From Halomonadaceae bacterium T82-2 (GTDB lineage: Bacteria; Pseudomonadota; Gammaproteobacteria; Pseudomonadales; Halomonadaceae): a DNA stretch of 59,982 bases. The translations under genes and the position numbers were made by a program. Below, one piece after another: positions 1 through 59,982 of this stretch. Location: positions 1-59,982 of the forward strand of contig LSBP01000019.1 in assembly GCA_001577635.1 (NCBI GenBank), given 5' to 3'. Position 1 is the stretch's first letter, and each line of letters opens with the position of its first letter. Below the pieces are notes generated by a model that was not told the DNA's origin, did not search any database, and saw nothing but the letters and a program-made list of their open reading frames with translations.

Positions 1-49
1 TAGCGCCCATGGAAGGGTTCACAGCGCCCCCGCGACGCCTTGACACCGG
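1..49 (+). repeat. partial copy of a dispersed palindromic repeat (copy 1)
   Basis: The window opens inside a repeat whose core (TAGCGCCCATGG, then AAGGGTTCACAGCGCC) recurs nearly identically at 35144-35175 and in diverged form at 53767-53797. Only the right half is visible here, ending in a right arm of the CCCCCGCGACGCCTTGAC type. The left arm lies outside the window. It sits just upstream of a strong hairpin at 61-94, so it is probably in an intergenic spacer. Confidence 0.7.
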
Positions 50-60
50 TGCTGCTATAT

Positions 61-94
61 CACCGCCCCCTGCCATGAACGGCAGGGGGCGGTG
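61..94 (+). terminator. strong terminator-like hairpin
   Basis: A perfect 14-bp inverted repeat (CACCGCCCCCTGCC at 61-74 and its complement at 81-94) surrounds the six-base loop ATGAAC. A short T-containing stretch (TCGTTGTC) follows. It probably ends a gene that lies left of the window. A long run of T is missing, so it could serve either direction. Confidence 0.6.
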
Positions 95-191
95 TCGTTG
101 TCAGGCCCGACTCCGGCGCCTGGCGCTGGTCTGAAGCGGTGTTGTCTCGCTAGACTCAAGGCAATCCAGACACACGAATCGGGAGGTCGTC

Positions 192-458
192 ATGGCCGGA
201 GGATGGTCGAAGGATGGCGCGGTACAGGAGCAGATCGACAGCACCATCGAGGATGCCGTCGAGCGCTCGCGCAGCCAGTTGCCGCGCGGCGAGAGCCTGA
301 CCCACTGCGAAGCGTGTGACGCGCCGATCCCCCAGGCGCGCCGCGAGGCGATACCCGGCGTGCGCCTGTGCATCACCTGCCAGAGCGAGGCCGACCGGCG
401 TCAGTCCACGTTCAGCGGCTACAACCGCCGCGGCAGCAAGGACAGCCAGCTGCGCTGA
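192..458 (+). CDS. DksA/TraR-family C4 zinc-finger protein
   Basis: A small 88-residue protein with an N-terminal helical acidic/polar part (about residues 8-32) and a C-terminal four-cysteine zinc finger: Cys39-x2-Cys42 and Cys60-x2-Cys63. This is the compact DksA/TraR-like arrangement seen in YbiI-type proteins. The family is linked to the RNA polymerase secondary channel, but these short members lack the long coiled coil of DksA and their role is largely unknown. The ATG at 192 is supported by a GGGAGG ribosome site about seven bases upstream. It stands alone between the hairpin at 61-94 and the hydrolase gene at 602. Confidence 0.85.
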   Translation: MAGGWSKDGAVQEQIDSTIEDAVERSRSQLPRGESLTHCEACDAPIPQARREAIPGVRLCITCQSEADRRQSTFSGYNRRGSKDSQLR

Positions 459-601
459 TCGTCCCGCCCCTTGACCCGCCGCCCGCCGCCACGTTGTCCT
501 GACCCGCATCACCCCCTACGCTTAGCTAACGAATTATTCACTGACACGCCGCCCCGCCCGACAGCACGGCGGGCGACGGCGCCGACCCTCACGGAGGAAG
601 C

Positions 602-1321
602 ATGCCCCAGCCAGCCGTCAGCACCCAGTGGATCGACATCGCCAGTCACGACGAGCAGACGTTCAAGGGCTATCTGGCCCTGCCGCCGGCCGGCAGGGGG
701 CCCGGCATCGTGCTGATCCAGGAGATCTTCGGCGTCAATGCCCACATCCGCAGCGTCGCCGAGCAGTATGCGCTGGACGGCTACGTGGTGCTCGCCCCGG
801 ACGTCTTCTGGCGTCAGGAACCGGGCGTGGAACTCGCCTACGAGGGCGAGGACATGGACAAGGCCTTCCGGCTGGTCGGCGAGATCGACTTCACGGTGGC
901 GGTGAAGGATCTGGCCAGCACCGTCCAGACACTGCGCCAGCGCCCCGAGTGCGAGGGCGAGGTGGCGTCGCTGGGCTACTGCATGGGCGGTATCCTCGCC
1001 TACCTGGCCGGCATCGAGTCCGGCGTCGACCGGGCGGTGTGCTTCTACCCCGGCGGCATCCACAACCACCTCGACAAGGCCGCCGACCTGACGGTCCCGG
1101 CGCAGTTCCACTTCGCCGGCAACGACGGCCACATCACCGATGAACACGTCGAGCAGACCCACCGGGCCTTCGCCGACCGCGACGACGTCGAGATCCATGT
1201 CTACGACGGCGCCGACCACGGCTTCAACTGCTGGGCGCGCAGCGCCTACCACCGTCACGCCGCGGCACTCTCCCACGGCCGTACCCTGAGCTTTCTCGAG
1301 GGCGCGCTCGAGAACACGTGA
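602..1321 (+). CDS. dienelactone hydrolase family protein
   Basis: A 239-residue alpha/beta hydrolase of the dienelactone hydrolase family, about the usual length. The nucleophile is Cys127 in GYCMGG rather than serine, which is typical of the family. Asp175 (GNDGHIT) and His206 (ADHGF) complete the likely triad, and Glu41 in QEIFG matches the conserved residue that activates the cysteine. Known members hydrolyse lactones or esters in the cytosol; the substrate cannot be read from sequence. No aromatic-degradation genes lie nearby, so a role in the chlorocatechol pathway is not supported. GGAGG at 593-597 precedes the ATG. Confidence 0.9.
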   Translation: MPQPAVSTQWIDIASHDEQTFKGYLALPPAGRGPGIVLIQEIFGVNAHIRSVAEQYALDGYVVLAPDVFWRQEPGVELAYEGEDMDKAFRLVGEIDFTVAVKDLASTVQTLRQRPECEGEVASLGYCMGGILAYLAGIESGVDRAVCFYPGGIHNHLDKAADLTVPAQFHFAGNDGHITDEHVEQTHRAFADRDDVEIHVYDGADHGFNCWARSAYHRHAAALSHGRTLSFLEGALENT

Positions 1322-1342
1322 AACCGATCACGCACCGGCCGA

Positions 1343-1364
1343 CACGCCCGCGAACGCGGGCGTG
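1343..1364 (+). terminator. hairpin after the hydrolase gene
   Basis: A perfect 10-bp inverted repeat, CACGCCCGCG-AA-CGCGGGCGTG, starts 21 bases after the hydrolase stop. Only TT follows, so it is a GC-rich hairpin of terminator type without a U-tract. It separates the hydrolase from the broken GNAT/nitrilase gene. Confidence 0.45.
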
Positions 1365-1405
1365 TTACGCTACGCCCCGACGCTTCACCAGGATAATCGA
1401 CGCCC

Positions 1406-1528
1406 ATGTCCCTCGACGATCTGCACCTCAACCTGCGCAACCTGACTTCCGAGGATTACCCTCAGCTCAAGACGCTGATGGACGCCGTCTACCACGACAT
1501 CGGCGGCGCCTGGCCCCGGCACACCATC
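1406..1528 (+). pseudogene. 5' fragment of GNAT/carbon-nitrogen hydrolase fusion gene
   Basis: The first 41 codons (starting MSLDDLHLNLRNL, ending AWPRHTI) match, as I recall the family, the N-terminus of the bifunctional acetyltransferase/nitrilase-like proteins of halophilic gammaproteobacteria. After the Ile codon at 1526-1528 the reading frame enters unrelated sequence. The rest of the same protein resumes at about 3186 (DKLIQEFPDGQ). The two pieces therefore look like one gene split by inserted DNA. The start and its AGGA ribosome site are intact, so a chimeric product could still be made: the frame stays open to 2212, but this is antisense to the inserted gene and unlikely to be functional. 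Confidence 0.8.
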
Positions 1529-1688
1529 TTCGGTGCGAGAGATGGCGGACCATTGCGGCATAATGTCTCCGGTTGGCTCCGGTTAAGAAAGGACAAAAAC
1601 GGTGATTTTAGCATCTTGACCTACCTCTCGACGCAAACATCAACGTCTCATCACCACTATGTCAAACAGCACGTTCAAACGCCAAGCA

Positions 1689-1720
1689 CGGCCCGCCCCC
1701 GAAACGTCGCAAGCGGGCCG
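1689..1720 (-). terminator. weak hairpin downstream of the repeat-protein gene
   Basis: CGGCCCGC at 1689-1696 pairs with GCGGGCCG at 1713-1720 around a 16-base loop, 18 bases beyond the stop of the minus-strand gene. No strong T-run follows on the minus strand. It is a possible terminator only. Confidence 0.3.
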
Positions 1721-1738
1721 CGAAAATGGCTACATGCC

Positions 1739-2770
1739 TCAACCCAGCTCGCGTCCCTCAGCCTGGCCATATTGCAGCCAATGCTCCAGCGGGTTAATAC
1801 CGACCGCTTCGACATCCGGGTTGGCCGTCAGATAGGCATCGGTATCGAATTCGGCGGAGGGGTCGCGGCCTTCCTTCCATCCATAGCGCGAGTAGTGCTC
1901 CACCGGGTTAATTCCAGCATTGGCGACGTCTGTATTCTGGCTCAGGTACCAGTCGACATCGAACCAGTCATTTGGGTCTCGGCCTTCATTGATTCCATAG
2001 TTCATAAAGTGTTCAAGTGGATCGATACGAGCCGCCGCGACATCTGGATTGCGGTTAAGGTACCCCTCGCTATCGAACCAGTCATCGGAGTTAGGCCCCT
2101 CTTGCCAATCATAACGGTCATCATAACGATCATTTATGTCGTTGACTGTATCATCCTCTTCGTGACTAATAAAAAAGGCATCACCCTGCCCCACGACCTC
2201 AGAAGCCGCTGACTGGGCGCTGGGCTGACCCGCCTCGCGAGCTTCAATATTCACTAGAAGCGCCTGAAGGTCGTCGGATGAGGTGCCGCTGGGCAACAAG
2301 TCCTCTCCAACAATCTGCTCAACCGTCACATCCCCCAGGAAATTGGAGCTAGACGTCACGGCGCTCTGTATCTGCGCCAGCGAAAAGGTGTCGCCACCAA
2401 GTTGAAACGACTCGATCTGACGTGCCGGATCCTGCCAGTCAGTGATCGCTAACTGCTGGTCCGTTAACGTATTCTGCAACAGAAGATGCCGCCCTTCGAC
2501 AGTTCGCGCATAGGTGTTATTGCTATACAGCCCGATACCGTCGGCGACAACGGTATCGAACCCGCCACTGTCGACCATCGTGATCGCTGAGTCGCGGCCA
2601 GCGACATAGGTGTCATTGCCCGCGCCTCCGGCTAGAAAGCTGTATTCGCTGTCGGCATCGGCGCGTAAGGTATCGTCACCGCTCAAGCCGTAGACAACCT
2701 GGTAACCGCCGGTGCGTACGTTGTCGTCACCTTGAGTGGCAAATTTTTCAGGAAAGGTAAGTGTAGCCAT
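1739..2770 (-). CDS. RTX-like protein with three C-terminal ~38-residue repeats
   Basis: A 343-residue acidic protein. Residues about 10-60 contain glycine/aspartate patches (GLSGDDTLRA, LAGGAGNDTYVAG) of the RTX/hemolysin calcium-binding type. The C-terminus (from about residue 228) is three tandem repeats of about 38 residues, each with a W/F-F-D-x-x-x-YL-x-x-N-x-DV core followed by I-(D/N)-P-(L/V)-EH and a YG-x-x-EGR-(D/E) ending. Such repeats occur in secreted bacterial surface proteins. No Sec signal peptide is visible, which fits type I secretion; no transporter gene lies nearby. GGAGG stands six bases before the ATG. Lower GC than its neighbours and its position inside another gene indicate recent acquisition. 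Function unknown. Confidence 0.75.
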   Translation of the reverse strand: MATLTFPEKFATQGDDNVRTGGYQVVYGLSGDDTLRADADSEYSFLAGGAGNDTYVAGRDSAITMVDSGGFDTVVADGIGLYSNNTYARTVEGRHLLLQNTLTDQQLAITDWQDPARQIESFQLGGDTFSLAQIQSAVTSSSNFLGDVTVEQIVGEDLLPSGTSSDDLQALLVNIEAREAGQPSAQSAASEVVGQGDAFFISHEEDDTVNDINDRYDDRYDWQEGPNSDDWFDSEGYLNRNPDVAAARIDPLEHFMNYGINEGRDPNDWFDVDWYLSQNTDVANAGINPVEHYSRYGWKEGRDPSAEFDTDAYLTANPDVEAVGINPLEHWLQYGQAEGRELG

Positions 2771-2828
2771 AAGAGCCTCCGCTCATTAAATTTACTTTAA
2801 TTCCATCAACTTACATCGAGATCCATCC

Positions 2829-3040
2829 AGTGGAGCCCAACGTCAAGACAGCCTTGACCTTTCGCTTACGGCAAACTCAGACAAACTGCCCGTCGCATCA
2901 GACCGTGTTCACGGCAGAAGGTTCCCCAACAACGCATTGGACTCAGGGCAATCACACATCCATAATGATTCTCAAACGTCGAGCGATACCACCATGCAGG
3001 AGCTCAGTTTACTGTAAAGTGGACCCCACGGTCAAGACAG
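2829..3040 (+). repeat. pair of 23-base direct repeats resembling IS ends
   Basis: Positions 2829-2851 and 3018-3040 share 20 of 23 bases (common core GTCAAGACAG preceded by AGTGGA-N-CCC). Read in reverse they begin TGTCTTGAC, which resembles terminal repeats of some IS3-family elements. The intervening 166 bases have no supported gene. I read them as IS remnants flanking the cargo gene; the family assignment is from memory and unverified. Confidence 0.45.
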
Positions 3041-3137
3041 AATTTGCCTGAGTTTAAGCTAATGCCTCGGCCATGTTCGCAGCGGCACAGCGCTGCCCTG
3101 TTGCTTCGTTCTGCGATGTAGCCCCTCGGCCCCCGAA

Positions 3138-4628
3138 GTGATCGGGTATGGAGGCACCACCACCCACGCCGCTCAGGTAGACCTCGACAAGCTGATCCAG
3201 GAGTTTCCCGACGGCCAGATCCTCATCGAGGACGGCGACCGTATCGTCGGCGTGGCGCTGACCGCCCTGGTCGACTACGACGAGTTCTCCAACCCGCACC
3301 AGTACGACGACCTGATCGGAAGCCGCGAGATCATTCTCAACGATCCCGACGGCGACGCCCTCTACGGACTCGACGTGCTGATCGACCCGACCTACCGCGG
3401 CTACCGGCTGGGCCGGCGCCTCTACGAGGCGCGCAAGGAGCTGTGCCGCTCGATGAACCTGCGCGCGATCCTCGCCGGCGGGCGCATTCCCAACTACCAC
3501 GAATACGCCGAGGCGATGTCACCGGCGGAATATCTGGAGGCGGTGGCCCGCAAGGAGATCCACGACCCGATCCTGTCGTTCCAGCTGGCCAACGACTTCC
3601 AGGTCAAGCGGCTGCTGCGCAAGTACCTGCCCGAGGACGAGAAGTCGCAGGGCTACGCGACGCTGCTGGAGTGGAACAACATCCTCTTCGAGCCCGCCGA
3701 GCGGGTGCTCGAGACACGCAAGACCCAGGTACGGGTGGGCGCCGTGCAGTGGCAGATGCGCGAATTCGCCTCGGTCGAGTCGGTGCTGCAGCAGGTCGAG
3801 TACTTCGTCGACGCCGTCGCCGACTACCAGAGCGACTTCGTGGTGCTCCCCGAGCTGTTCAACACGCCGCTGATGGGACTCACCGACCAGTCCGACCAGC
3901 TCGCCGCGATCCACTTCCTGGCCGGCTTCACCGAGCGCTTCAAGACCGAGATCTCGCGGATGGCGGTGTCCTACAACATTAACATCGTCGCCGGCTCGAT
4001 GGTCGAGGAAGGCGCGGACGGCAAGCTCTACAACGTCTCGTACCTGTGCCGTCGCGACGGCGAGATCGACCGCCAGGCCAAGCTGCACATCACCCCCCAG
4101 GAACGCCGCGACTGGGTGGTGGAAGGCGGCGACGAGCTGCGCGTGTTCGACACCGACGCCGGGCGCGTGGGCATCCTGATCTGCTACGACGTGGAGTTTC
4201 CGGAGCTGCCGCGGCTGCTCGCCGATCAGGACATGGACATCCTCTTCGTGCCGTTCTGGACCGACACCAAGAACAGCTACCTGCGGGTGCGCCACTGCGC
4301 CCAGGCCCGCGCCATCGAGAACGAGTGCTACGTGGTGGTGTGCGGCAGCGTCGGCAACGTGCCGTCGATCGAGAACCTCGACATCCAGTATGCCCAGTCG
4401 TCGGTGTTCTCGCCGTCCGACTTCGCCTTCCCCCACGATGCGGTGCTCTCCGAGACCACGCCCAACACCGAGATGGTGATGTTCTCGGATCTCGACCTCA
4501 CCCGGCTCAAGGTGGTGCGCAGCGAGGGCACGGTGACCAACCTCAAGGACCGCCGTCAGGACCTGTTCGACCTGCGCCTGCGCGACTGGAGCTGGAAGTC
4601 CGGCAGTCGCCAGGAGGACAGCCACTGA
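3138..4628 (+). pseudogene. 3' part of GNAT/carbon-nitrogen hydrolase fusion (nitrilase domain intact)
   Basis: From about residue 17 of this frame (position 3186) the sequence is a GNAT domain lacking its first strands, including the acetyl-CoA-loop-like segment RGYRLGRRLYEARK. A complete nitrilase-superfamily domain follows (from about residue 198). It shows the catalytic Glu in VVLPELFNTP, the Lys in KLHITPQERR and the Cys in ILICYDVEFPELPR. The intact family acts as a predicted amidase coupled to an acetyltransferase; substrates are unknown. A GTG at 3138 in the inserted DNA could restart translation and give a 496-residue product missing the first ~41 native residues. The hydrolase half could thus survive, while the acetyltransferase half is probably damaged. 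mtfA follows after 10 bases. Confidence 0.8.
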
Positions 4629-4638
4629 GGCGGCCCGC

Positions 4639-5442
4639 ATGAGCCCATGGCACGCCTTCCAGGCCTGGCGACGCCAGCGCGAGGCCCGTCGTCACCCGCT
4701 GCCGGCCGAGGCCTGGCAGACGGCCTGCCGGCGCCTGCCGCTGCTGGCGGCGCTGCCCGCGGACGAGGCCGAGCGGCTCGGCGAGCGCGCCTGGGCCTTC
4801 CTGCGCCACAAGCGGATCAGCACCCCGGAGACCGCCGAGTTCGACCTGGCGACGCGGCTGGGGCTGGCCGCCCAGGCCTGCCTGCTGACGCTGGGCTGGA
4901 GCGACGCCGAGGCCGGCGAGGCCTTCGCCAACGTCCACGAGGTGGTGGTGGTGCCGGAGGCCTTCCGGCGCCATGTCGCCGAGATGGACGACGCCGGCGT
5001 GATCCACGAGTACGAGGACGAACGGGTCGGCGAGACCTGGTTCCAGGGGCCGGTGGTGATTTCCCGGATCGACCTGCTGGACAGCGGCGGCTGGAACGGC
5101 TTCAACGTGGTGATCCACGAGTTCGCCCACAAGCTCGACATGAGCAACTCGCGGGATGCCGACGGCTTCCCGCCGCTGCCCCGCGACATCGACCCGCGCG
5201 AGTGGCACCGGGTCTTCACCGCGGTCTGGGACGACCTGCAGGCCCACCTGGCCCACGGCAGGCCCACGCCGATCGACGCCTACGCGGGCAGTCACCCCGG
5301 CGAGTGCTTCGCGGTGTGCTGCGAGCTGTTCTTCAGCGCCCCCGGCCGGCTGCGCCACGCCTATCCTGCCCTCTATGCCCTGCTCTCGCGCTACTTCGCC
5401 CAGGACCCGCTGGCCCGCCGGCGCCCCGCGAATCACGCCTGA
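4639..5442 (+). CDS. mtfA: MtfA-like zinc peptidase (M90)
   Basis: A 267-residue protein close to the usual MtfA length. The zinc-peptidase motif H160-E161-F-A-H164-K-L-D is complete, and a downstream Glu in PGECFAV supplies the likely third ligand. In Escherichia coli MtfA binds the Mlc repressor and so affects the glucose phosphotransferase gene ptsG, and it also has aminopeptidase activity. Whether Mlc exists in this organism cannot be seen here. The gene starts 10 bases after the nitrilase stop and probably shares its transcript. It converges on the sensor kinase gene with only 8 bases between the stops. Confidence 0.9.
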   Translation: MSPWHAFQAWRRQREARRHPLPAEAWQTACRRLPLLAALPADEAERLGERAWAFLRHKRISTPETAEFDLATRLGLAAQACLLTLGWSDAEAGEAFANVHEVVVVPEAFRRHVAEMDDAGVIHEYEDERVGETWFQGPVVISRIDLLDSGGWNGFNVVIHEFAHKLDMSNSRDADGFPPLPRDIDPREWHRVFTAVWDDLQAHLAHGRPTPIDAYAGSHPGECFAVCCELFFSAPGRLRHAYPALYALLSRYFAQDPLARRRPANHA

Positions 5443-5450
5443 AACGGGAC

Positions 5451-6890
5451 TCAGCCTATGGTGTCGGGCCGCGGCAGGCGCCGTGCCGTGGCCGGGGAGA
5501 CCGACGGCCAGGACAGGCTGACCTCGAGCCCGTGGGGCTCGCGATTGCGCAGGGTCAGGCTGGCCTGCTGCCGCCGGGTCAGCTCCAGGACGATCGACAG
5601 CCCCAGGCCGCTGCCGGTGGTGCGCTGGTCGGCCACCCGGCGGAAGCGCTCGGTGACCTTGTCGATCAGGGCCTCGGGGATCCCTGGGCCACTGTCGCGC
5701 ACGGCCAGCCGGGCCCGGCCGTCGCATTCAGCCAGCTCCAGTGTCACGGTGCCGTGTTCGGGGGTGTAGCGCAGGGCGTTGTCCAGCAGGTTGCGAATCA
5801 GGATACCCAGCTCCACCGGGTCGGCCCGCACCCACAGCGTTTCCAGCCCCGTGACCTCGATCTCCTGGTGGCGCGCCTGGGCCCAGGGCCACAACTCGGC
5901 GACCAGGTCGAGCGCCAGCGGGTAGATATCCACGTCCGCTTCCTGGGACGGCGCCTCGCGGTCGATCCGGGCCAGCACCAGCAGCTGCTCGACCACGCGC
6001 TGCAACCGCTCCACCCCGCTGTAGGCCTTGTCCAGCGAGGCCGACTCGCCGGCGCGGGCATTGTCAAGATGGATCTTCAGCCCCGCCAGCGGGGTGCGCA
6101 GCTCATGGGCGGCATCGGCGGTGAAGCGACGCTCGCGCTCGAGCGTCTCGCGCAGGCGGGCGATGAAATCGTTGATCGCCTGGCGCAGCCCGGCCAGCTC
6201 GCGAGGCACGGTAACGTCGAGGAAGCTCAGGTCGCGATCGTTGCGCCCCTCGACCTGGCGCGACAGCGCGCCGATGGGGCGCACGCCGCGGCGGATGATG
6301 ACGCCCATCGCCCACAGCAGCACCGGCAGGGCCAGCAGCATGGGGATCAGGTTGCCCAGCACCACCTTGCTTTCCAGTTCGCTGAAGAACTCCTCGTGCA
6401 CCCCCGTGCGAATCCACAGGCCGCTCTGGGCATCGAACATCGAGAACACCCGCCAGCGTGCGCCGTTGTACTCGACCCAGTCGTAGCCGGTCTGCTGCGG
6501 CGCGGGGAACGGCCCGGCGTCGTTCCACACCGCGCCCAGCAGCTGCGGTGTGCCGTCCGGGTGCCAGAAGCCCACCGACAGCAGATGCTCTTCATGGTGA
6601 TAGAGCAGGGCCTGCCGCCCGTCGCCCGCGGGCTGGGCCCGCCCCGCCTCGTAGAGCCTGGCGAAATGCCCGGGCTGGCTGAGCTGCTCGGTGATGCGTC
6701 GATAGTCGGCCAGGTCGGTATTCGGGCCGATCAGCCCGGCCACCACCCGGCTTTCCAGGCTCAGCTGGGCATCGAGAATCTCTTCCATCTCGTGCGCCGT
6801 GATCAGATAGGCGGCAGTGATCGCCAGGGCGGTCACCAGCGCCAGCACCAAGGCCAGCGTGCGGGTCAGATAACGGCGAATCGAGATCAT
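5451..6890 (-). CDS. sensor histidine kinase (PmrB/QseC type)
   Basis: A 479-residue membrane kinase. TM1 spans about residues 9-31, a periplasmic sensor domain about 32-178, and TM2 about 179-199. HAMP and dimerisation regions follow, with the phospho-acceptor His262 in AAHELRTPLAG. The ATPase domain has an N-box NLLDNALRY (367-375) and G-boxes DSGPGI (399-404) and GSGLGL (426-431). A short acidic EMEE stretch just after TM1 matches the ExxE pattern of the PmrB iron sensor, but a single copy is weak evidence. The start overlaps the regulator stop by four bases, so the two are co-translated. PmrA-type boxes upstream support a PmrAB/QseBC-like pair. Confidence 0.88.
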   Translation of the reverse strand: MISIRRYLTRTLALVLALVTALAITAAYLITAHEMEEILDAQLSLESRVVAGLIGPNTDLADYRRITEQLSQPGHFARLYEAGRAQPAGDGRQALLYHHEEHLLSVGFWHPDGTPQLLGAVWNDAGPFPAPQQTGYDWVEYNGARWRVFSMFDAQSGLWIRTGVHEEFFSELESKVVLGNLIPMLLALPVLLWAMGVIIRRGVRPIGALSRQVEGRNDRDLSFLDVTVPRELAGLRQAINDFIARLRETLERERRFTADAAHELRTPLAGLKIHLDNARAGESASLDKAYSGVERLQRVVEQLLVLARIDREAPSQEADVDIYPLALDLVAELWPWAQARHQEIEVTGLETLWVRADPVELGILIRNLLDNALRYTPEHGTVTLELAECDGRARLAVRDSGPGIPEALIDKVTERFRRVADQRTTGSGLGLSIVLELTRRQQASLTLRNREPHGLEVSLSWPSVSPATARRLPRPDTIG

Positions 6891-7549
6891 TGAAGGCGCG
6901 AATCCAGCCGATAGCCGATGCCACGCACGGTGACGATCAGCGCCTTGTCGAGTTTCTTGCGCAGGTGATGGATATGCACCTCCACCGCGTTGGACGCCAC
7001 CTCCTCGTCCCAGCCGTAGAGCAGGCTCTCGAGACGCGGTCGCGTCATCACCTTGTCCGGGTGTCGCGCCAGCTCCAGCAGCAGGGCATACTCGCGGCGC
7101 GCCAGGGCCACCGGTTCGCCGCGCCAGCTGGCCTGATGACGCGCCTCGTCGATGCGCAGGGGGCCAATCTCCAGCACCTGGGACGCCCGCCCCTCGGCAC
7201 GGCGCATCACCACGCGCAGGCGCGCCAGCAGTTCCTTGAGGTCGAAGGGCTTGAGCACGTAGTCGTCGGCGCCCCCGTCGAGCCCGGCGATTCGATCATC
7301 GACATCGTCGCGCGCGGTGAGAATCAGCACCGGCAGATCGCTGTGCCGACGCAGGTGGCGCAGCACCGTCATGCCGTCGACATCGGGCAGCCCCAAGTCG
7401 AGCACGGCGACCGAGAAGGCCTCGCAGCGCACTGCCGCCATGGCATCGGTGCCGTTGTCGAACCACTCCACGACATACCCTTCGCGCTGCAGCGCCGTCT
7501 TGATGCCGTCCCCCAGCAGGGGGTCGTCCTCCACCAGTAGTAAACGCAT
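6887..7549 (-). CDS. OmpR-family response regulator (PmrA/QseB type)
   Basis: A 220-residue two-domain regulator of standard length. The receiver domain has the acidic pair Glu7/Asp8-Asp9, the phosphorylation site Asp51 (VAVLDLGLPDVDG) and Lys100 (VLKPFD). The C-terminal winged helix (about 125-218) has the usual VEVHIHHLRKKLDK recognition region and ends with the IVTVRGIGYRLD signature. It is the first gene of a minus-strand operon with the sensor kinase. A CTTAAC-N5-CTTAAG box lies 58 bases upstream of its ATG, suggesting autoregulation. A second, better box fronts the divergent lipid-glycosylation operon, its probable target. Confidence 0.92.
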   Translation of the reverse strand: MRLLLVEDDPLLGDGIKTALQREGYVVEWFDNGTDAMAAVRCEAFSVAVLDLGLPDVDGMTVLRHLRRHSDLPVLILTARDDVDDRIAGLDGGADDYVLKPFDLKELLARLRVVMRRAEGRASQVLEIGPLRIDEARHQASWRGEPVALARREYALLLELARHPDKVMTRPRLESLLYGWDEEVASNAVEVHIHHLRKKLDKALIVTVRGIGYRLDSRLQ

Positions 7550-7606
7550 GCGTATCCTATTGTTCCCGGCGTATTGATTACAGGCAACCCAGCATCGAGC
7601 GCTTTC

Positions 7607-7623
7607 CTTAACGGTGACTTAAG
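7607..7623 (-). promoter_or_regulatory. PmrA/QseB-type box upstream of the response regulator
   Basis: CTTAAC, five bases, then CTTAAG: half-sites one helical turn apart (period 11). This matches the published PmrA consensus (YTTAAK-N5-YTTAAK) at one half perfectly and the other with one mismatch. Position, 58 bases before the regulator ATG, fits autoregulation. The assignment is by pattern, not by experiment. Confidence 0.6.
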
Positions 7624-7774
7624 CGCCGGACCGCGGAGCCCGGGCCTGTACCCCGGCGACGCCCGGTGGCATCATACCCGGCTATAACAATGCGTCCTCC
7701 GTCTCCCCCTGCCCCGCATGGCGCCGGGTCCAGTCCGCTCGGTCCCCGCCGGGGTCGGTGCACCGATACACAGT

Positions 7775-7799
7775 CTTAAGACCTTAAGACCATCTTAAG
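7775..7799 (+). promoter_or_regulatory. triple CTTAAG box upstream of the GT2/ArnT-like operon
   Basis: Three exact CTTAAG copies lie at 7775-7780, 7783-7788 and 7794-7799. The second and third are exactly five bases apart, a perfect PmrA/QseB-type direct repeat; the first is an extra half-site. A 7-bp hairpin (7807-7824) follows in the leader before the GTG at 7848. The operon is therefore likely switched on by the adjacent two-component system. Confidence 0.7.
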
Positions 7800-7847
7800 C
7801 CGCATCCGGCAGGCTGCCCTGCCGTCGATAGAAAAGAGTTCACCGCC

Positions 7848-8645
7848 GTGACAACACCGCTACTCTCGATTGTCATTCCCGCCCGCGACGAGGCCGGAAA
7901 CCTGCCCACCCTGCTCGACGAGATCGACACCGCCTTCCCGGACACCCCGTTCGAGGTTCTGGTGGTGGACGACGCCTCGCAGGATGACACCTGGGCGATG
8001 CTCACCCGGCGTGCCGAGCAGGACGCGCGCCTGCGCCCGCTGCATCATGACCGCAGCGCCGGCCAGAGCACCTCGGTCTGGCAGGCGGCACATGCGGCTC
8101 GCGGCACCTGGCTGGCCACCCTCGACGGCGACGGCCAGAACGATCCCGCCGACCTGCCGGCCCTGCTGGCCCGCGCCCGCCAGGGCGACGTCACGCTGGT
8201 GGCCGGGCAGCGCGTCAACCGTCGCGACGACTGGCTCAAGCGGCTCTCCTCGCGGGTCGCCAACCGGGTGCGCGCCGCCCTGCTCAAGGACGCCACCCCG
8301 GACACCGGCTGCGGCATCAAGGTCATCGAGCGCCGAGCCTTCCTGACCCTGCCCTACTTCGACCACATGCACCGCTTCCTGCCGGCGCTGATCCAGATGC
8401 AGGGCGGCCGCTGCGTGTCGGTGCCGGTCAACCATCGCCCGCGCGGCACCGGCCACTCCCACTACGGGCTCAACAACCGCCTGTGGGCCGGCCTGCTCGA
8501 CATGGCCGGGGTGATGTGGCTGCGCAAGCGCTGCCGCCTGCCGGCGCCGGTCGACCAGGCCCAGGACATTCTCGGTCTCGGCGAGGGCACCGCCACGGCG
8601 TCGGCCGAGACCGACACACTCCCGCAGGAGGGCTCCCCGCGATGA
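7848..8645 (+). CDS. family 2 glycosyltransferase (ArnC/DPM-like, soluble)
   Basis: A 265-residue GT2 enzyme. The nucleotide-sugar fold begins LLSIVIPARDEAGN, with an acidic VVDDAS motif at 39-44 and a DxD-type DGDGQ at 93-97. The GCGIKVI region near 154-160 resembles the acceptor part of polyprenyl-phosphate glycosyltransferases. Unlike ArnC it has no C-terminal membrane helices. The expected reaction is transfer of a sugar from a nucleotide donor to undecaprenyl phosphate at the inner face of the membrane. The start is GTG at 7848, after an AGAG-like site. It overlaps the next gene by four bases and lies behind the PmrA-type box. Confidence 0.88.
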   Translation: MTTPLLSIVIPARDEAGNLPTLLDEIDTAFPDTPFEVLVVDDASQDDTWAMLTRRAEQDARLRPLHHDRSAGQSTSVWQAAHAARGTWLATLDGDGQNDPADLPALLARARQGDVTLVAGQRVNRRDDWLKRLSSRVANRVRAALLKDATPDTGCGIKVIERRAFLTLPYFDHMHRFLPALIQMQGGRCVSVPVNHRPRGTGHSHYGLNNRLWAGLLDMAGVMWLRKRCRLPAPVDQAQDILGLGEGTATASAETDTLPQEGSPR

Positions 8646-8929
8646 CGACAGAATGGATCTGGGTCGCCATCGGCTTTCTCGGCCAGGCGCTGTTCTCGGC
8701 CCGCTTCCTGGTCCAGTGGATCGCCAGCGAACGAGCCCGGCGCAGCATCGTGCCCAAGGCCTTCTGGCTGTTCAGCCTGGGCGGCGGCACCACCCTGCTC
8801 GCCTATGCGATCTATCGCCAGGACCCGGTGTTCATTGTCGGCCAGGCCTCGGGACTGTTCATCTACCTGCGCAACATCATGCTGATTCGCCGGGAAACGC
8901 GCCAGTCCGAAGCCTCCCGCCAGGGCTGA
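8642..8929 (+). CDS. lipid A biosynthesis N-terminal-domain (LAB-N) membrane protein
   Basis: A 95-residue protein with three predicted membrane helices: about 5-22, 39-57 and 65-85. The FSARFLVQWIASERARRS stretch between the first two is characteristic of the LAB-N family. Members are small inner-membrane proteins found beside ArnC/ArnT-like genes. Their exact activity is unclear; some structural similarity to small sugar-flipping transporters suggests a role in moving the lipid-linked sugar. The ATG at 8642 overlaps the preceding stop (ATGA), so it is translationally coupled. The gene is followed after 21 bases by the ArnT-like transferase. Confidence 0.85.
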   Translation: MTTEWIWVAIGFLGQALFSARFLVQWIASERARRSIVPKAFWLFSLGGGTTLLAYAIYRQDPVFIVGQASGLFIYLRNIMLIRRETRQSEASRQG

Positions 8930-8950
8930 CCCCCTTACCCCAACGTCTTC

Positions 8951-10693
8951 GTGAGTCGCCCCATGCAACGTCCCGCCTACCTTCGCGGCAAGCAGCGCAT
9001 GACCTGGCTCTTGCTGCTGCTGGCCGCCACCGTGCTGCTGGCGATCGGCATCGGCCTGCGCGATCCCTGGCCCGCCGACGAGCCGCGCTTCGCGCTCAAC
9101 GCCCTGGAAATGCTGGATACCGGGCACTTCTGGATTCCCCACCGCGGCGGCGAGCCCTATCCCGACAAGCCACCGATCTTCATGTGGGCCTCGGCGGCCT
9201 CCATCGCGCTGACCGGCTCGGTGCGCCTGGGCTTCCTGATCCCTTCGCTGCTCGGTGGCGTGGGCACGCTGGTGCTGGTGATGGATCTGTGCCGGCGCCT
9301 GTACGGCCGGCGCATCGCCTTCATCGCCGGCGCGGCGCTGCTCTCCACGCTGCAGTTCGTGCTGCAGGCCAAGGCCGCGCAGATCGACATGCTGGTCACC
9401 TTCTGGATCACCCTGGGCGCCTACGGGCTGTTGCGACACGCCCTGCTGGGGCCGGCGCGACGCTGGTGGTACATCGGCTGCGTGGCCATGGGGCTGGGCG
9501 TGCTCACCAAGGGCGTGGGCTTTCTGCCACTGCTGATGCTGCCGGCCTGGGGGCTGCTCGCCTGGCGCGGCCGGGCGACGCCACTGGCGTGGAAGGACCT
9601 GGGCCTGGGGCTGCTCACCGTGATCGGCACCATCGCCCTGTGGGTCGTGCCCATGGTGCTGCTCACCACCTTCGGCGACGACCCGACCCTGGCCGCCTAC
9701 CGGGACAACATCCTGCTCAAGCAGACCGGTGAACGCTACGCCGAATCCTGGCATCACCTCGAACCCTGGTACTACTACCTGGCCAAGGTGATCCCCTGGG
9801 CCTGGCTGCCGCTGATCCTGGGGCTGCCCTGGCTGCTGCGCGGCTGGTGGCATCGCCTGCGACGCCTCGACGCGCGGGTGCTGCTGCCGTTGAGCGGCCT
9901 GGTGCTGCTGGTGTTCTTCTTCTCGCTGTCGCCGGGCAAGCGCGGCGTCTACATGCTGCCGGGCGTGCCGCTGCTGGTGCTGGCCATGGCGCCGCTGATT
10001 CCCGGCCTGCTGTGCAAGCGCTGGGTGCACTGGCTGGGCGCGGCGCTGGTTGCCGTGCTGGGCACGATCTTCCTGCTCGCCGGCATCCTCGGCGCACTGG
10101 GCCTGCCGGCGCTGGCCGACCTGGCCGCCGAGCACGGAGTGTCGCCCTGGGGCTGGTGGATCGCCCTCGGCCTGAGTGCCGGCGCGCTGCTCTACGCCCT
10201 GAAGCCGCGTCGCGGCATGCTGGTCTTCGCCGGCTGGATGGCGGTGTTCTGGGTGCTGTGGTCGACCTGGGGCTATCAGGTTCTCGATGGCACCCGCTCA
10301 CCGCGCGACATGATGCAGCAGGTCGTCGGCATCACCGGCCCCGACGCCTGGCTGGCGATGCCCACCTTCGACGAAGAATTCCTGCTGCAGAGCCGCCAGC
10401 CCACCGTGCACTTCGGCTTCAAGACCCCGAAAGAGGCGCAGCTGAAGCGGGCCTATGCCTGGCTGCAGGCGAACCCGACGCAGCGCTGGCTGTTCGTCGA
10501 CCAGGGCAAGCGGGATGACCTGAGCTGCGCCGACCTGTCCAGCGCCCGGGACCTGGGCCAGCAGAACGGCGAGCTGTGGTGGCTGATTCCCGGCACCGCC
10601 TTCGCCGACTGCCAGGGCGATGCCGACGCGGCCCCGCTGTACAAGGCCCCGACCACCCTGAAGACCGCCAGGGTGGCAGGGCCGGCCCTCTGA
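8951..10693 (+). CDS. ArnT-like polytopic glycosyltransferase (GT39/GT83)
   Basis: A 580-residue membrane protein with a short cytoplasmic N-terminus, a first helix at about 18-34, then the ArnT/PMT-type periplasmic loop WPADEPRFALNALEM. The Asp-Glu in this loop is the usual catalytic region. About a dozen hydrophobic helices follow up to about residue 435, then a soluble C-terminal domain. Family members move a sugar from undecaprenyl phosphate to lipid A or another periplasmic acceptor. ArnA, ArnB and ArnD genes are absent here, so the sugar need not be aminoarabinose; a hexosamine or hexose is possible. The start may be GTG 8951 or ATG 8963; neither has a clear ribosome site. Confidence 0.85.
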   Translation: MSRPMQRPAYLRGKQRMTWLLLLLAATVLLAIGIGLRDPWPADEPRFALNALEMLDTGHFWIPHRGGEPYPDKPPIFMWASAASIALTGSVRLGFLIPSLLGGVGTLVLVMDLCRRLYGRRIAFIAGAALLSTLQFVLQAKAAQIDMLVTFWITLGAYGLLRHALLGPARRWWYIGCVAMGLGVLTKGVGFLPLLMLPAWGLLAWRGRATPLAWKDLGLGLLTVIGTIALWVVPMVLLTTFGDDPTLAAYRDNILLKQTGERYAESWHHLEPWYYYLAKVIPWAWLPLILGLPWLLRGWWHRLRRLDARVLLPLSGLVLLVFFFSLSPGKRGVYMLPGVPLLVLAMAPLIPGLLCKRWVHWLGAALVAVLGTIFLLAGILGALGLPALADLAAEHGVSPWGWWIALGLSAGALLYALKPRRGMLVFAGWMAVFWVLWSTWGYQVLDGTRSPRDMMQQVVGITGPDAWLAMPTFDEEFLLQSRQPTVHFGFKTPKEAQLKRAYAWLQANPTQRWLFVDQGKRDDLSCADLSSARDLGQQNGELWWLIPGTAFADCQGDADAAPLYKAPTTLKTARVAGPAL

Positions 10694-10700
10694 CGCACCG

Positions 10701-11255
10701 TCAAGGCGAACTCGACCAGCGCTGCCGGCGTTCCGGCGGCCTCGGGTCGGGGCAATCGACCGGCCCGGTCGACCAGGTATCACTGCGCGCCTGATGACAG
10801 GCATCGGGCCCGCCCGCCCGGCGCCGGGGCGGCGGGTCCGAGCGTCCGTCGAGGCGGATGTCGACCTCCGGACGCAGGATGACCGCGCGATCGCGCCGCC
10901 GGCGCTCGTCATGGCGATCGCGTCGGTCGTCGTGACGCCGCCACCGGTCACGCCACTCGCCCTCGTGACGACGGTACGGCGTCCGGTCACGCTCGTAGCC
11001 TCGCTGTCGATCCCGCCAGTCGTCTCGCTGCCGATCCTGCGGATCGCGCTGCTGGAGATAGCGCCGCCCGTCCCGGGAACGCCACTCCTCACGGCTCCGG
11101 TCCTGACGTTCATCGAAGCGATGCACCGTCCAGCCCCCGTTGCCGTCCCCCAGCAGGTAACCTCCACCATCGGCGGCCTGCGCCGGGCTCGCCAGCCACA
11201 GCAGCGCCGCCAGCAGCGGCGCGCTACGCTGGATTGTCTTCCTCGTCGTCATCAC
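10701..11255 (-). CDS. exported Arg/Asp-rich low-complexity protein
   Basis: A 184-residue product that starts with a convincing Sec signal peptide (charged start, hydrophobic core LLAALLWLAS, cleavage near PAQA-A at residue 27-28). The mature part is dominated by Arg, Asp, Glu and Gln from about residue 48 to 125 (repeating patterns such as RDRQRGYERDR), then a Pro/Arg-rich tail with two cysteines. I do not recognise a family. GGAGG precedes the ATG pair at 11255/11252. It converges on the ArnT-like gene with seven bases between stops. The composition suggests a disordered polyampholyte in the periplasm; function unknown. Confidence 0.65.
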   Translation of the reverse strand: MMTTRKTIQRSAPLLAALLWLASPAQAADGGGYLLGDGNGGWTVHRFDERQDRSREEWRSRDGRRYLQQRDPQDRQRDDWRDRQRGYERDRTPYRRHEGEWRDRWRRHDDRRDRHDERRRRDRAVILRPEVDIRLDGRSDPPPRRRAGGPDACHQARSDTWSTGPVDCPDPRPPERRQRWSSSP

Positions 11256-11288
11256 CCCACCTCCCGGCTTGCCAGCAAGGCTCTGCTC

Positions 11289-12176
11289 TCAGCGTAGCGC
11301 CTCATCGCCGGGACTCCCATCAGCGACCAGCCATTCCCACAGCAGCAGCGCCTCGGGGCGCACGATGCGCCGGGCCGGCCGGACCAGCCAGAACCCCTCA
11401 TCGCTGGGCACGTCGAGCGCGAATGGCGCCACCAGATCGTCCCGGGCCTCCAGCAGGCTGCGATGGGTCAACGCCACGCCGCCGCCGCGGGCCGCCAGCG
11501 ACAGCGTCATCACCTGACTGTCGCACAGCAACGAGCCGCAGCGACGATCCAGGTCCGGCACGCCGGCATGCTCCAGCCAGGCCGGCCAGCCCACGGCAAA
11601 GCCCACGGCCTGGAGCAGCGTCTCCCCGGCCAGGTCCGCCGGCTCGGCCAGCCGTTCGGCGACGTTCGGGGCGCAGGCCGGCAGCATGTGCTCGCCGCCC
11701 AGCGACACCGCCGTGACCGCGTCCCAGTCGCCGCGCCCGTAGCGGATCTCGATGTCGGCGCCCTCGGGGCCGAAGTCCTCGGGCCAGATTGCGCTCACCA
11801 GCCGCACCACCACCTCCGGGTGCGCCCGATGAAAGGCCAGCAGCCGCGGCGCCAGCCAGGTCTGCTGCATGACCGGCGTGGCGCGCAGCGTCACCGGCGC
11901 CTCGCTGCGCGGCCCGAAGACCTCCGCCGTGCCCTCGCTCAACCGCGAGAAGGCCTCCTGGACACTGGGCAGCCAGGCCTGCCCGGCCGGGGTCAGGGTC
12001 AGGCTGCGGGGATGGCGGACGAACAGCTTCTGGCCCAGGCGATCCTCGAGCAAACGGATGCGCTGGCTGACCGCCGACTGGGTCACGCCCAGCGCCTGGC
12101 CGGCCTGGGTAAAGCTCAGGGTACGGGCGGCGGCCTCGAAGGCCTGCAGCCAGAGAAGCGGAGGCAGGGTATTCAT
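11289..12176 (-). CDS. LysR-family regulator (GcvA-like)
   Basis: A 295-residue LysR protein of standard length. The N-terminal winged helix (about residues 6-65) contains the FTQAGQALGVTQSAVSQRI recognition segment, and the effector domain follows from about residue 90. The start LPPLLWLQAFEAAAR is typical of the GcvA subgroup. It is divergently transcribed from the dioxygenase gene at 12298, with 121 bases between, and probably controls that gene and the binding protein after it. The inducer could be a betaine or carnitine-like compound; this is an inference from position only. Confidence 0.88.
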   Translation of the reverse strand: MNTLPPLLWLQAFEAAARTLSFTQAGQALGVTQSAVSQRIRLLEDRLGQKLFVRHPRSLTLTPAGQAWLPSVQEAFSRLSEGTAEVFGPRSEAPVTLRATPVMQQTWLAPRLLAFHRAHPEVVVRLVSAIWPEDFGPEGADIEIRYGRGDWDAVTAVSLGGEHMLPACAPNVAERLAEPADLAGETLLQAVGFAVGWPAWLEHAGVPDLDRRCGSLLCDSQVMTLSLAARGGGVALTHRSLLEARDDLVAPFALDVPSDEGFWLVRPARRIVRPEALLLWEWLVADGSPGDEALR

Positions 12177-12297
12177 GGAAAAGCCAGGTATTAGCTATGT
12201 TTGGTCATTGCCCCCAGATTAATCGTTTGTCGCCGCTACGGCCAGCGGGCATCCTGCTTGCGTCCACTCGCTACCGAACGCTTCGCAGGAGGTCATG

Positions 12298-13467
12298 ATG
12301 AGCGTCACCACTCCGTCGCCAAACACCCGGCAGGCCATGGGCGAACTCGCCCCCCACGTCGACGGCCCAGCCATCGTCGATGCCGTGGCGACCGGTGCTC
12401 GCGTCACCGTGGACTGGGCGGACGGTACTCGCGGCCACTTCCCGCTGATGTGGCTGCGTGATCACTGCGCCTGCAGCGCCTGCCGCCACCCATTGACCCG
12501 CGAGCGCCTGTTCGTGCCGCTGAACGATGTCGTCGAGGCGCCGGCGGTCACGGTGAATGACGGTGTGCTGCAACTCGTCTGGAACGACGGCCACGAAAGT
12601 CGCTTCGACCCGGTCTGGCTGTTCCAGCGGCGCCTGGAGAACGGCAGCGACACGCCCGCCGACCCCCTGCCGGCACGTCGCCCCTGGGCCACCGGCTTCC
12701 AGCCGACGCGCATCGCGCACCGCGACTTCCTGCAGACCGATGGCGAGCGTGCCTGGCTCGAGGCCCTGCTGCGCGATGGCCTGGTGCTGCTCGACGACGG
12801 GCCGCTCGCCGACGAGGAGGTCAGCCGCCTGGCCGGGCGCATCGGCCCGCTGCGCGCCACCAACTTCGGCGCCCGCTTCGACGTGCGCTCCAAGCCCAAC
12901 CCCAACAACGCCGCCTACACGGCGATCGGCCTGGCGCTGCACACCGACCTGCCCAACTGGCGCCAGCCGCCGGACATTCAGCTGCTCTACTGCCTGCAGA
13001 ACGAGGCCGAGGGCGGCGAATCCACCTTCGCCGACGGCTTCGCCGTGGCCGAGGCGCTGCGCGAGAGCGACCCCGAGGCCTTCCGCCTGCTCGCCGAGAC
13101 GCCGATCGACTTCCGCTTCCAGGACGAGGACCACGACATCGCCATCCGCGCGCCGGTCATCCAGCTCGACGCCGCGGGCCGCCCGCTGGAGATCCGCTTC
13201 AACAACTGGATCCGCGACACCCTGCGCCTGCCGCTGGAACGCGTCGACGCCTGGTACGGCGCCTACCGCCGCTTCTGGCAGCGGCTGCACGACCCCCGCC
13301 ACCAGCTCGAGTTCGCCCTGCAGCCGGGCGAGATGGTGGCCTTCGACAACCGCCGGGTGCTGCATGGCCGCAAGGCCTTCGACCCGAGTACCGGCAGGCG
13401 GCATCTGCAGGGCACCTATCTGGATCTGGACCTGCTCGAGTCGCGGCTGCGTGTCCTGAGCCGCTGA
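12298..13467 (+). CDS. gamma-butyrobetaine hydroxylase-like Fe(II)/2-oxoglutarate dioxygenase
   Basis: A 389-residue protein. The N-terminal domain (about 25-110) carries a zinc-type cysteine/histidine cluster (WLRDHCACSACRHP), as in gamma-butyrobetaine dioxygenase. The C-terminal TauD-type jelly-roll has the iron ligands His and Asp in LALHTDLPNW and a distal His in RRVLHGRKAF, followed by an Arg that would bind 2-oxoglutarate. The known family reaction hydroxylates gamma-butyrobetaine to L-carnitine; trimethyllysine hydroxylase is the main alternative. ATG 12298 is chosen because AGGAGG lies five bases upstream; ATG 12295 would be only two bases away. A betaine-type binding protein gene follows. 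Confidence 0.85.
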   Translation: MSVTTPSPNTRQAMGELAPHVDGPAIVDAVATGARVTVDWADGTRGHFPLMWLRDHCACSACRHPLTRERLFVPLNDVVEAPAVTVNDGVLQLVWNDGHESRFDPVWLFQRRLENGSDTPADPLPARRPWATGFQPTRIAHRDFLQTDGERAWLEALLRDGLVLLDDGPLADEEVSRLAGRIGPLRATNFGARFDVRSKPNPNNAAYTAIGLALHTDLPNWRQPPDIQLLYCLQNEAEGGESTFADGFAVAEALRESDPEAFRLLAETPIDFRFQDEDHDIAIRAPVIQLDAAGRPLEIRFNNWIRDTLRLPLERVDAWYGAYRRFWQRLHDPRHQLEFALQPGEMVAFDNRRVLHGRKAFDPSTGRRHLQGTYLDLDLLESRLRVLSR

Positions 13468-13533
13468 GCCGCGTCCTGCGTCATGGCGCCCGCCGTCATG
13501 ACGCCCCGAACACCCTGACGACAAGGAGATCGC

Positions 13534-14463
13534 ATGATCCATCGCACACTGTTGACCGCACTTCCGCTGGCCCTGAGCGTCAGCCTGACCGCCCGAGCCG
13601 ACGACGCCACCCTCGATTTCGGTGTCCCCGCCTGGCCCGGCATCACCGTCAAGACGCAGATTGCCGAACAGCTGCTGGCGCCGATGGGCTATGCCACGCA
13701 AAGCCAGGAGCTGGGCCTGCAGGTCATCTACCAGGCCATGGGCACCGGCGACCTCGACGTTTTCCTCGGCGGCTGGCTGCCGGCCCAGCAGGACATGCTG
13801 AAGCCGCGCGAGGAAAGCGGCGACATCGTGCGCCTGGCCAATAACGTCGACGGCGCGCAGATGACACTGGCGGTGCCCGACTACGTCTATGAAGACGGCA
13901 TCCAGAGCTTCGCCGACCTCGACGCCCATCGAGATGCCTTCGAGGGCAAGATCTATGGCTTCGGCGCCGGCTCGGCGGCCAGCGAGATCCTGCACAAGGC
14001 GATCGACAATGACACCTGGGGCCTCGGCGACTGGCAGGTCATCGACACCAGCACCGTGGGCATGCTCAGTGCCGCCAAGGACGCCATCAAGAATCACGAG
14101 CCCATCGTCTGGGTGGGCTGGACGCCGCACTGGATGAACCTCGAGTTGCCGATGCGCTATCTCGCCGACAGCAAGGACCTGTTCGGCCCCGACAACGGCA
14201 AGAGCCAGGTGCTGACGCTGATGCGCAGCGGCTTCGCCGAGAGCCACCCCAACCTGAAGACCTTCTTCAACCAGTTCACCTTCAGTGCCAAGGAGCAGAG
14301 CTGGATGATTCGCGGCTTCGGCCTCGAGGAGAAGAGCGCCGAGGACGTCGCCGGCCAGTGGATCGACGAACACCCCGAGCGCATCAAGGCCATGCTCGAC
14401 GGCGTCACCACCGCCGATGGCAAGCCTGCCTGGCCCGCCGTGAAGCAGGCACTCTCACTGTAA
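13534..14463 (+). CDS. betaine/carnitine-type ABC substrate-binding protein (ProX/OpuAC family)
   Basis: A 309-residue periplasmic protein with a signal peptide cleaved near residue 22 (ARA-DD). The OpuAC-type fold is clear: repeated tryptophans (VPAWPG, GGWLPAQQD, WVGWTPHWMN) would form the aromatic cage that binds a quaternary amine by cation-pi contacts. No ATPase or permease gene follows; the next gene is unrelated and a terminator stands between. The protein must therefore use a transporter encoded elsewhere. Beside a gamma-butyrobetaine-hydroxylase-like gene, the likely ligands are gamma-butyrobetaine, carnitine, choline or glycine betaine. Confidence 0.85.
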   Translation: MIHRTLLTALPLALSVSLTARADDATLDFGVPAWPGITVKTQIAEQLLAPMGYATQSQELGLQVIYQAMGTGDLDVFLGGWLPAQQDMLKPREESGDIVRLANNVDGAQMTLAVPDYVYEDGIQSFADLDAHRDAFEGKIYGFGAGSAASEILHKAIDNDTWGLGDWQVIDTSTVGMLSAAKDAIKNHEPIVWVGWTPHWMNLELPMRYLADSKDLFGPDNGKSQVLTLMRSGFAESHPNLKTFFNQFTFSAKEQSWMIRGFGLEEKSAEDVAGQWIDEHPERIKAMLDGVTTADGKPAWPAVKQALSL

Positions 14464-14481
14464 CCTCGCCCCCTCCATGGC

Positions 14482-14512
14482 CCCCGGTCGCCTGGCGCGG
14501 CCGGGAGTTTTT
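14482..14512 (+). terminator. rho-independent terminator
   Basis: A GC-rich imperfect hairpin (CCCCGGTCGC with GCGGCCGGG) is followed by AGTTTTT, 19 bases after the binding-protein stop. It ends the dioxygenase/binding-protein operon and so separates it from the VTT-family gene. Confidence 0.7.
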
Positions 14513-14587
14513 GTGCCCCCCGACGTTGGCCGGCGCGACCGATGCCAGTATCCTAGCCCGCGAATCCACCACCACGGACGTCGCTCC

Positions 14588-15274
14588 ATGAGCCGTTCCC
14601 TCGGACTCGTCATCGTCCTGCTGACCGTTCTGGCCGGGCTCGGCCTGCTCTGGCAATGGCTGGCCATGCAGGATGCCCTCGCCCCGGAGCGCCTGCTGTC
14701 CATGGCTCGTCACGCCTTCGGCTGGCGCGACTCGCCCTGGGCGGCGCCGATCGTGATCGGCGTCTACATCGGCGCCTCGCTGCTGATGTTTCCGTTGAGC
14801 GTGCTGGTCGCCGTCACCGGGCTGATGTTCGGGCCGGTCTGGGGCTTCGGCTACTCCCTGGCGGGCACCCTGCTGGCGTCGGCGGTAACCTACTGGGTGG
14901 GGCGGCGCCTGGGCCGTGATGCCCTGCTGCGCCACGGCGGCAAGCGCCTCAACGGGCTGGCCAAGCATCTGGCCGGGCGCGGCGTGCGCACCATGACACT
15001 GGTCAACCTGCTGCCACTGGCGCCCTTCACGCTGACCAACATGATGGCCGGCGCCTTCCACCTGCGCTTTCGCGATTACATGCTGGGATCGCTGCTGGGC
15101 ATCGTGCCCGGACTGGCGGGCGTGGCATTGCTGGGCAGCCAGCTGGGACAGCTGATGACCGCCAGCAATCGGGGGGAGCTGCTGTGGTCACTGGTGGGGA
15201 TCACGGTCGCCATTCTGGTGCTGGTCGGGCTCAAGCGCTACGCGGATCGTCGCCAGCGCCGCCGGCGTTCCTGA
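14588..15274 (+). CDS. TVP38/TMEM64 (VTT-domain) membrane protein
   Basis: A 228-residue inner-membrane protein of the DedA-related VTT superfamily. The first helix lies at about 5-24. The SNARE-associated/VTT core spans about 45-190, with the characteristic MFGPVWGFGYSLAG and LLPLAPFTLTNMMAGAF re-entrant motifs. A final helix at about 200-218 precedes a basic tail (RRQRRRRS). DedA/VTT proteins are implicated in phospholipid or undecaprenyl-phosphate flipping in various organisms; the activity of this one is unproven. ATG 14588 is used because it begins the first hydrophobic helix; longer upstream starts would run into the preceding terminator. Confidence 0.85.
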   Translation: MSRSLGLVIVLLTVLAGLGLLWQWLAMQDALAPERLLSMARHAFGWRDSPWAAPIVIGVYIGASLLMFPLSVLVAVTGLMFGPVWGFGYSLAGTLLASAVTYWVGRRLGRDALLRHGGKRLNGLAKHLAGRGVRTMTLVNLLPLAPFTLTNMMAGAFHLRFRDYMLGSLLGIVPGLAGVALLGSQLGQLMTASNRGELLWSLVGITVAILVLVGLKRYADRRQRRRRS

Positions 15275-15288
15275 CAGGCCTTACCGGG

Positions 15289-16602
15289 TCACTTCTGCGA
15301 GGCTTCGGACTCGCCCGGCTTGACCAGCGGCAGGCCGAACATCGGCTCATCCTGAAGCACCGAACGCAGTACCCGCCCGCGATGGCGCAGCAGCTGCCAC
15401 TCCGCCTCCAGCCGACCGCGGACCCGCTCCCAGGCCCCGTCGTCGGCGTGACTGACCGGCCCGCCGGCGGCGATGACCTTGCGATACAGCGCCAGGCAGC
15501 GCTCGGCACAGCACGCCTCGTCGAAGCGCTCGGCCGTTTCCAGCGCACCGGCCCGCAGGGTCGCGCGCCGCTCGGCATCATCGAGCCGATCCAGGGCGGC
15601 GGCAAAACCGGTTGAGTCGTCGCCGGCCAGCAGCAGGCCGTTCTCGCCGGGCTTCACGACTTCGCGCACCCCCGTGGCGTTGACCGCCACCACCGGCAGC
15701 CCCGCCGCCATCGCCTCGACCAGCACCATGCCCTGAGTCTCGCTGTGGGAGGCGAAGGTGAAGACATCCATGGCGTGGTAGGCATCGATCAGCGCCTGGT
15801 CGTGCAGCTTGCCGGTGAAATGCACGCGATCCGCCACGCCGCCCTGCACCGCGATGTCGTGCATGACCACCCGCGCATCGCCGTCGCCGACCACCAGAAA
15901 ATGAGCCTCGGGCCGGTTCGCCAGCCAGCGCGTCACCGACCGGGCGAGGAACGGCAGATTCTTCTCGTGGGCCAGCCGTCCCACGTGGCCGACGACGTAG
16001 GCCGTCTCGGGAATGCCGTGCCGGCGGCGCAGCACCGCCCCGTCACCGCGAGCGAAACGCTGCGTGTCGACCCCGCTGGGCACCACGCTCACCGCCCGGT
16101 TGGCGCCGCGCAGCAGCAACATGTCGCGAATGCTCTCGCTGGGCGCGATCACCGCGTCGCACAGATGCGTGTACTCGGTGGCCAGTGCCACGGCGAAACG
16201 CTGCATGCGCGGCGAATCGCCGGGCACGTAATGGGTGTAGTGCTCGTAGAGGGTGTGGTGGGTGAACACCAGCGGCAGCCCGTAGGTCTCGGCGGAACGG
16301 GCGGCCGTGTCGCCGAGCAGGAAGGGGTGATGGGAGTGGACGATATCCGGCTCGAAGGCCTCGATCGCCTCGTAGAGCTGGCCGGGGATCGGTACCGGCA
16401 GGGAGAAGTCGCTGCCGTTGAAGTGCTGCACGGCCGCGACCCGGATGACGTCGGGCTCATGCTTCGGCTGCCCTTCCAGCTTGGGGGCCACCACCAACAC
16501 GCGATGCCCCTCGGCCTGCAGCCGCCCCTTGAGGCGCTGGACGGACTCGCTGACACCCCCGACGATGGGTCGGTAGGTATTGGTAAACATGAGGATATTC
16601 AA
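15289..16602 (-). CDS. family 4 glycosyltransferase
   Basis: A 437-residue GT-B enzyme. The N-terminal half starts MNILMFTNTYRPIVGGVSE, the usual glycine-loop start of GT4 enzymes. The donor-binding domain has the GDGDARV and E-x7-E pattern (SETQGMVLVEAMAAGLPVVA) that binds the nucleotide sugar. The start chosen is TTG 16602, with an AAGGGAG site ten bases upstream; ATG 16590 would remove the first four residues. It is likely involved in glycolipid or surface polysaccharide synthesis; the acceptor is unknown. It converges on the VTT gene, 14 bases between stops, and is a single-gene unit. Confidence 0.82.
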   Translation of the reverse strand: MNILMFTNTYRPIVGGVSESVQRLKGRLQAEGHRVLVVAPKLEGQPKHEPDVIRVAAVQHFNGSDFSLPVPIPGQLYEAIEAFEPDIVHSHHPFLLGDTAARSAETYGLPLVFTHHTLYEHYTHYVPGDSPRMQRFAVALATEYTHLCDAVIAPSESIRDMLLLRGANRAVSVVPSGVDTQRFARGDGAVLRRRHGIPETAYVVGHVGRLAHEKNLPFLARSVTRWLANRPEAHFLVVGDGDARVVMHDIAVQGGVADRVHFTGKLHDQALIDAYHAMDVFTFASHSETQGMVLVEAMAAGLPVVAVNATGVREVVKPGENGLLLAGDDSTGFAAALDRLDDAERRATLRAGALETAERFDEACCAERCLALYRKVIAAGGPVSHADDGAWERVRGRLEAEWQLLRHRGRVLRSVLQDEPMFGLPLVKPGESEASQK

Positions 16603-16687
16603 GCCATCGACTCCCTTGGCAACTGGGTACCCACCCGCAGGGGGCGCCATGATAGCAGGAAGCGGCGGCGCATGTGCCCGTCCGACC

Positions 16688-17593
16688 TCACGGCGGGGGC
16701 GGCACGCGTCCCGGCAGCGTGTCTTCAAGGTAGGCGATAAAGGCGTGCAGCCGCGCGGGCAGATGACGCCGCGGCTCGTAGACGGCGTAGAAATCGGCGT
16801 CGACGCCCTGCCACTCGGGCAGCAGCGGGCGCAGCCGGCCAGCCTCCAGTGCCGGATGGATATCCCACCAGGAGCGCAGCATGATGCCGTGCCCGTCCAG
16901 CGCCAGCCGGGTGATGACCTCGCCGTCGTTGCTGGCCAGCCGGCCACCCACCTTGACCGCCGCCGTCTCGCCGTCGCGATCGAACCGCCACAGGGCATAA
17001 TCGCTGTCGTTCTCGCGGATCACCAGGCAGGCGTGGCCGGCCAGATCCTGCGGGCAACGCAGCGGCGGCATGGCCGCCACGTATGCCGGCGAGGCGCAGA
17101 GAATGCGCCGGTTGGCCAGCACCCGACGCGCCACCAGTCTCGAGTCCGGCGGCCGACCCACGCGAATGCCCACGTCGAAGCCGTGATCGGCCAGATTGAG
17201 CGGAAAGTTGGTCAGCTCGAGCAGCATCTCGAGACGCGGATGTTCGGCGGTGAAGCGCGACACCAGCGGCGCGATGTGGCGACGACCGAAACCGAAGGTG
17301 GCGTTGATTCGCAACCGCCCGGTCAGGGCGCTGTGGCGATCGTGCAGATCGCTCTCCAGCGCCTGCAGCTCCTCGAGGATCGCCGTGCCACGCCGGCAGT
17401 ACAGCTCCCCCTCCGGCGTCAGGGTCAGCCGCCGGGTGGTGCGATGGGCCAGCGGCACGCCCAGGCGCGTCTCGAGCTGCATCAACCGCCGGCTGACCGC
17501 CGACAGTGACAGCCCCAGCTCCCGCGCGGTCGCGGTGAGGCTGCCGCACTGGGCCAGGCGCCGGAAGAAGGCCAGATCGTTGAGGGTGTCCAC
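16688..17593 (-). CDS. dmlR: LysR-family regulator (DmlR-like)
   Basis: A 301-residue LysR regulator with a standard N-terminal helix-turn-helix (SLTATARELGLSLSAVSRRL, about residues 18-37) and a periplasmic-binding-protein-like effector domain. GTG 17593 is preferred over GTG 17611 because GGAGAG lies about eight bases upstream. It is divergent from a D-malate/tartrate dehydrogenase gene, the same arrangement as dmlR-dmlA in Escherichia coli, where DmlR activates dmlA in response to D-malate. A GCAAG-N5-CTTGC box lies in the shared promoter region. The name rests on family resemblance plus position. Confidence 0.8.
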   Translation of the reverse strand: MDTLNDLAFFRRLAQCGSLTATARELGLSLSAVSRRLMQLETRLGVPLAHRTTRRLTLTPEGELYCRRGTAILEELQALESDLHDRHSALTGRLRINATFGFGRRHIAPLVSRFTAEHPRLEMLLELTNFPLNLADHGFDVGIRVGRPPDSRLVARRVLANRRILCASPAYVAAMPPLRCPQDLAGHACLVIRENDSDYALWRFDRDGETAAVKVGGRLASNDGEVITRLALDGHGIMLRSWWDIHPALEAGRLRPLLPEWQGVDADFYAVYEPRRHLPARLHAFIAYLEDTLPGRVPPPP

Positions 17594-17614
17594 GGCACGA
17601 CTCTCCACCACAGC

Positions 17615-17629
17615 GCAAGAATGCCTTGC
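17615..17629. promoter_or_regulatory. LysR-type inverted repeat between dmlR and dmlA
   Basis: GCAAG-AATGC-CTTGC is a perfect 5-bp inverted repeat with a five-base spacer, fitting the LysR T-N11-A type layout. It lies 21 bases upstream of the dmlR start and 85 bases upstream of dmlA, a suitable site for autoregulation and activation. Confidence 0.5.
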
Positions 17630-17713
17630 ACGATACCCTGATTATCCGGCGATCGCGAAGCGCTACACTGCAGCCACGCCCCTATCGCAAGCCCCCGAGA
17701 AGAGGAGAACCGC

Positions 17714-18790
17714 ATGAGTCACAAGATCGCCGTCATGGCCGGCGACGGCATCGGCACCGAGGTCATGCCCGAGGGCATCCGCGTCCTCGAGGCCGCGGCC
17801 GAGCGCTTCGGCATCGCACTGGACTTCACCCACTTCGACTTCGCCAGCTGCGACTATTACCTCGAGCACGGCCGGATGCTGCCCGAGGACTGGCGCGAGA
17901 CCCTCGAGCCCTTCGACGCGCTGTTCTACGGCGCGGTCGGCTGGCCCGACAAGGTGCCCGACCACATTTCCCTGTGGGGCTCGCTGCTGCAGTTCCGCCG
18001 GGTCTTCGACCAGTACATCAACCTGCGTCCCTGCCGCTCGATGCCCGGCATCAAGAGCCCGCTGGCCGGCCGCGCGCCGGGCGACATCGACTTCTACGTG
18101 GTCCGCGAGAACACCGAGGGCGAGTATTCGAGCATCGGCGGCAAGATGTTCGAGGGTACCGATCGCGAAGTGGTCGTCCAGGAAACCGTGATGACGCGCA
18201 CCGGCGTCGACCGGGTGCTCAAGTACGCCTTCGAGCTGGCCGCGAAGCGCCCGCGCCGCAAGCTGACCTCGGCGACCAAGTCCAACGGCATCTCGATCAC
18301 CATGCCCTACTGGGACGAGCGTGTTCAGGCCATGGCCGAAGGCTATCCCGACGTCACCGTGGACAAGTTCCACATCGATATCCTGACCGCCAACTTCGTG
18401 CTCCATCCCGACTGGTTCGACGTGGTGGTTGGCAGCAACCTGTTCGGCGACATCCTTTCCGATCTGGGCCCGGCCTGCACCGGCACCATCGGCGTGGCGC
18501 CCTCGGCCAACATCAACCCGGAGGGGCGCTTCCCGAGCCTGTTCGAGCCGGTTCACGGCAGTGCCCCGGACATTGCCGGCAAGGGCATCGCCAACCCCAT
18601 CGGTCAGATCTGGAGCGGCGCGATGATGCTCGATCACCTGGGTCACGAGGACGCCGGCAAGGCGATCGTCGACGCCATCGAGGCGGTGCTCGCCCGTGGC
18701 GACGAGGCAATCCTCACGCCCGACCTGCAGGGCCGTGGCACCACCGGGGAACTCGGCCGGGTGATCGCCGAGCACGTGGCGGCCGGCTAG
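17714..18790 (+). CDS. dmlA: D-malate / tartrate dehydrogenase
   Basis: A 358-residue member of the beta-decarboxylating dehydrogenase family, near the typical 360. The N-terminus KIAVMAGDGIGTEVMPEG is the family start. The metal- and substrate-binding region includes the conserved arginines and the VVVGSNLFGDILSDLG aspartates. GSAPDIAGKGIANPIG is the NAD-binding segment. Known members convert D-malate to pyruvate and CO2, and also act on tartrate and isopropylmalate analogues. ATG 17714 follows GAGGAG. The neighbouring DmlR-like regulator supports D-malate as substrate. Isopropylmalate dehydrogenase is less likely because no leu genes are nearby. Confidence 0.88.
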   Translation: MSHKIAVMAGDGIGTEVMPEGIRVLEAAAERFGIALDFTHFDFASCDYYLEHGRMLPEDWRETLEPFDALFYGAVGWPDKVPDHISLWGSLLQFRRVFDQYINLRPCRSMPGIKSPLAGRAPGDIDFYVVRENTEGEYSSIGGKMFEGTDREVVVQETVMTRTGVDRVLKYAFELAAKRPRRKLTSATKSNGISITMPYWDERVQAMAEGYPDVTVDKFHIDILTANFVLHPDWFDVVVGSNLFGDILSDLGPACTGTIGVAPSANINPEGRFPSLFEPVHGSAPDIAGKGIANPIGQIWSGAMMLDHLGHEDAGKAIVDAIEAVLARGDEAILTPDLQGRGTTGELGRVIAEHVAAG

Positions 18791-18913
18791 GACGGCACCC
18801 CGGCGCGGCCGGCCAGGACGACGTCGGCCGCGCGACCCGCTACGCTTCAGGGGCGGCGCCGCCGAGGCGCCGCACAAGGACGCGCTTTCACAAGCACTCA
18901 CAAGGAGATCACC

Positions 18914-19351
18914 GTGACCCTGTTCGACGCCCTGCGCGAGGACCATCAGACCCAGCGCACCCTGCTCGACCTTCTGATCAAGACCGAGGGCGCCAGCGAC
19001 GGCCGCGACGCGCTGTTCCACAAGGCCAAGGCGGCCCTGCAGCGGCACGCCGCCGCCGAGGAGCGCGCGCTCTACATTCCGATGATGGAACACGACCTGA
19101 CCCAGGAGAAGGCGCGCCACAGCGTGGCCGAGCACCACGAGATCGACGCGCTGCTCGAGACGCTGGAAGAAACCAGCTACAGCTCGCCGGGGTGGCTCGC
19201 CCACGCCCGCAAGCTCCAGGAGCAGGTCACCCACCATCTCGACGAGGAAGAGCAGGAAGTCTTCCAGCTGGCGGGCCGCGCCCTGAGCGACGACCAGAAG
19301 CACCGCCTGGCCGACACCTACCGCGAGGCCATGGCCGCACAGCGCAACTGA
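18914..19351 (+). CDS. hemerythrin HHE-domain protein
   Basis: A 145-residue four-helix-bundle protein. The expected di-iron ligands are spread over the helices: His in REDHQTQ, His with Glu in RHAAAEERALY, His in EHHEIDALLE, and His with Glu in THHLDEEEQEVF. The order and spacing match the HHE family. Such proteins bind oxygen or nitric oxide or protect iron centres in the cytosol. AAGGAG lies just upstream of the GTG start at 18914. It is followed by a strong terminator and appears to be a single-gene unit. Confidence 0.85.
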   Translation: MTLFDALREDHQTQRTLLDLLIKTEGASDGRDALFHKAKAALQRHAAAEERALYIPMMEHDLTQEKARHSVAEHHEIDALLETLEETSYSSPGWLAHARKLQEQVTHHLDEEEQEVFQLAGRALSDDQKHRLADTYREAMAAQRN

Positions 19352-19396
19352 CACTCTTCTCGCCACCCCCGCACCCCGGCATCCATCGCTTACCCC

Positions 19397-19430
19397 GCGA
19401 GCCGCGCTGCGGCTCGCCCCGCAACTTTTT
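19397..19430 (+). terminator. rho-independent terminator after the hemerythrin gene
   Basis: GCGAGCCGC-GCT-GCGGCTCGC is a perfect 9-bp stem with a three-base loop; TTTTT follows eight bases later (19426-19430). It lies between the hemerythrin and lipocalin genes. Confidence 0.6.
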
Positions 19431-19488
19431 GCCCGTGGCAGCGTCACAGCAGGGGACGAGCCCCTTGCACCGATCAGGACGATGCCCG

Positions 19489-20070
19489 ATGTCGACCCGA
19501 CTTCCCCATTTCCCGCGCCTGACCTGGCTGGCCCCGTTCTCGCTGCTGGCCGGCTGCACCGGCCTCCCCGAAGGCACCGAACCGGTACGCGACTTTCAGC
19601 TGACGCCCTACCTCGGCCAGTGGTACGAGATCGCCCGCCTGCCCCACCGCTTCGAGGAAGGGCTGGACTGCGTCACGGCGACCTACGAACGTCGCGAGGA
19701 CGGCGGCATTCGCGTGGTCAACCGCGGTTACGACCGGCTGAGCGGCGAGTGGGACGAAGCCGAGGGCAGGGCCTACTTCATCGACCAGGCCAACGTCGGA
19801 CGCCTCAAGGTCAGCTTTTTCGGCCCCTTCTACGGCGGCTACAACGTGCTCGAGCTCGACGACGACTATCGTCACGCGCTCGTCGCCGGCCCCGACCGCG
19901 ACTACCTATGGATTCTCGCTCGCCGGCCGCAGCTCGACGAAGCCACCTACCGGGCCCTGGTCCAGCGCGCCGACGAACTGGGCTTTCCGGTCGACGCGCT
20001 GATCCGCGTACCCCAGGACCCGGCTCATTGCCCGCCGACGCCGGGGGACGACACCGCCGGAACGACATAG
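19489..20070 (+). CDS. blc: outer-membrane lipocalin lipoprotein (Blc-like)
   Basis: A 193-residue protein with a lipoprotein signal ending in the lipobox LLAGC (Cys23). The lipocalin barrel shows the conserved GQWYEIARLPHRFE motif at about residues 43-56, the VNRGYD motif, and a YLWILARRP strand matching the third conserved region. Bacterial Blc proteins sit in the outer membrane and bind lysophospholipids or fatty acids, often under stress. ATG 19489 gives an intact signal peptide; an AGGAC site is upstream. The C-terminus extends about 20 residues beyond the barrel with a Pro/Asp-rich tail. Single gene after a terminator. Confidence 0.9.
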   Translation: MSTRLPHFPRLTWLAPFSLLAGCTGLPEGTEPVRDFQLTPYLGQWYEIARLPHRFEEGLDCVTATYERREDGGIRVVNRGYDRLSGEWDEAEGRAYFIDQANVGRLKVSFFGPFYGGYNVLELDDDYRHALVAGPDRDYLWILARRPQLDEATYRALVQRADELGFPVDALIRVPQDPAHCPPTPGDDTAGTT

Positions 20071-20271
20071 CCTCCTTTTCGGTCCGCCTGGCCCGCGCAG
20101 AGCGGTTTTCATTATCTCACCCGCCATTTTCATCAGCCCGACGTGGACCCTTGCCGACGACCGGACGCCCCTCGATGGTAAGGGCATCGCGACGGCTAAT
20201 CGGGTATTCGCCCAGCTACTGCACGCCCGCCGCCAATCGCCACCCGACACAACAACAGGCAGACGCTCGCC

Positions 20272-21099
20272 ATGATGACTCTCGATTCCTTCTTCGCCCG
20301 GCTGTGGGACGACTACACCGCCATGACCCCGCAGGCGCAGCGCATCCACGACGCCTTCATCGACGCGGGCGAGACCATCGTCAACGACCACGTCGCCTTC
20401 CGTACCTTCGATCGCGGGCCGATCACCCTGGCCGACCTGGAACCCCATCTGCTCGCGCTGGGCTACACCCGCCTCGAGCCCTACGACTTCCCGGCCAAGA
20501 AGCTGCGCGCCTACGGCTACCTGCCCCCGGACGAGAACCAGCCGCGGGTGTTCCTCTCCGAGCTCAAGTGCGACGAACTCTCGACCACCGCGCAGCGGAT
20601 CATCGACGGCCTGGTCGCGCAGATCGACCCCGCCCGAGTCGCCACCCCCGAAGTGCTGTGGGCCGGTCGCCTGTGGGAGGCGCCCAGCTTCGAGGAGTAC
20701 CAGACCCTGATGGCGGAGAGCGAATACGCCGCCTGGCTGTCGATCATCGGCCTGCGCGCCAATCACTTCACCATCAGCATCAATCACTTCCGGACCTTCG
20801 ACAGCGTCGAGAAGGTGCTCGCCAAGGTCGAGTCGCTGGGGCTGGGCATCAACGCATCCGGCGGGCGCGTGAAGGGGTCCCCCGAGGTGCTGCTGGAACA
20901 GGGCTCGACACTCGCCGACCGCGCCGCGTTCACCTTCGCCAGCGGCCAGGTGGAGGAGATTCCCACCTGCTACTACGAGTTCGCCCGACGCTACCGCGAC
21001 GCGGACGGCAAGCTGTATCAGGGCTTCGTCGCCGCCAGCGCCGACAAGATCTTCGAGTCCACCGACATCCGTACCCGGGGCGAGCACCATGCTGGGTGA
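20272..21099 (+). CDS. DUF1338 protein (2-oxoadipate dioxygenase/HglS-like family)
   Basis: A 275-residue protein of the DUF1338 superfamily. It shows NDHVAFRTFD near residue 38-47, whose His would be a metal ligand, and further conserved His residues in LRANHFTISINHF. Larger relatives (HglS/YdcJ) are Fe(II) enzymes that convert 2-oxoadipate to 2-hydroxyglutarate in lysine breakdown. This compact version is shorter than HglS and its substrate is not established. The start may be ATG 20272 or 20275. Its last 11 bases overlap the start of astE, so the two genes are translationally coupled, which hints at a link to amino acid catabolism. Confidence 0.75.
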   Translation: MMTLDSFFARLWDDYTAMTPQAQRIHDAFIDAGETIVNDHVAFRTFDRGPITLADLEPHLLALGYTRLEPYDFPAKKLRAYGYLPPDENQPRVFLSELKCDELSTTAQRIIDGLVAQIDPARVATPEVLWAGRLWEAPSFEEYQTLMAESEYAAWLSIIGLRANHFTISINHFRTFDSVEKVLAKVESLGLGINASGGRVKGSPEVLLEQGSTLADRAAFTFASGQVEEIPTCYYEFARRYRDADGKLYQGFVAASADKIFESTDIRTRGEHHAG

Positions 21100-22081
21100 C
21101 TGGCTGAGCCTGACCCTCGACGGCGACGTGCCCGGCGAGCGGGAGGGCTGGCTGCCCTTCGGCCACTACGTGATGCACGGCCCGGGCATCCTCGAGCTGC
21201 GCCCCGCCGCCTGCCAGGCCAGCGCCCGCAGCGTGGTGCTCTCCGCCGGCATCCACGGTAACGAGACCGCCCCCATCGAGCTGGTCGGCGAGCTGCTGGC
21301 CCGCCTCGAGAGCGGCCTGCTGCGCCTCGGCGCCCCGACCCTGATCCTGCTCGGCAACCTGGCGGCGATCCGCGCCGGGCAGCGCTTCTGCGACACCAAC
21401 CTCAACCGGCTGCTCCGGCGCGACACGCCGCTGCCCGAGCATGACGAGGGCCGCCGCGCCGCCACGCTGATGGCGGCGGTCGACGCCTTCTTCGCCCGGC
21501 ACGACCGGCCGCCCCTGCATTACGATCTGCACACCGCGATCCGCGACAGCCGCTACCCGCGCTTCGCCGTCGAGCCGTTCGACGAGTCGGCCACGACCGA
21601 TTCGGAGCAATGGCGCTGGCTGGCCGCGGCGGACATTCAGGCGGTGCTGCACCAGCATCGTCACAGCTGGACCTTCTCGCACTATTCCCGGCACTATCAT
21701 GGCGCCCAGGCGTTCACCCTGGAGCTCGGCAGGGCCCAGCCCTTCGGGGCCAACGACCTGAGCGCACTGCGCCCCATGCAGGCCCTGCTCGAGGCGCTCG
21801 TCGAGGGCCGCGAGCCCCCCGGCGCGCCGCCGCAGCGCCTGGCCTTCTTCCGCGTCGCCCGCGAGCTGATGCGCGAGAGCGAGGCCTTTCGGCTGTGCTT
21901 TCCCGACGACACGCCCAACTTCACCGAGTTCGCGGTGGGCACGAAACTCGCCGAGGACGCCGCGGCCGGCGACTGCGTGGTCGAGGACTCGCCCCTGGCG
22001 GTGGTGTTCCCCAACGCCGAGGTCGAGCTCGGCGCCCGAGCCGCCCTGCTGGTGCGCTCGGCCCCGCCGCCGGACGCGTGA
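21089..22081 (+). CDS. astE: succinylglutamate desuccinylase
   Basis: A 330-residue zinc carboxypeptidase-like enzyme. The metal site is visible as His-x2-Glu in GIHGNETAP (about 55-63), with a third ligand His in HYDLHTAIRDSRYPRF. The catalytic Glu lies in TLELGRAQPFG. This is the last enzyme of the arginine succinyltransferase pathway, releasing glutamate and succinate from succinylglutamate in the cytosol. The other ast genes are not in the window. The gene overlaps the DUF1338 gene by 11 bases. The amino acid importer 240 bases downstream may feed arginine to the same pathway. Confidence 0.9.
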   Translation: MLGDWLSLTLDGDVPGEREGWLPFGHYVMHGPGILELRPAACQASARSVVLSAGIHGNETAPIELVGELLARLESGLLRLGAPTLILLGNLAAIRAGQRFCDTNLNRLLRRDTPLPEHDEGRRAATLMAAVDAFFARHDRPPLHYDLHTAIRDSRYPRFAVEPFDESATTDSEQWRWLAAADIQAVLHQHRHSWTFSHYSRHYHGAQAFTLELGRAQPFGANDLSALRPMQALLEALVEGREPPGAPPQRLAFFRVARELMRESEAFRLCFPDDTPNFTEFAVGTKLAEDAAAGDCVVEDSPLAVVFPNAEVELGARAALLVRSAPPPDA

Positions 22082-22322
22082 CCCGCGATTTCGCCAGCCA
22101 GGCGCCCGGTGAACCACAAGATATGACACGCGACAACAACAAGTCAGAGGTTTCTTTCGATGCACTGCCTTTCAACGATCGACCAAAGTCGAACACTCCG
22201 GGATAAAAAGGGTTCTCGTTCGTGCCTCGGCGCCTGTTAAAATCGCTGCTTTTTTCGCGCCAGCACGCCAACCACGTTCGCATGCCGCCCCGCGCGGCGA
22301 GACCCGTCACTGGAGCCCGACC

Positions 22323-23093
22323 ATGGCCGAAACACCCCTCCCTCTCGAAGTGCGCAATCTCAAGAAGCGCTTCGGCGACAACGAGGTCCTCAAGGGCCTG
22401 TCCCTCGAAGCCCGCCAGGGCGACGTGATTTCCCTGATCGGCGCGTCCGGGTCCGGCAAGAGCACCTTCCTGCGCTGCATGAACCTGCTCGAGCTGCCCG
22501 ACGAGGGCGACCTGATCGTCCACGGCGAGTCGATCCGCTTCAAGCAGACGCGCCGCGGCCGCGAGCCGGCCGACTGGAAGCAGGTCGAGCGCATCCGCGC
22601 CAAGCTGTCGATGGTCTTCCAGAGCTTCAACCTGTGGGCGCACATGACGCTGCTCGAGAACGTCATCGAGGCGCCGGTCCACGTGCTCGGCAAGCCGAAG
22701 AAGGAGGCCGTCGACCACGCTCGCTCCCTGCTCGAGCGGGTCGGGCTGGCCGAGCGCGCCGACTACTACCCCGCCCAGCTGTCCGGCGGCCAGCAGCAGC
22801 GCGGTGCCATCGCCCGGGCCCTGGCCATGGAGCCGGAGGTCATGCTGTTCGACGAGCCCACCTCGGCGCTCGACCCGGAGCTGGTCGGCGACGTGCTCAA
22901 GGTGATGCGCGATCTGGCCGACGAGGGCCGCACGATGATCGTGGTGACCCACGAGATGGGCTTCGCCCGCGACGTCTCGAGCCAGGTGATCTACCTGCAC
23001 CAGGGGCAGGTCGAGGAAGCCGGCCCGCCCGATCAGGTGCTGGGCAACCCGCGCTCGGAACGGCTCAAGCAGTTCCTGGCTCCCAAGTTCTGA
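22323..23093 (+). CDS. polar amino acid ABC importer, ATPase subunit (HisP/AotP-like)
   Basis: A 256-residue ABC ATPase of the polar amino acid type. Walker A GASGSGKST is at about residues 40-48. The Q-loop lies in MVFQSFNLW, the signature is LSGGQQQR, Walker B is VMLFDEPTSALD, and the switch histidine lies in VVTHEMGF. The family pattern (basic insert RFKQTRRGREP before the Q-loop) is shared with HisP and AotP. It powers uptake through the two permeases that follow. The start overlaps no other gene. It is the first gene of a four-gene operon; a TGTTAAAAT element about 80 bases upstream may be part of its promoter. Confidence 0.92.
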   Translation: MAETPLPLEVRNLKKRFGDNEVLKGLSLEARQGDVISLIGASGSGKSTFLRCMNLLELPDEGDLIVHGESIRFKQTRRGREPADWKQVERIRAKLSMVFQSFNLWAHMTLLENVIEAPVHVLGKPKKEAVDHARSLLERVGLAERADYYPAQLSGGQQQRGAIARALAMEPEVMLFDEPTSALDPELVGDVLKVMRDLADEGRTMIVVTHEMGFARDVSSQVIYLHQGQVEEAGPPDQVLGNPRSERLKQFLAPKF

Positions 23094-23112
23094 GCCGGCA
23101 GGAGGAAACCAC

Positions 23113-23814
23113 ATGATCGACCTGCAGGGTTACGGCCCCCGCCTGCTTCAGGGCGCCTGGGTGACCATCGAGCTGGGCCTTCTGTCGCTGCTGCTCTCCA
23201 TCATCCTCGGCCTGCTCACGGCCACCGCCAAGATGTCGCGCAGCTGGATCGCCCATCGGCTGGGCACGCTCTACACCACGCTGATCCGCGGCGTGCCGGA
23301 TCTGGTGCTGATGATGCTGCTGTTCTTCGGCGGCCAGATCGGCGTCAACATGATCACCGACTGGCTCTACTACCAGTTCGACATCGACATCTTCATCAAC
23401 ATCAACGAGTTCGTCGCCGGCGTGGTGACCATCGGCCTGATCTTCGGCGCCTACATGGGCGAGACCTTCCGCGGCGCCTTCCTGGCCGTGGACAGCGGCC
23501 AGATCGAGGCAGCCCGAGCCTACGGCATGTCCGAGTCGCTGATGTTCCGGCGCGTCCGCTTCCCGCAGATGATGCGCCACGCCCTGCCGGGGCTGTCCAA
23601 CAACTGGATGGTGCTGCTCAAGACCACCGCGCTGGTCTCGGTGATCGGCCTGACCGACATGGTCCGCGTCGCCGAGGAAGCCACCAAGGCCACCCATGAG
23701 CCCTTCACCTTCCTGATCCCGGTGGCGGTGATCTACCTGCTGATCGCCAGCGTCTCGGAGTGGGGCTTCGCGCGGCTGCAGAAACGCTACAACGTCGGCT
23801 TCGGGGAGTCGTGA
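23113..23814 (+). CDS. polar amino acid ABC importer, permease 1 (HisQ/AotQ-like)
   Basis: A 233-residue inner-membrane permease with about five helices. The EAA loop (EAARAYGMSESLMFRRVRFPQMMRHALPG, conserved Glu-Ala-Ala start and distal Gly) contacts the ATPase. The RGVPDLVLMMLLFFGGQ segment is typical of HisQ-type subunits. GCAGGAGGAAACC gives a clear ribosome site eight bases before the ATG. The stop codon overlaps a GTG that could start the next permease. The partner permease gene is immediately downstream. Confidence 0.9.
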   Translation: MIDLQGYGPRLLQGAWVTIELGLLSLLLSIILGLLTATAKMSRSWIAHRLGTLYTTLIRGVPDLVLMMLLFFGGQIGVNMITDWLYYQFDIDIFININEFVAGVVTIGLIFGAYMGETFRGAFLAVDSGQIEAARAYGMSESLMFRRVRFPQMMRHALPGLSNNWMVLLKTTALVSVIGLTDMVRVAEEATKATHEPFTFLIPVAVIYLLIASVSEWGFARLQKRYNVGFGES

Positions 23815-23816
23815 AC

Positions 23817-24545
23817 ATGGAACAGCTCAACGCCTGGTTCACCCGGCTGCTGGCCGACAACGAGATCTTCACCGCCCAGACCATCGGCTACTACGCCCAT
23901 GGCCTGGCCAACACCGCGCAACTGGTGCTGCTGTCGCTGCTGATCGGCCTGATGCTCGCCGTGCCGCTGGCCATCGGCCGCAGCTCCTCCCGCCCGTGGG
24001 TGAAGTGGCCGATCTTCCTCTACACCTACGTGTTCCGCGGCACGCCGCTGCTGATCCAGCTCTACATCATCTACTACGGCGTGGTGTTCGTGGACGGCAT
24101 CCAGGACACCTGGCTGTGGCTGATCCTCGAGAAGCCCTTCTACCCGGCGCTGATCGCCTTCACGCTGAATACCGCCGCCTACACCACCGAGATATTCCGC
24201 GGCGCGATCAAGGCCACGCCGAAGGGCGAGATCGAGGCGGCCCGGGCCTACGGCATGTCTCAGGCCAAGATGCTGCGGCGGATCGTGCTGCCCAGCGCCT
24301 TCCGTCGCGCACTGCCGGCCTACGGCAACGAGGTGATCTTCATGCTGCACGCCAGCGCGATCGCCAGCGTGGTGACGATCATGGACCTCACCGGCGCGGC
24401 CCGCTTCGTCTATGCGCGTTTCTACGCGCCCTTCGATGCCTTCCTGTTCGTCGCGGCGATCTACCTGTGCCTGACCTTCGGCATCCTCTACCTGTTCCGC
24501 TATCTGGAGAAACGACTGCTGGCCCACCTCAAGCCGCAGACCTGA
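23817..24545 (+). CDS. polar amino acid ABC importer, permease 2 (HisM/AotM-like)
   Basis: A 242-residue inner-membrane permease with about five helices. It has the HisM-type motif RGTPLLIQLYIIYYG and an EAA loop (EAARAYGMSQAKMLRRIVLP). ATG 23817 lies two bases after the preceding stop; GTG 23811, overlapping that stop, is an alternative two codons longer. It pairs with the HisQ-like subunit to form the membrane channel. The binding-protein gene follows after 134 bases, an unusually large gap that may hold a separate promoter or a processing site. Confidence 0.9.
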   Translation: MEQLNAWFTRLLADNEIFTAQTIGYYAHGLANTAQLVLLSLLIGLMLAVPLAIGRSSSRPWVKWPIFLYTYVFRGTPLLIQLYIIYYGVVFVDGIQDTWLWLILEKPFYPALIAFTLNTAAYTTEIFRGAIKATPKGEIEAARAYGMSQAKMLRRIVLPSAFRRALPAYGNEVIFMLHASAIASVVTIMDLTGAARFVYARFYAPFDAFLFVAAIYLCLTFGILYLFRYLEKRLLAHLKPQT

Positions 24546-24679
24546 GCCGGCGTCAAACGAGCGTTGGAAAACTGTCGGCCCACGCCGCTTTTCCGACTTC
24601 CGGCCGATGCCCGGGTGCGCTACCGTGTCCGGGTCATCGACCACGGTCGATCAATACAAGAAACTGGGGGATTCGTTTC

Positions 24680-25450
24680 ATGAAAAAACTGCTTACCGTC
24701 TCGCTGCTCAGCGCTGCCGTGCTCGCCGGCACCGCCCAGGCCCGCGACTACGACACCGTGCGCTTCGGCGTCGACGTGCCCTACGAGCCGATGGAATACC
24801 GCCTGCCCAACGGCGACCTGACCGGCTTCGACATCGAGCTGGGCAACGCCCTGTGCGACGAGATCGGCATCGACTGCACCTGGACCGTCCAGGGCTGGGA
24901 CGGCATCATTCCGGGCCTGCTGGCCCGCAAGTACGACGCCATCATGTCCTCGATGACCATCAACGATCAGCGTCGCAAGCAGGTGCTGTTCTCGGATCCG
25001 TACTTCACGCCGCCGTCCGCCTGGTTCGCCCCGGCCGACAGCAAGATCACCGTGCCCTCCAAGCAGACCCTCGAGGGCAAGACCATCGGCGTGCAGCGCG
25101 GCACCCTGCAGGACAACTACGCCACCGACATGTTCGGTGACGTCGCCGATATCAACCGCTACTCCACCGCCGATGACATGGTGCTGGACATGGACGCGGG
25201 CCGCCTGGACATCGTCTTCCTCGACTTCCCGGTGGGCAAGTCCACGCTGCTCGACAGCAACGACGGCGACTACAAGATCGTCGGCAAGATGATCAGCGAG
25301 CCCAAGAAGTACTTCGGCGACGGCTTCGGCATCGCCTTCCGCAAGCGCGACAAGGAACTGGCCGAGAAATTCGACGCCGCCCTCGACACGCTCAAGGAAA
25401 ACGGCACCTACGACAAACTCTACAAGAAGTACTTCGAAACCAAGCAGTGA
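24680..25450 (+). CDS. polar amino acid ABC importer, substrate-binding protein (ArgT/HisJ-like)
   Basis: A 256-residue periplasmic protein with a signal peptide cleaved near AQA-RD (residue 22-23). The family-3 binding-protein fold is evident from VRFGVDVPYEPMEY, GFDIELGNALCDEIG and the YDAIMSSMTIN motif. The domain-closing Arg/Asp region (KQVLFSDPYFTPP) is typical of lysine/arginine/ornithine and histidine binders. The two cysteines (CDEIGIDC) match the small disulfide loop of LAO/HisJ proteins. Arginine, ornithine, lysine or histidine are the likely ligands; the astE neighbourhood favours arginine. GGGGGA precedes the ATG. Confidence 0.9.
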   Translation: MKKLLTVSLLSAAVLAGTAQARDYDTVRFGVDVPYEPMEYRLPNGDLTGFDIELGNALCDEIGIDCTWTVQGWDGIIPGLLARKYDAIMSSMTINDQRRKQVLFSDPYFTPPSAWFAPADSKITVPSKQTLEGKTIGVQRGTLQDNYATDMFGDVADINRYSTADDMVLDMDAGRLDIVFLDFPVGKSTLLDSNDGDYKIVGKMISEPKKYFGDGFGIAFRKRDKELAEKFDAALDTLKENGTYDKLYKKYFETKQ

Positions 25451-25456
25451 CCCCGC

Positions 25457-25483
25457 CGCCCCGGCACCGCGCCGGGGCGTTTT
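25457..25483 (+). terminator. rho-independent terminator of the amino acid importer operon
   Basis: CGCCCCGGC-ACCGC-GCCGGGGCG is a perfect 9-bp stem, seven bases after the binding-protein stop and directly followed by TTTT. It is the clearest terminator in this part of the window. Confidence 0.85.
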
Positions 25484-25566
25484 ACCGCCGAATCACGGCA
25501 ACGGTTGGCTTGATGCGTCCGACCCCCTAATCTGGTCGCACTTACCCGCTGCACTCAAGGCCGTCG

Positions 25567-26520
25567 ATGATTCGCACCTTTCAACTCCAGCGCCAGACCA
25601 TCAAGGAAGTCTCCGAGGACACCCTGCCGCTTGCCGAACGCCTGTCCCGGGCGACCTGGATCGACGCGCACGAACCCGATGATGTCGAGCGCGAACGACT
25701 CAACGCCTTCCTCGCCGACGAGCTGCCCGCCACCGACGACGTCGAGGAGATCGAGTCCTCGGCCCGCTACTTCGTCGACGCCGACGGCATCCACGTCCAC
25801 TCGCTGTTCCTGTCGCAGAGCGAGGGTCGGCACGGCAACACCACGGTGGCCTTCATCCTCCAGCCGGAGCGGCTGATTACCTTCCGCGACTGCGAGCTCG
25901 CCGACTTCCGCCTGCTGCGCCTGCGTGCACGCAGCGGCCAGGTCGAGGCCGACTCGGCGCAAACCCTGATGATGACCATCTTCGAGCAGAAGGTCGAAAA
26001 CCTCGCGGACACCCTGGAGGACATCCACCGCAAGCTCGAGGACGTCAGTTATCTGGTGCTTGAGGAGGAGGACTCGGACCTCGAGGACGCCATCGACCAG
26101 CTCGCCAAGCTCGAGGACAGCAACGGCAAGATCCGCCTGTGTCTGATGGACACCCAGCGCTCGGTGTCCTTCTTGATCCGCCACCTGCGCGGCCACGGCG
26201 AACTGCAGGAAACCGCCCGGGAAGTGATGCGCGACGTCGAGACGCTGATGAGCCACACCGCCTTCCTGTTCGACAAGATCAACTTCCTGATGGACTCCAC
26301 ACAGGGCTTCATCAACATCCAGCAGAACCAGATCATCAAGATCTTCTCGATCGCCGCCGTGGTCTTCCTGCCGCCGACCCTGGTGGCCAGCATCTACGGG
26401 ATGAACTTCGAGCACATGCCCGAGCTTTCCTGGCCTTACGGCTACCCCTTCGCCCTGGGCCTGATGGTCGCCGCCGGGGTGTCACCGTATCTGTACTTCA
26501 AGCACAAGAACTGGCTGTAG
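25567..26520 (+). CDS. corA: CorA-family magnesium/cobalt transporter
   Basis: A 317-residue CorA protein of typical length. A large cytosolic alpha/beta domain and the long stalk helix (to about residue 255) precede two C-terminal membrane helices. The pore signature GMN is present in SIYGMNFEHMPEL (about 279-291), followed by the acidic loop at the pore mouth. CorA forms pentamers in the inner membrane and imports Mg2+ (also Co2+ or Ni2+). It stands alone, behind the importer terminator and facing the cadR-like gene. Confidence 0.93.
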   Translation: MIRTFQLQRQTIKEVSEDTLPLAERLSRATWIDAHEPDDVERERLNAFLADELPATDDVEEIESSARYFVDADGIHVHSLFLSQSEGRHGNTTVAFILQPERLITFRDCELADFRLLRLRARSGQVEADSAQTLMMTIFEQKVENLADTLEDIHRKLEDVSYLVLEEEDSDLEDAIDQLAKLEDSNGKIRLCLMDTQRSVSFLIRHLRGHGELQETAREVMRDVETLMSHTAFLFDKINFLMDSTQGFINIQQNQIIKIFSIAAVVFLPPTLVASIYGMNFEHMPELSWPYGYPFALGLMVAAGVSPYLYFKHKNWL

Positions 26521-26550
26521 GATGGACGCCGGGCAGCGAGCGGGCAGGCC

Positions 26551-27009
26551 TCAATGAGAGTGGGCGCCGCCGATATGCTCCACCGCCGAGGGCGGCGCAT
26601 CGCTCCCCTCCTCGTCGGCGGGTTGCGCCAGCTCGCGCAGGATGCCGCAGTCCTGGGTTCCGCCGTCGCCCCGACAGCGCGCCCGCAGCTCCAGCAGCGC
26701 ACCGCGCAGGCTCTCTAGCTGGGCCAGCCGGCTCTCGACATGGCCGATATGTTCGTCGATCAGGGCATCGACCTCGGCGCAGTCACGCTCGGGATGATCG
26801 CGGTGCATCAGAAGGGTGCGAATCTCGTCGAGGGTCATGTCCAGTGCACGACAATGGCGAATGAATGTCAGGCGCTCCACATGCGCGCCGCCGTAGAGAC
26901 GATAGTTGCCGCGGCTGCGGGCGGGGGCCGGCAGCAGCCCCTCGCGCTCGTAGTAGCGGATGGTTTCCACCTGGCAGCCGGTACGACGCGCCAGTTCCCC
27001 GATCTTCAT
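26551..27009 (-). CDS. cadR: MerR-family Cd(II)/Pb(II)-responsive regulator (CadR-like)
   Basis: A 152-residue MerR regulator. The N-terminal winged helix reads MKIGELARRTGCQVETIRYY, followed by the REGLLP region and the dimerisation helix. The CadR-type metal ligands are in place: a cysteine in ERDCAEVD and two in the loop RCRGDGGTQDCGIL. The histidine-bearing tail (EHIGGAHSH) is like that of Pseudomonas CadR. ATG 27009 is preferred over GTG 27015. CadR normally sits divergent from the cadA efflux ATPase, but no cadA lies within the window, so its target must be elsewhere. It converges on corA. Confidence 0.85.
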   Translation of the reverse strand: MKIGELARRTGCQVETIRYYEREGLLPAPARSRGNYRLYGGAHVERLTFIRHCRALDMTLDEIRTLLMHRDHPERDCAEVDALIDEHIGHVESRLAQLESLRGALLELRARCRGDGGTQDCGILRELAQPADEEGSDAPPSAVEHIGGAHSH

Positions 27010-27236
27010 GAACACTCTCCCGCCGCGCCCCGACGCGGTTTTCGGCCTGTCGTGGGTGACCCTAGCGCGCCGCGCCGGCGCTGGCCAGCGGAGAGACGCC
27101 GCACGCGGAGCGCGTCATGCCCGGCACGCCATGGCGGACGCCAGGGAAAGGCTGGCATGGAACCTGCCGGAAATCGGACGCATCGCCTGGGCGGCGGTAC
27201 CCCGCGGGGTATCGCCGCTGCTTTTGGGCAGCCCCT

Positions 27237-27965
27237 TCAACCGCGCGAGGCACGCCGCTCGTTCGCCTGGCGCAGGAAATTCAGAATCCAGCGTGCCATC
27301 ACCTGGTCATCCACCGGCGCATTGAGCGACGCCAACCCTTCGCGCACCCGGTTGGCCGGCACCAGATCCCGGCGCCGCGTCATCAGGTCCGCCGAGTAGG
27401 CCTTGGCGAACTCCGGATGGCCCTGTACGCCGAGAAAGGCCTCGCCGACCTGCATGACGTAAATCGGGCAGAAGTCGCTCTCGGCAAGCAGCGTCGAGCC
27501 CTCCGGCATGCGCACGACCTGATCCTGATGGCTGACCACCAGGTCGAGGCTCTCCTGCCAGGGTTCCATCCACTCGGCATGGCGGGTAAGGCGATTGAAC
27601 GACATGCCCACGCCCCAGCCACGCTCGCTCTTGACCACCTCGCCGCCCAGGGCCCGGGCGATCAGCTGGTGGCCGAAGCAGATCCCCACCAGCGGCTTGC
27701 CGGCGGCCCACAGCTCGCGCACGAAGCCGCACAGGGCCTCGATCCAGGCATCACCGTCGTTGACCCCATACTTGGAACCGGTGGTCATCCAGGCATCCAC
27801 GGCATCGACATCGTCGGGCAGCTCGCCGTCGAGGCAGCGCCAGACCCGAAACTCGACCGTGGGATCGACGCTGGTAAACAACCGTTCGAACATCGCCGGA
27901 TAGTTGCCGTGACGAGGCTGCAACGCCTCGTCGACGTCATCACACTGCAGCAGACCGATTCGCAT
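27237..27965 (-). CDS. class I glutamine amidotransferase-like protein
   Basis: A 242-residue stand-alone class I amidotransferase domain. The nucleophile Cys96 lies in GICFGHQLIARALGG, and the triad is completed by His183 and Glu185 in GVQGHPEF. Stand-alone members resemble the GMP synthase N-domain and include gamma-glutamyl hydrolases of polyamine or amine breakdown (PuuD/GguA-like) and uncharacterised proteins; which one this is cannot be decided. ATG 27965 is supported by GGAG about nine bases upstream. The 227-base gap to the cadR-like gene holds no gene and no clear metal-responsive operator. Confidence 0.85.
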   Translation of the reverse strand: MRIGLLQCDDVDEALQPRHGNYPAMFERLFTSVDPTVEFRVWRCLDGELPDDVDAVDAWMTTGSKYGVNDGDAWIEALCGFVRELWAAGKPLVGICFGHQLIARALGGEVVKSERGWGVGMSFNRLTRHAEWMEPWQESLDLVVSHQDQVVRMPEGSTLLAESDFCPIYVMQVGEAFLGVQGHPEFAKAYSADLMTRRRDLVPANRVREGLASLNAPVDDQVMARWILNFLRQANERRASRG

Positions 27966-28118
27966 GGGCGGTGACTCCTTGATCATCGATGAAAGGCATC
28001 GGGCTCCGGGAAGAACCCGGTCGACCGTCGATATCCTGACGATAACTTGCCCCTCTCGCGAGCGCATCCGGCATGGCATCCAGTCCCCGGGAACGACGGG
28101 CAATGAACAGCGCGCGGA

Positions 28119-30452
28119 CTACCCCTGGGGCATGGAGTCCGTCGCACCGGCCACCGCCTTCAGGGACGACGCCAGCGCCGCATACGGCATCGGCCGGTGG
28201 AAGAGAAAGCCCTGGAAGGCATGGCAGCCGTTGGCCTCGAGAAACGCCTGCTGGTCATGGGTCTCGACCCCTTCGGCGACCACGTCCAGCGCCAGATGCC
28301 GCGCGATGGCGATGATGGTCTGGACGATGGCCGCATCGTTGGCGTCCTCGAGCTCCTGAATGAAGCTGCGATCGATCTTCAGTTCGTCGAGCGGCAGGCG
28401 CTTGAGATAGGACAGCGACGAGTAGCCCACGCCGAAGTCATCGATCGCCAGCCCCACTCCGATGCGCTTGAGGCCATTCAGCGTCTCGATGGCGGCGTAC
28501 AGGTCATCGATCAGCACCCCTTCGGTGATCTCCAGCAACAGCCGGGCGGGGTCGATCCCTGCCGCATCGACACACGCCGCGACGCGCTCGAGGAAATCGC
28601 GGCGCGCGAACTGGTGCGGACTGATGTTGACCGACAGCCGCGGCAGCCGGGTCGCCGGCAGCCGCCGCAGCGCCTCGCAGGCCTCGCGCAGCACCCAGTC
28701 GCCGAGCTCGAGAATCAGTCCGGTCTCCTCTGCCACGGGGATGAACTCGGCGGGCGAGACCATGCCCAGCGTGGGGTGCTGCCAGCGCAGCAGGGCCTCG
28801 GCACCGGTGATCCGCTCGTGACGCCCCACCTGCGGCTGGAAATACAGCATGAGCTGGTCCCCCGAGGCGAGCGCCTGGCGCAACCCCTGTTCCAGCGCCA
28901 GATGATGCAACGCGGCGGTGCGCATGCTCGGCAGGTAGTGGCGCACGCAGGCCCTGCCTGACGCCTTGGCCTGATACATCGCCGTCTCGGCCTGCTTGAT
29001 CAGCTCCATGGCGCTGGCGGGCGTCGCGCCGAACAGGGCGATACCCAGACTCGGCGTGATGGTGAGCGTTCGCTCCGCCACCGGATAGGACACCGACAGG
29101 GACGCCACGACCCGCTCGGCCATCTGCTGGGCGTCGGTCTTGGCCCGGGCCAATGTCTCGCCGAGCGAATCCAGCACCACCACGAACTCGTCACCGCTGA
29201 GCCGGGCGGCCACGCCACCGTCGCCCGACAGCGTATTGAGCCGTTCGGCAACCAGCATCAGCAGCCGGTCGCCGGCGGCATGACCCAGCGACTCGTTGAC
29301 CTTCTTGAAATGATCCAGGTCGATGAACAGCACCGCGCCATGCTCGCCACGACGCCGGCACTGCGCCTGTGCCCGGGCCAGCCGATCCAGCAACAGTCGC
29401 CGGTTGGGCAGGTTCGTCAGTGGGTCATAGAAGGCCTGCCGGTGAATGGTGGCCTCGGCCTGCCGGTGTTCGGTGAGATCCTCGATGATCGCCATGCCGC
29501 CGACGATGGCCCCCTGCTCGTCGCGAATGCCGCTGAACAGGGCCCGCATGGGCCGGGTCTGGCCGGAGAGCACCGCCGTGTAATCGCCCTCGAAGTGCCC
29601 CTGGCCCTCGGTCAGCGCCTGCGTCAGCGCACGGCATACCCGGGTATCCCGCAGGGTGGCGGGCAGGTCGAGTCCGATCAGCCCGGCGCGGGACGTGCCG
29701 ATGAGGTCCACGAAGCGATCGTTGCAGTCGAGAATCCGGCCGCGAGCATCGAAATGAAAGACCCCCAGGGGCGAGGCCTGGAAGACCGCCCGATAGCGGG
29801 CCTCGCTTTCCCGCAGGTCCTGCTCGCGGCGCTGGCGATCCGCCTCGAGCCGCAGTTTCTCGCGCAGCACGCTGCTCCAGCGCTGGCTGGCGCCGATCAC
29901 GAACACCAGGAAGACCCCGACCATCAGGGCCAGCTTCGAGGCCAGCGGCGTGTCCATCCGGGCATACTGGAACGCCATCGGCAGCGCCACCGGTACCAGG
30001 CAGACGATCGCCGCCGCCCACAGCGGTGACAGGGTCGTCACGGCCCCCGCGCTCACCCCGGCGACGGTCAGCACCAGCGCCGGCTGATACGCCGGCTCAT
30101 GCGGGAACAGCCAGATGACCGCCGCGCCCCAGACACTGCCGGTCAGCAGCGCCCCGCCCAGGGCCAGGCAGCGCCAGCGCGGATGCCGCCGGGCGGCATG
30201 GTCCAGACGGCGGAAGTACACGCCGATTCCACAGCGCACCATCGACACCAGCAGCATGACCAGCAGCCAGGCCAGCAGGGCCCCGTGGGCGACCACCGGC
30301 CAGAGAATGCCCACCAGGAGGGCCGCCCCTATGACGCTGAACAGGCAGGGCTGCCAGAGCCCCTGATACAGCATCGCGACCTGCTCATCGCGTATCCACT
30401 GTTCCGCCGGATCCCCGCGTTTGCCACCCGACCCGCTCAGCCAGCCCGTCAC
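28119..30452 (-). CDS. membrane GGDEF-EAL protein with PAS domain
   Basis: A 777-residue cyclic-di-GMP protein. The N-terminal membrane region (about 30-190) has several hydrophobic segments; a PAS domain follows at about 215-330. The GGDEF domain (about 340-500) has the active-site variant SGDEF, a form often still active. The EAL domain (about 515-765) keeps EALLRW, the DDFGVGYSS loop, KIDRSFI and AEGVET. Both synthesis and breakdown of cyclic di-GMP are thus possible; dual proteins are often biased one way. The start is GTG 30452. It is divergent from mdh, with a palindrome-rich spacer between. Confidence 0.9.
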   Translation of the reverse strand: MTGWLSGSGGKRGDPAEQWIRDEQVAMLYQGLWQPCLFSVIGAALLVGILWPVVAHGALLAWLLVMLLVSMVRCGIGVYFRRLDHAARRHPRWRCLALGGALLTGSVWGAAVIWLFPHEPAYQPALVLTVAGVSAGAVTTLSPLWAAAIVCLVPVALPMAFQYARMDTPLASKLALMVGVFLVFVIGASQRWSSVLREKLRLEADRQRREQDLRESEARYRAVFQASPLGVFHFDARGRILDCNDRFVDLIGTSRAGLIGLDLPATLRDTRVCRALTQALTEGQGHFEGDYTAVLSGQTRPMRALFSGIRDEQGAIVGGMAIIEDLTEHRQAEATIHRQAFYDPLTNLPNRRLLLDRLARAQAQCRRRGEHGAVLFIDLDHFKKVNESLGHAAGDRLLMLVAERLNTLSGDGGVAARLSGDEFVVVLDSLGETLARAKTDAQQMAERVVASLSVSYPVAERTLTITPSLGIALFGATPASAMELIKQAETAMYQAKASGRACVRHYLPSMRTAALHHLALEQGLRQALASGDQLMLYFQPQVGRHERITGAEALLRWQHPTLGMVSPAEFIPVAEETGLILELGDWVLREACEALRRLPATRLPRLSVNISPHQFARRDFLERVAACVDAAGIDPARLLLEITEGVLIDDLYAAIETLNGLKRIGVGLAIDDFGVGYSSLSYLKRLPLDELKIDRSFIQELEDANDAAIVQTIIAIARHLALDVVAEGVETHDQQAFLEANGCHAFQGFLFHRPMPYAALASSLKAVAGATDSMPQG

Positions 30453-30827
30453 ATTCCGGCTCCTGTTTCCCTGCTACTTTTTCACGAACGCTTTTACGAA
30501 CAAGCGGCGGGCACGGCACCAGGCGTTCGTGCCCACCGCCTTCATGGACGCATTTCATGCCCTGGCATGAAACGTTTCATCAAGAAAATACTGTCTCGTG
30601 ACGATACGCAAGACCCCGAAGGGCGAAACCGGCCGAAGGGAACGTACGCGGATCATCGATCAAGGTCGAAGCGGAATTTCCGTCAGTCCTGCTATGCTTG
30701 CGGAGGAATCGGTCGTCACCACGACTGATGAAATCCTGTGTTCATCACCCGGCCGGGGCTTTCCGGCATCGACCAGGAGGGGCACCACGGCCGGCATTAC
30801 CGTTCAACGAGCCTAGGGAAGTCCGAC
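30453..30827. promoter_or_regulatory. 375-base spacer with overlapping palindromes (30553-30580)
   Basis: No gene is supported in this stretch. It contains two overlapping perfect palindromes: TTTCATGCC-CT-GGCATGAAA (30553-30572) and ATGAAACGTTTCAT (30567-30580). The second resembles LacI-family operators, including the Cra/FruR type (TGAAACGTTTCA core). The palindromes lie about 100 bases upstream of the GTG of the GGDEF-EAL gene and 248 bases upstream of mdh, so either or both could be controlled. Confidence 0.5.
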
Positions 30828-31931
30828 ATGAAGCGTCCGTTTCGCATTGCCGTTACCGGTGCCGCCGGTAGCATCAGCAACTCCCTGCTTTTCCGTCTTG
30901 CCGCGGGCGAGGTCTTCGGCCCCGACCAGCCGCTCATCCTGCAGCTGATCGAGCGTCCCGAGGCCATGGAAGCACTGCGTGGCATGGCGATGGAACTCGA
31001 GGACTGCGCCTTCCCGCTGCTGCACAACGTGCGCCTGCACGACAATGTTCAGGACGGTTTTCGCAACGTGCATTTCGCCTTCCTGGTGGGGGCCAAGCCG
31101 CGCGGGCCCGGCATGGAACGCGCCGACCTGCTGTCCGCCAACGCCGAGATCTTCAGCGCGCAGGGGCGCGCACTCAACGATTACGCCAATCCCGACGTCA
31201 AGGTGCTGGTGGTCGGCAACCCGGCCAACACCAACGCCCTGATCGCCAGCCGCAACGCCCCGGACCTGTCGCCCTCCCAGTTCACGGCGATGAGCCGGCT
31301 CGACCACAACCGCGCCCAGGGCATGATCGCCAACCGCTTCGGCTGCAACGCCAGCGACATCCGCAGGGTCGCCATCTGGGGCAACCACAGCGCCACCCAG
31401 TACCCGGACCTGCATCACGCCACGGCCATGGGTGAGCCCGTGTGGCCGGAGCTGGACCCCAAGTGGGTGGACGAAGAGTACATCCCGCGGGTCCAGAAGC
31501 GCGGCGCCGAGATCATCGCCGCCCGCGGCCAGTCGAGCGCCGCCTCGGCCGCCCAGGGGGCCATCGATCACATGCGCGACTGGTACTTCGGCACCCCCGA
31601 TGACGACTTCGTCAGCATGTGCGTGGTGTCCGACGGCAGCTACGGCGTGACCAAGGGCATCGTCTTCTCCTTCCCGGTACGCTGCCGCTACGGGCGCTAC
31701 GAGATCGTCCAGGGCCTGCCGATCGACGAGGCCGCCCGCAAGCGCATCGAGACCACCGAGAAGGAGCTGATCGACGAGAAGGCCGGTGTCGAGCACCTGC
31801 TGCCCGCCGAGACCGAGGCCGCCCACCTCAACCTGCGCACCACGCTGCGCTCCGGCGCCTCGCGCTACGGCGAGGAGGACACCCTCGACGACAGCGAGGC
31901 CAGCGTGCTGCGCACCGATCGAGTGCTGTAA
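30828..31931 (+). CDS. mdh: malate dehydrogenase with C-terminal extension
   Basis: A 367-residue NAD-dependent malate dehydrogenase of the about 325-residue class that also occurs in Burkholderia and plants. The Rossmann start is [20 protein letters not shown]. The substrate arginines lie in [15 protein letters not shown], and the active-site His is in [11 protein letters not shown]. It converts malate and oxaloacetate in the citric acid cycle. The usual family end falls at about residue 325 (VEHLL); here an extra 42-residue acidic tail continues in frame ([15 protein letters not shown], then [14 protein letters not shown]). ATG 30828 is supported by AGGGA. A hairpin follows the stop. Confidence 0.9.
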
Positions 31932-31943
31932 CCGGCCTCTGTC

Positions 31944-31971
31944 GCGCGGGCACGCAAGGACGTGCCCGCGC
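31944..31971 (+). terminator. GC-rich hairpin between mdh and the SDR gene
   Basis: GCGCGGGCACG-CAAGGA-CGTGCCCGCGC is a perfect 11-bp stem, 12 bases after the mdh stop. No T-run follows, so it may be a partial terminator or an mRNA-stabilising hairpin. Confidence 0.45.
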
Positions 31972-32015
31972 GCCGCTCACCGACAGCAGGCAATCACCGG
32001 AGCGAGGAGATGACG

Positions 32016-32702
32016 ATGAACGATCGCGTATTCCTGATCACCGGCGCCTCCAGCGGCATCGGCGCCGCCACCGCCCGAGCCGCCCATCACCAGGGCTACC
32101 AGCTGGCGCTGGCCGCCCGCTCGACGGACAGGCTCGAGTCCCTGGTCCAGGAGTTCGGCCCGGAAAAGGCCCTGGCCCTGACCTGCGACGTTACCGACAT
32201 GGACGCGCAGCAGGCCATGATCGACCAGACCCTCGAGCGCTTCGGGCGCATCGACGTGGTCTTCGCCAACGCCGGCATGGGCGGCTCTCCCGGCGGCTTC
32301 AGCAGCGCCGACCACCGCGTGTGGCGCGACATGCTGATGACCAACGTCTACGGCGTGGGGCTGACGATCCAGGCCGCCCTGCCGGCCCTGCGGCGCAGCC
32401 AGGGACATATCCTGCTCACCGGCTCCGCCGCCGGCCGGACCACCATCCCCGGCTCGATGTACAGCGCCAGCAAGTGGGCCGTGACCGGCATCGGCTACAA
32501 CCTGCGCGAGGAACTGCGCGGCAGCGGCATCCGCGTCACGCTGATCGAGCCCGGCATGGTCGACACGCCGTTCTTCGACCAGCCGCCCGAGACGGCCCTC
32601 AAGGATCGCGACATCGCCAATGCCGTGATGTACGCGGTGAGCCAGCCGGAGCATGTCGATGTCAACGAGATCCTGGTCCGTCCGACCCCGGCACCGGAAT
32701 GA
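32016..32702 (+). CDS. short-chain dehydrogenase/reductase
   Basis: A 228-residue SDR. The NAD(P)-binding motif TGASSGIG is at about residues 9-16, NAG at about 85-87, and the catalytic Ser and Y-x3-K in SMYSASKWA. It resembles NADP-preferring serine 3-dehydrogenase/YdfG-like and similar classical SDRs; the substrate is unknown. ATG 32016 is preferred over 32010 because GAGGAG lies right against the first ATG but seven bases from the second. It follows mdh after a hairpin. Confidence 0.85.
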   Translation: MNDRVFLITGASSGIGAATARAAHHQGYQLALAARSTDRLESLVQEFGPEKALALTCDVTDMDAQQAMIDQTLERFGRIDVVFANAGMGGSPGGFSSADHRVWRDMLMTNVYGVGLTIQAALPALRRSQGHILLTGSAAGRTTIPGSMYSASKWAVTGIGYNLREELRGSGIRVTLIEPGMVDTPFFDQPPETALKDRDIANAVMYAVSQPEHVDVNEILVRPTPAPE

Positions 32703-32833
32703 GACGCGGGGAAGCGTCGACCTGGCGTTGATTGGCGTTGACGCCGGTCAAGCGAAAAGTCGCTCGCCCCTCTGGCCTAACGCGAAAAAATTGCGCATCC
32801 TGATGTCGTCCAATCGTCAGATAACGGAGCCCC

Positions 32834-33142
32834 ATGGACGCGGTACGAAGACGTAGCGACTGTGTCAGACCGGCACAGTCAGCCACTCGACAGCGCGACT
32901 TCGATGTCAGAGACATGGAACGCCGCACCCGACTGATGCGTGTCGTCACCCGCCGCATCGCCCTCTCCGAACTCGGCAATCGGGAAATCGCCCGACGCGC
33001 TGGTGTTCCCAGCCAGCGCATCAGCGACCTGCTGGCCGGTCGCCTGGAGCACTTCTCCGCCGAGGAGCTCAAGGCCATCCGCGACAGCATGCCGGCCGTC
33101 GCCGAGGACATCGACGACCCCCTGCAGCCCACGCCACCCTAG
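32834..33142 (+). CDS. small XRE/HigA-like helix-turn-helix protein
   Basis: A 102-residue basic-acidic protein. The C-terminal half holds a Xre-type helix-turn-helix (NREIARRAGVPSQRISDLL at about 50-68), followed by a helix and an acidic tail. This is the fold of HigA-type antitoxins and small repressors. No toxin-like small gene lies directly upstream or downstream: ilvD follows on the other strand. GGAG precedes the ATG at 32834; a shorter form from ATG 32915 is possible. Function unknown. Confidence 0.6.
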   Translation: MDAVRRRSDCVRPAQSATRQRDFDVRDMERRTRLMRVVTRRIALSELGNREIARRAGVPSQRISDLLAGRLEHFSAEELKAIRDSMPAVAEDIDDPLQPTPP

Positions 33143-33229
33143 ACGTCAAACGCCTCTCGTGTAGCAGCCAGCTCCTCGCCGGCCCGGCCGCCCGTGTGTA
33201 TCCCTCACGACGGCCGAGCCGGGCACACG

Positions 33230-34924
33230 TCACTCGGGCAGGTCGGTCACCGCCCCCAGCGAGGCCGAACTCACCGTGCGCGCGTACTTGGCCAGCACGC
33301 CGCGGCGATAGCGCGGTGCCGGCTGGTGCCAGGCGGCGCGACGCCGCTCGAGCTCCTCGGAACTCAGGGCGACATCGATGGTGTCAGCCTCGGCATCGAT
33401 GGTGATCTCGTCGCCGTCCTCGACCAGCGCAATCGGCCCGCCGTTGAACGCCTCGGGCGTGACGTGGCCGACCACGAAGCCGTGGCTGCCGCCGGAGAAG
33501 CGCCCGTCGGTGATCAGCGCCACCGCATCGCCCAGGCCCCGGCCCATGATCGCCGAGGTCGGGGTGAGCATCTCGCGCATCCCCGGTCCGCCGCGCGGTC
33601 CCTCGTAGCGGATCACCACCACGTCGCCGGCGACCACGGTGCCGTCGTTGATACGCGCCTGGGCCTCCTCCTCGGAACCGAACACCCGCGCACGGCCGGT
33701 AAAACGCGTGCCTTCCTTGCCGGTGATCTTGGCCACCGCCCCCTCCGGAGCCAGGTTGCCACGCAGGATGCGCAGGTGGCTCTGTGCCTTGACCGGGGCA
33801 TCGAGCGGCTGAATGATTCGCTGATCGCCGGGATAGGGCGCGACGTCGGCCAGGTTCTCGGCCAGCGTGTGCCCGGTCACGGTCAGGCAGTCGCCATGCA
33901 GCAGGCCGGCATCGAGCAGCATCTTCATCAGCGGCTGGATGCCACCGATCGCCACCAGCTCGCTCATCATGTAGTGGCCACTCGGCCGCAGGTCGGCGAG
34001 CACCGGAACGCGCCGACCGAGGCGCGTGAAGTCATCGAGCGACACCTCGACACCAATCGCGCTGGCCATGGCGACCAGATGCAACACCGCATTGGTCGAG
34101 CCGCCCAGGGCGATGACCACGGTGATGGCGTTCTCGAAGGCCTCGCGGGTCATGATGTCGCTGGGACGAATGTCGCGCTCGAGCAGCTCGAGCACCGCCG
34201 CCCCGGCGGCACGGCTGTCGTCGCGCTTGGTCTGTGACACGGCGTTCTGCGCCGAACTGCCCGGCAGGCTCATGCCCAGCGCCTCGATCGCCGAGGCCAT
34301 GGTATTGGCGGTGTACATGCCGCCGCAGGATCCCGGCCCGGGAATCGCCGTCTCCTCGATCTGCTTGAGCTCGATGCGGTCGATGTCGCCGCGGGAATGC
34401 GCGCCCATCGCCTCGAACACCGAGACGATGTCGGTATGGTTCTCGCCCGGCAGAATGGTGCCGCCATAGACGAACACGCCGGGCCGGTCGAGGCGCGCCA
34501 GGCCGATCATGCAGCCCGGCATGTTCTTGTCGCAGCCGCCGATCGCCACTACACCGTCGAAGCCCTCGCAACCCGCCACCGCCTCGATCGAGTCGGCGAT
34601 GATCTCGCGCGAGACCAGCGAGTACTTCATGCCCTCGGTGCCGTTGGCGATACCGTCCGAGATGGTAATGGTATTGAAGATCACGCCCTTGCCACCGGCC
34701 GCATCGGCGCCGTCACGCGCCGCGTCGGCAAGATCGCCGATATGGCTGTTGCACGGCGTCACCTGGCTCCAGGTCGAGGCGACGCCCACCTGCGGGCGGG
34801 TGAAGTCCTCGTCGGAAAAACCCACCGCCCGCAGCATGGCGCGGCTGGCGGCCTTGCCCGGCCCGTCGACGACCGGGCCGGAGTAACGGCGACGCGGGTC
34901 CGGGGTGTTGCTCTGATCGCTCAT
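33230..34924 (-). CDS. ilvD: dihydroxy-acid dehydratase
   Basis: A 564-residue enzyme of the shorter IlvD/Edd class. The three iron-sulphur cysteines are visible in [19 protein letters not shown] and [10 protein letters not shown]. The C-terminal domain has the [25 protein letters not shown]-type motif (seen here in two parts, [12 protein letters not shown] and [13 protein letters not shown]). It catalyses the third step of isoleucine/valine synthesis, dehydrating dihydroxy acids to keto acids. The ATG at 34924 has GAGAGGA upstream. A second, longer ilvD may exist elsewhere. It is a single-gene unit facing the HTH gene. Confidence 0.9.
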
Positions 34925-35052
34925 CGGTCCTCTCCACGGCTGCACGATGTCATTTCAACATAGCGCCTCAGTCTGGGAGCGGACCGGAGAGGACGCAAAT
35001 ACCGCGCCCCTTGGCAGGGCAATCGCCGCTGGGTCTGGCAAGGGATGTCGGG

Positions 35053-35188
35053 GACAGGTCAAAGAGGGGGTCCGACGTCAGGGCCGAAAAGAGTTCCCTT
35101 CAATTTCGGCATTCCCGCCATCCATGGCGGTCAGATGGCGTCGGTAGCGCCCATGGAAGGGTTCACAGCGCCCCCTCGCAGACCTGTC
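35053..35188. repeat. complete copy of the dispersed palindromic repeat (copy 2)
   Basis: The element is bounded by imperfect inverted arms of 18 bases: GACAGGTC-AAA-GAGGGGG on the left and CCCCCTC-GCA-GACCTGTC on the right, 15 of 18 pairing. The interior ends with the core also seen at 1-30 and, diverged, in recB. The whole 320-base spacer between ilvD and the symporter gene (34925-35244) holds no gene. This repeat fills its centre. Confidence 0.75.
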
Positions 35189-35244
35189 GACGGATCAGCC
35201 CGAACGATAATGCTAACTTCGACCTCTTGCCCACCTCGGTCTGC

Positions 35245-36642
35245 TCAGCCCGCCTGCCAGGCGGAGTGCGGGCGCACCAGTGCCACCAGCAGCGCCACCG
35301 CACTGGAAATCGCCAGGGCGCCGGCAAACGGTGCGAGCGTGGTTTCGCCGCCCGGAAAGCTTGCCGCCAGCAGTGCATCGCCCAGACTGCCCCGGGCGAT
35401 CCAGTCCGGCAGGATGGCACCGACCAGACCGGCCACCGCGCCGGCAGCAGCGGCCGGCGCGCTCATCCGTGGCCACAGCCCCATCAGCACCGGCACCACC
35501 GCCGTGGCACACAGCAGATCGGCGATCAAAAACAGCCGCAGCACCGAATAGCCCTGCAGGGCCACCAGCACCGCCGGCACCATCAGCGCCAGGGTGATCC
35601 AGCGCGCCGCCGTCAGCGAGACGCCGTGGCGGCTCAGCGCCTCGCCCTCGCCGACCAGCAGCGAGGCGATACCGTTCTGCAGAGTGTCGACGCTGGAGGC
35701 CACCAGCGTCACCGCCAGTACCAGCACCAGCAGGGTCAACCAGGCCGGCGCTGCATCGAGCAGCGCGAAAAAGGGCATCGGCGGCTGGCCGAGATCAGCG
35801 CCGCTCATCGCCGCCAGGATACCCAGCCCGCCGACCACCGCCACGACCAGCACGGTGGTGACGCCGCCCAGCACCGCGCCACGTCCCAGCGCGGCGCCAT
35901 CACGGGCCGCCCAGACCCGCTGCCAGTAGCCCTGGTGGAAGAGATTGGCCGCCGTCACCGCGATGACCAGAGTCACGGCCACATTCAGCGCCTCGCCGGG
36001 CGGCACACTCGGCATGGCGGCATCGGCCGGCAACGCGGGCAGGTCACCCAGGACCGCGCCTGTCACCAGCACCAGCAACACGCCCAGCAGCAGGGCCTGC
36101 CAGCGGTCGGTGACCAGGCTGGCCCGCAGCCCGCCCCAGGCGGTGTAGGCCAGCGTGGTCAGCGCCACGGCCACGATCGCCACGCTGCCCGCCAGCGGCG
36201 AGAGCAGTGCGGTGATACCGCCGATGGCACTCAGCTCGGCGGCCAGAAAACAGGCCATGTACAGCACCGAGAGCAGGGCCACATAGCGGCGCATGCCGGT
36301 GCCGAAGCGCTCGGCGGCAAACTCGCCGATGCTGCGCCCCGCCGGCAGCCGACGACGAATCGCCGGCCCGCACAGCGCCAGCACGATGAACGGCAGCGCC
36401 GAGCCGATGGCATAGCCGGCCAGCGCCACCGGACCGACGAAGGCCCCGACTTCCGGCGGCGCGAAGAGAATCCAGGCGCCCATGCCGGACGCCAGGAAGG
36501 ATAGCCCCAGCGTGGTGCCGCGCTGCGAGTTGCGCGCCGTCACGTAATCATCGAGGGGCGAGTCGGCGCGTCCGGCGCGCAGGCCCAGAATGGCAAACAG
36601 CAACAGGGCCGCGCCCAGCACGGCCAGGGTGGCAAGATACAT
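35245..36642 (-). CDS. thiV: SSS-family sodium symporter behind a TPP riboswitch (ThiV-like)
   Basis: A 465-residue membrane protein with about 12-13 helices of the sodium:solute symporter family (motifs such as LSFLASGMGAWILFAPPE and a YTAWGGLRASLVTD loop). The leader carries a TPP riboswitch, so the product is expected to import thiamine or a thiamine precursor. Comparative genomics has predicted an SSS-type thiamine-pathway transporter named ThiV; this is a good match by family and regulation, though the substrate is not proven. The ATG at 36642 has GGAGGA eight bases upstream, the last bases of the riboswitch, so TPP probably hides the ribosome site. Confidence 0.8.
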   Translation of the reverse strand: MYLATLAVLGAALLLFAILGLRAGRADSPLDDYVTARNSQRGTTLGLSFLASGMGAWILFAPPEVGAFVGPVALAGYAIGSALPFIVLALCGPAIRRRLPAGRSIGEFAAERFGTGMRRYVALLSVLYMACFLAAELSAIGGITALLSPLAGSVAIVAVALTTLAYTAWGGLRASLVTDRWQALLLGVLLVLVTGAVLGDLPALPADAAMPSVPPGEALNVAVTLVIAVTAANLFHQGYWQRVWAARDGAALGRGAVLGGVTTVLVVAVVGGLGILAAMSGADLGQPPMPFFALLDAAPAWLTLLVLVLAVTLVASSVDTLQNGIASLLVGEGEALSRHGVSLTAARWITLALMVPAVLVALQGYSVLRLFLIADLLCATAVVPVLMGLWPRMSAPAAAAGAVAGLVGAILPDWIARGSLGDALLAASFPGGETTLAPFAGALAISSAVALLVALVRPHSAWQAG

Positions 36643-36651
36643 GTCGCACTT

Positions 36652-36740
36652 CCTCCGCCGGTATTGACCGGATCAGGTTCCAGGGTCTGCGCCGCGGCCG
36701 GCACACTCTCAGCCCCGATCGAGCGGGGCTCCCCTGGCGA
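36652..36740 (-). promoter_or_regulatory. TPP (THI-box) riboswitch
   Basis: Read on the minus strand the leader contains the hallmark parts in order: CCAGGGGAGCC, a short hairpin with CUCGAU loop, GGGGCUGAGAG, a variable stem, GACCCUGGAACCUGAUC, then CCGGUCAAUACCGG and CGGAGGAAG. CUGAGA and GAACCUGAUC are the nearly invariant TPP-binding segments. The last part overlaps the ribosome site of the symporter gene, consistent with translational control. Confidence 0.93.
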
Positions 36741-36899
36741 CGTTGAATGTCGGGATGATTAAAGTTTTGCGGATATCGGTCGATAGGAGCGAGTATCCGT
36801 CCTGCATTCGACCCCTGCCGACGGCAACGCGCCGCCTCGGGGTCGTGAAGCGATCTCACTCTACCAGAACACCAGACAACGATCAGATCCGAGATCCCC

Positions 36900-37589
36900 A
36901 TGCCATACCACGAAGCCCAGGAACATGTGCCGGGCCGCCTGCACCGCCTCTTCGACGATCCCTACCAGGCCTTCGGCAATGACATTCCGGACCGCTGGAG
37001 CCACCTGCCGCGTGCCCTGCAGGCCCTGCTGGCCCCGGCCCTGGAGGCGGACAGCCTGCGGCTTCGCGTCGTGCATGGCTGGGAAAACGGCGACTTCGAC
37101 CCGCGCCACCTGCAGCACAGCGATCATGCCCTGACCAGCCTGGACGACATGCGCCAGGTACTCGCCGCCTACACCTCGGCCCGGGCCGAAGGCCGACCGT
37201 CGCCCTGCGACAGCGCTTCGCTGCTGGCTGAGCCCCTGGAAGACGCCATCCGCCGCGCCGAGGCCGCCGGCCAGCCGATCGACGACGCCACGCGGCACAG
37301 CCCCGCCCGCTGGCCGGCCTTCGCGCAGGGTCTGACCCTGTACACCCTGTTCAAGGTCTACAACCGCCTGACCTACGGCGAGGACGATGACTACCGCTCG
37401 ACGTACTGCCTCACCCCGCAGGGCGAACGCGAGATTCACGAGTTCCATCTCGAGGAGGGGGAGTTCGCGGTCATCCTGCCGCGGGACGCGGATCCGGACG
37501 TCGCAACCCTGCTGGTCCTGCACGAGAGCCAGCTGGAGCCGATGATCCAGCTGCTCGAGCGCTGCGGGATCGCCCCCGCGCGGCGCTGA
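36900..37589 (+). CDS. hypothetical protein
   Basis: A 229-residue soluble acidic protein with no signal peptide or membrane segment. I do not recognise a family. Residues 1-60 are rich in His, Pro and Leu (EHVPGRLHRLFDDPYQAFG). The middle has a WENGDFDPRHL segment, and the C-terminal 90 residues have a YGEDDDYRSTY, EFHLEEGEF and ILPRDADPD pattern. It is divergent from the TPP-controlled symporter and convergent with mmsA across a shared hairpin. The GC content and codon use look native, and reading-frame length makes it a real gene. The ATG has no strong ribosome site. Confidence 0.7.
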   Translation: MPYHEAQEHVPGRLHRLFDDPYQAFGNDIPDRWSHLPRALQALLAPALEADSLRLRVVHGWENGDFDPRHLQHSDHALTSLDDMRQVLAAYTSARAEGRPSPCDSASLLAEPLEDAIRRAEAAGQPIDDATRHSPARWPAFAQGLTLYTLFKVYNRLTYGEDDDYRSTYCLTPQGEREIHEFHLEEGEFAVILPRDADPDVATLLVLHESQLEPMIQLLERCGIAPARR

Positions 37590-37598
37590 TTCGACATC

Positions 37599-37624
37599 GG
37601 CCCCGCCTCTCTCGAGGCGGGGCC
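37599..37624. terminator. bidirectional terminator between the hypothetical gene and mmsA
   Basis: GGCCCCGCCT-CTCTCG-AGGCGGGGCC is a perfect 10-bp stem in the 58-base gap between two convergent genes. It is followed by GTATT on the plus strand. It likely serves both genes. Confidence 0.65.
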
Positions 37625-37647
37625 GTATTGTCACCGAGCGAGGGTGA

Positions 37648-39147
37648 TCAGCCCATCGATATCGTGCTGTTGACGCCGCTCGAGACGTTCTCCGGCTCGA
37701 ACCAGCGCGCGGTGACCGTCTTGGTCTGGGTCCAGAACTGGATCGCCTGCTTGCCGTTGGGCCCCAGGTCGCCGAGCTTGGAGGCCCGCGAGCCGGTAAA
37801 GCTGAAGTAGGCCACCGGCACCGGGATCGGCACGTTGATGCCCACCTGGCCGACGTCGATGTCGGCCTCGAAGCGCCGCGCCACCCAGCCGGAGTTGGTG
37901 AAGATCGCCGTGCCGTTGCCGTTGGGGTTGGCGTTGATGAAGGCGATGGCGTCGTCGAGGGTCTCGACGCCGACCACGCACAGCACCGGCCCGAAGACCT
38001 CCTCGCGGTAGATGGTCATCTCGGCGGAGACGTCGCTGAAGATGGTCGGGCCGACGAAGTTGCCGTCGGGATAGCCCTCGACCGTCAGGCCGCGCCCGTC
38101 GAGACGCAGCGTCGCGCCCTCGGCCACGCCCTGGTCGATCAGCCCCAGCACCCGGTCGCGGGCCGCCGGCGAGACCAGCGGCCCCAGATCGGCGTCCTCC
38201 TGGGTACCGGGCCCCACCTTGAGCTGTCCGGCGCGCTCGACGATCTCGTCGAGCCAGTCGCGCGCCTCGCCGACCAGCACCAGCACCGAATTGGCCATGC
38301 AGCGCTGGCCGGCGGCGCCGAAGGCCGAGCCCAGCACGTTGTTGATCGCCTGGCTGCGGTTGGCGTCGGGCATCACCACGCAATGGTTCTTGGCACCCAT
38401 CATCGACTGCACACGCTTGCCGGCGGCCCCGGCCCGCTCGTAGATGTGGGTGCCGACCCGGGTCGAGCCGATGAACGACAGCGCCTTGATGTCCGGGTGG
38501 TCGCAGAGCCGGTTGGCGACCTCGGGCCCGCCGTGCACCACGTTGAGCACCCCGGCCGGCACGCCGGCCTCGTGGGCCAGTTCGACCAGGCGCATGGTCG
38601 ACGAGGGATCCTGCTCGGAGGGCTTGAGCACGAAGGTGTTGCCGGTGGCGATGGCCAGCGGGAACATGAAGCACGGCAGCATGATCGGGAAGTTGAAGGC
38701 GGTGATGCCGGCGCCCACGCCCAGCGGCTGGTGCAGCGAATAGACGTTGACATCGCTGGCGACGTTCTCGGCGATCTCGCCGAGCTGCAGGCTGGTGATC
38801 GAACAGGCGTGCTCGACCACTTCCAGTCCGCGCCCCACCTCGCCCTTGGCATCGGGCAGCGTCTTGCCGTGTTCCTCGGTGATCAGCGCGGCCAGCTCGG
38901 CGGTGTGCTCGCGGATCAGTGCCTGGAAGGCGAGCATGATGCGCATGCGCCGGGCCAGCGGCACCTTGCGCCAGGTGGTGAAGGCGTCCCGTGCGCTGGC
39001 CACCGCGCGATCGACCTCCTCGAGCGTGGCGAACGGCACCCGGGCGACCACCTCCTGGGTCGCCGGATTGAGCACCTCGCGCCACTCGCCGGACTGCGAG
39101 GGCACGGGCTGACCATCGATATACAACGCGATTTCACGAACGGACAT
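37648..39147 (-). CDS. mmsA: CoA-acylating methylmalonate-semialdehyde dehydrogenase
   Basis: A 499-residue aldehyde dehydrogenase of the MmsA class. The NAD-binding and substrate regions are intact (ITAFNFPIMLPCFMFPLAIA, FIGSTRVG), and the catalytic Cys lies in GAAGQRCMA. This enzyme turns methylmalonate or malonate semialdehyde into propionyl- or acetyl-CoA, in valine, inositol and beta-alanine breakdown. The partner mmsB gene is not adjacent. The ATG at 39147 has a GGAG-like site (GGAGCCGCCACC). It ends at the shared terminator. Confidence 0.9.
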   Translation of the reverse strand: MSVREIALYIDGQPVPSQSGEWREVLNPATQEVVARVPFATLEEVDRAVASARDAFTTWRKVPLARRMRIMLAFQALIREHTAELAALITEEHGKTLPDAKGEVGRGLEVVEHACSITSLQLGEIAENVASDVNVYSLHQPLGVGAGITAFNFPIMLPCFMFPLAIATGNTFVLKPSEQDPSSTMRLVELAHEAGVPAGVLNVVHGGPEVANRLCDHPDIKALSFIGSTRVGTHIYERAGAAGKRVQSMMGAKNHCVVMPDANRSQAINNVLGSAFGAAGQRCMANSVLVLVGEARDWLDEIVERAGQLKVGPGTQEDADLGPLVSPAARDRVLGLIDQGVAEGATLRLDGRGLTVEGYPDGNFVGPTIFSDVSAEMTIYREEVFGPVLCVVGVETLDDAIAFINANPNGNGTAIFTNSGWVARRFEADIDVGQVGINVPIPVPVAYFSFTGSRASKLGDLGPNGKQAIQFWTQTKTVTARWFEPENVSSGVNSTISMG

Positions 39148-39308
39148 GGTGGCGGCTCCTGACGGAGCGAGCGCGGCATCGGCCGGCTCGCCGGTTGTGA
39201 TTGTTCTTTGCGCGGTGCCGCGGGTTGGCCCGGACAGACGCGGCGGGTTATCCCCTCAAGATTAGGCACACGACGATTCGCCGGACAATAGGCAGATCGA
39301 GAGGGCGG

Positions 39309-39433
39309 GTACAAAACAGTCGAGCGAAGGCAAGACCAGGCGAAATTGACCGAAAACGCGCAGTTTACAAGGTGGTAAATGAGCATTTTGAGGTCAATTT
39401 CAACGCCGTATTGCCGAGCACAGACATTTTGTA
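39309..39433 (+). repeat. left ~125-base repeat flanking selO
   Basis: This element begins GTACAAAACAGTCGAGCGAAGG and ends ACAGACATTTTGTA, so its own ends form a short inverted repeat (TACAAAA/TTTTGTA). The interior contains TGAGCATTTTGAG and AACGCCGTATTGCCGAGCA. An inverted relative lies at 40948-41080. It ends nine bases from the selO stop codon. Confidence 0.75.
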
Positions 39434-39442
39434 GGCGCCCTC

Positions 39443-40918
39443 TCAGGTGCCGCAGAAGGTACGGAACACCCGCTCGCTCGGCTGGGCCGGCAGCGTGTAC
39501 GCTTCGCGACCGGGCTGCGCCTCGAAGGGCCGGGCCAGGACCTCGCGCAGGGTCTCGAAGGGGGCGAAATCGCCTTCGTAGGCGGCGGCCAGCGCCTCCT
39601 CGACCCGATGATTGCGGGGGATGTAGAACGGATTGACCGCGCGCATGCGCGAGGCGACGGCGGCCCCGTCGGCGTCCTCGCTTGCCAGCCGGGCCTGCCA
39701 GCGCGCCAGCCAGGCCTCGAGGGGCTCGCGACGTTCGGTCAGTTCGAACAAGGCCGGGCGAGCCTCGGCGGATTCGGCGACGTCGGCCAGCTGGCGGAAG
39801 CTCAGGGTGAAGTCGGCACGCCCGGCATGCAGCGCCTCGAGCAGCGACTCGGCAAGCTCGAAATCCCCCTCCTCCTCGCGCGCCAGGCCCAGCTTGGCAC
39901 GCATCACTGCCAGCCATTCGGCGTCGTACTGGCCGGGGTAGGTCTCGAGAACCCGGGTCGCGCGCTCGATGCCGCGCTGGCGATCGTCGTCGATCAATGG
40001 CAGCAGGGTCTCGGCGAAACGCGCCAGATTCCACTGCACGACCCCCGGCTGGTTGCCGTAGGCATAGCGCCCGCGCTCGTCGATGGAGCTGAACACGGTG
40101 CGCGGATCGTAGGCCTCCATGAAGGCGCAGGGTCCGTAGTCGATGGTCTCGCCGGCGACCGAGGTATTGTCGGTGTTCATCACGCCATGAATGAAGCCGA
40201 CGCCCATCCAGCGCGCCACCAGGGCCGCCTGGCGCTGCAGGACGGCCTCGAAGAGGGCCAGATAGCGCGTCTCGGGCGGTTCTTCGTCCAGATGGGGATA
40301 GTGTCTGGCGATCGCCTCGTCGGCCAGGGTGCGCAGGGCATCGATGTCGCCCCGGGCGGCGAAGTACTGGAAGGTGCCTACCCGCAGGTGACTGTCGGCC
40401 ACGCGGGTCAGCACGCCGCCGGGTTCGGGGACACGGCGCAGGACCCGTTCGCCGCTGGCCACCGCGGCCAGCGACCGGGTGGTGGGAACACCCAGCGCGT
40501 GCATCGCCTCGCTGACCAGATACTCGCGCAGCACCGGACCCAGCGGCGCCCGACCGTCGCCACCGCGGGAGAACGGCGTGCGCCCGGCGCCCTTGAGCTG
40601 CACGTCGCGCAGCCGGCCGTGACGGTCGGTCACCTCGCCAAGCAACACCGCACGGCCATCGCCCAGACTGGGCACGAAGTTGCCGAACTGGTGGCCGGCG
40701 TAGGCCTGGGCCAGCGGCTCGGCACCGGGCGGCACGACATTGCCGGAGAACCACTCGGTCGCCTGGCGCTCGTCGAAGGCCGCGAGATCGAAACCCAGTT
40801 CCTCGGCCAGCGGCCGGTTGAAGGCGATCAGGTGCGGTGCCTCGACCGGCACGGGGTCGAAGCGCGCGAAGAAATGCGCCGGCAGGCGCGCATAACGCAG
40901 CGTGAAGGGGGAAAACAT
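39443..40918 (-). CDS. selO: protein adenylyltransferase SelO (YdiU)
   Basis: A 491-residue SelO/YdiU pseudokinase, near the normal size. The N-terminal part contains [11 protein letters not shown] and the [24 protein letters not shown] nucleotide region (shown here in two motifs, AGHQFGNF and LGDGRA). [19 protein letters not shown] and [11 protein letters not shown] follow, the latter with the catalytic metal-binding Asn/Asp. The C-terminus ends TFCGT; this cysteine aligns with the selenocysteine of animal SelO. The known reaction transfers AMP to protein Ser/Thr/Tyr, with a role in oxidative stress. ATG 40918 is chosen; GGGAG lies upstream. Both flanks are inverted repeats. Confidence 0.93.
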
Positions 40919-40947
40919 GGGGACTCCCGTCGATGACTGGCTAGGCT

Positions 40948-41080
40948 TTGCACGAAAACTGCCTGCACTCGGCAATACGGCGTTAAAAATTGGCTCAAAA
41001 TGCTCATTTACACCCCGTAAACTCCGCTTTTTCGCCGATTTTTGCCTTGTCTTGCCTTCGCTCGCCGACTTTTCGTACAA
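40948..41080 (-). repeat. right ~133-base inverted repeat flanking selO
   Basis: On the minus strand this begins TTGTACGAAAAGTCGGCGAG and ends CAGTTTTCGTGCAA, with 11-base inverted ends (TTGCACGAAAA against TTTTCGTACAA). Interior parts match the left copy: GCGAAGGCAAGAC, GAGTTTAC/GTAAATGAGCATTTTGAG and AACGCCGTATTGCCGAG. It lies 29 bases upstream of the selO start. Confidence 0.75.
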
Positions 41081-41175
41081 ACCCAGTGCTGCCTTCACCA
41101 TAAACCATAGTGAACGGGTCAACTATATCGGTGCGGGCCATCGCCAAGACAACGTGGATCCGGGGCAGGACACCC

Positions 41176-41844
41176 TCAACCGGCCTCCAGCGCCCTGACA
41201 CTGGCCACGAAGTCGCTGAAGCGCTCGCCCTGGATCAGCACGTGCTCGCGCAGCTTGCGCTCGGCCAGCTCGGCATCCCCGGCCTCGATGGCGGCGACGA
41301 TCTCGCGATGCTCGGCCAGCGAGGTCGCCAGCCGGTGGCGGACCTGCAGCTGCAGGCGCCGGTAGGGCTTGAGACGCTGCTTGAGCTGGTGCGCCTCGCG
41401 GGCCAGAAAGCCATTGTGGCTGGCCGCGTAGATGCCGTGGTGAAAGGCCTCGTTCTCGTAGTAGTACTCGTCGGAGTCCCCGGTGCGGGCGGCCGCCTCG
41501 CAGCGCTCGATCGCCTCGTGCAGCACCGCGAGCTCGGCCGGGGTGATGCGCCGCGCCGCCAGCCGCCCGCACATGCCCTCCAGCTCGGCCATCACCTCGA
41601 ACATCTCGATCAACTGCTCGATGCCCACCTTGGCGACGAAGGTGCCCTTCTTGGGCGTCACCGTCACCAGTCCGCTGGCCACCAGTTGCTGGATCGCCTC
41701 GCGCACCGGCGTCCGCGACACCTGATATTCCTTGCCCAGCGCCTCGGGATCGAGCCGCTCCCCGGGGGCCCGACGCCCGTTGATGATGTCGTTCTCCAAC
41801 GACTCCTTCAGCCGCTGGGCATTCGATCGCTTGTCGCCGTTCAC
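41176..41844 (-). CDS. GntR-family (FCD) regulator of the malonate operon, MatR-like
   Basis: A 222-residue GntR regulator of the FadR/FCD subfamily. The N-terminal winged helix includes PEALGKEYQVSRTPVREAI (about residues 35-53). The FCD effector domain (about 80-210) keeps the Asp/His metal positions (YYENEAFHHGIY and LAEHREIVAAI). GTG 41844 is preferred, with a GGGGG site 7 bases upstream; the longer reading from 41931 runs through the promoter. It is divergent from the TRAP/malonate genes, and the GTATAC palindrome between them is the probable operator. By analogy with MatR it would respond to malonate or malonyl-CoA. Confidence 0.85.
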   Translation of the reverse strand: MNGDKRSNAQRLKESLENDIINGRRAPGERLDPEALGKEYQVSRTPVREAIQQLVASGLVTVTPKKGTFVAKVGIEQLIEMFEVMAELEGMCGRLAARRITPAELAVLHEAIERCEAAARTGDSDEYYYENEAFHHGIYAASHNGFLAREAHQLKQRLKPYRRLQLQVRHRLATSLAEHREIVAAIEAGDAELAERKLREHVLIQGERFSDFVASVRALEAG

Positions 41845-41911
41845 GTTCGCCCCCTTCTGCCGCGCATGCCGGGTCCGCCGAGCATTGCCACCAAGGTCTA
41901 ATGACCCTAGT

Positions 41912-41950
41912 TTGACACTGAGTATCCTCAAGACCTATTAAAGTATACAT
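41912..41950 (+). promoter_or_regulatory. sigma-70 promoter with GntR-type operator, malonate operon
   Basis: TTGACA (41912-41917) and TATTAA (41936-41941) are separated by 18 bases, a good sigma-70 promoter. The near-palindrome AAGTATACAT (41941-41950) overlaps the end of the -10 box and covers the expected start site. It resembles the TTGTATACAA operator reported for MatR in rhizobia, supporting repression by the divergent regulator. Confidence 0.6.
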
Positions 41951-41998
41951 CAGCCTCGCTGATAAATATTACACAAAAACAAACGTAACGGAGACGCC

Positions 41999-42991
41999 AT
42001 GAAAACCTCCCTCAAGCTAGCTCTCGCCTCTCTCGGGCTCAGTGTCGCCATGAGCGGCGTCGCCTCGGCGGAAACGGTGCTGCGCGCCTCGCACCAGTTC
42101 CCCAAGGGGGACGTCCGCGACAAGATGGTGCAGATGATCGCCGACGAGGTGGCCAAGGCCGACGTCGACCTCAAGGTCCAGGTCTACCCGGCCGAATCGC
42201 TGTTCGGCGCCAAGGAGCAGTGGCCAGCACTGGTCCGCGGGCGCCTGGACATGACCGCCCTGCCGCTCGACTACGCCAGCGGCCGCCATCCGGAATTCTC
42301 CGCCACGCTGATGCCCGGCCTGGTGCGCAGCCACGAGCGCGCCCAGCGGCTCAATGACTCCAAGTTCATGGGCATGATCAAGAAGGTCATCAACGATGCC
42401 GGCGCCCGCGTGATCTCGGATGCCTGGCTGGCCGGCGGCTTCGTGTCCGACATGCGCTGCATCACCTCGCCGGACACCGTGAAGGGGCAGGCGATGCGCG
42501 CCGCCGGGCCGGCCTTCGACGAAATGCTGGCCACCGCCGGTGCCTCGATCACCTCGATGCCCTCCTCGGAAATCTACACCGCCATGCAGACCGGCGTGCT
42601 CGACGGCGCCAACACCTCCTCGGGGTCGCTGGTGTCCTACCGCATCTACGAGCAGTCGACCTGTCTGACCGCACCGGGCAAGAACGCCCTGTGGTTCATG
42701 TACGAGCCGATTCTGGTTTCCGAGCAGAGCTGGGAGAAACTCACCGACGCCCAGCAGAAGGCCCTGGCGGAAGCCGGCGAGAAGGCAGAATCCTACTTCG
42801 CCGACCAGGCCGCCGAGCTGGATAAGAAACTGGTCGATGTCTACAAGGAAAACGGCGTCAAGGTCGTGACCATGTCGCCCGAGGACTACCAGGCCTGGCT
42901 GGACGTCGCCAAGAAGAGTTCCTACAAGACCTTCGCCGAGAAGGTGCCCAATGGTCAGGCCCTGATCGACGCCGCCCTGGCCGTCGACTGA
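41999..42991 (+). CDS. TRAP transporter substrate-binding protein (DctP family, malonate)
   Basis: A 330-residue periplasmic binding protein with a signal peptide cleaved near SAE-TV (ASAE, residues 22-25). The DctP fold is clear: VLRASHQFPKGD at the start, and the conserved Arg region MRAAGPAFDEML and SSEIYTAMQTGVLDGANTS, which usually anchors a carboxylate. It delivers substrate to the two membrane subunits encoded next. Linked malonate genes point to malonate or a related dicarboxylate. GGAGAC precedes the ATG. It is the first gene of the operon. Confidence 0.9.
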   Translation: MKTSLKLALASLGLSVAMSGVASAETVLRASHQFPKGDVRDKMVQMIADEVAKADVDLKVQVYPAESLFGAKEQWPALVRGRLDMTALPLDYASGRHPEFSATLMPGLVRSHERAQRLNDSKFMGMIKKVINDAGARVISDAWLAGGFVSDMRCITSPDTVKGQAMRAAGPAFDEMLATAGASITSMPSSEIYTAMQTGVLDGANTSSGSLVSYRIYEQSTCLTAPGKNALWFMYEPILVSEQSWEKLTDAQQKALAEAGEKAESYFADQAAELDKKLVDVYKENGVKVVTMSPEDYQAWLDVAKKSSYKTFAEKVPNGQALIDAALAVD

Positions 42992-43003
42992 GGCGATCGC
43001 GCC

Positions 43004-43639
43004 ATGACCGTCTCGATCCAGCGCGCGGCCCCCGGCCGCGCCATCACCGACCCGGCTGCCTCGCCCGAGGCAGCCTCCTCATCCACGCCGGGGTGCGCTA
43101 TGGAAACGGAACACACCCGTGCGGCTCGGCCGCATCGCGGGCTCGTCGGCGGCTACATTCGGCTGATGGACACCCTCTCGTCGGTCACCGCCGTGCTGGC
43201 CGGCGCCCTGCTGGTCACCGGCGTGCTGGTGGTCTGCCACATGATCTTCGTGCGCGCGGTACTCGGCCACAACACCACCTGGCAGACCGAATTCACCATC
43301 TTCGCCATCACCGGCGCCATGCTGCTGGGCGCCCCCTACGTGCTGATGACCGGCGGCCACGTCGCGGTCACGGTGCTGCCCGACGCCCTGGGCGGCCGCG
43401 CCCGCAAGATCATGCAGTTCATCGCCTCGCTGATCGGCCTGGCCTTCTGCACGGCGCTGACCTACGGCGCCTGGCACTACTTCATCGAGGCCTATTCGAT
43501 GGGCTGGACCACCGGCACGGTCTGGAACCCGCCGGTATGGCCTTCACTGCTGCCCCTTGCCATCGGCAGCACCCTGCTTGCGCTGCAATACGTGGCGAAC
43601 ATTCTGCGTGGAGATTCCGACAATGGATCCAGTGACTAG
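43004..43639 (+). CDS. TRAP transporter small permease (DctQ)
   Basis: A 211-residue DctQ subunit with four predicted helices (about 58-80, 97-115, 131-150 and 173-195). The N-terminal 50 residues are Ala/Pro/Thr-rich and unusual; ATG 43100 (METEHT) or ATG 43169 (MDTLSS) may be the real start and would give a normal-sized subunit. The conserved W-x-x-EFT-x-F-A segment (TTWQTEFTIFAIT) is typical. The 3' end overlaps the large-permease start by 17 bases, showing tight coupling. Confidence 0.85.
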   Translation: MTVSIQRAAPGRAITDPAASPEAASSSTPGCAMETEHTRAARPHRGLVGGYIRLMDTLSSVTAVLAGALLVTGVLVVCHMIFVRAVLGHNTTWQTEFTIFAITGAMLLGAPYVLMTGGHVAVTVLPDALGGRARKIMQFIASLIGLAFCTALTYGAWHYFIEAYSMGWTTGTVWNPPVWPSLLPLAIGSTLLALQYVANILRGDSDNGSSD

Positions 43640-44945
43640 CGGCATTCTGGTGATCGTTGCCCTGTTCGCCCTGATGGCCATCGGCACCCCCATCGCCTTC
43701 GCGCTCGGCGGCGTCTCGCTGGCCGCCCTGGTGCTGGGCAGCGGCATGAGCGAGCTCACCTACTTCGGCGAGACTTTCTACAGCAGCATCGCCTCGTTCG
43801 GCTTCGTGGCCATTCCCATGTTCATCCTCATGGGCGCGGCGGTCGCCTCCTCCCCCACCGGCCGCGACCTGTACCGCTCGCTGGACCTGTGGCTGGGGCG
43901 CGTGCCCGGCGGCTTGGCGATCTCCAACATCGGCGCCTGCTCGATCTTCGCCGCACTCTCCGGCTCCTCGCCGGCCACCAGCGCGGCCATCGGCAAGCTG
44001 GGGATCCCCGAGATGCGCAAGCGCGGCTACCCGGACGGCGTCGCCGCCGGCTGCATCGCCGCCGGCGGCACCCTGGGCATCCTCATTCCGCCCTCGGTGA
44101 CCATGATCGTCTACGGCATCGCCACCGAGACCTCGATCGGTCGCCTGTTCATCGCCGGCGCCATGCCCGGGCTGATGCTCGCCGGTCTGTTCATGGCCTG
44201 GACACTGATCGCCTGCAAGCTGGCCGGCGGCTATCAGAATCCGGTCGCCGAGGCCGCTAGCGCCGTCAAGCAGAACGTCGAGGGCAACCTCAAGGCGCTG
44301 GTGCGCGTGGTGCCCTTCCTGATCGTGGTCTCGGGCATCCTGTTCGCCCTCTACGGCGGCCTGGCCACGCCCTCCGAAGCCGCCGGCGCCGGCGCCTTCC
44401 TGTGCCTGGCCCTGGCCATCGTCGTCTACCGCATGTGGCAGGCGAAGCCCCTGAAGGTCATCCTGCGCGACGCCCTGCGCGAGAGCGTGATGATCATGCT
44501 GATCATCGCCGCGGCGGAGATCTTCGCCTATGCACTCTCCTCGCTGTACATCACCCAGACCGTCGCCGGCGGCATCGCCGACCTGGAGGTCAACCGCTGG
44601 GTGCTGATGGGCGTGATCAACCTGTTTTTGCTGGTGGCCGGCTTCTTCCTGCCGCCGGTGGCGGTGATCGTGATGACTGCCCCGATCCTGATGCCGATCA
44701 TCCTCTCGGCCAACTTCGACCCCTACTGGTTCGCGGTGATTCTCACCATCAACCTGGAGATCGGCCTGATCACCCCGCCGGTGGGATTGAACCTGTTCAT
44801 CATCAAGGGCATCGCCCCGGACATCGCCCTCAAGGACATCCTGCTGGGCAGCCTGCCCTACGCCCTGTGCATGGTGCTGGGCATCGTGCTGCTGTGCTTC
44901 TTCCCCGGGATCGCCACCTGGCTTCCCGACCTGATTCTTGGCTGA
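43623..44945 (+). CDS. TRAP transporter large permease (DctM)
   Basis: A 440-residue DctM subunit with about twelve helices, the sodium-coupled transport channel. Family motifs are visible: AIPMFILMGAAVASS, NIGACSIFAALSGSSPATSAAIG, IPEMRKRGYPDG, GTLGILIPPS and the repeat-related LITPPVGLNLF near the end. The start ATG 43623 lies inside the preceding gene. With the DctP and DctQ products it forms a complete TRAP system, which in rhizobia has a malonate-transport counterpart called MatPQM. Confidence 0.92.
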   Translation: MDPVTSGILVIVALFALMAIGTPIAFALGGVSLAALVLGSGMSELTYFGETFYSSIASFGFVAIPMFILMGAAVASSPTGRDLYRSLDLWLGRVPGGLAISNIGACSIFAALSGSSPATSAAIGKLGIPEMRKRGYPDGVAAGCIAAGGTLGILIPPSVTMIVYGIATETSIGRLFIAGAMPGLMLAGLFMAWTLIACKLAGGYQNPVAEAASAVKQNVEGNLKALVRVVPFLIVVSGILFALYGGLATPSEAAGAGAFLCLALAIVVYRMWQAKPLKVILRDALRESVMIMLIIAAAEIFAYALSSLYITQTVAGGIADLEVNRWVLMGVINLFLLVAGFFLPPVAVIVMTAPILMPIILSANFDPYWFAVILTINLEIGLITPPVGLNLFIIKGIAPDIALKDILLGSLPYALCMVLGIVLLCFFPGIATWLPDLILG

Positions 44946-44970
44946 GAACCGCCCCGGAGGACGAGCGACC

Positions 44971-46332
44971 ATGAACACCAGCTTTCTGCAGGACATGTTC
45001 AGTACCATCACCCGGCGCGACGCCCTGCGCCGGCGGCGCAGCGGCAACACCACGCCCGTCGACCACTCGCATGTGCTCGCCGCCTGCCGGGCCCTGCTCG
45101 ACAGCGACGGCGAAGCCTCCAGCATCACCCTGGCGAGTCGTGCCCTGGAGCTCTACGCCCGCCTCGACGCCGACGAGAAGGTGCGCTTCTTCGAGCGTCT
45201 GACCCACGATTTCTCGGCCGACCCCGAGCGCGTCGACCAGGCCTATGCCGCCTACCGGGAATCCCGCGACGAGCGCGACCTGCAAGCCCTGTTCGACACC
45301 TGTGAACCCAGCCGCCAGGAGCTGCTGCGCCGCCTCAACCTGACCAGCGGCGGCACCCACGAGCTGGTGCGCATGCGCGAGGACCTGCTCGCCCGGCTCG
45401 ACAAGGCCTCGCCGCTGAACGCCCTGGACGCCGACTTCAAGCACCTGTTCAGCTCCTGGTTCAACCGCGGCTTCCTGATGCTCCGGCGCATCGACTGGAA
45501 CACTCCGGCGGCGATCCTCGAGCGCATCATCCGCTACGAGGCGGTCCACGAGATCCACGACTGGAACGACCTGCGCCGGCGCCTCGACGCCCGTGACCGG
45601 CGCTGCTTCGCCTTCTTCCACCCGGCGATCGGCGACGAGCCGCTGATCTTCGTCGAGGTCGCCCTGCACAAGGGGCTGCCGGACCAGATCCAGCCGATCC
45701 TCGACAGCAACCACCACGACATCGGCGAGCCCGAAGGCGCCGACACCGCCGCCTTCTTCGGCATCAGCAACTGCCAGACCGGGCTGCGCGGCATCTCCTT
45801 CGGCAACTTCCTGATCAAGCAGGTGGTGCAGGAGCTCAAGCAGGAGCTGCCCAACCTGCGCAACTTCGTCACGCTCTCACCGGTCCCCGGCTTTCGCCAG
45901 TGGCTGGACAGCACCCAGCGCGGCGAGGCCTCGCCGCTCGACGACGAGACTCGCGAGACCCTGGCCCAGCTCGACGACGATCACTGGCACACCGACCCGG
46001 AGCGCGCCGCGGCCCTGCGCGACGTCATCCGCCCGCTGGCCGCCCACTATCTGGTCCGCGAGAAGAACCGTCACGGCCTGCCGCTCAACCCGGTGGCCCG
46101 CTTCCACCTCGGCAACGGCGCCGAACTGCACCGCATCAACTGGCTGGGCGACACCTCGAACAAGGGGCTCCAGCAGGCCGCCGGACTGATGGTCAATTAC
46201 CTCTACGTCATCGACGACATCGAACGCAATCACGAGCAATACACCACCGACGGCACGATCGCCTGCTCCTCCGCCGTGCGTGACCTCAACCGGCGTGCCC
46301 GCAAACTGCTCAAGGGAGACAACGAAAAATGA
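44971..46332 (+). CDS. matA: malonyl-CoA decarboxylase
   Basis: A 453-residue malonyl-CoA decarboxylase. The N-terminal helical domain (about 1-150) is followed by a GNAT-like catalytic domain. GISFGNFLIKQVV carries the expected catalytic Ser, and FHLGNGAELHRINW the catalytic His. The reaction yields acetyl-CoA and CO2 from malonyl-CoA in the cytosol. GGAGGACGAG precedes the ATG at 44971. Its stop overlaps the malonyl-CoA synthetase start by four bases, so both enzymes are made together and complete the pathway from imported malonate to acetyl-CoA. Confidence 0.92.
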   Translation: MNTSFLQDMFSTITRRDALRRRRSGNTTPVDHSHVLAACRALLDSDGEASSITLASRALELYARLDADEKVRFFERLTHDFSADPERVDQAYAAYRESRDERDLQALFDTCEPSRQELLRRLNLTSGGTHELVRMREDLLARLDKASPLNALDADFKHLFSSWFNRGFLMLRRIDWNTPAAILERIIRYEAVHEIHDWNDLRRRLDARDRRCFAFFHPAIGDEPLIFVEVALHKGLPDQIQPILDSNHHDIGEPEGADTAAFFGISNCQTGLRGISFGNFLIKQVVQELKQELPNLRNFVTLSPVPGFRQWLDSTQRGEASPLDDETRETLAQLDDDHWHTDPERAAALRDVIRPLAAHYLVREKNRHGLPLNPVARFHLGNGAELHRINWLGDTSNKGLQQAAGLMVNYLYVIDDIERNHEQYTTDGTIACSSAVRDLNRRARKLLKGDNEK

Positions 46333-47846
46333 ACCACAATCTCTTCGCCACCTTCGCCGAGCGCATGCAGGCCCGCGGGGACGCCGACTTCGTCACCACC
46401 CGCGAGGGCCACGGCTACACTTACCGCGAGGCGCTCGACACGACCGCCCGGCTGGCCGGCGCCCTTCGCGAGCTGGGTGTCGCACCCGGCGACCGGGTCG
46501 CCGTGCAGGTCGACAAGAGCCCGGAGACGCTGCTGCTGTATCTGGCCTGCCTGCGCATGGGTGGCGTCTACCTGCCGCTCAACACCGGCTACACCCCCGA
46601 GGAGATCCGCTACTTCCTGGGCGACGCCGAGCCGGCACTGTTCGTCTGCCGCCCCTCCGATCTCGACAACGCGCGTCGCGTCGCCGGGGAGACCGGCTGC
46701 CCGCAGGTCGCCTCGCTGGGCACCGGCCGCGACGGCACGCTGATGGAGACCTTCGAGAAGGCCACCCCCTTCGACGCCATCGAGCCCCGCGACGACAATG
46801 ACCTGGCGGCGATCCTCTACACCTCGGGGACCACCGGCCGCTCCAAGGGCGCCATGCTCACCCACCGCAACCTCGGCTCCAACGCCGCCTCGCTGGTCGA
46901 GGCCTGGCGCTTCACCGAGGCGGACCGGCTGATCCACGCCCTGCCGATCTTCCACACCCACGGCCTGTTCGTGGCCTGCAACGTCTGCCTGATGGCCGGC
47001 GCCAGCCTGCTGTTCCTGCCACGCTTCGATGTCGACACGATCATCGACGAGCTGCCCCGGGGCACCACCATGATGGGCGTGCCGACCTTCTACACCCGGC
47101 TGCTGCAGGATGAGCGCCTGACCCGCGAGCTGACCGCCAACATGCGCCTGTTCACCTCCGGCTCGGCCCCGCTGACCGCCGAGACCCACCGCGAGTTCGA
47201 ACAGCGCACCGGGCATGCCATCCTCGAGCGCTACGGCATGACCGAGACCAACATGAACACTTCCAACCCCTACGATGGCGAGCGCATCGCCGGCACCGTG
47301 GGGCGTCCGCTGCCGGGGGTGGAGATCCGCATCACCGACGGCGAGTCCCACCAGCCGCTGCCTGATGGCGACATCGGCATGCTCGAGGTGCGCGGCCCCA
47401 ACGTCTTCATCGGCTACTGGCGGATGCCCGAGAAGACCCGCGAGGAACTGCTCGACGACGGCTTCTTCGTCACCGGCGACCTGGCGCGCATCGAGGAGCA
47501 CGGCTACGTGCAGATCGTCGGCCGCGACAAGGATCTGGTGATCTCCGGCGGCTACAACGTCTACCCCAAGGAGGTCGAGCAGATCATCGACGAGCTCGAC
47601 ACCGTGGTCGAGTCGGCGGTGATCGGCGTGCCGCATCCCGACTTCGGCGAGGGCGTCACCGCGGTGGTGGTGCGCCAGCCCGGCGCCGCGCTGGAGGAAG
47701 CCGAGGTGCTGGCCTCGCTCGCCGGCCGACTGGCCAAGTACAAGCAGCCCAAGCGGGTGTTCTTCATCGACGAGCTGCCGCGCAACACCATGGGCAAGGT
47801 GCAGAAGAACCAACTACGCGAGCGCTACAAGGAAACCTACCGCTAA
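46329..47846 (+). CDS. matB: malonyl-CoA synthetase
   Basis: A 505-residue acyl-adenylate-forming enzyme. The ATP loop is YTSGTTGRSKGAM (about residues 164-176). Further motifs are RYGMTETNMNTSNPY, the hinge region VTGDLARIEEHGYVQIVGRDKD, and the catalytic Lys in NTMGKVQKN near residue 490. The RYGMTET-N-M-NTSNPYDG pattern is characteristic of MatB/ACSF3 rather than acetyl-CoA synthetases. It ligates malonate to CoA with ATP. Coupled to matA by a four-base overlap; the TRAP genes and regulator complete the locus. No clear terminator follows. Confidence 0.92.
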   Translation: MNHNLFATFAERMQARGDADFVTTREGHGYTYREALDTTARLAGALRELGVAPGDRVAVQVDKSPETLLLYLACLRMGGVYLPLNTGYTPEEIRYFLGDAEPALFVCRPSDLDNARRVAGETGCPQVASLGTGRDGTLMETFEKATPFDAIEPRDDNDLAAILYTSGTTGRSKGAMLTHRNLGSNAASLVEAWRFTEADRLIHALPIFHTHGLFVACNVCLMAGASLLFLPRFDVDTIIDELPRGTTMMGVPTFYTRLLQDERLTRELTANMRLFTSGSAPLTAETHREFEQRTGHAILERYGMTETNMNTSNPYDGERIAGTVGRPLPGVEIRITDGESHQPLPDGDIGMLEVRGPNVFIGYWRMPEKTREELLDDGFFVTGDLARIEEHGYVQIVGRDKDLVISGGYNVYPKEVEQIIDELDTVVESAVIGVPHPDFGEGVTAVVVRQPGAALEEAEVLASLAGRLAKYKQPKRVFFIDELPRNTMGKVQKNQLRERYKETYR

Positions 47847-47937
47847 ACGCACGTTTCCCGCGATGCACGCCCGAACCTGACAGACGCTCGGCTATCGTCG
47901 AGAATGCCGGCATCCTCCGTTCATCGCGGGACTTTTC

Positions 47938-48807
47938 ATGACGCCACGCAACGCCATGACGCCACGCCACGTCGTCGTCGCCGGGCTGCTGCTCGCCGCC
48001 CTGCTGCCCTGGCTCCCGGCGCCCCAGCAGTTCGCCCGGGCCACGCTCGACCAGTCGCTGGACCAGGCCTTCGCCGCCTTCGCCATCGCCAAGGGCCTGA
48101 ATGCCACCATCTCGGTGCTGCAATCCTCCACCGTCGACCTGCAGGTGTTCCAGATCGCCCCGGGTGAGGCACTCGACCCGGCCAACGACATGATCGAGCG
48201 CTTCTCGTGGGTGATGTTCGCCGCCACCGGCTCGCTGGCACTGCAGAAGCTGCTGCTGACGATTTCCGGCAGCGCCCTGATCAAGGCGCTGGCCACCGGC
48301 GCCTGCCTGCTCGCCGCCGGCCTGGTGGCGCTGAAGACGCGCATCGGCCAGTCGGCTGCGCTCAAGCTGGCCATGGCGGCGCTGTTCCTGCGCTTTGCCG
48401 TGCTCGTGGTAGCACTGGCCAGCGGCCTCGCCGGCCAGGCCTTTCTCGACGACCCCAGAACCGCCACCATGCAGCAGCTGGAAACCACCCAGACCCGGCT
48501 GGCGGCCATCGCCGATGAACAGATCAGCGGCCGGGACGACGCCGAGAACTGGTGAGACCGGCTCAAGGACAGTTTCGGCAACCTGGTGGGCAATCCGGTG
48601 GAGAGCGTGGTCGACGGCTTCAACGCGATCACCGACAAGGTCATCGACCTGACGATGATCTTCATCACCCAGACGATGCTCTTCCCGCTGGGCTTCCTCT
48701 ACCTGCTCTACCGGCTGGGTAGCCAGTTGTTCGGCCGCGATCGGGTCACGGGGTGGCTCGACCGCTGCCGACTACCCTACGGGAAGACGCACAACCCGGG
48801 AGAGTGA
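47938..48807 (+). pseudogene. membrane protein gene interrupted by an in-frame TGA (48553-48555)
   Basis: The frame from ATG 47938 encodes 205 residues, then TGA, then continues open for 83 more codons (DRLKDSFGNLVGNPVESVV and so on) to 48807. Together they would make about 289 residues. There is an N-terminal hydrophobic segment, a long periplasmic or central part, helices at about 90-150, and a final strong helix (MIFITQTMLFPLGFLYLLYRLG) after the stop. The TGA directly follows TGG. One G-to-A change would convert a second TGG into TGA, so a recent nonsense mutation is likely. The shorter product lacks the last membrane helix. I do not recognise the family. Confidence 0.7.
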
Positions 48808-48829
48808 TCCGCAACAGGGAGGCCAGACG

Positions 48830-49720
48830 ATGACGCACCCGCGAGTCACCGTGTTCGGCGGCACCGGCTTCCTCGGCCGGCGCCTCGTCGAACGCCTCGC
48901 CCACGCGGGCAGCGAGGTGATCGTCGCCGCCCGCCATGCAGGCGAGGTCGCCGTGCCCGAGGATGCGTCAGGCACAGTCGTCTTCCGCCGCGCCGACGTC
49001 CGCAACGCCGATGACGTGGCCGCGGCGCTGGAAGGCGCCGACGCCGCGGTCAACGCCGTCAGCCTCTATATCGAGCGCGGCGGCCTGACCTTCGAGGACA
49101 TCCACGTCGAGGCCGCCACCCGAATCGCCCGACAGACTGCCGACGCCGACATCCGACTCGTTCACGTCTCGGGCCTTGGTGTCGACGTCGATTCCGACTC
49201 GGCCTACGTGCGCGCCCGGGCCGCGGGGGAAAATGCCGTCCGCCAGGCCCATCCCGACGCGGTGGTGATACGCCCCAGCGTACTGTTCGGCCCCGACGAC
49301 GCCTTCGCAAGCAGCCTGCGCATGCTCGCCCGGCTGCCGGTGGTGCCGTTGTTCGGTCACGGCGATACGCGCCTGCAGCCGGTGCATGTCGACGATGTGG
49401 CCGAGGGCGTGGCACGTCTCCTGGAACGGGGCATGACCGGCGCCACCGTCGAGCTGGGCGGGCATGGCGTTCACCGCTATCGCGAGCTGGTCCAGGCCGC
49501 GCTGGACGCCGCGGGCCGGCACCCACCGTTGGTGCCGGTGCCTTTCGCCCTCTGGCGCGCCCTGAGCACACTGCTCTCGATACTGCCCAATCCGCCGCTG
49601 ACCCGCGACCAGGTGATCCTGCTGGAAAAGGACAACATCGTCGGCGAGGGGGCGAAGACCTTCGCGACGCTGGGCATCGAGCCCAAGGATCTGCTGCGCG
49701 TTTTGACGCAACGGCGTTGA
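48830..49720 (+). CDS. NAD(P)-binding Rossmann protein (NDUFA9/atypical SDR)
   Basis: A 296-residue extended-SDR-like protein. VTVFGGTGFLGRRLVERL (residues 6-23) is the nucleotide-binding start. LVHVSGLGVD and a PSVLFGPDD segment follow, as in the complex I NDUFA9/YcjF-type atypical SDR family, where the catalytic Tyr-x3-Lys is often replaced; here no clear YxxxK is seen. Such proteins bind NADPH and may assist quinone or membrane-associated processes; the role is unknown. The gene starts 22 bases after the broken membrane-protein gene and may share its transcript. recC follows 87 bases later. Confidence 0.8.
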   Translation: MTHPRVTVFGGTGFLGRRLVERLAHAGSEVIVAARHAGEVAVPEDASGTVVFRRADVRNADDVAAALEGADAAVNAVSLYIERGGLTFEDIHVEAATRIARQTADADIRLVHVSGLGVDVDSDSAYVRARAAGENAVRQAHPDAVVIRPSVLFGPDDAFASSLRMLARLPVVPLFGHGDTRLQPVHVDDVAEGVARLLERGMTGATVELGGHGVHRYRELVQAALDAAGRHPPLVPVPFALWRALSTLLSILPNPPLTRDQVILLEKDNIVGEGAKTFATLGIEPKDLLRVLTQRR

Positions 49721-49807
49721 TCGACGTGGTTGTCCTTTCCCCTTTGCTCCCGCCGCTCGCTGGGGCACCATACCCCCTGCTCATTTATCCAGTCACGCAG
49801 GATCGCC

Positions 49808-52800
49808 ATGCCCGCCCACTCGCCCTCCTCACTGCAACCCGGCTTCATGGTGATTCACGGCAACCGCCTGGAGGCGCTGCGCGACCTGGCGGTGGAGTGG
49901 CTGCGCAACCACCCGCTCTCGCCGCTCGAGGACGAGGTGATCCTGGTGCAGAGCAACGGCATCAGCCAGTGGCTGAAGCTGGCGCTGGCCGCCGATCCGC
50001 CCGCGGGCGCCGGCATCGCCGCGGCGATGGACGTCACCCTGCCGGCGCGCTACCTGTGGCAGGCCTATCGGGCCGTGCTGGGCTCGGACGCCGTGCCGCC
50101 GGCCTCGCCGCTGGACAAGCCGCGGCTGATCTGGCGGCTGATGCGCCTGCTGCCCGAATTGCTCGATGACGAGACCTTCGCGCCGCTGGCCCGCTTCCTG
50201 GCCGACGACGAGGACTGCCGCAAGCGCCACCAGCTCGCCGAGCGTCTCGCCGACCTGTTCGACCAGTACCAGGTCTATCGCGCCGACTGGCTGTCCGCCT
50301 GGGCCGAGGGCCGCGACGTGTTGATCGATGCCCGCGGCCAGGCCCGGCCGCTTTCCGAGGACCAGCGCTGGCAGCCGGCACTGTGGCGGTGGCTGCGCGA
50401 CGATATCGGCGAGCACGGCCTGGCCACCAGCCGCGCCTGGGTGCACACCCGCTTCCTCGCGGCCTGCCGCGAGCTGACGCCCGAAACGAGACCGGCCAGC
50501 CTGCCGCGCCGGGTGGTGGTGTTCGGCATCTCCTCGCTGCCGCGCCAGACGCTGGAGGCCCTGGCGGCGGTGTCGAAGGTCACCCAGGTGCTGCTCTGCG
50601 TGCACAATCCCTGCCGCCACTTCTGGGCCGACATCATCGAGCACAAGGACCTGCTGCGGGCCGCCCGCCGGCGCCAGCGCCACCGCCCCGGCATGCCGCT
50701 GGAGCTCGACGACACGAAGCTGCATCTGCACGCCCAGCCGCTGCTGGCCGCCTGGGGCAAGCAGGGCCGCGACTACCTGCTCCTGCTCGACGAGTTCGAC
50801 GACCAGGACGCCTACCGGGCGCTGTTCGACGCCGAGGCGCTGCGCATCGACCTGTTCGACTCGCCCGCCGACGGCGAGGCCCCGGGGCTGCTGCAGCAAT
50901 TGCAGGACGACATCCTCGAGCTGCGTCCGCCCCAGGAGACCCGCGAGACCTGGCCGGCGGTGGACCCGGCCCAGGACCGCAGCCTGCGCTTCCACGTCGC
51001 CCACAGCGCGCTGCGCGAGGTGGAGATCCTCCACGACCAGCTGCTGGCCGCCTTCGACGCCGACCCCACGCTGCGCCCGCGGGACGTGCTGGTGATGGTG
51101 CCCGACATCGACACCTACGCCGCCGCCGTCCAGGCGGTGTTCGGCCGCCTGCCGCCGGACGACCCGCGCCACATTCCCTTCACGCTCTCCGACCAGACCA
51201 GCCGCCACCGCCAGCCGCTGCTGGTGGCGCTCGAGGCGCTGCTGCACCTGCCGGAATCGCGCCTCACGGTCAGCGACCTGCTCGACCTGCTGGAAGTGCC
51301 CGCCCTGCGCGGGCGCTTCGGGCTGGACGCCGACACCCTGCCGGTGCTGCGGCGCTGGATCGAGGGCGCCGGCATCCGCTGGGGGCTCGACGCCGAGCAG
51401 CGCGCCCGCCTGGACCTGCCCGGCGGGCTCACCGCCAACACCTGGGCCTTCGGCCTGCGCCGGCTGCTGCTGGGCTACGCCGTCGGTGACACGGCCGACG
51501 GCCCCTGGCACGACATCGAGCCCTTTGGTGACATCGGCGGCCTGGAGGCGGCGCTGGCCGGCCCGCTGATGGACCTGCTCGACGCCCTCGAGGCCCAGTG
51601 GCGCGCGCTCAGCGAGCCCGCCGACGTACCGACCTGGTGCCGCCGCCTGCGCGAGCTGCTGGGCGCCTGCTTCGCCGCCGAGGACGAGGCCGACCTCGCC
51701 ACCCTCAACCGCCTGGGCGAACTGCTGGAGGACTGGCAGGAGACCGCCGAGGACGCCGGCCTGACCGAGGCGCTGCCGCTCTCGGTGGTGCGCGAGCACT
51801 GGCTCGGCCAGCTCGACGAGGCCAATCTCTCCCAGCGCTTCCTGGCCGGCGCGGTGAACGTCGCCACCCTGATGCCGATGCGCGCCATCCCGTTCCGCCA
51901 CGTCTGCCTGCTGGGCATGAACGACGGCGACTACCCGCGGGTCCAGCGTCCGCTGGACATCGACCTGATGGGCCAGGACTACCGCCCCGGCGATCGCTCG
52001 CGCCGCGAGGACGACCGCTACCTGTTCCTCGAGGCGCTGCTCTCGGCCCGCGACAGCCTGATGGTGAGCTGGGTCGGCCGCAGCATCCACGACAACGCGC
52101 CGCGCCCGCCCTCGGTGCTGCTCGGCCAGTTGCGTGACCATCTCGCCGCCGGCTGGCGGCTGGCCGACGCGGCGGAGGATGAGGACGCCGGGCAGGCCCT
52201 GGTCGACGCCCTGACCACCGAGCACCCGCTGCAGCCGTTCAGCAGAAGCTACTTCTCGGATAACGCCCGGCTGTTCACCTACGCCCATGAATGGCGGGCG
52301 GTGCATGCCGTCGAGAACGCGCCACGCGGCGTCGCGGACGGCGAGCTATCGCCGATCACGCTGGAAACGGCACTGCCGCTGTCACGCCTGTCCGGCTTCC
52401 TCAAGGACCCGGTGAAGGCCTTCTTCACCACCCGGCTCGGCGTCCATCTCGAGCGCGAGGCGCTGGAGAGCCCCGACCACGAGCCCTTCGCCCTGGACGG
52501 CCTGGACCACTGGCAGCTCCAGCAGGCGCTGATCGAGGCCGGGCGTCGCGCCGTGGACGCCGCCGAACCGCCGACGCCAGCCATCCACGACACCCTGGAG
52601 CGCTTGGAGCGCGAGGGGCGCCTGGCCATGGGCGGCTTCGCCGAGCTGATGCGCGAGCAGCTGGTCGAGCCGCTGGACAAGGTACTCGGCGACTACGCCG
52701 ACCAGCTCGAGGCCTGGCCCCACGCCCGGGAGACGCCGGCCGCCGTGTCGCTGACGCTCGCCACGAATGACGAGCCGATTCACATCGAGGACTGGCTGGA

Positions 52801-53398
52801 CGGCCTGCGCGAGAACGCCGCCGGCGAGCGCTGCCGGCTGGTGCTGATGACCAGCAGCCTGGTCAACAAGGGCAAATACCATTGGAAGCACTGGCTGGCC
52901 CCCTGGGTCGCCCATCTGGCCGGCCAGCTCGCCCTCGGCCCCATGACCACGGTGCTGCTCTCCCGCGCCGGCGGCGGCACCCTGGCGCCGCTGGACGCCG
53001 AGACCGCACGCACGCATCTGGAAGCCATCGCCCGAGCCTGGCGGGACGGCATGACCGCGCCGCTGCCGCTGGCCCGCGACACCGCCTTCGCCTGGCACGA
53101 GAAGGGTGGCGACCCCAGCGCCCTGGCCCGCGTCTTCGGAAACGCAGAGCAGGCCGAGGAGGCAGACCTCAAGGCCTGGAAGGCCGCCGTTCAGGTGTTC
53201 GAGGGCAGCGACTACACGCCCGGCGAGCGCGACCGCGATCCGTACCTCGCCCGCCAGTGGCGAGACCTCGAAGGCCTGGTGCGGCACGAGGCCGCTGGCC
53301 GGCGCTTCACCGAGCTGACCCCGGCACTCTACGCGCCGCTGCACGATGCGGTGAAGGCCAAGAAGAACGGGGGCAAAAGCCAGGGAGGCAAGGCATGA
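49808..53398 (+). CDS. recC: exodeoxyribonuclease V gamma subunit
   Basis: A 1196-residue RecC protein, slightly longer than the Escherichia coli one (about 1122). It starts GFMVIHGNRLEALRDLAVEW and shows QSNGISQWLKL, FGISSLPRQTLEALAAVS and LMPMRAIPFRHVCLLGMNDGDYPR, typical RecC landmarks. RecC lacks ATPase motifs and recognises Chi within the RecBCD complex, which repairs double-strand breaks and degrades foreign linear DNA. ATG 49808 follows an AGGA site. The stop overlaps recB's start by four bases. Confidence 0.92.
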   Translation: MPAHSPSSLQPGFMVIHGNRLEALRDLAVEWLRNHPLSPLEDEVILVQSNGISQWLKLALAADPPAGAGIAAAMDVTLPARYLWQAYRAVLGSDAVPPASPLDKPRLIWRLMRLLPELLDDETFAPLARFLADDEDCRKRHQLAERLADLFDQYQVYRADWLSAWAEGRDVLIDARGQARPLSEDQRWQPALWRWLRDDIGEHGLATSRAWVHTRFLAACRELTPETRPASLPRRVVVFGISSLPRQTLEALAAVSKVTQVLLCVHNPCRHFWADIIEHKDLLRAARRRQRHRPGMPLELDDTKLHLHAQPLLAAWGKQGRDYLLLLDEFDDQDAYRALFDAEALRIDLFDSPADGEAPGLLQQLQDDILELRPPQETRETWPAVDPAQDRSLRFHVAHSALREVEILHDQLLAAFDADPTLRPRDVLVMVPDIDTYAAAVQAVFGRLPPDDPRHIPFTLSDQTSRHRQPLLVALEALLHLPESRLTVSDLLDLLEVPALRGRFGLDADTLPVLRRWIEGAGIRWGLDAEQRARLDLPGGLTANTWAFGLRRLLLGYAVGDTADGPWHDIEPFGDIGGLEAALAGPLMDLLDALEAQWRALSEPADVPTWCRRLRELLGACFAAEDEADLATLNRLGELLEDWQETAEDAGLTEALPLSVVREHWLGQLDEANLSQRFLAGAVNVATLMPMRAIPFRHVCLLGMNDGDYPRVQRPLDIDLMGQDYRPGDRSRREDDRYLFLEALLSARDSLMVSWVGRSIHDNAPRPPSVLLGQLRDHLAAGWRLADAAEDEDAGQALVDALTTEHPLQPFSRSYFSDNARLFTYAHEWRAVHAVENAPRGVADGELSPITLETALPLSRLSGFLKDPVKAFFTTRLGVHLEREALESPDHEPFALDGLDHWQLQQALIEAGRRAVDAAEPPTPAIHDTLERLEREGRLAMGGFAELMREQLVEPLDKVLGDYADQLEAWPHARETPAAVSLTLATNDEPIHIEDWLDGLRENAAGERCRLVLMTSSLVNKGKYHWKHWLAPWVAHLAGQLALGPMTTVLLSRAGGGTLAPLDAETARTHLEAIARAWRDGMTAPLPLARDTAFAWHEKGGDPSALARVFGNAEQAEEADLKAWKAAVQVFEGSDYTPGERDRDPYLARQWRDLEGLVRHEAAGRRFTELTPALYAPLHDAVKAKKNGGKSQGGKA

Positions 53399-56300
53399 CG
53401 ATGACGGAAGACAATCAGATCACCGCGACGCCGCGCCTCGACCCGGTCGCCCTGCCGCTCACCGGCAGCCGGCTGATCGAGGCCAGCGCCGGTACCGGCA
53501 AGACCTTCACCATCGCCCTGCTCTACCTGCGGCTGGTGCTCGGCCCGCGCGGCTCACACGAAGGGCATGACGACACGGCCAGCTTCCCGCGGCCACTGAC
53601 GCCGCCGGAGATCCTTGTCGTCACCTTCACCAACGCCGCCACCCAGGAGCTGCGCGACCGCATCCGCGCCCGGCTGGTGGAGGCCGCCGACGCCTTTCAG
53701 CCCATCGACGAAGACGGGGCGCCGGGGGCAGGTCAAAGCGGAGGTCATTCGACAGGGATGTCGAATGTAGCGCCCAAGGACGGTTCCACAGCGCCTCCGC
53801 GATGGTCCGACACTTCGGGATCTGCCGCCGGATCAGACCCGTCACAGCACCAAACTGGGGATCTCTTCGCCGAACCGGCGGTGGATAATCCGACACCTGA
53901 CGATGAGACGCCCAGCGGCGATCCGCCGGGCGGCGACCCGCTGCTCGCCCTGCGCGACAGCTACCCGCGCGAGAGCTGGCCGAGTTGCGCCCGCCGCCTC
54001 CGCCTGGCCGCCGAGTGGATGGACGAGGCCGCGGTCTCCACCATCCACTCCTGGTGCCACCGCATGCTGCGCGAACACGCCTTCGACAGCGGCAGCCTGT
54101 TCGCCCTGGAGATGTCGCTGGACCAGTCCGAGATGGACCTGGAGATCGCCCGAGACTACTGGCGCAGCTTCTACTACGACCTCGCCCCCGAGGCGCTGGA
54201 AATCGTCGCCCGCTACTGGACCACGCCGGACGCCCTCAACGACACCGCCGCCCGGCTGCGCACCCACGCCGCCGCCCTGCCCGTGGCGCCGCCTCCCTTC
54301 GAGGCGCTCTCGAACTACCGCGAGCAGCGCGCCGTGGCGCTGGCCGAGCTCAAGGCGCCCTGGCCGGCCTGGCTCGACGAGCTGGACGACCTGCTCGAGC
54401 AGGCGAACGCGCGCAAGGCCTTCGACGCCCGCAAGCTCAATGCCAGGAGCCGCGCCAACTGGCTCGACGCCCTGCGCGATTGGGCCAACGATCCAGAGCT
54501 AGCCAAGCCGGCGCTGACCGACGCCGCCTGGAAGCGCCTGACGCCGGACGGCATCGCCGAGATCTGGAAGGAAGACCCGGTACCCAACCTGCCGGCGCTG
54601 GAGGCCCTGGCCGAGCTGCCGGGGAAGCTCGCCGAGTTGCCCGACCCGTTCGCCGACCTGCTCGCCCACGCCGTGCACTGGATGGCCGCCCGCCGCGAGA
54701 CCGTGCAGCGCCGCCGCGCCGAGCTCGGCCCCGACGACCTGCTGCACCGGCTGGACGCCGCCTTCGCGGGCGAGGCCGGCGAGACCCTGGCCGCGCGCAT
54801 CCGCGAGCAGTTCCCGGTGGCGCTGGTCGACGAGTTCCAGGACACCGACCCGGTGCAGTACCGGCTGTTCGACCGCGTCTACGAGCTGGAGAAGAACCGG
54901 GATGACAGCGCAGTAATGCTGATCGGCGACCCCAAGCAGGCGATCTACGCCTTCCGCGGCGCCGATATCCACACCTACCTCCAGGCACGGCGCGACACCG
55001 CCGGCCGCCACGTCACGCTGGGCACCAACTTCCGCTCCGCCACGCCCATGGTCGAGGCCGTGAACCGGGTGTTCGCCCACGCCGAGCAGAGCGAGTCCGG
55101 CGCCTTCCTGTTCCGTCGCGGGGACGACAATCCGGTCCCCTTCGCCCCAGTCGACGCCAACGGCCGCAAGGACGCCCTCGTGCGCCGCGGCGCCGCCCAA
55201 CCGGCGCTGACGCTCTGGCACCTGGCCACCGACGAGACGCTCGGCAAGGGCGCCTACCTGGCCGAGCTGGCCGCACGCTGCGCCACCGAGATGGCGAGCC
55301 TCCTGCGCGAGGGCCAGGCCGGGCAGACCGGTTTCCAGGAAGACGGAGAATTGCGCCCGCTGGCGCCGTCGGACCTCGCCGTGCTGGTCAACAACGCCGG
55401 CGAGGCCCGCGCCATCCGCAACGCCCTGCTGGCCCGCGGCATCCGCAGCGTCTACCTCTCCGACAAGGAGGGCGTGTTCGAGACCGAGGCCGCCGCCGAG
55501 CTGGAGGTGTGGCTGGCGGCCTGCGCCGCGCCGGACGACGAGCGCTGCCTGCGCGCCGCCCTGGCCACGCCGAGCCTGGGCCTGAGCCTCGCCGAGCTCG
55601 ACGCCCTGAACGGCGGCCCGCAGCAGGACGAGCTGGCCTGGGAGGCGCGGGTGATGCAGTTCCGCGACTACCACCGCCAGTGGCAGCGCCGCGGCGTGCT
55701 GCCCATGCTGCACCGGCTGCTGGCCGACTTCGCGGTGCCCGGCCGGCTGCTGGCCGTGCCCGAGGGCGAGCGACGGCTGACGGACCTGCTGCACCTCGGC
55801 GAGCTGCTGCAGGAAGCCAGCGCCGAGATCGACGGCGAGCACGCCCTGCTGCGCTTCCTGGCCGAATCCCGCGCCCATCCCCAGGCCCAGTCCGACACCC
55901 ACCGCCTGCGCCTGGAGAGCGACGCCGACCTGGTGCAGGTGGTCACCATCCACAAGTCCAAGGGCCTGGAATATCCGCTGGTGTTCCTGCCCTTCATCGC
56001 CGCCTTCCGCCCGGTGAAGCAGGGCGACCTGCCGCTGCGCTGGCACGACGATGACGGCCAGCTGCGCCTGACGCTCTCCGCCGACGAGGCCACGCTGGCC
56101 CGCGCCGACCACGAGCGCCTGGGGGAGGACCTGCGCAAGCTCTACGTCGCCCTGACCCGCGCCCGCCACGCCACCTGGCTCGGCCTGGCGCCGCTGGACG
56201 CCCTGGAGCGCAGCGCCGTCGGCCATCTGCTCTCCGGTGGCGAGGCGCTCTCGCCCGACACCCTGCGCCCGGCGCTCGAGGCGCTGGCTGACAAGCGCGT

Positions 56301-57348
56301 TGATCGCGTGACGGTGCAGGACGCCCCCGAGGCCGATGCCACGCCGGTCCAGCTCGCCAGCGACGACACACCGCTGGGTGAGGCCCGCGCGCCCACCCGG
56401 GCGATCCGCGAGCACTGGTGGATCGCCAGCTACTCGGCGCTGCGCACCGGCGCCACGCCGGATGACGTCGGCACGGACGACACCGCCGCCGAGGCCGAAC
56501 CGTCGCCCGAACCCGCTACCGCCATTGAAGCCGCCGCCATGGAGGTGCTCCACGAGCCCTTCGATGCCGCCGCCGCCACGGTGAGCGAGGGCTCGCTTCA
56601 CCGCTTCCCCCGCGGGCCCTCGGCGGGGACGTTTTTGCACGGCCTGCTGGAATGGGCCGGCGAGGAAGGCTTCGCCAAGGTGGCCGAGGACGCCGAGCTG
56701 CGCGCCGACACCCTGGCCCGGCGCGCCAACCGCCGCGGCTGGGAGGGCCAGATACCCGCGCTCGAACAATGGCTGCCGGATCTCCTGACCACGCCGCTGC
56801 CGATGCCGGGTGATGGCGAGGCCGCACCGCTGCGCCTCGACGCCCTGGACGGCGCCACCGACTATCGGGTCGAGCTGGAATTCTGGTTCGCCGCGCATAA
56901 GGTGAACACCCGCCGGCTGGACGCCCTCGTGAGCGCTCACACACTCGGCGGACGGCCGCGGCCGGCGCTCGAGCCCGACACCCTCAACGGCATGCTCAAG
57001 GGCTTCATCGATCTGGTGGTGGAGCACGAGGGGCGCTTCCACGTGCTCGACTGGAAGTCCAACCACCTGGGCGCGAGTGATGCCGCCTATACCGAGGCGG
57101 CAATGGCGGAGGCCGTGCTCGACAAGCGTTACGACGTGCAGTACTGCCTCTATCTGCTGGCCCTGCACCGGCTGCTCGAGGCGCGGCTGCCGGACTACGA
57201 CATCGAGCGCCACCTGGGCGGGGCGCTCTACGTCTTCCTGCGCGGCACCCGCGCGCCCTCCCGCGGCGTGCACGCCGAACGCCCGCCGAGCGAGCTGATC
57301 CTCGCGCTCGATGCCCTGTTCCGCGCCGCCGAGGAGGCCGCCGCATGA
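53395..57348 (+). CDS. recB: exodeoxyribonuclease V beta subunit with in-frame repeat insertion
   Basis: A 1317-residue RecB protein with an SF1 helicase and a nuclease domain. Walker A EASAGTGKTFT is at residues 29-39. The motif II region VDEFQDTDPVQYRLF lies near residue 480. The nuclease motif GFIDLVV...LDWKSN is at about 1203-1223. Between TFTNAATQELRDRI and the conserved WMDEAAVSTIHSW region, residues about 111-150 are encoded by a palindromic repeat element in frame, and more low-complexity Asp/Pro/Gly sequence follows. This loop is therefore longer than in relatives but the motifs around it are intact, so the enzyme is probably active. Overlaps recC and recD by four bases each. Confidence 0.92.
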   Translation: MTMTEDNQITATPRLDPVALPLTGSRLIEASAGTGKTFTIALLYLRLVLGPRGSHEGHDDTASFPRPLTPPEILVVTFTNAATQELRDRIRARLVEAADAFQPIDEDGAPGAGQSGGHSTGMSNVAPKDGSTAPPRWSDTSGSAAGSDPSQHQTGDLFAEPAVDNPTPDDETPSGDPPGGDPLLALRDSYPRESWPSCARRLRLAAEWMDEAAVSTIHSWCHRMLREHAFDSGSLFALEMSLDQSEMDLEIARDYWRSFYYDLAPEALEIVARYWTTPDALNDTAARLRTHAAALPVAPPPFEALSNYREQRAVALAELKAPWPAWLDELDDLLEQANARKAFDARKLNARSRANWLDALRDWANDPELAKPALTDAAWKRLTPDGIAEIWKEDPVPNLPALEALAELPGKLAELPDPFADLLAHAVHWMAARRETVQRRRAELGPDDLLHRLDAAFAGEAGETLAARIREQFPVALVDEFQDTDPVQYRLFDRVYELEKNRDDSAVMLIGDPKQAIYAFRGADIHTYLQARRDTAGRHVTLGTNFRSATPMVEAVNRVFAHAEQSESGAFLFRRGDDNPVPFAPVDANGRKDALVRRGAAQPALTLWHLATDETLGKGAYLAELAARCATEMASLLREGQAGQTGFQEDGELRPLAPSDLAVLVNNAGEARAIRNALLARGIRSVYLSDKEGVFETEAAAELEVWLAACAAPDDERCLRAALATPSLGLSLAELDALNGGPQQDELAWEARVMQFRDYHRQWQRRGVLPMLHRLLADFAVPGRLLAVPEGERRLTDLLHLGELLQEASAEIDGEHALLRFLAESRAHPQAQSDTHRLRLESDADLVQVVTIHKSKGLEYPLVFLPFIAAFRPVKQGDLPLRWHDDDGQLRLTLSADEATLARADHERLGEDLRKLYVALTRARHATWLGLAPLDALERSAVGHLLSGGEALSPDTLRPALEALADKRVDRVTVQDAPEADATPVQLASDDTPLGEARAPTRAIREHWWIASYSALRTGATPDDVGTDDTAAEAEPSPEPATAIEAAAMEVLHEPFDAAAATVSEGSLHRFPRGPSAGTFLHGLLEWAGEEGFAKVAEDAELRADTLARRANRRGWEGQIPALEQWLPDLLTTPLPMPGDGEAAPLRLDALDGATDYRVELEFWFAAHKVNTRRLDALVSAHTLGGRPRPALEPDTLNGMLKGFIDLVVEHEGRFHVLDWKSNHLGASDAAYTEAAMAEAVLDKRYDVQYCLYLLALHRLLEARLPDYDIERHLGGALYVFLRGTRAPSRGVHAERPPSELILALDALFRAAEEAAA
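53727..53842 (+). repeat. dispersed palindromic repeat inside recB (copy 3)
   Basis: The core GTAGCGCCCAAGGACGG and TTCCACAGCGCC, the left GGCAGGTCAAAGCGGAGG and the right CTGCCGCCGGATCAG line up with the copy at 35053-35200. The inner stem is GCGGAGG (53738-53744) with CCTCCGC (53794-53800), perfectly paired although both sides differ from copy 2 (GAGGGGG with CCCCCTC). An inner hairpin TTCGACA-GGGA-TGTCGAA lies at 53748-53765. The reading frame passes through without a stop. Confidence 0.75.
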
Positions 57349-59618
57349 CCCCGGATACCCCGAACCACGCCGCCACGCCCGAACACGCGCTGGCTCAAGC
57401 GCCCGACCATGCGCTGGCCGATCACGCGGCTCTGTTCGCCCTGCTCGACCGCTGGGTGGATCGTGGCTGGCTGCGCTCGCTGGATCGCGCCTTCGCCGCC
57501 TTCCTGCATCGCGAGGCGCGTAAGGGGCACACGGACAGTGAGGCTTCGCCCCTGCTGCTGCTCGCGGCGGCGCTGGCCAGCCACCAGCTCGGCCGTGGCC
57601 ACGTGTGCCTGGATCTGGCCCAGACGCTGGCAACCCCGGACCTGGCGCTCTCGCTGCCGCCGGAGGGCGACAGCCTGGACGACCCGCCGCCGATGCCGAG
57701 CCGGGTGATGGCCACGCTCGAACTGGATACCTGGCGCGCCGCGCTCGATCAGCCCGAGCTGGTGGCCGACGGCCCCGGCAGCACCCCGCTGGTGCTCGCC
57801 GGCACCGCCGCACGCCCTAGGCTCTACCTGCGCCGCTACTGGCAGCACGAGCAGGATATCCACAGCCGGATCGTCGCCCGGCTCGGTGGCACGGACAGCG
57901 ACGACGCCCCGGACGCGGCCCGCCTGCGCCCGATCCTCGACGCCCTCTTTCACAAGCCACAGCAAGCCGACGCCATCGACTGGCAGAAGGCCGCCTGCGC
58001 CCTGGCCGGCCGCTCGCGCTTCGCGGTGATCACCGGCGGCCCCGGCACCGGCAAGACCACCACCGTGGTGCGCCTGCTCGCCCTGCTCCAGGCGCTGGCT
58101 CTGGGTGAAGAAAAGGATGATGGCGGACAAGCCCTGCGCATCCGCCTGGCCGCGCCCACCGGCAAGGCCGCCGCGCGGCTCAACGAATCCATCGCCAAGC
58201 AGGTCAGTGAGCTGCCCTTCAAGACACTGACCGACCTGTGGCAAGCCGCTGACGACGCCCCGGAACAAGGCGAAGACGCCTCGTGGGAGCGCAGCTTGCT
58301 GCGCGAAAATCCCGCCGAGGCCCTCAAGCGGGCGGTGCCCACGGAGGTCAGCACCCTGCACCGCCTGCTCGGCTCGCGGCCGGACACCCGCCGCTTCCGC
58401 CACGACCGCCACAATCCGCTGCCGCTGGACGTGCTGGTGGTGGACGAGGCCTCGATGGTGGACGTGGGCATGATGGCCGCGATGCTCGAGGCGCTGCCGC
58501 CCCGGGCGCGGCTGGTGCTGCTCGGCGACAAGGACCAGCTCGCCTCGGTGGAGGCCGGCTCCGTGCTCGGCGACCTGTGCGCCCGGGCCGAGGGCGGCCA
58601 CTACACCCCGGCCACCGCCGAGTGGCTGGCTGAGGCCACCGGCCAGACACCGCCCGCGGACAAACTGGACGCCGACGGCCAGCCCCTCGACCAGGCCATC
58701 GCCATGCTGCGCGTCAGCCACCGCTTCACCGCCGACAGCGGCATCGGCCAGCTCGCCGCGGCAGTCAACCTGGAAGATCAGCCCGCCGCCAAGCGCAGTG
58801 CGATCACGAAAGCGCTGAACGAGGACTTCGCGGACCTCTCGCACCAGAAACTGCGCGCCGACGACGAACGCGGCCTGGCCCGCCTGGCCGTGACCGGCTG
58901 CCCCGAGCGCTTTCCCGATAACGGCCAGGGCCGCCTGCATCGCGGCGAAACGCTGCCACCCCCGGTGGGCTATCGGCACTTCCTGAGCGTGGTAGCAAAG
59001 GAGCGCCCGAAAGACGACGCTCCTCAGGAACAGTTCGATGACTGGGCCCGCGCGGTGCTGGAAGCCCACGGCGACTTTCAGCTGCTGTGCGCGCTGCGCC
59101 GCGGCCCCTGGGGCGTGGAAGGCCTGAACGAGCGGGTGCGCCGGGCCCTGGAGCGGGAGAAGCTGATCGACAGCCAGGACGGCCGACAGCGCTGGTACCC
59201 CGGCCGCCCGGTGCTGGTGACGAAGAACGACTACGGCCTGGGGCTGATGAACGGCGATATCGGTATCACTCTGGATATGCCGCGTCCGGGCGCCGCGACT
59301 GGAGACACCAACCGTCGCCTGCTGCGGGTGGCCTTCCCCGCCACTGATGGCACCGATCGCATCAAGTGGGTGCTGCCCTCGCGCCTGCAAGCGGTGGAGA
59401 CGGTGTTCGCGATGACGGTGCACAAGTCCCAGGGCTCGGAGTTCACCCACGCCGCCCTGGTGCTGCCCGACGCGCCGAACCCCATCCTCACCCGGGAGCT
59501 GGTCTACACCGGCATCACCCGCGCCCGCCACTGGCTGACGCTGGTGGAAACCGGCCGCGGCCAGCTGATGGACGCGGCGCAGAGACGAGTGATGCGGGTG
59601 AGTGGATTGGGGTGTTGA
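57345..59618 (+). CDS. recD: exodeoxyribonuclease V alpha subunit
   Basis: A 757-residue SF1 helicase subunit. Walker A GGPGTGKTTT is near residues 231-240. VLVVDEASMVDVGMM is motif II, and the C-terminal TVHKSQGSEFTHAALVLP motif completes the helicase. RecD is the fast 5'-3' motor of RecBCD and controls the switch at Chi. E. coli RecD is about 608 residues; this one has additional material, mainly the Asp/Glu-rich linkers at about 288-330. The start overlaps recB (ATGA). The gene is followed by a hairpin at 59649-59668 and IS remnants. Confidence 0.92.
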   Translation: MTPDTPNHAATPEHALAQAPDHALADHAALFALLDRWVDRGWLRSLDRAFAAFLHREARKGHTDSEASPLLLLAAALASHQLGRGHVCLDLAQTLATPDLALSLPPEGDSLDDPPPMPSRVMATLELDTWRAALDQPELVADGPGSTPLVLAGTAARPRLYLRRYWQHEQDIHSRIVARLGGTDSDDAPDAARLRPILDALFHKPQQADAIDWQKAACALAGRSRFAVITGGPGTGKTTTVVRLLALLQALALGEEKDDGGQALRIRLAAPTGKAAARLNESIAKQVSELPFKTLTDLWQAADDAPEQGEDASWERSLLRENPAEALKRAVPTEVSTLHRLLGSRPDTRRFRHDRHNPLPLDVLVVDEASMVDVGMMAAMLEALPPRARLVLLGDKDQLASVEAGSVLGDLCARAEGGHYTPATAEWLAEATGQTPPADKLDADGQPLDQAIAMLRVSHRFTADSGIGQLAAAVNLEDQPAAKRSAITKALNEDFADLSHQKLRADDERGLARLAVTGCPERFPDNGQGRLHRGETLPPPVGYRHFLSVVAKERPKDDAPQEQFDDWARAVLEAHGDFQLLCALRRGPWGVEGLNERVRRALEREKLIDSQDGRQRWYPGRPVLVTKNDYGLGLMNGDIGITLDMPRPGAATGDTNRRLLRVAFPATDGTDRIKWVLPSRLQAVETVFAMTVHKSQGSEFTHAALVLPDAPNPILTRELVYTGITRARHWLTLVETGRGQLMDAAQRRVMRVSGLGC

Positions 59619-59648
59619 TGGGCTCTCTTACCTAAGCGAGGAGGAGGG

Positions 59649-59668
59649 CCGCTTTCGGCCAGAAGCGG
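59649..59668 (+). terminator. hairpin after recD
   Basis: CCGCTT and AAGCGG flank an eight-base centre (TCGGCCAG), forming a short stem about 30 bases after the recD stop. The T-run is weak. It is a modest candidate for the end of the recCBD transcript. Confidence 0.35.
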
Positions 59669-59703
59669 ACGTTTGATCTTACCCAGCAAACGTGGACACC
59701 GAT

Positions 59704-59892
59704 CTAAGAGATCATTCGGGCCTCGAAGGCCTCAGGGCTGATCATCCCAATCGCACTGTGCCGGCGCTGCCGATTGTAGTCCAGCTCGATGTATTCGAAC
59801 ACTTGCCGCCGCATGGCAGCCCGGGTCTCGAAGCGCTCGCCATGGATCGCCTCGATCTTCAGGCTATGGAAGAAGCTCTCGGCGCACGCGTT
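59704..59892 (-). pseudogene. C-terminal fragment of an IS3-family transposase (OrfB)
   Basis: The minus strand reads, from the truncated side, [18 protein letters not shown], then [19 protein letters not shown] and [20 protein letters not shown], ending in a stop at 59704-59706. This is the typical C-terminus of IS3-family OrfB. Its catalytic Glu is in AESFF. The upstream part is missing: at 59893 the match stops in the codon before NACAESFF. About 30 bases beyond the stop (59671-59700) probably include the IS right end. It is a dead element. Confidence 0.85.
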
Positions 59893-59908
59893 GATGCTCC
59901 TATATGTG

Positions 59909-59982
59909 TCAAGTCGTGTATTTTGTTAATTTGGGGCCATGCCGGAGGAGACGGTAAACCTCACGAACAATGTAACGCTTGA
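59909..59982 (-). pseudogene. C-terminus of a transposase, probably IS110 family (partial at window edge)
   Basis: The minus strand runs from the window edge as KRYIVREVYRLLRHGPKL, then TKYTT and a stop at 59909-59911. The KRY-x-x-RE-(V/I)-Y pattern is, as I recall, common at the end of IS110-type transposases, but 24 residues cannot settle this. The remaining part lies beyond the window, so the element may be complete there. It directly abuts the cut end of the IS3 transposase at 59892, so it likely inserted into that older element. Confidence 0.5.

Follow-up and report, generated by a model that had tools for sequence, protein, structure and literature searches.

A dispersed MITE-like repeat of Halomonas and related genera with a conserved, TwoAYGGAY-like and probably CsrA-binding RNA fold lies in frame within recB

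The palindromic repeat found in frame within recB of Halomonadaceae bacterium T82-2 belongs to a mobile element whose two-hairpin RNA fold is maintained across dispersed copies, those embedded in recB included. The interpretation that we favour, and to which we give roughly even chances, is that this is a non-autonomous MITE-like element, present in Halomonas and related genera, whose RNA resembles TwoAYGGAY and probably binds CsrA, the recB copy being a tolerated, translated linker.

In the window (the whole stretch of 59,982 nucleotides that was analysed), recB occupies 53395..57348 of the forward strand, encodes UvrD-helicase and nuclease domains, and adjoins recC (49730-53398) and recD (57345-59618). 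The embedded copy lies on the same strand at 53710..53842, corresponding to RecB residues about 106-150. The original prediction had placed an in-frame, stop-free palindromic segment at 53727-53842, which by translation position is indeed residues 111-150, and the recB reading frame stays open throughout it. While the segment is real, the unit is longer than had been proposed, as the covariance model R1, made from 23 copies, matches 53710-53834 (92.9 bits, E 1.5e-18), and it contains an extra small hairpin (CCGACACTTCGG, 53807..53818) common to copy L018 and to the recB copies L234-L236.

In general, the unit comprises two stems, an outer one (P1) and a closing one (P2), and two hairpins, P3 and P4, the second of which lies in the context GTAGCGCCCANGGANGGGTTCACAGCGCC. 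In the recB copy, all parts being on the forward strand, the predicted fold pairs the P1 arms GGCAGGTC (53727..53734) and GATCTGCC (53819..53826), and inside them the P2 arms GCGGAGG (53738..53744) and CCTCCGC (53794..53800), exactly the inner stem originally described, which covaries across copies. P3 (53746..53767) has the loop AGGGAT, an ANGGAN sequence whose GGA is predicted to be unpaired, while P4 (53773..53783, context GTAGCGCCCANGGANGGNTNCACAGCGCC) carries the ANGGAN letters AAGGAC, with a GGA predicted to be paired in this copy. The fold reaches -48.7 kcal/mol with z = -2.2 (4/200 shuffles equally good).

Two further copies share the core within the window, as had been reported for 1-49 and 35053-35188: the core occurs three times, and not once in 100 shuffles of the window. 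The intergenic copy (35016..35208, forward strand) is of the long form, in which P3 contains a 51-nt domain; R1 matches it at 35036-35208 with 104.7 bits, its fold is better than that of any of 200 shuffles (z = -5.3), and its inner arms GAGGGGG and CCCCCTC fall at 35064-35070 and 35171-35177, with the letters first noted. It starts with a terminal-repeat match at 35016-35032 with 2 mismatches; when up to 3 mismatches are allowed, 33/100 window shuffles contain one match or more. The third copy (1..49, forward strand) is a 3′ part truncated by the contig start, and alone it folds no better than shuffles (z = +1.1). At the Rfam gathering cut-off, the sole known family across the window is a TPP riboswitch.

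A genome search for further copies, the failure of which would have spoken against a mobile repeat, returned many. The core pattern at up to 3 mismatches has 48 matches in the genome (two of which, at the start of contig C23 and the end of contig C29, apparently represent by eye one truncated locus) and its reversed control has none. The R1 search at E up to 1 returned 51 matches, 49 of them scoring 136.3-73.9 bits and followed by two weaker ones of 42 and 31.6 bits. Among relatives, R1 matches 31/58 genomes: all 14 of the genus, with 1 to 50 copies each, 12/23 elsewhere in the family and 5/21 elsewhere in the order. The named recB loci assign the hosts to Halomonas, Modicisalibacter, Onishia and kin. 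No publication on this repeat in Halomonas appeared in the titles and abstract openings among the literature matches listed, in which subscription journals are thinly covered.

Alignment of 23 copies (from the 28 full copies then in hand, leaving out those with the 51-nt domain) shows 92.8% of the cells paired, reaching 100% in P3 and 97.5% in P2, with both-sided changes in 17/31 pairs (81 cells). As related sequences may outperform shuffles even without structure, covariation was compared with two controls, and its value of 0.347 exceeds both the 0.137 of shuffled copies and the 0.061-0.088 obtained with slid partners, the latter control being biased toward a structure that was derived from those same sequences. 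The ten recB-embedded copies behave likewise, with 93.3% pairing, 13/33 pairs changed on both sides and a covariation of 0.367 versus 0.170 shuffled and 0.042-0.137 slid. Thus the earlier suggestion that the stems are kept by compensatory changes even in coding sequence holds. Several of the joint changes in recB alter amino acids on both arms; the joint changes in recB as a whole represent few events, since most are common to groups of species. A pN/pS comparison of the recB copies (0.735 in the element, 0.518 downstream) was set aside, as the downstream part had been compared unaligned.

The repeat had also been predicted to be mobile, and its ends agree with that. In the close relative G002, a 163-bp unit (locus L311) is flanked by two copies of GCGCTT, and the orthologous place in the window's own genome (G000) is empty and holds a single GCGCTT, with flanks 93% and 98% identical to those of L311; the insertion thus created a 6-bp duplication. 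A second subtype, which shares the body of the first and differs in its ends, has 17-bp terminal inverted repeats with AGGGCAATCGCAGTTGG-type ends. Both of these ends are recognisable (at up to 5 mismatches) in 12/91 copies and decayed or different in the rest, and the recB copy of the window has no recognisable terminal repeats. The set of 91 comprises the 49 copies of G000, 6 of the 20 fetched from G002, 17/19 from G011 and 19/22 from G025, the other 14 G002 copies being left out because their flanks match a G000 element locus. The 12 two-ended copies are units of 162-166 bp, or 216-217 bp in the two with the extra domain, and in seven of them direct repeats of 7-11 bp immediately flank the ends. 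Their mean longest shared word is 7.25, against 3.90 in 300 shuffles (sd 0.28, maximum 4.67), a test that was not fitted, while the end motif itself was read by eye from the same copies. Three other candidate empty sites were discarded or uninformative: at L308 G000 keeps the 3′ half of the element, indicating a deletion; recB of H. halodenitrificans (L258) holds a deletion scar; and in another species congeneric with G039 the flanks were too divergent for comparison.

Terminal inverted repeats, a target-site duplication and an empty site are features of MITEs, and they are found here, the terminal repeats in some of the copies. Like bacterial MITEs, the element is short, frameless and preferentially intergenic; unlike them, its body is a covarying two-hairpin RNA. 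As parent transposon we would guess an ISAs1-type element.

The comparison of recB orthologues provides a second line of evidence. Were the segment ordinary RecB sequence, it should be shared throughout the orthologues, a possibility ruled out by its patchy presence: R1 finds the element in 10/30 recB loci of relatives and in 22/42 named recB loci, two of which bear two copies. On a tree of 63 recB loci, presence changes at least 14 times, or 16 times when orientation and number are counted, on a topology built by a quick method from sequence leaving out the linker, with 17/59 inner branches poorly supported and with 9 of 72 loci omitted for want of the anchoring motifs (L121, L131-L136, L260 and L262). 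Some of these changes are losses, as scars of the element are kept in L258, L250 and L252. The insert sits between VTFTNAAT and DEAAVSTIHSWC, which we take to be helicase motifs Ia and Ic. It had been surmised that this linker tolerates extra residues, and this is supported. H. halmophila and H. almeriensis each have two in-frame copies, and both orientations occur: the element is antisense in L120, L237, L241 and L245 (four of the 63 loci). Moreover, a different palindrome occupies the same linker in L248, L249, L253, L255 and L256. Nine of the ten copies in the set of relatives are sense, and all nine use one frame, the one that avoids the TAG of the core; in the window's genome, the TAG frame contains a stop in 48/48 copies with a located core. 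The antisense recB copies are also open and encode an unrelated peptide. As to the remark that the action of RecBCD on foreign DNA makes the location intriguing, nothing connecting the two was encountered.

The body of the element has the architecture of TwoAYGGAY, that is, a closing stem bearing two hairpins with an ANGGAN hexaloop each. Among the 49 copies of the window's genome, the P4 loop reads ANGGAN in all. Forty have a short P3 loop, which reads ANGGAN in 37 and has lost the motif in 3; in the other 9 the 51-nt domain replaces the P3 loop. Elsewhere in the family (26 matches) the motif is present in P4 of 25 and in P3 of 23, and for the 24 recB copies from named genomes the respective numbers are 24 and 20, some recB copies being devoid of the P3 motif. 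The 43 matches from six genomes outside the genus, five of which are outside the family, have ANGGAN in P4 in 41 and in P3 in 36, and GGA in P3 in 42, some matches representing one place in overlapping loci. All these counts have to be read with the caveat that R1, used for finding copies, itself favours GGA. The P4 columns are invariant at A, G, G and A (identity 1.0), and fall to 0.34 and 0.31 where the motif has N. Fold prediction leaves the P4 GGA unpaired in 39/49 own copies and the matching P3 loop positions in 38/40.

It has been described that RsmE complexes bind an ANGGAN hexaloop and that the SELEX consensus of CsrA is RUACARGGAUGU, and the same source, as far as its text was available, states that highly stable stems may be unfavourable for CsrA (PMC7652899). 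Several copies of distant relatives have TACANGGATGTA as P4, near that SELEX consensus. Thus, ANGGAN letters on a hairpin with a GGA predicted to be unpaired, as in CsrA-type sites, occur in most own copies, P4 in the recB copy of the window being among the exceptions. There, the outer pair of P4 is missing and, according to the predicted fold, a UCC close by pairs with the GGA, whose probability of being unpaired is 0.13, unlike in the other nine recB copies, where it is predicted to be free; by prediction, the window's copy would present one free GGA loop, and the putative CsrA site in recB mRNA would be weaker there. All 58 genomes carry a CsrA gene, which renders its presence or absence uninformative as a test.

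A resemblance to TwoAYGGAY (RF01731, clan CL00106) extends to an inner closing stem and two AG-joined hairpins with NGGAN loops. Both also have an outer stem; poor sequence conservation, which marks that of TwoAYGGAY, is seen here between the copies of G039, G041 and G055 and less so between those of G000 and G025. RF01731 and R1 coincide at two loci, L057 of the distant relative G041 (43.5 bits for a gathering score of 43) and L063 of G046 (31.6 bits, below the cut-off). Elsewhere RF01731 scores 45.4 bits in G056, 42.9 in G053, 42.4 in G010 and 36.5-42.4 in twelve matches of G029. It exceeds its cut-off in none of the 14 genomes of the genus, where the best value is the 42.4 bits of G010, and six loci of the window's genome yielded no match to it at E up to 1; conversely, R1 matches none of nine fetched RF01731 loci (L212-L220; 36-45 bits with RF01731). 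As neither model finds the core set of the other, both are sister groups at best, and the Halomonas form is to be regarded as a relative of TwoAYGGAY with the same architecture, not as a member. It differs by its second hairpin, which is short and has an asymmetric, conserved strand TTYACAGCG, and by tens of dispersed copies, transposon ends and one genic copy, none of which is mentioned in the available parts of the TwoAYGGAY literature. The motif was listed as an RNA candidate in 2010 from human gut, gamma-Proteobacteria and Clostridiales (PMC2864571), and a later study, according to its accessible text, proposed it as a CsrA-sequestering RNA from computational loop matches (PMC4333381), the sole function suggested for it in the available parts of this literature.

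One CsrA/RsmA dimer can hold two such hairpins simultaneously. It is for this reason that a transcript containing the element would be expected to hold a CsrA dimer, in which case every insertion would equip the host mRNA or UTR with a site for CsrA docking or titration; we infer both the binding and a regulatory effect of this kind. Paired ANGGAN-loop hairpins are likewise found in the titrating sRNAs CsrB and RsmX/Y/Z, from which the element differs in being dispersed and mobile, in having two sites per copy and in that neither a sigma-70-like promoter nor an intrinsic terminator was found around the window's intergenic copy. No publication on CsrA sites carried by MITEs was found in the titles and abstract openings among the matches listed, subscription journals again being thinly covered. 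In recB, the same sequence is in addition read as about 40 residues of variable linker between helicase motifs. In-frame deletion scars in relatives indicate that this insert is tolerated, not needed. Its most probable consequence in recB would be twofold, a linker that the protein tolerates and a site for CsrA in the mRNA. The four antisense loci count against the favoured explanation, since the GGA strand is absent from their recB mRNA.

The copies of distant relatives show a further property, namely long stems that vary from one copy to the next although each copy's own arms pair. The median local score for pairing of a copy's own arms is 21 in G039, 23 in G041 and 18 in G055, versus 6 with the arms of other copies; from copy to copy the identity of the 20-nt arms is 33%, 33% and 44%, respectively, and that of the tips 81%, 68% and 71%. 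In G000 and G025, own arms score 10, against 7 and 8 for those of other copies, and arm identity is 58% and 64%; this stem comparison covered copies lacking the 51-nt domain. Many BLAST matches between G039 copies of 95-100% identity end at the 58-60 bp of the tip, longer ones being 70-89% identical. At one orthologous site in G055 and G067, the tip and the inner stem are shared and the outer stem differs on both arms. Such a pattern would imply some process by which the two arms are renewed jointly. As a separate observation, seventeen close element pairs were found, and every one is head to head, minus then plus. More tentatively than the favoured interpretation itself, it may be envisaged that transposable elements, in relatives of the order on copy-unique stems, spread CsrA-binding RNA and rewire or titrate the Csr system across the Halomonadaceae.

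An alternative that we deem somewhat unlikely is that of a purely selfish MITE that uses its hairpins for transposition or escape, with no RNA function, the GGA loops being recognised by the transposase or a host factor. The transposon ends and target duplications, the in-frame deletion losses and the insertions in both orientations in recB of relatives, and the predicted pairing of the P4 GGA in 10/49 own copies all speak for it. The orientation of the copies bears on both sides of the question. Between co-directional genes of G000, 27 copies have the GGA strand in sense and 7 in antisense orientation (p = 8e-4); the ratios are 13:5 in G025, 9:5 in G055, 11:12 in G041 and 8:9 in G039, giving 68:38 for these five genomes pooled (p = 0.0046), and 7:6 and 10:4 in the replicate genomes G002 and G011. 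Hence, a sense bias is clear in the window's genome, which speaks against the selfish alternative, but it is not general, being absent in the close relative G002 as well as in G041 and G039. These figures derive from our own crude codon-score gene finder (a cruder first version gave 23:4 in G000, placed the L088 copy in a frame and missed recB) and, for three genomes, from fetched samples (20/43 copies of G002, 19/39 of G011 and 22/60 of G025; one fetched locus, L347, went unused). What argues against a purely selfish element is, on one hand, that the stems covary and the tip is intact where terminal repeats are decayed or different (79/91 copies are without two recognisable ends), the recB copy of the window having no terminal repeats and yet belonging to a set that keeps the fold. 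On the other hand, the fixed loop letters are those that proteins of the CsrA family contact.

The position of the copies also invites the explanation that they are 3′-UTR hairpins acting in stability or processing as barriers to RNase E/III, and not CsrA sites. In the window's genome, the sense copies between co-directional genes lie at a median of 36 nt past the upstream stop codon, and their folds are stable. We consider this improbable, as it leaves unexplained why fixed A-GGA loop letters stand beside varying N positions.

It is very doubtful that the repeat is a REP/BIME of the GTAG superfamily moved by a RAYT tyrosine transposase, although almost every copy in the window's genome has GTAG ahead of its P4 hairpin and this genome contains one Y1_Tnp gene. 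In the available part of a study on Xanthomonas, repair genes are noted as frequent REP hosts and the GTAG REPs in recB of two species occupy about one site (PMC3733652), which resembles the present case in that a palindromic repeat lies in the recB coding sequence, but the type of element, its size and its mobilisation are different. GTAG REPs and REPtrons span 20-40 bp and expose an unpaired terminal GTAG, whereas the unit described here measures 162-166 bp (216-217 with the extra domain), has target duplications and bears the tag internally, and outside the family the tag becomes CGAG, AGAG, CAAG, TGAG or TTAG; furthermore, by eye, a different palindrome flanks the RAYT locus. Therefore, the empty site, the terminal repeats with direct repeats and the patchy recB presence in both orientations support a MITE-like element, not a RAYT-driven REP.

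The analogy first drawn with Rickettsia palindromic elements is limited to the in-frame insertion, since those of R. conorii lie within genes in nearly half of the cases, as stated in the accessible text of PMC10969869, whereas here 1/49 own copies is genic (by our gene finder), both orientations occur and conservation concerns the RNA fold and not, as would be expected of such an element, a peptide. That the insert would be kept for the peptide that it adds to RecB can be dismissed as barely credible: the single frame of nine of the ten recB copies in relatives and the doubled in-frame copies of two species would suit it, but against it stand the rarity of genic copies, the unrelated peptide of the antisense ones, the deletion scars, and paired arms that switch amino acids together while keeping their pairing.

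If the favoured interpretation of a MITE-like element with a CsrA-binding RNA is true, the element would transport a regulatory RNA site as its cargo and not a gene. Because many alignable mobile copies exist in culturable Halomonas, the proposed connection between TwoAYGGAY and CsrA becomes directly testable. The recB copies offer an example of an RNA fold preserved through paired changes within a coding sequence, and the recB linker, which accommodates the element either way, doubled, or replaced by an unrelated palindrome, represents a natural insertion hot spot that may serve as a model for the tolerance of proteins to mobile elements.

In 9 of the 49 copies of the dispersed repeat in the genome of strain T82-2 (G000), the GGA loop of hairpin P3 is interrupted by a further domain of 51 nt (53 nt in one of them), which is found in the intergenic copy of the window at positions 35083-35133, as well as at loci L005, L014, L022, L028, L097, L100, L101 and L105. 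The 51-nt domain itself contains a hairpin whose loop, ATCCAT, is the reverse complement of ATGGAT. At the start of the window, positions 1-28 lie inside a repeat copy truncated by the contig start, and a second contig, C29 (L013), terminates in the same sequence, apparently an assembly break at the repeat.

In three distant relatives (G041, G039 and G055), all 17 close repeat pairs seen are arranged head to head, with their 5′ ends facing each other and a spacing of 30-109 bp (L163, L165, L167, L170-L173, L177, L182, L183, L188, L189, L191, L192, L194, L201 and L206). The flanks outside the copy-unique stems of the G039 copies look, by eye only, partly conserved (TGGCAC...GAGG and GCCGG). Another genome, G051, holds 23 matches to the repeat model at E up to 0.01, and also nine CsrA-family matches.

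The window additionally harbors a TPP riboswitch (36632-36745, minus strand, 61.7 bits) and a unit at 39321-41064 that resembles an insertion sequence, as suggested by two inverted repeats of ~110 bp each, 81-84% complementary, enclosing ~1.5 kb; its 442-aa plus-strand frame has no match in Pfam. A single Y1_Tnp (RAYT-type) gene, located on contig C49 of T82-2 (L031), is adjoined by a palindrome of the GCGACTGAAGTCGC type, different from the repeat described here.

Palindromic sequences also occupy the linker between the RecB helicase motifs in other species, where an unrelated palindrome of the GGGGTCAGACCCC or GGGGACAGACCCC type lies in frame (L248, L249, L253, L255 and L256). In the genus to which G055 belongs, palindromes similar to these types are also seen at a site between genes.
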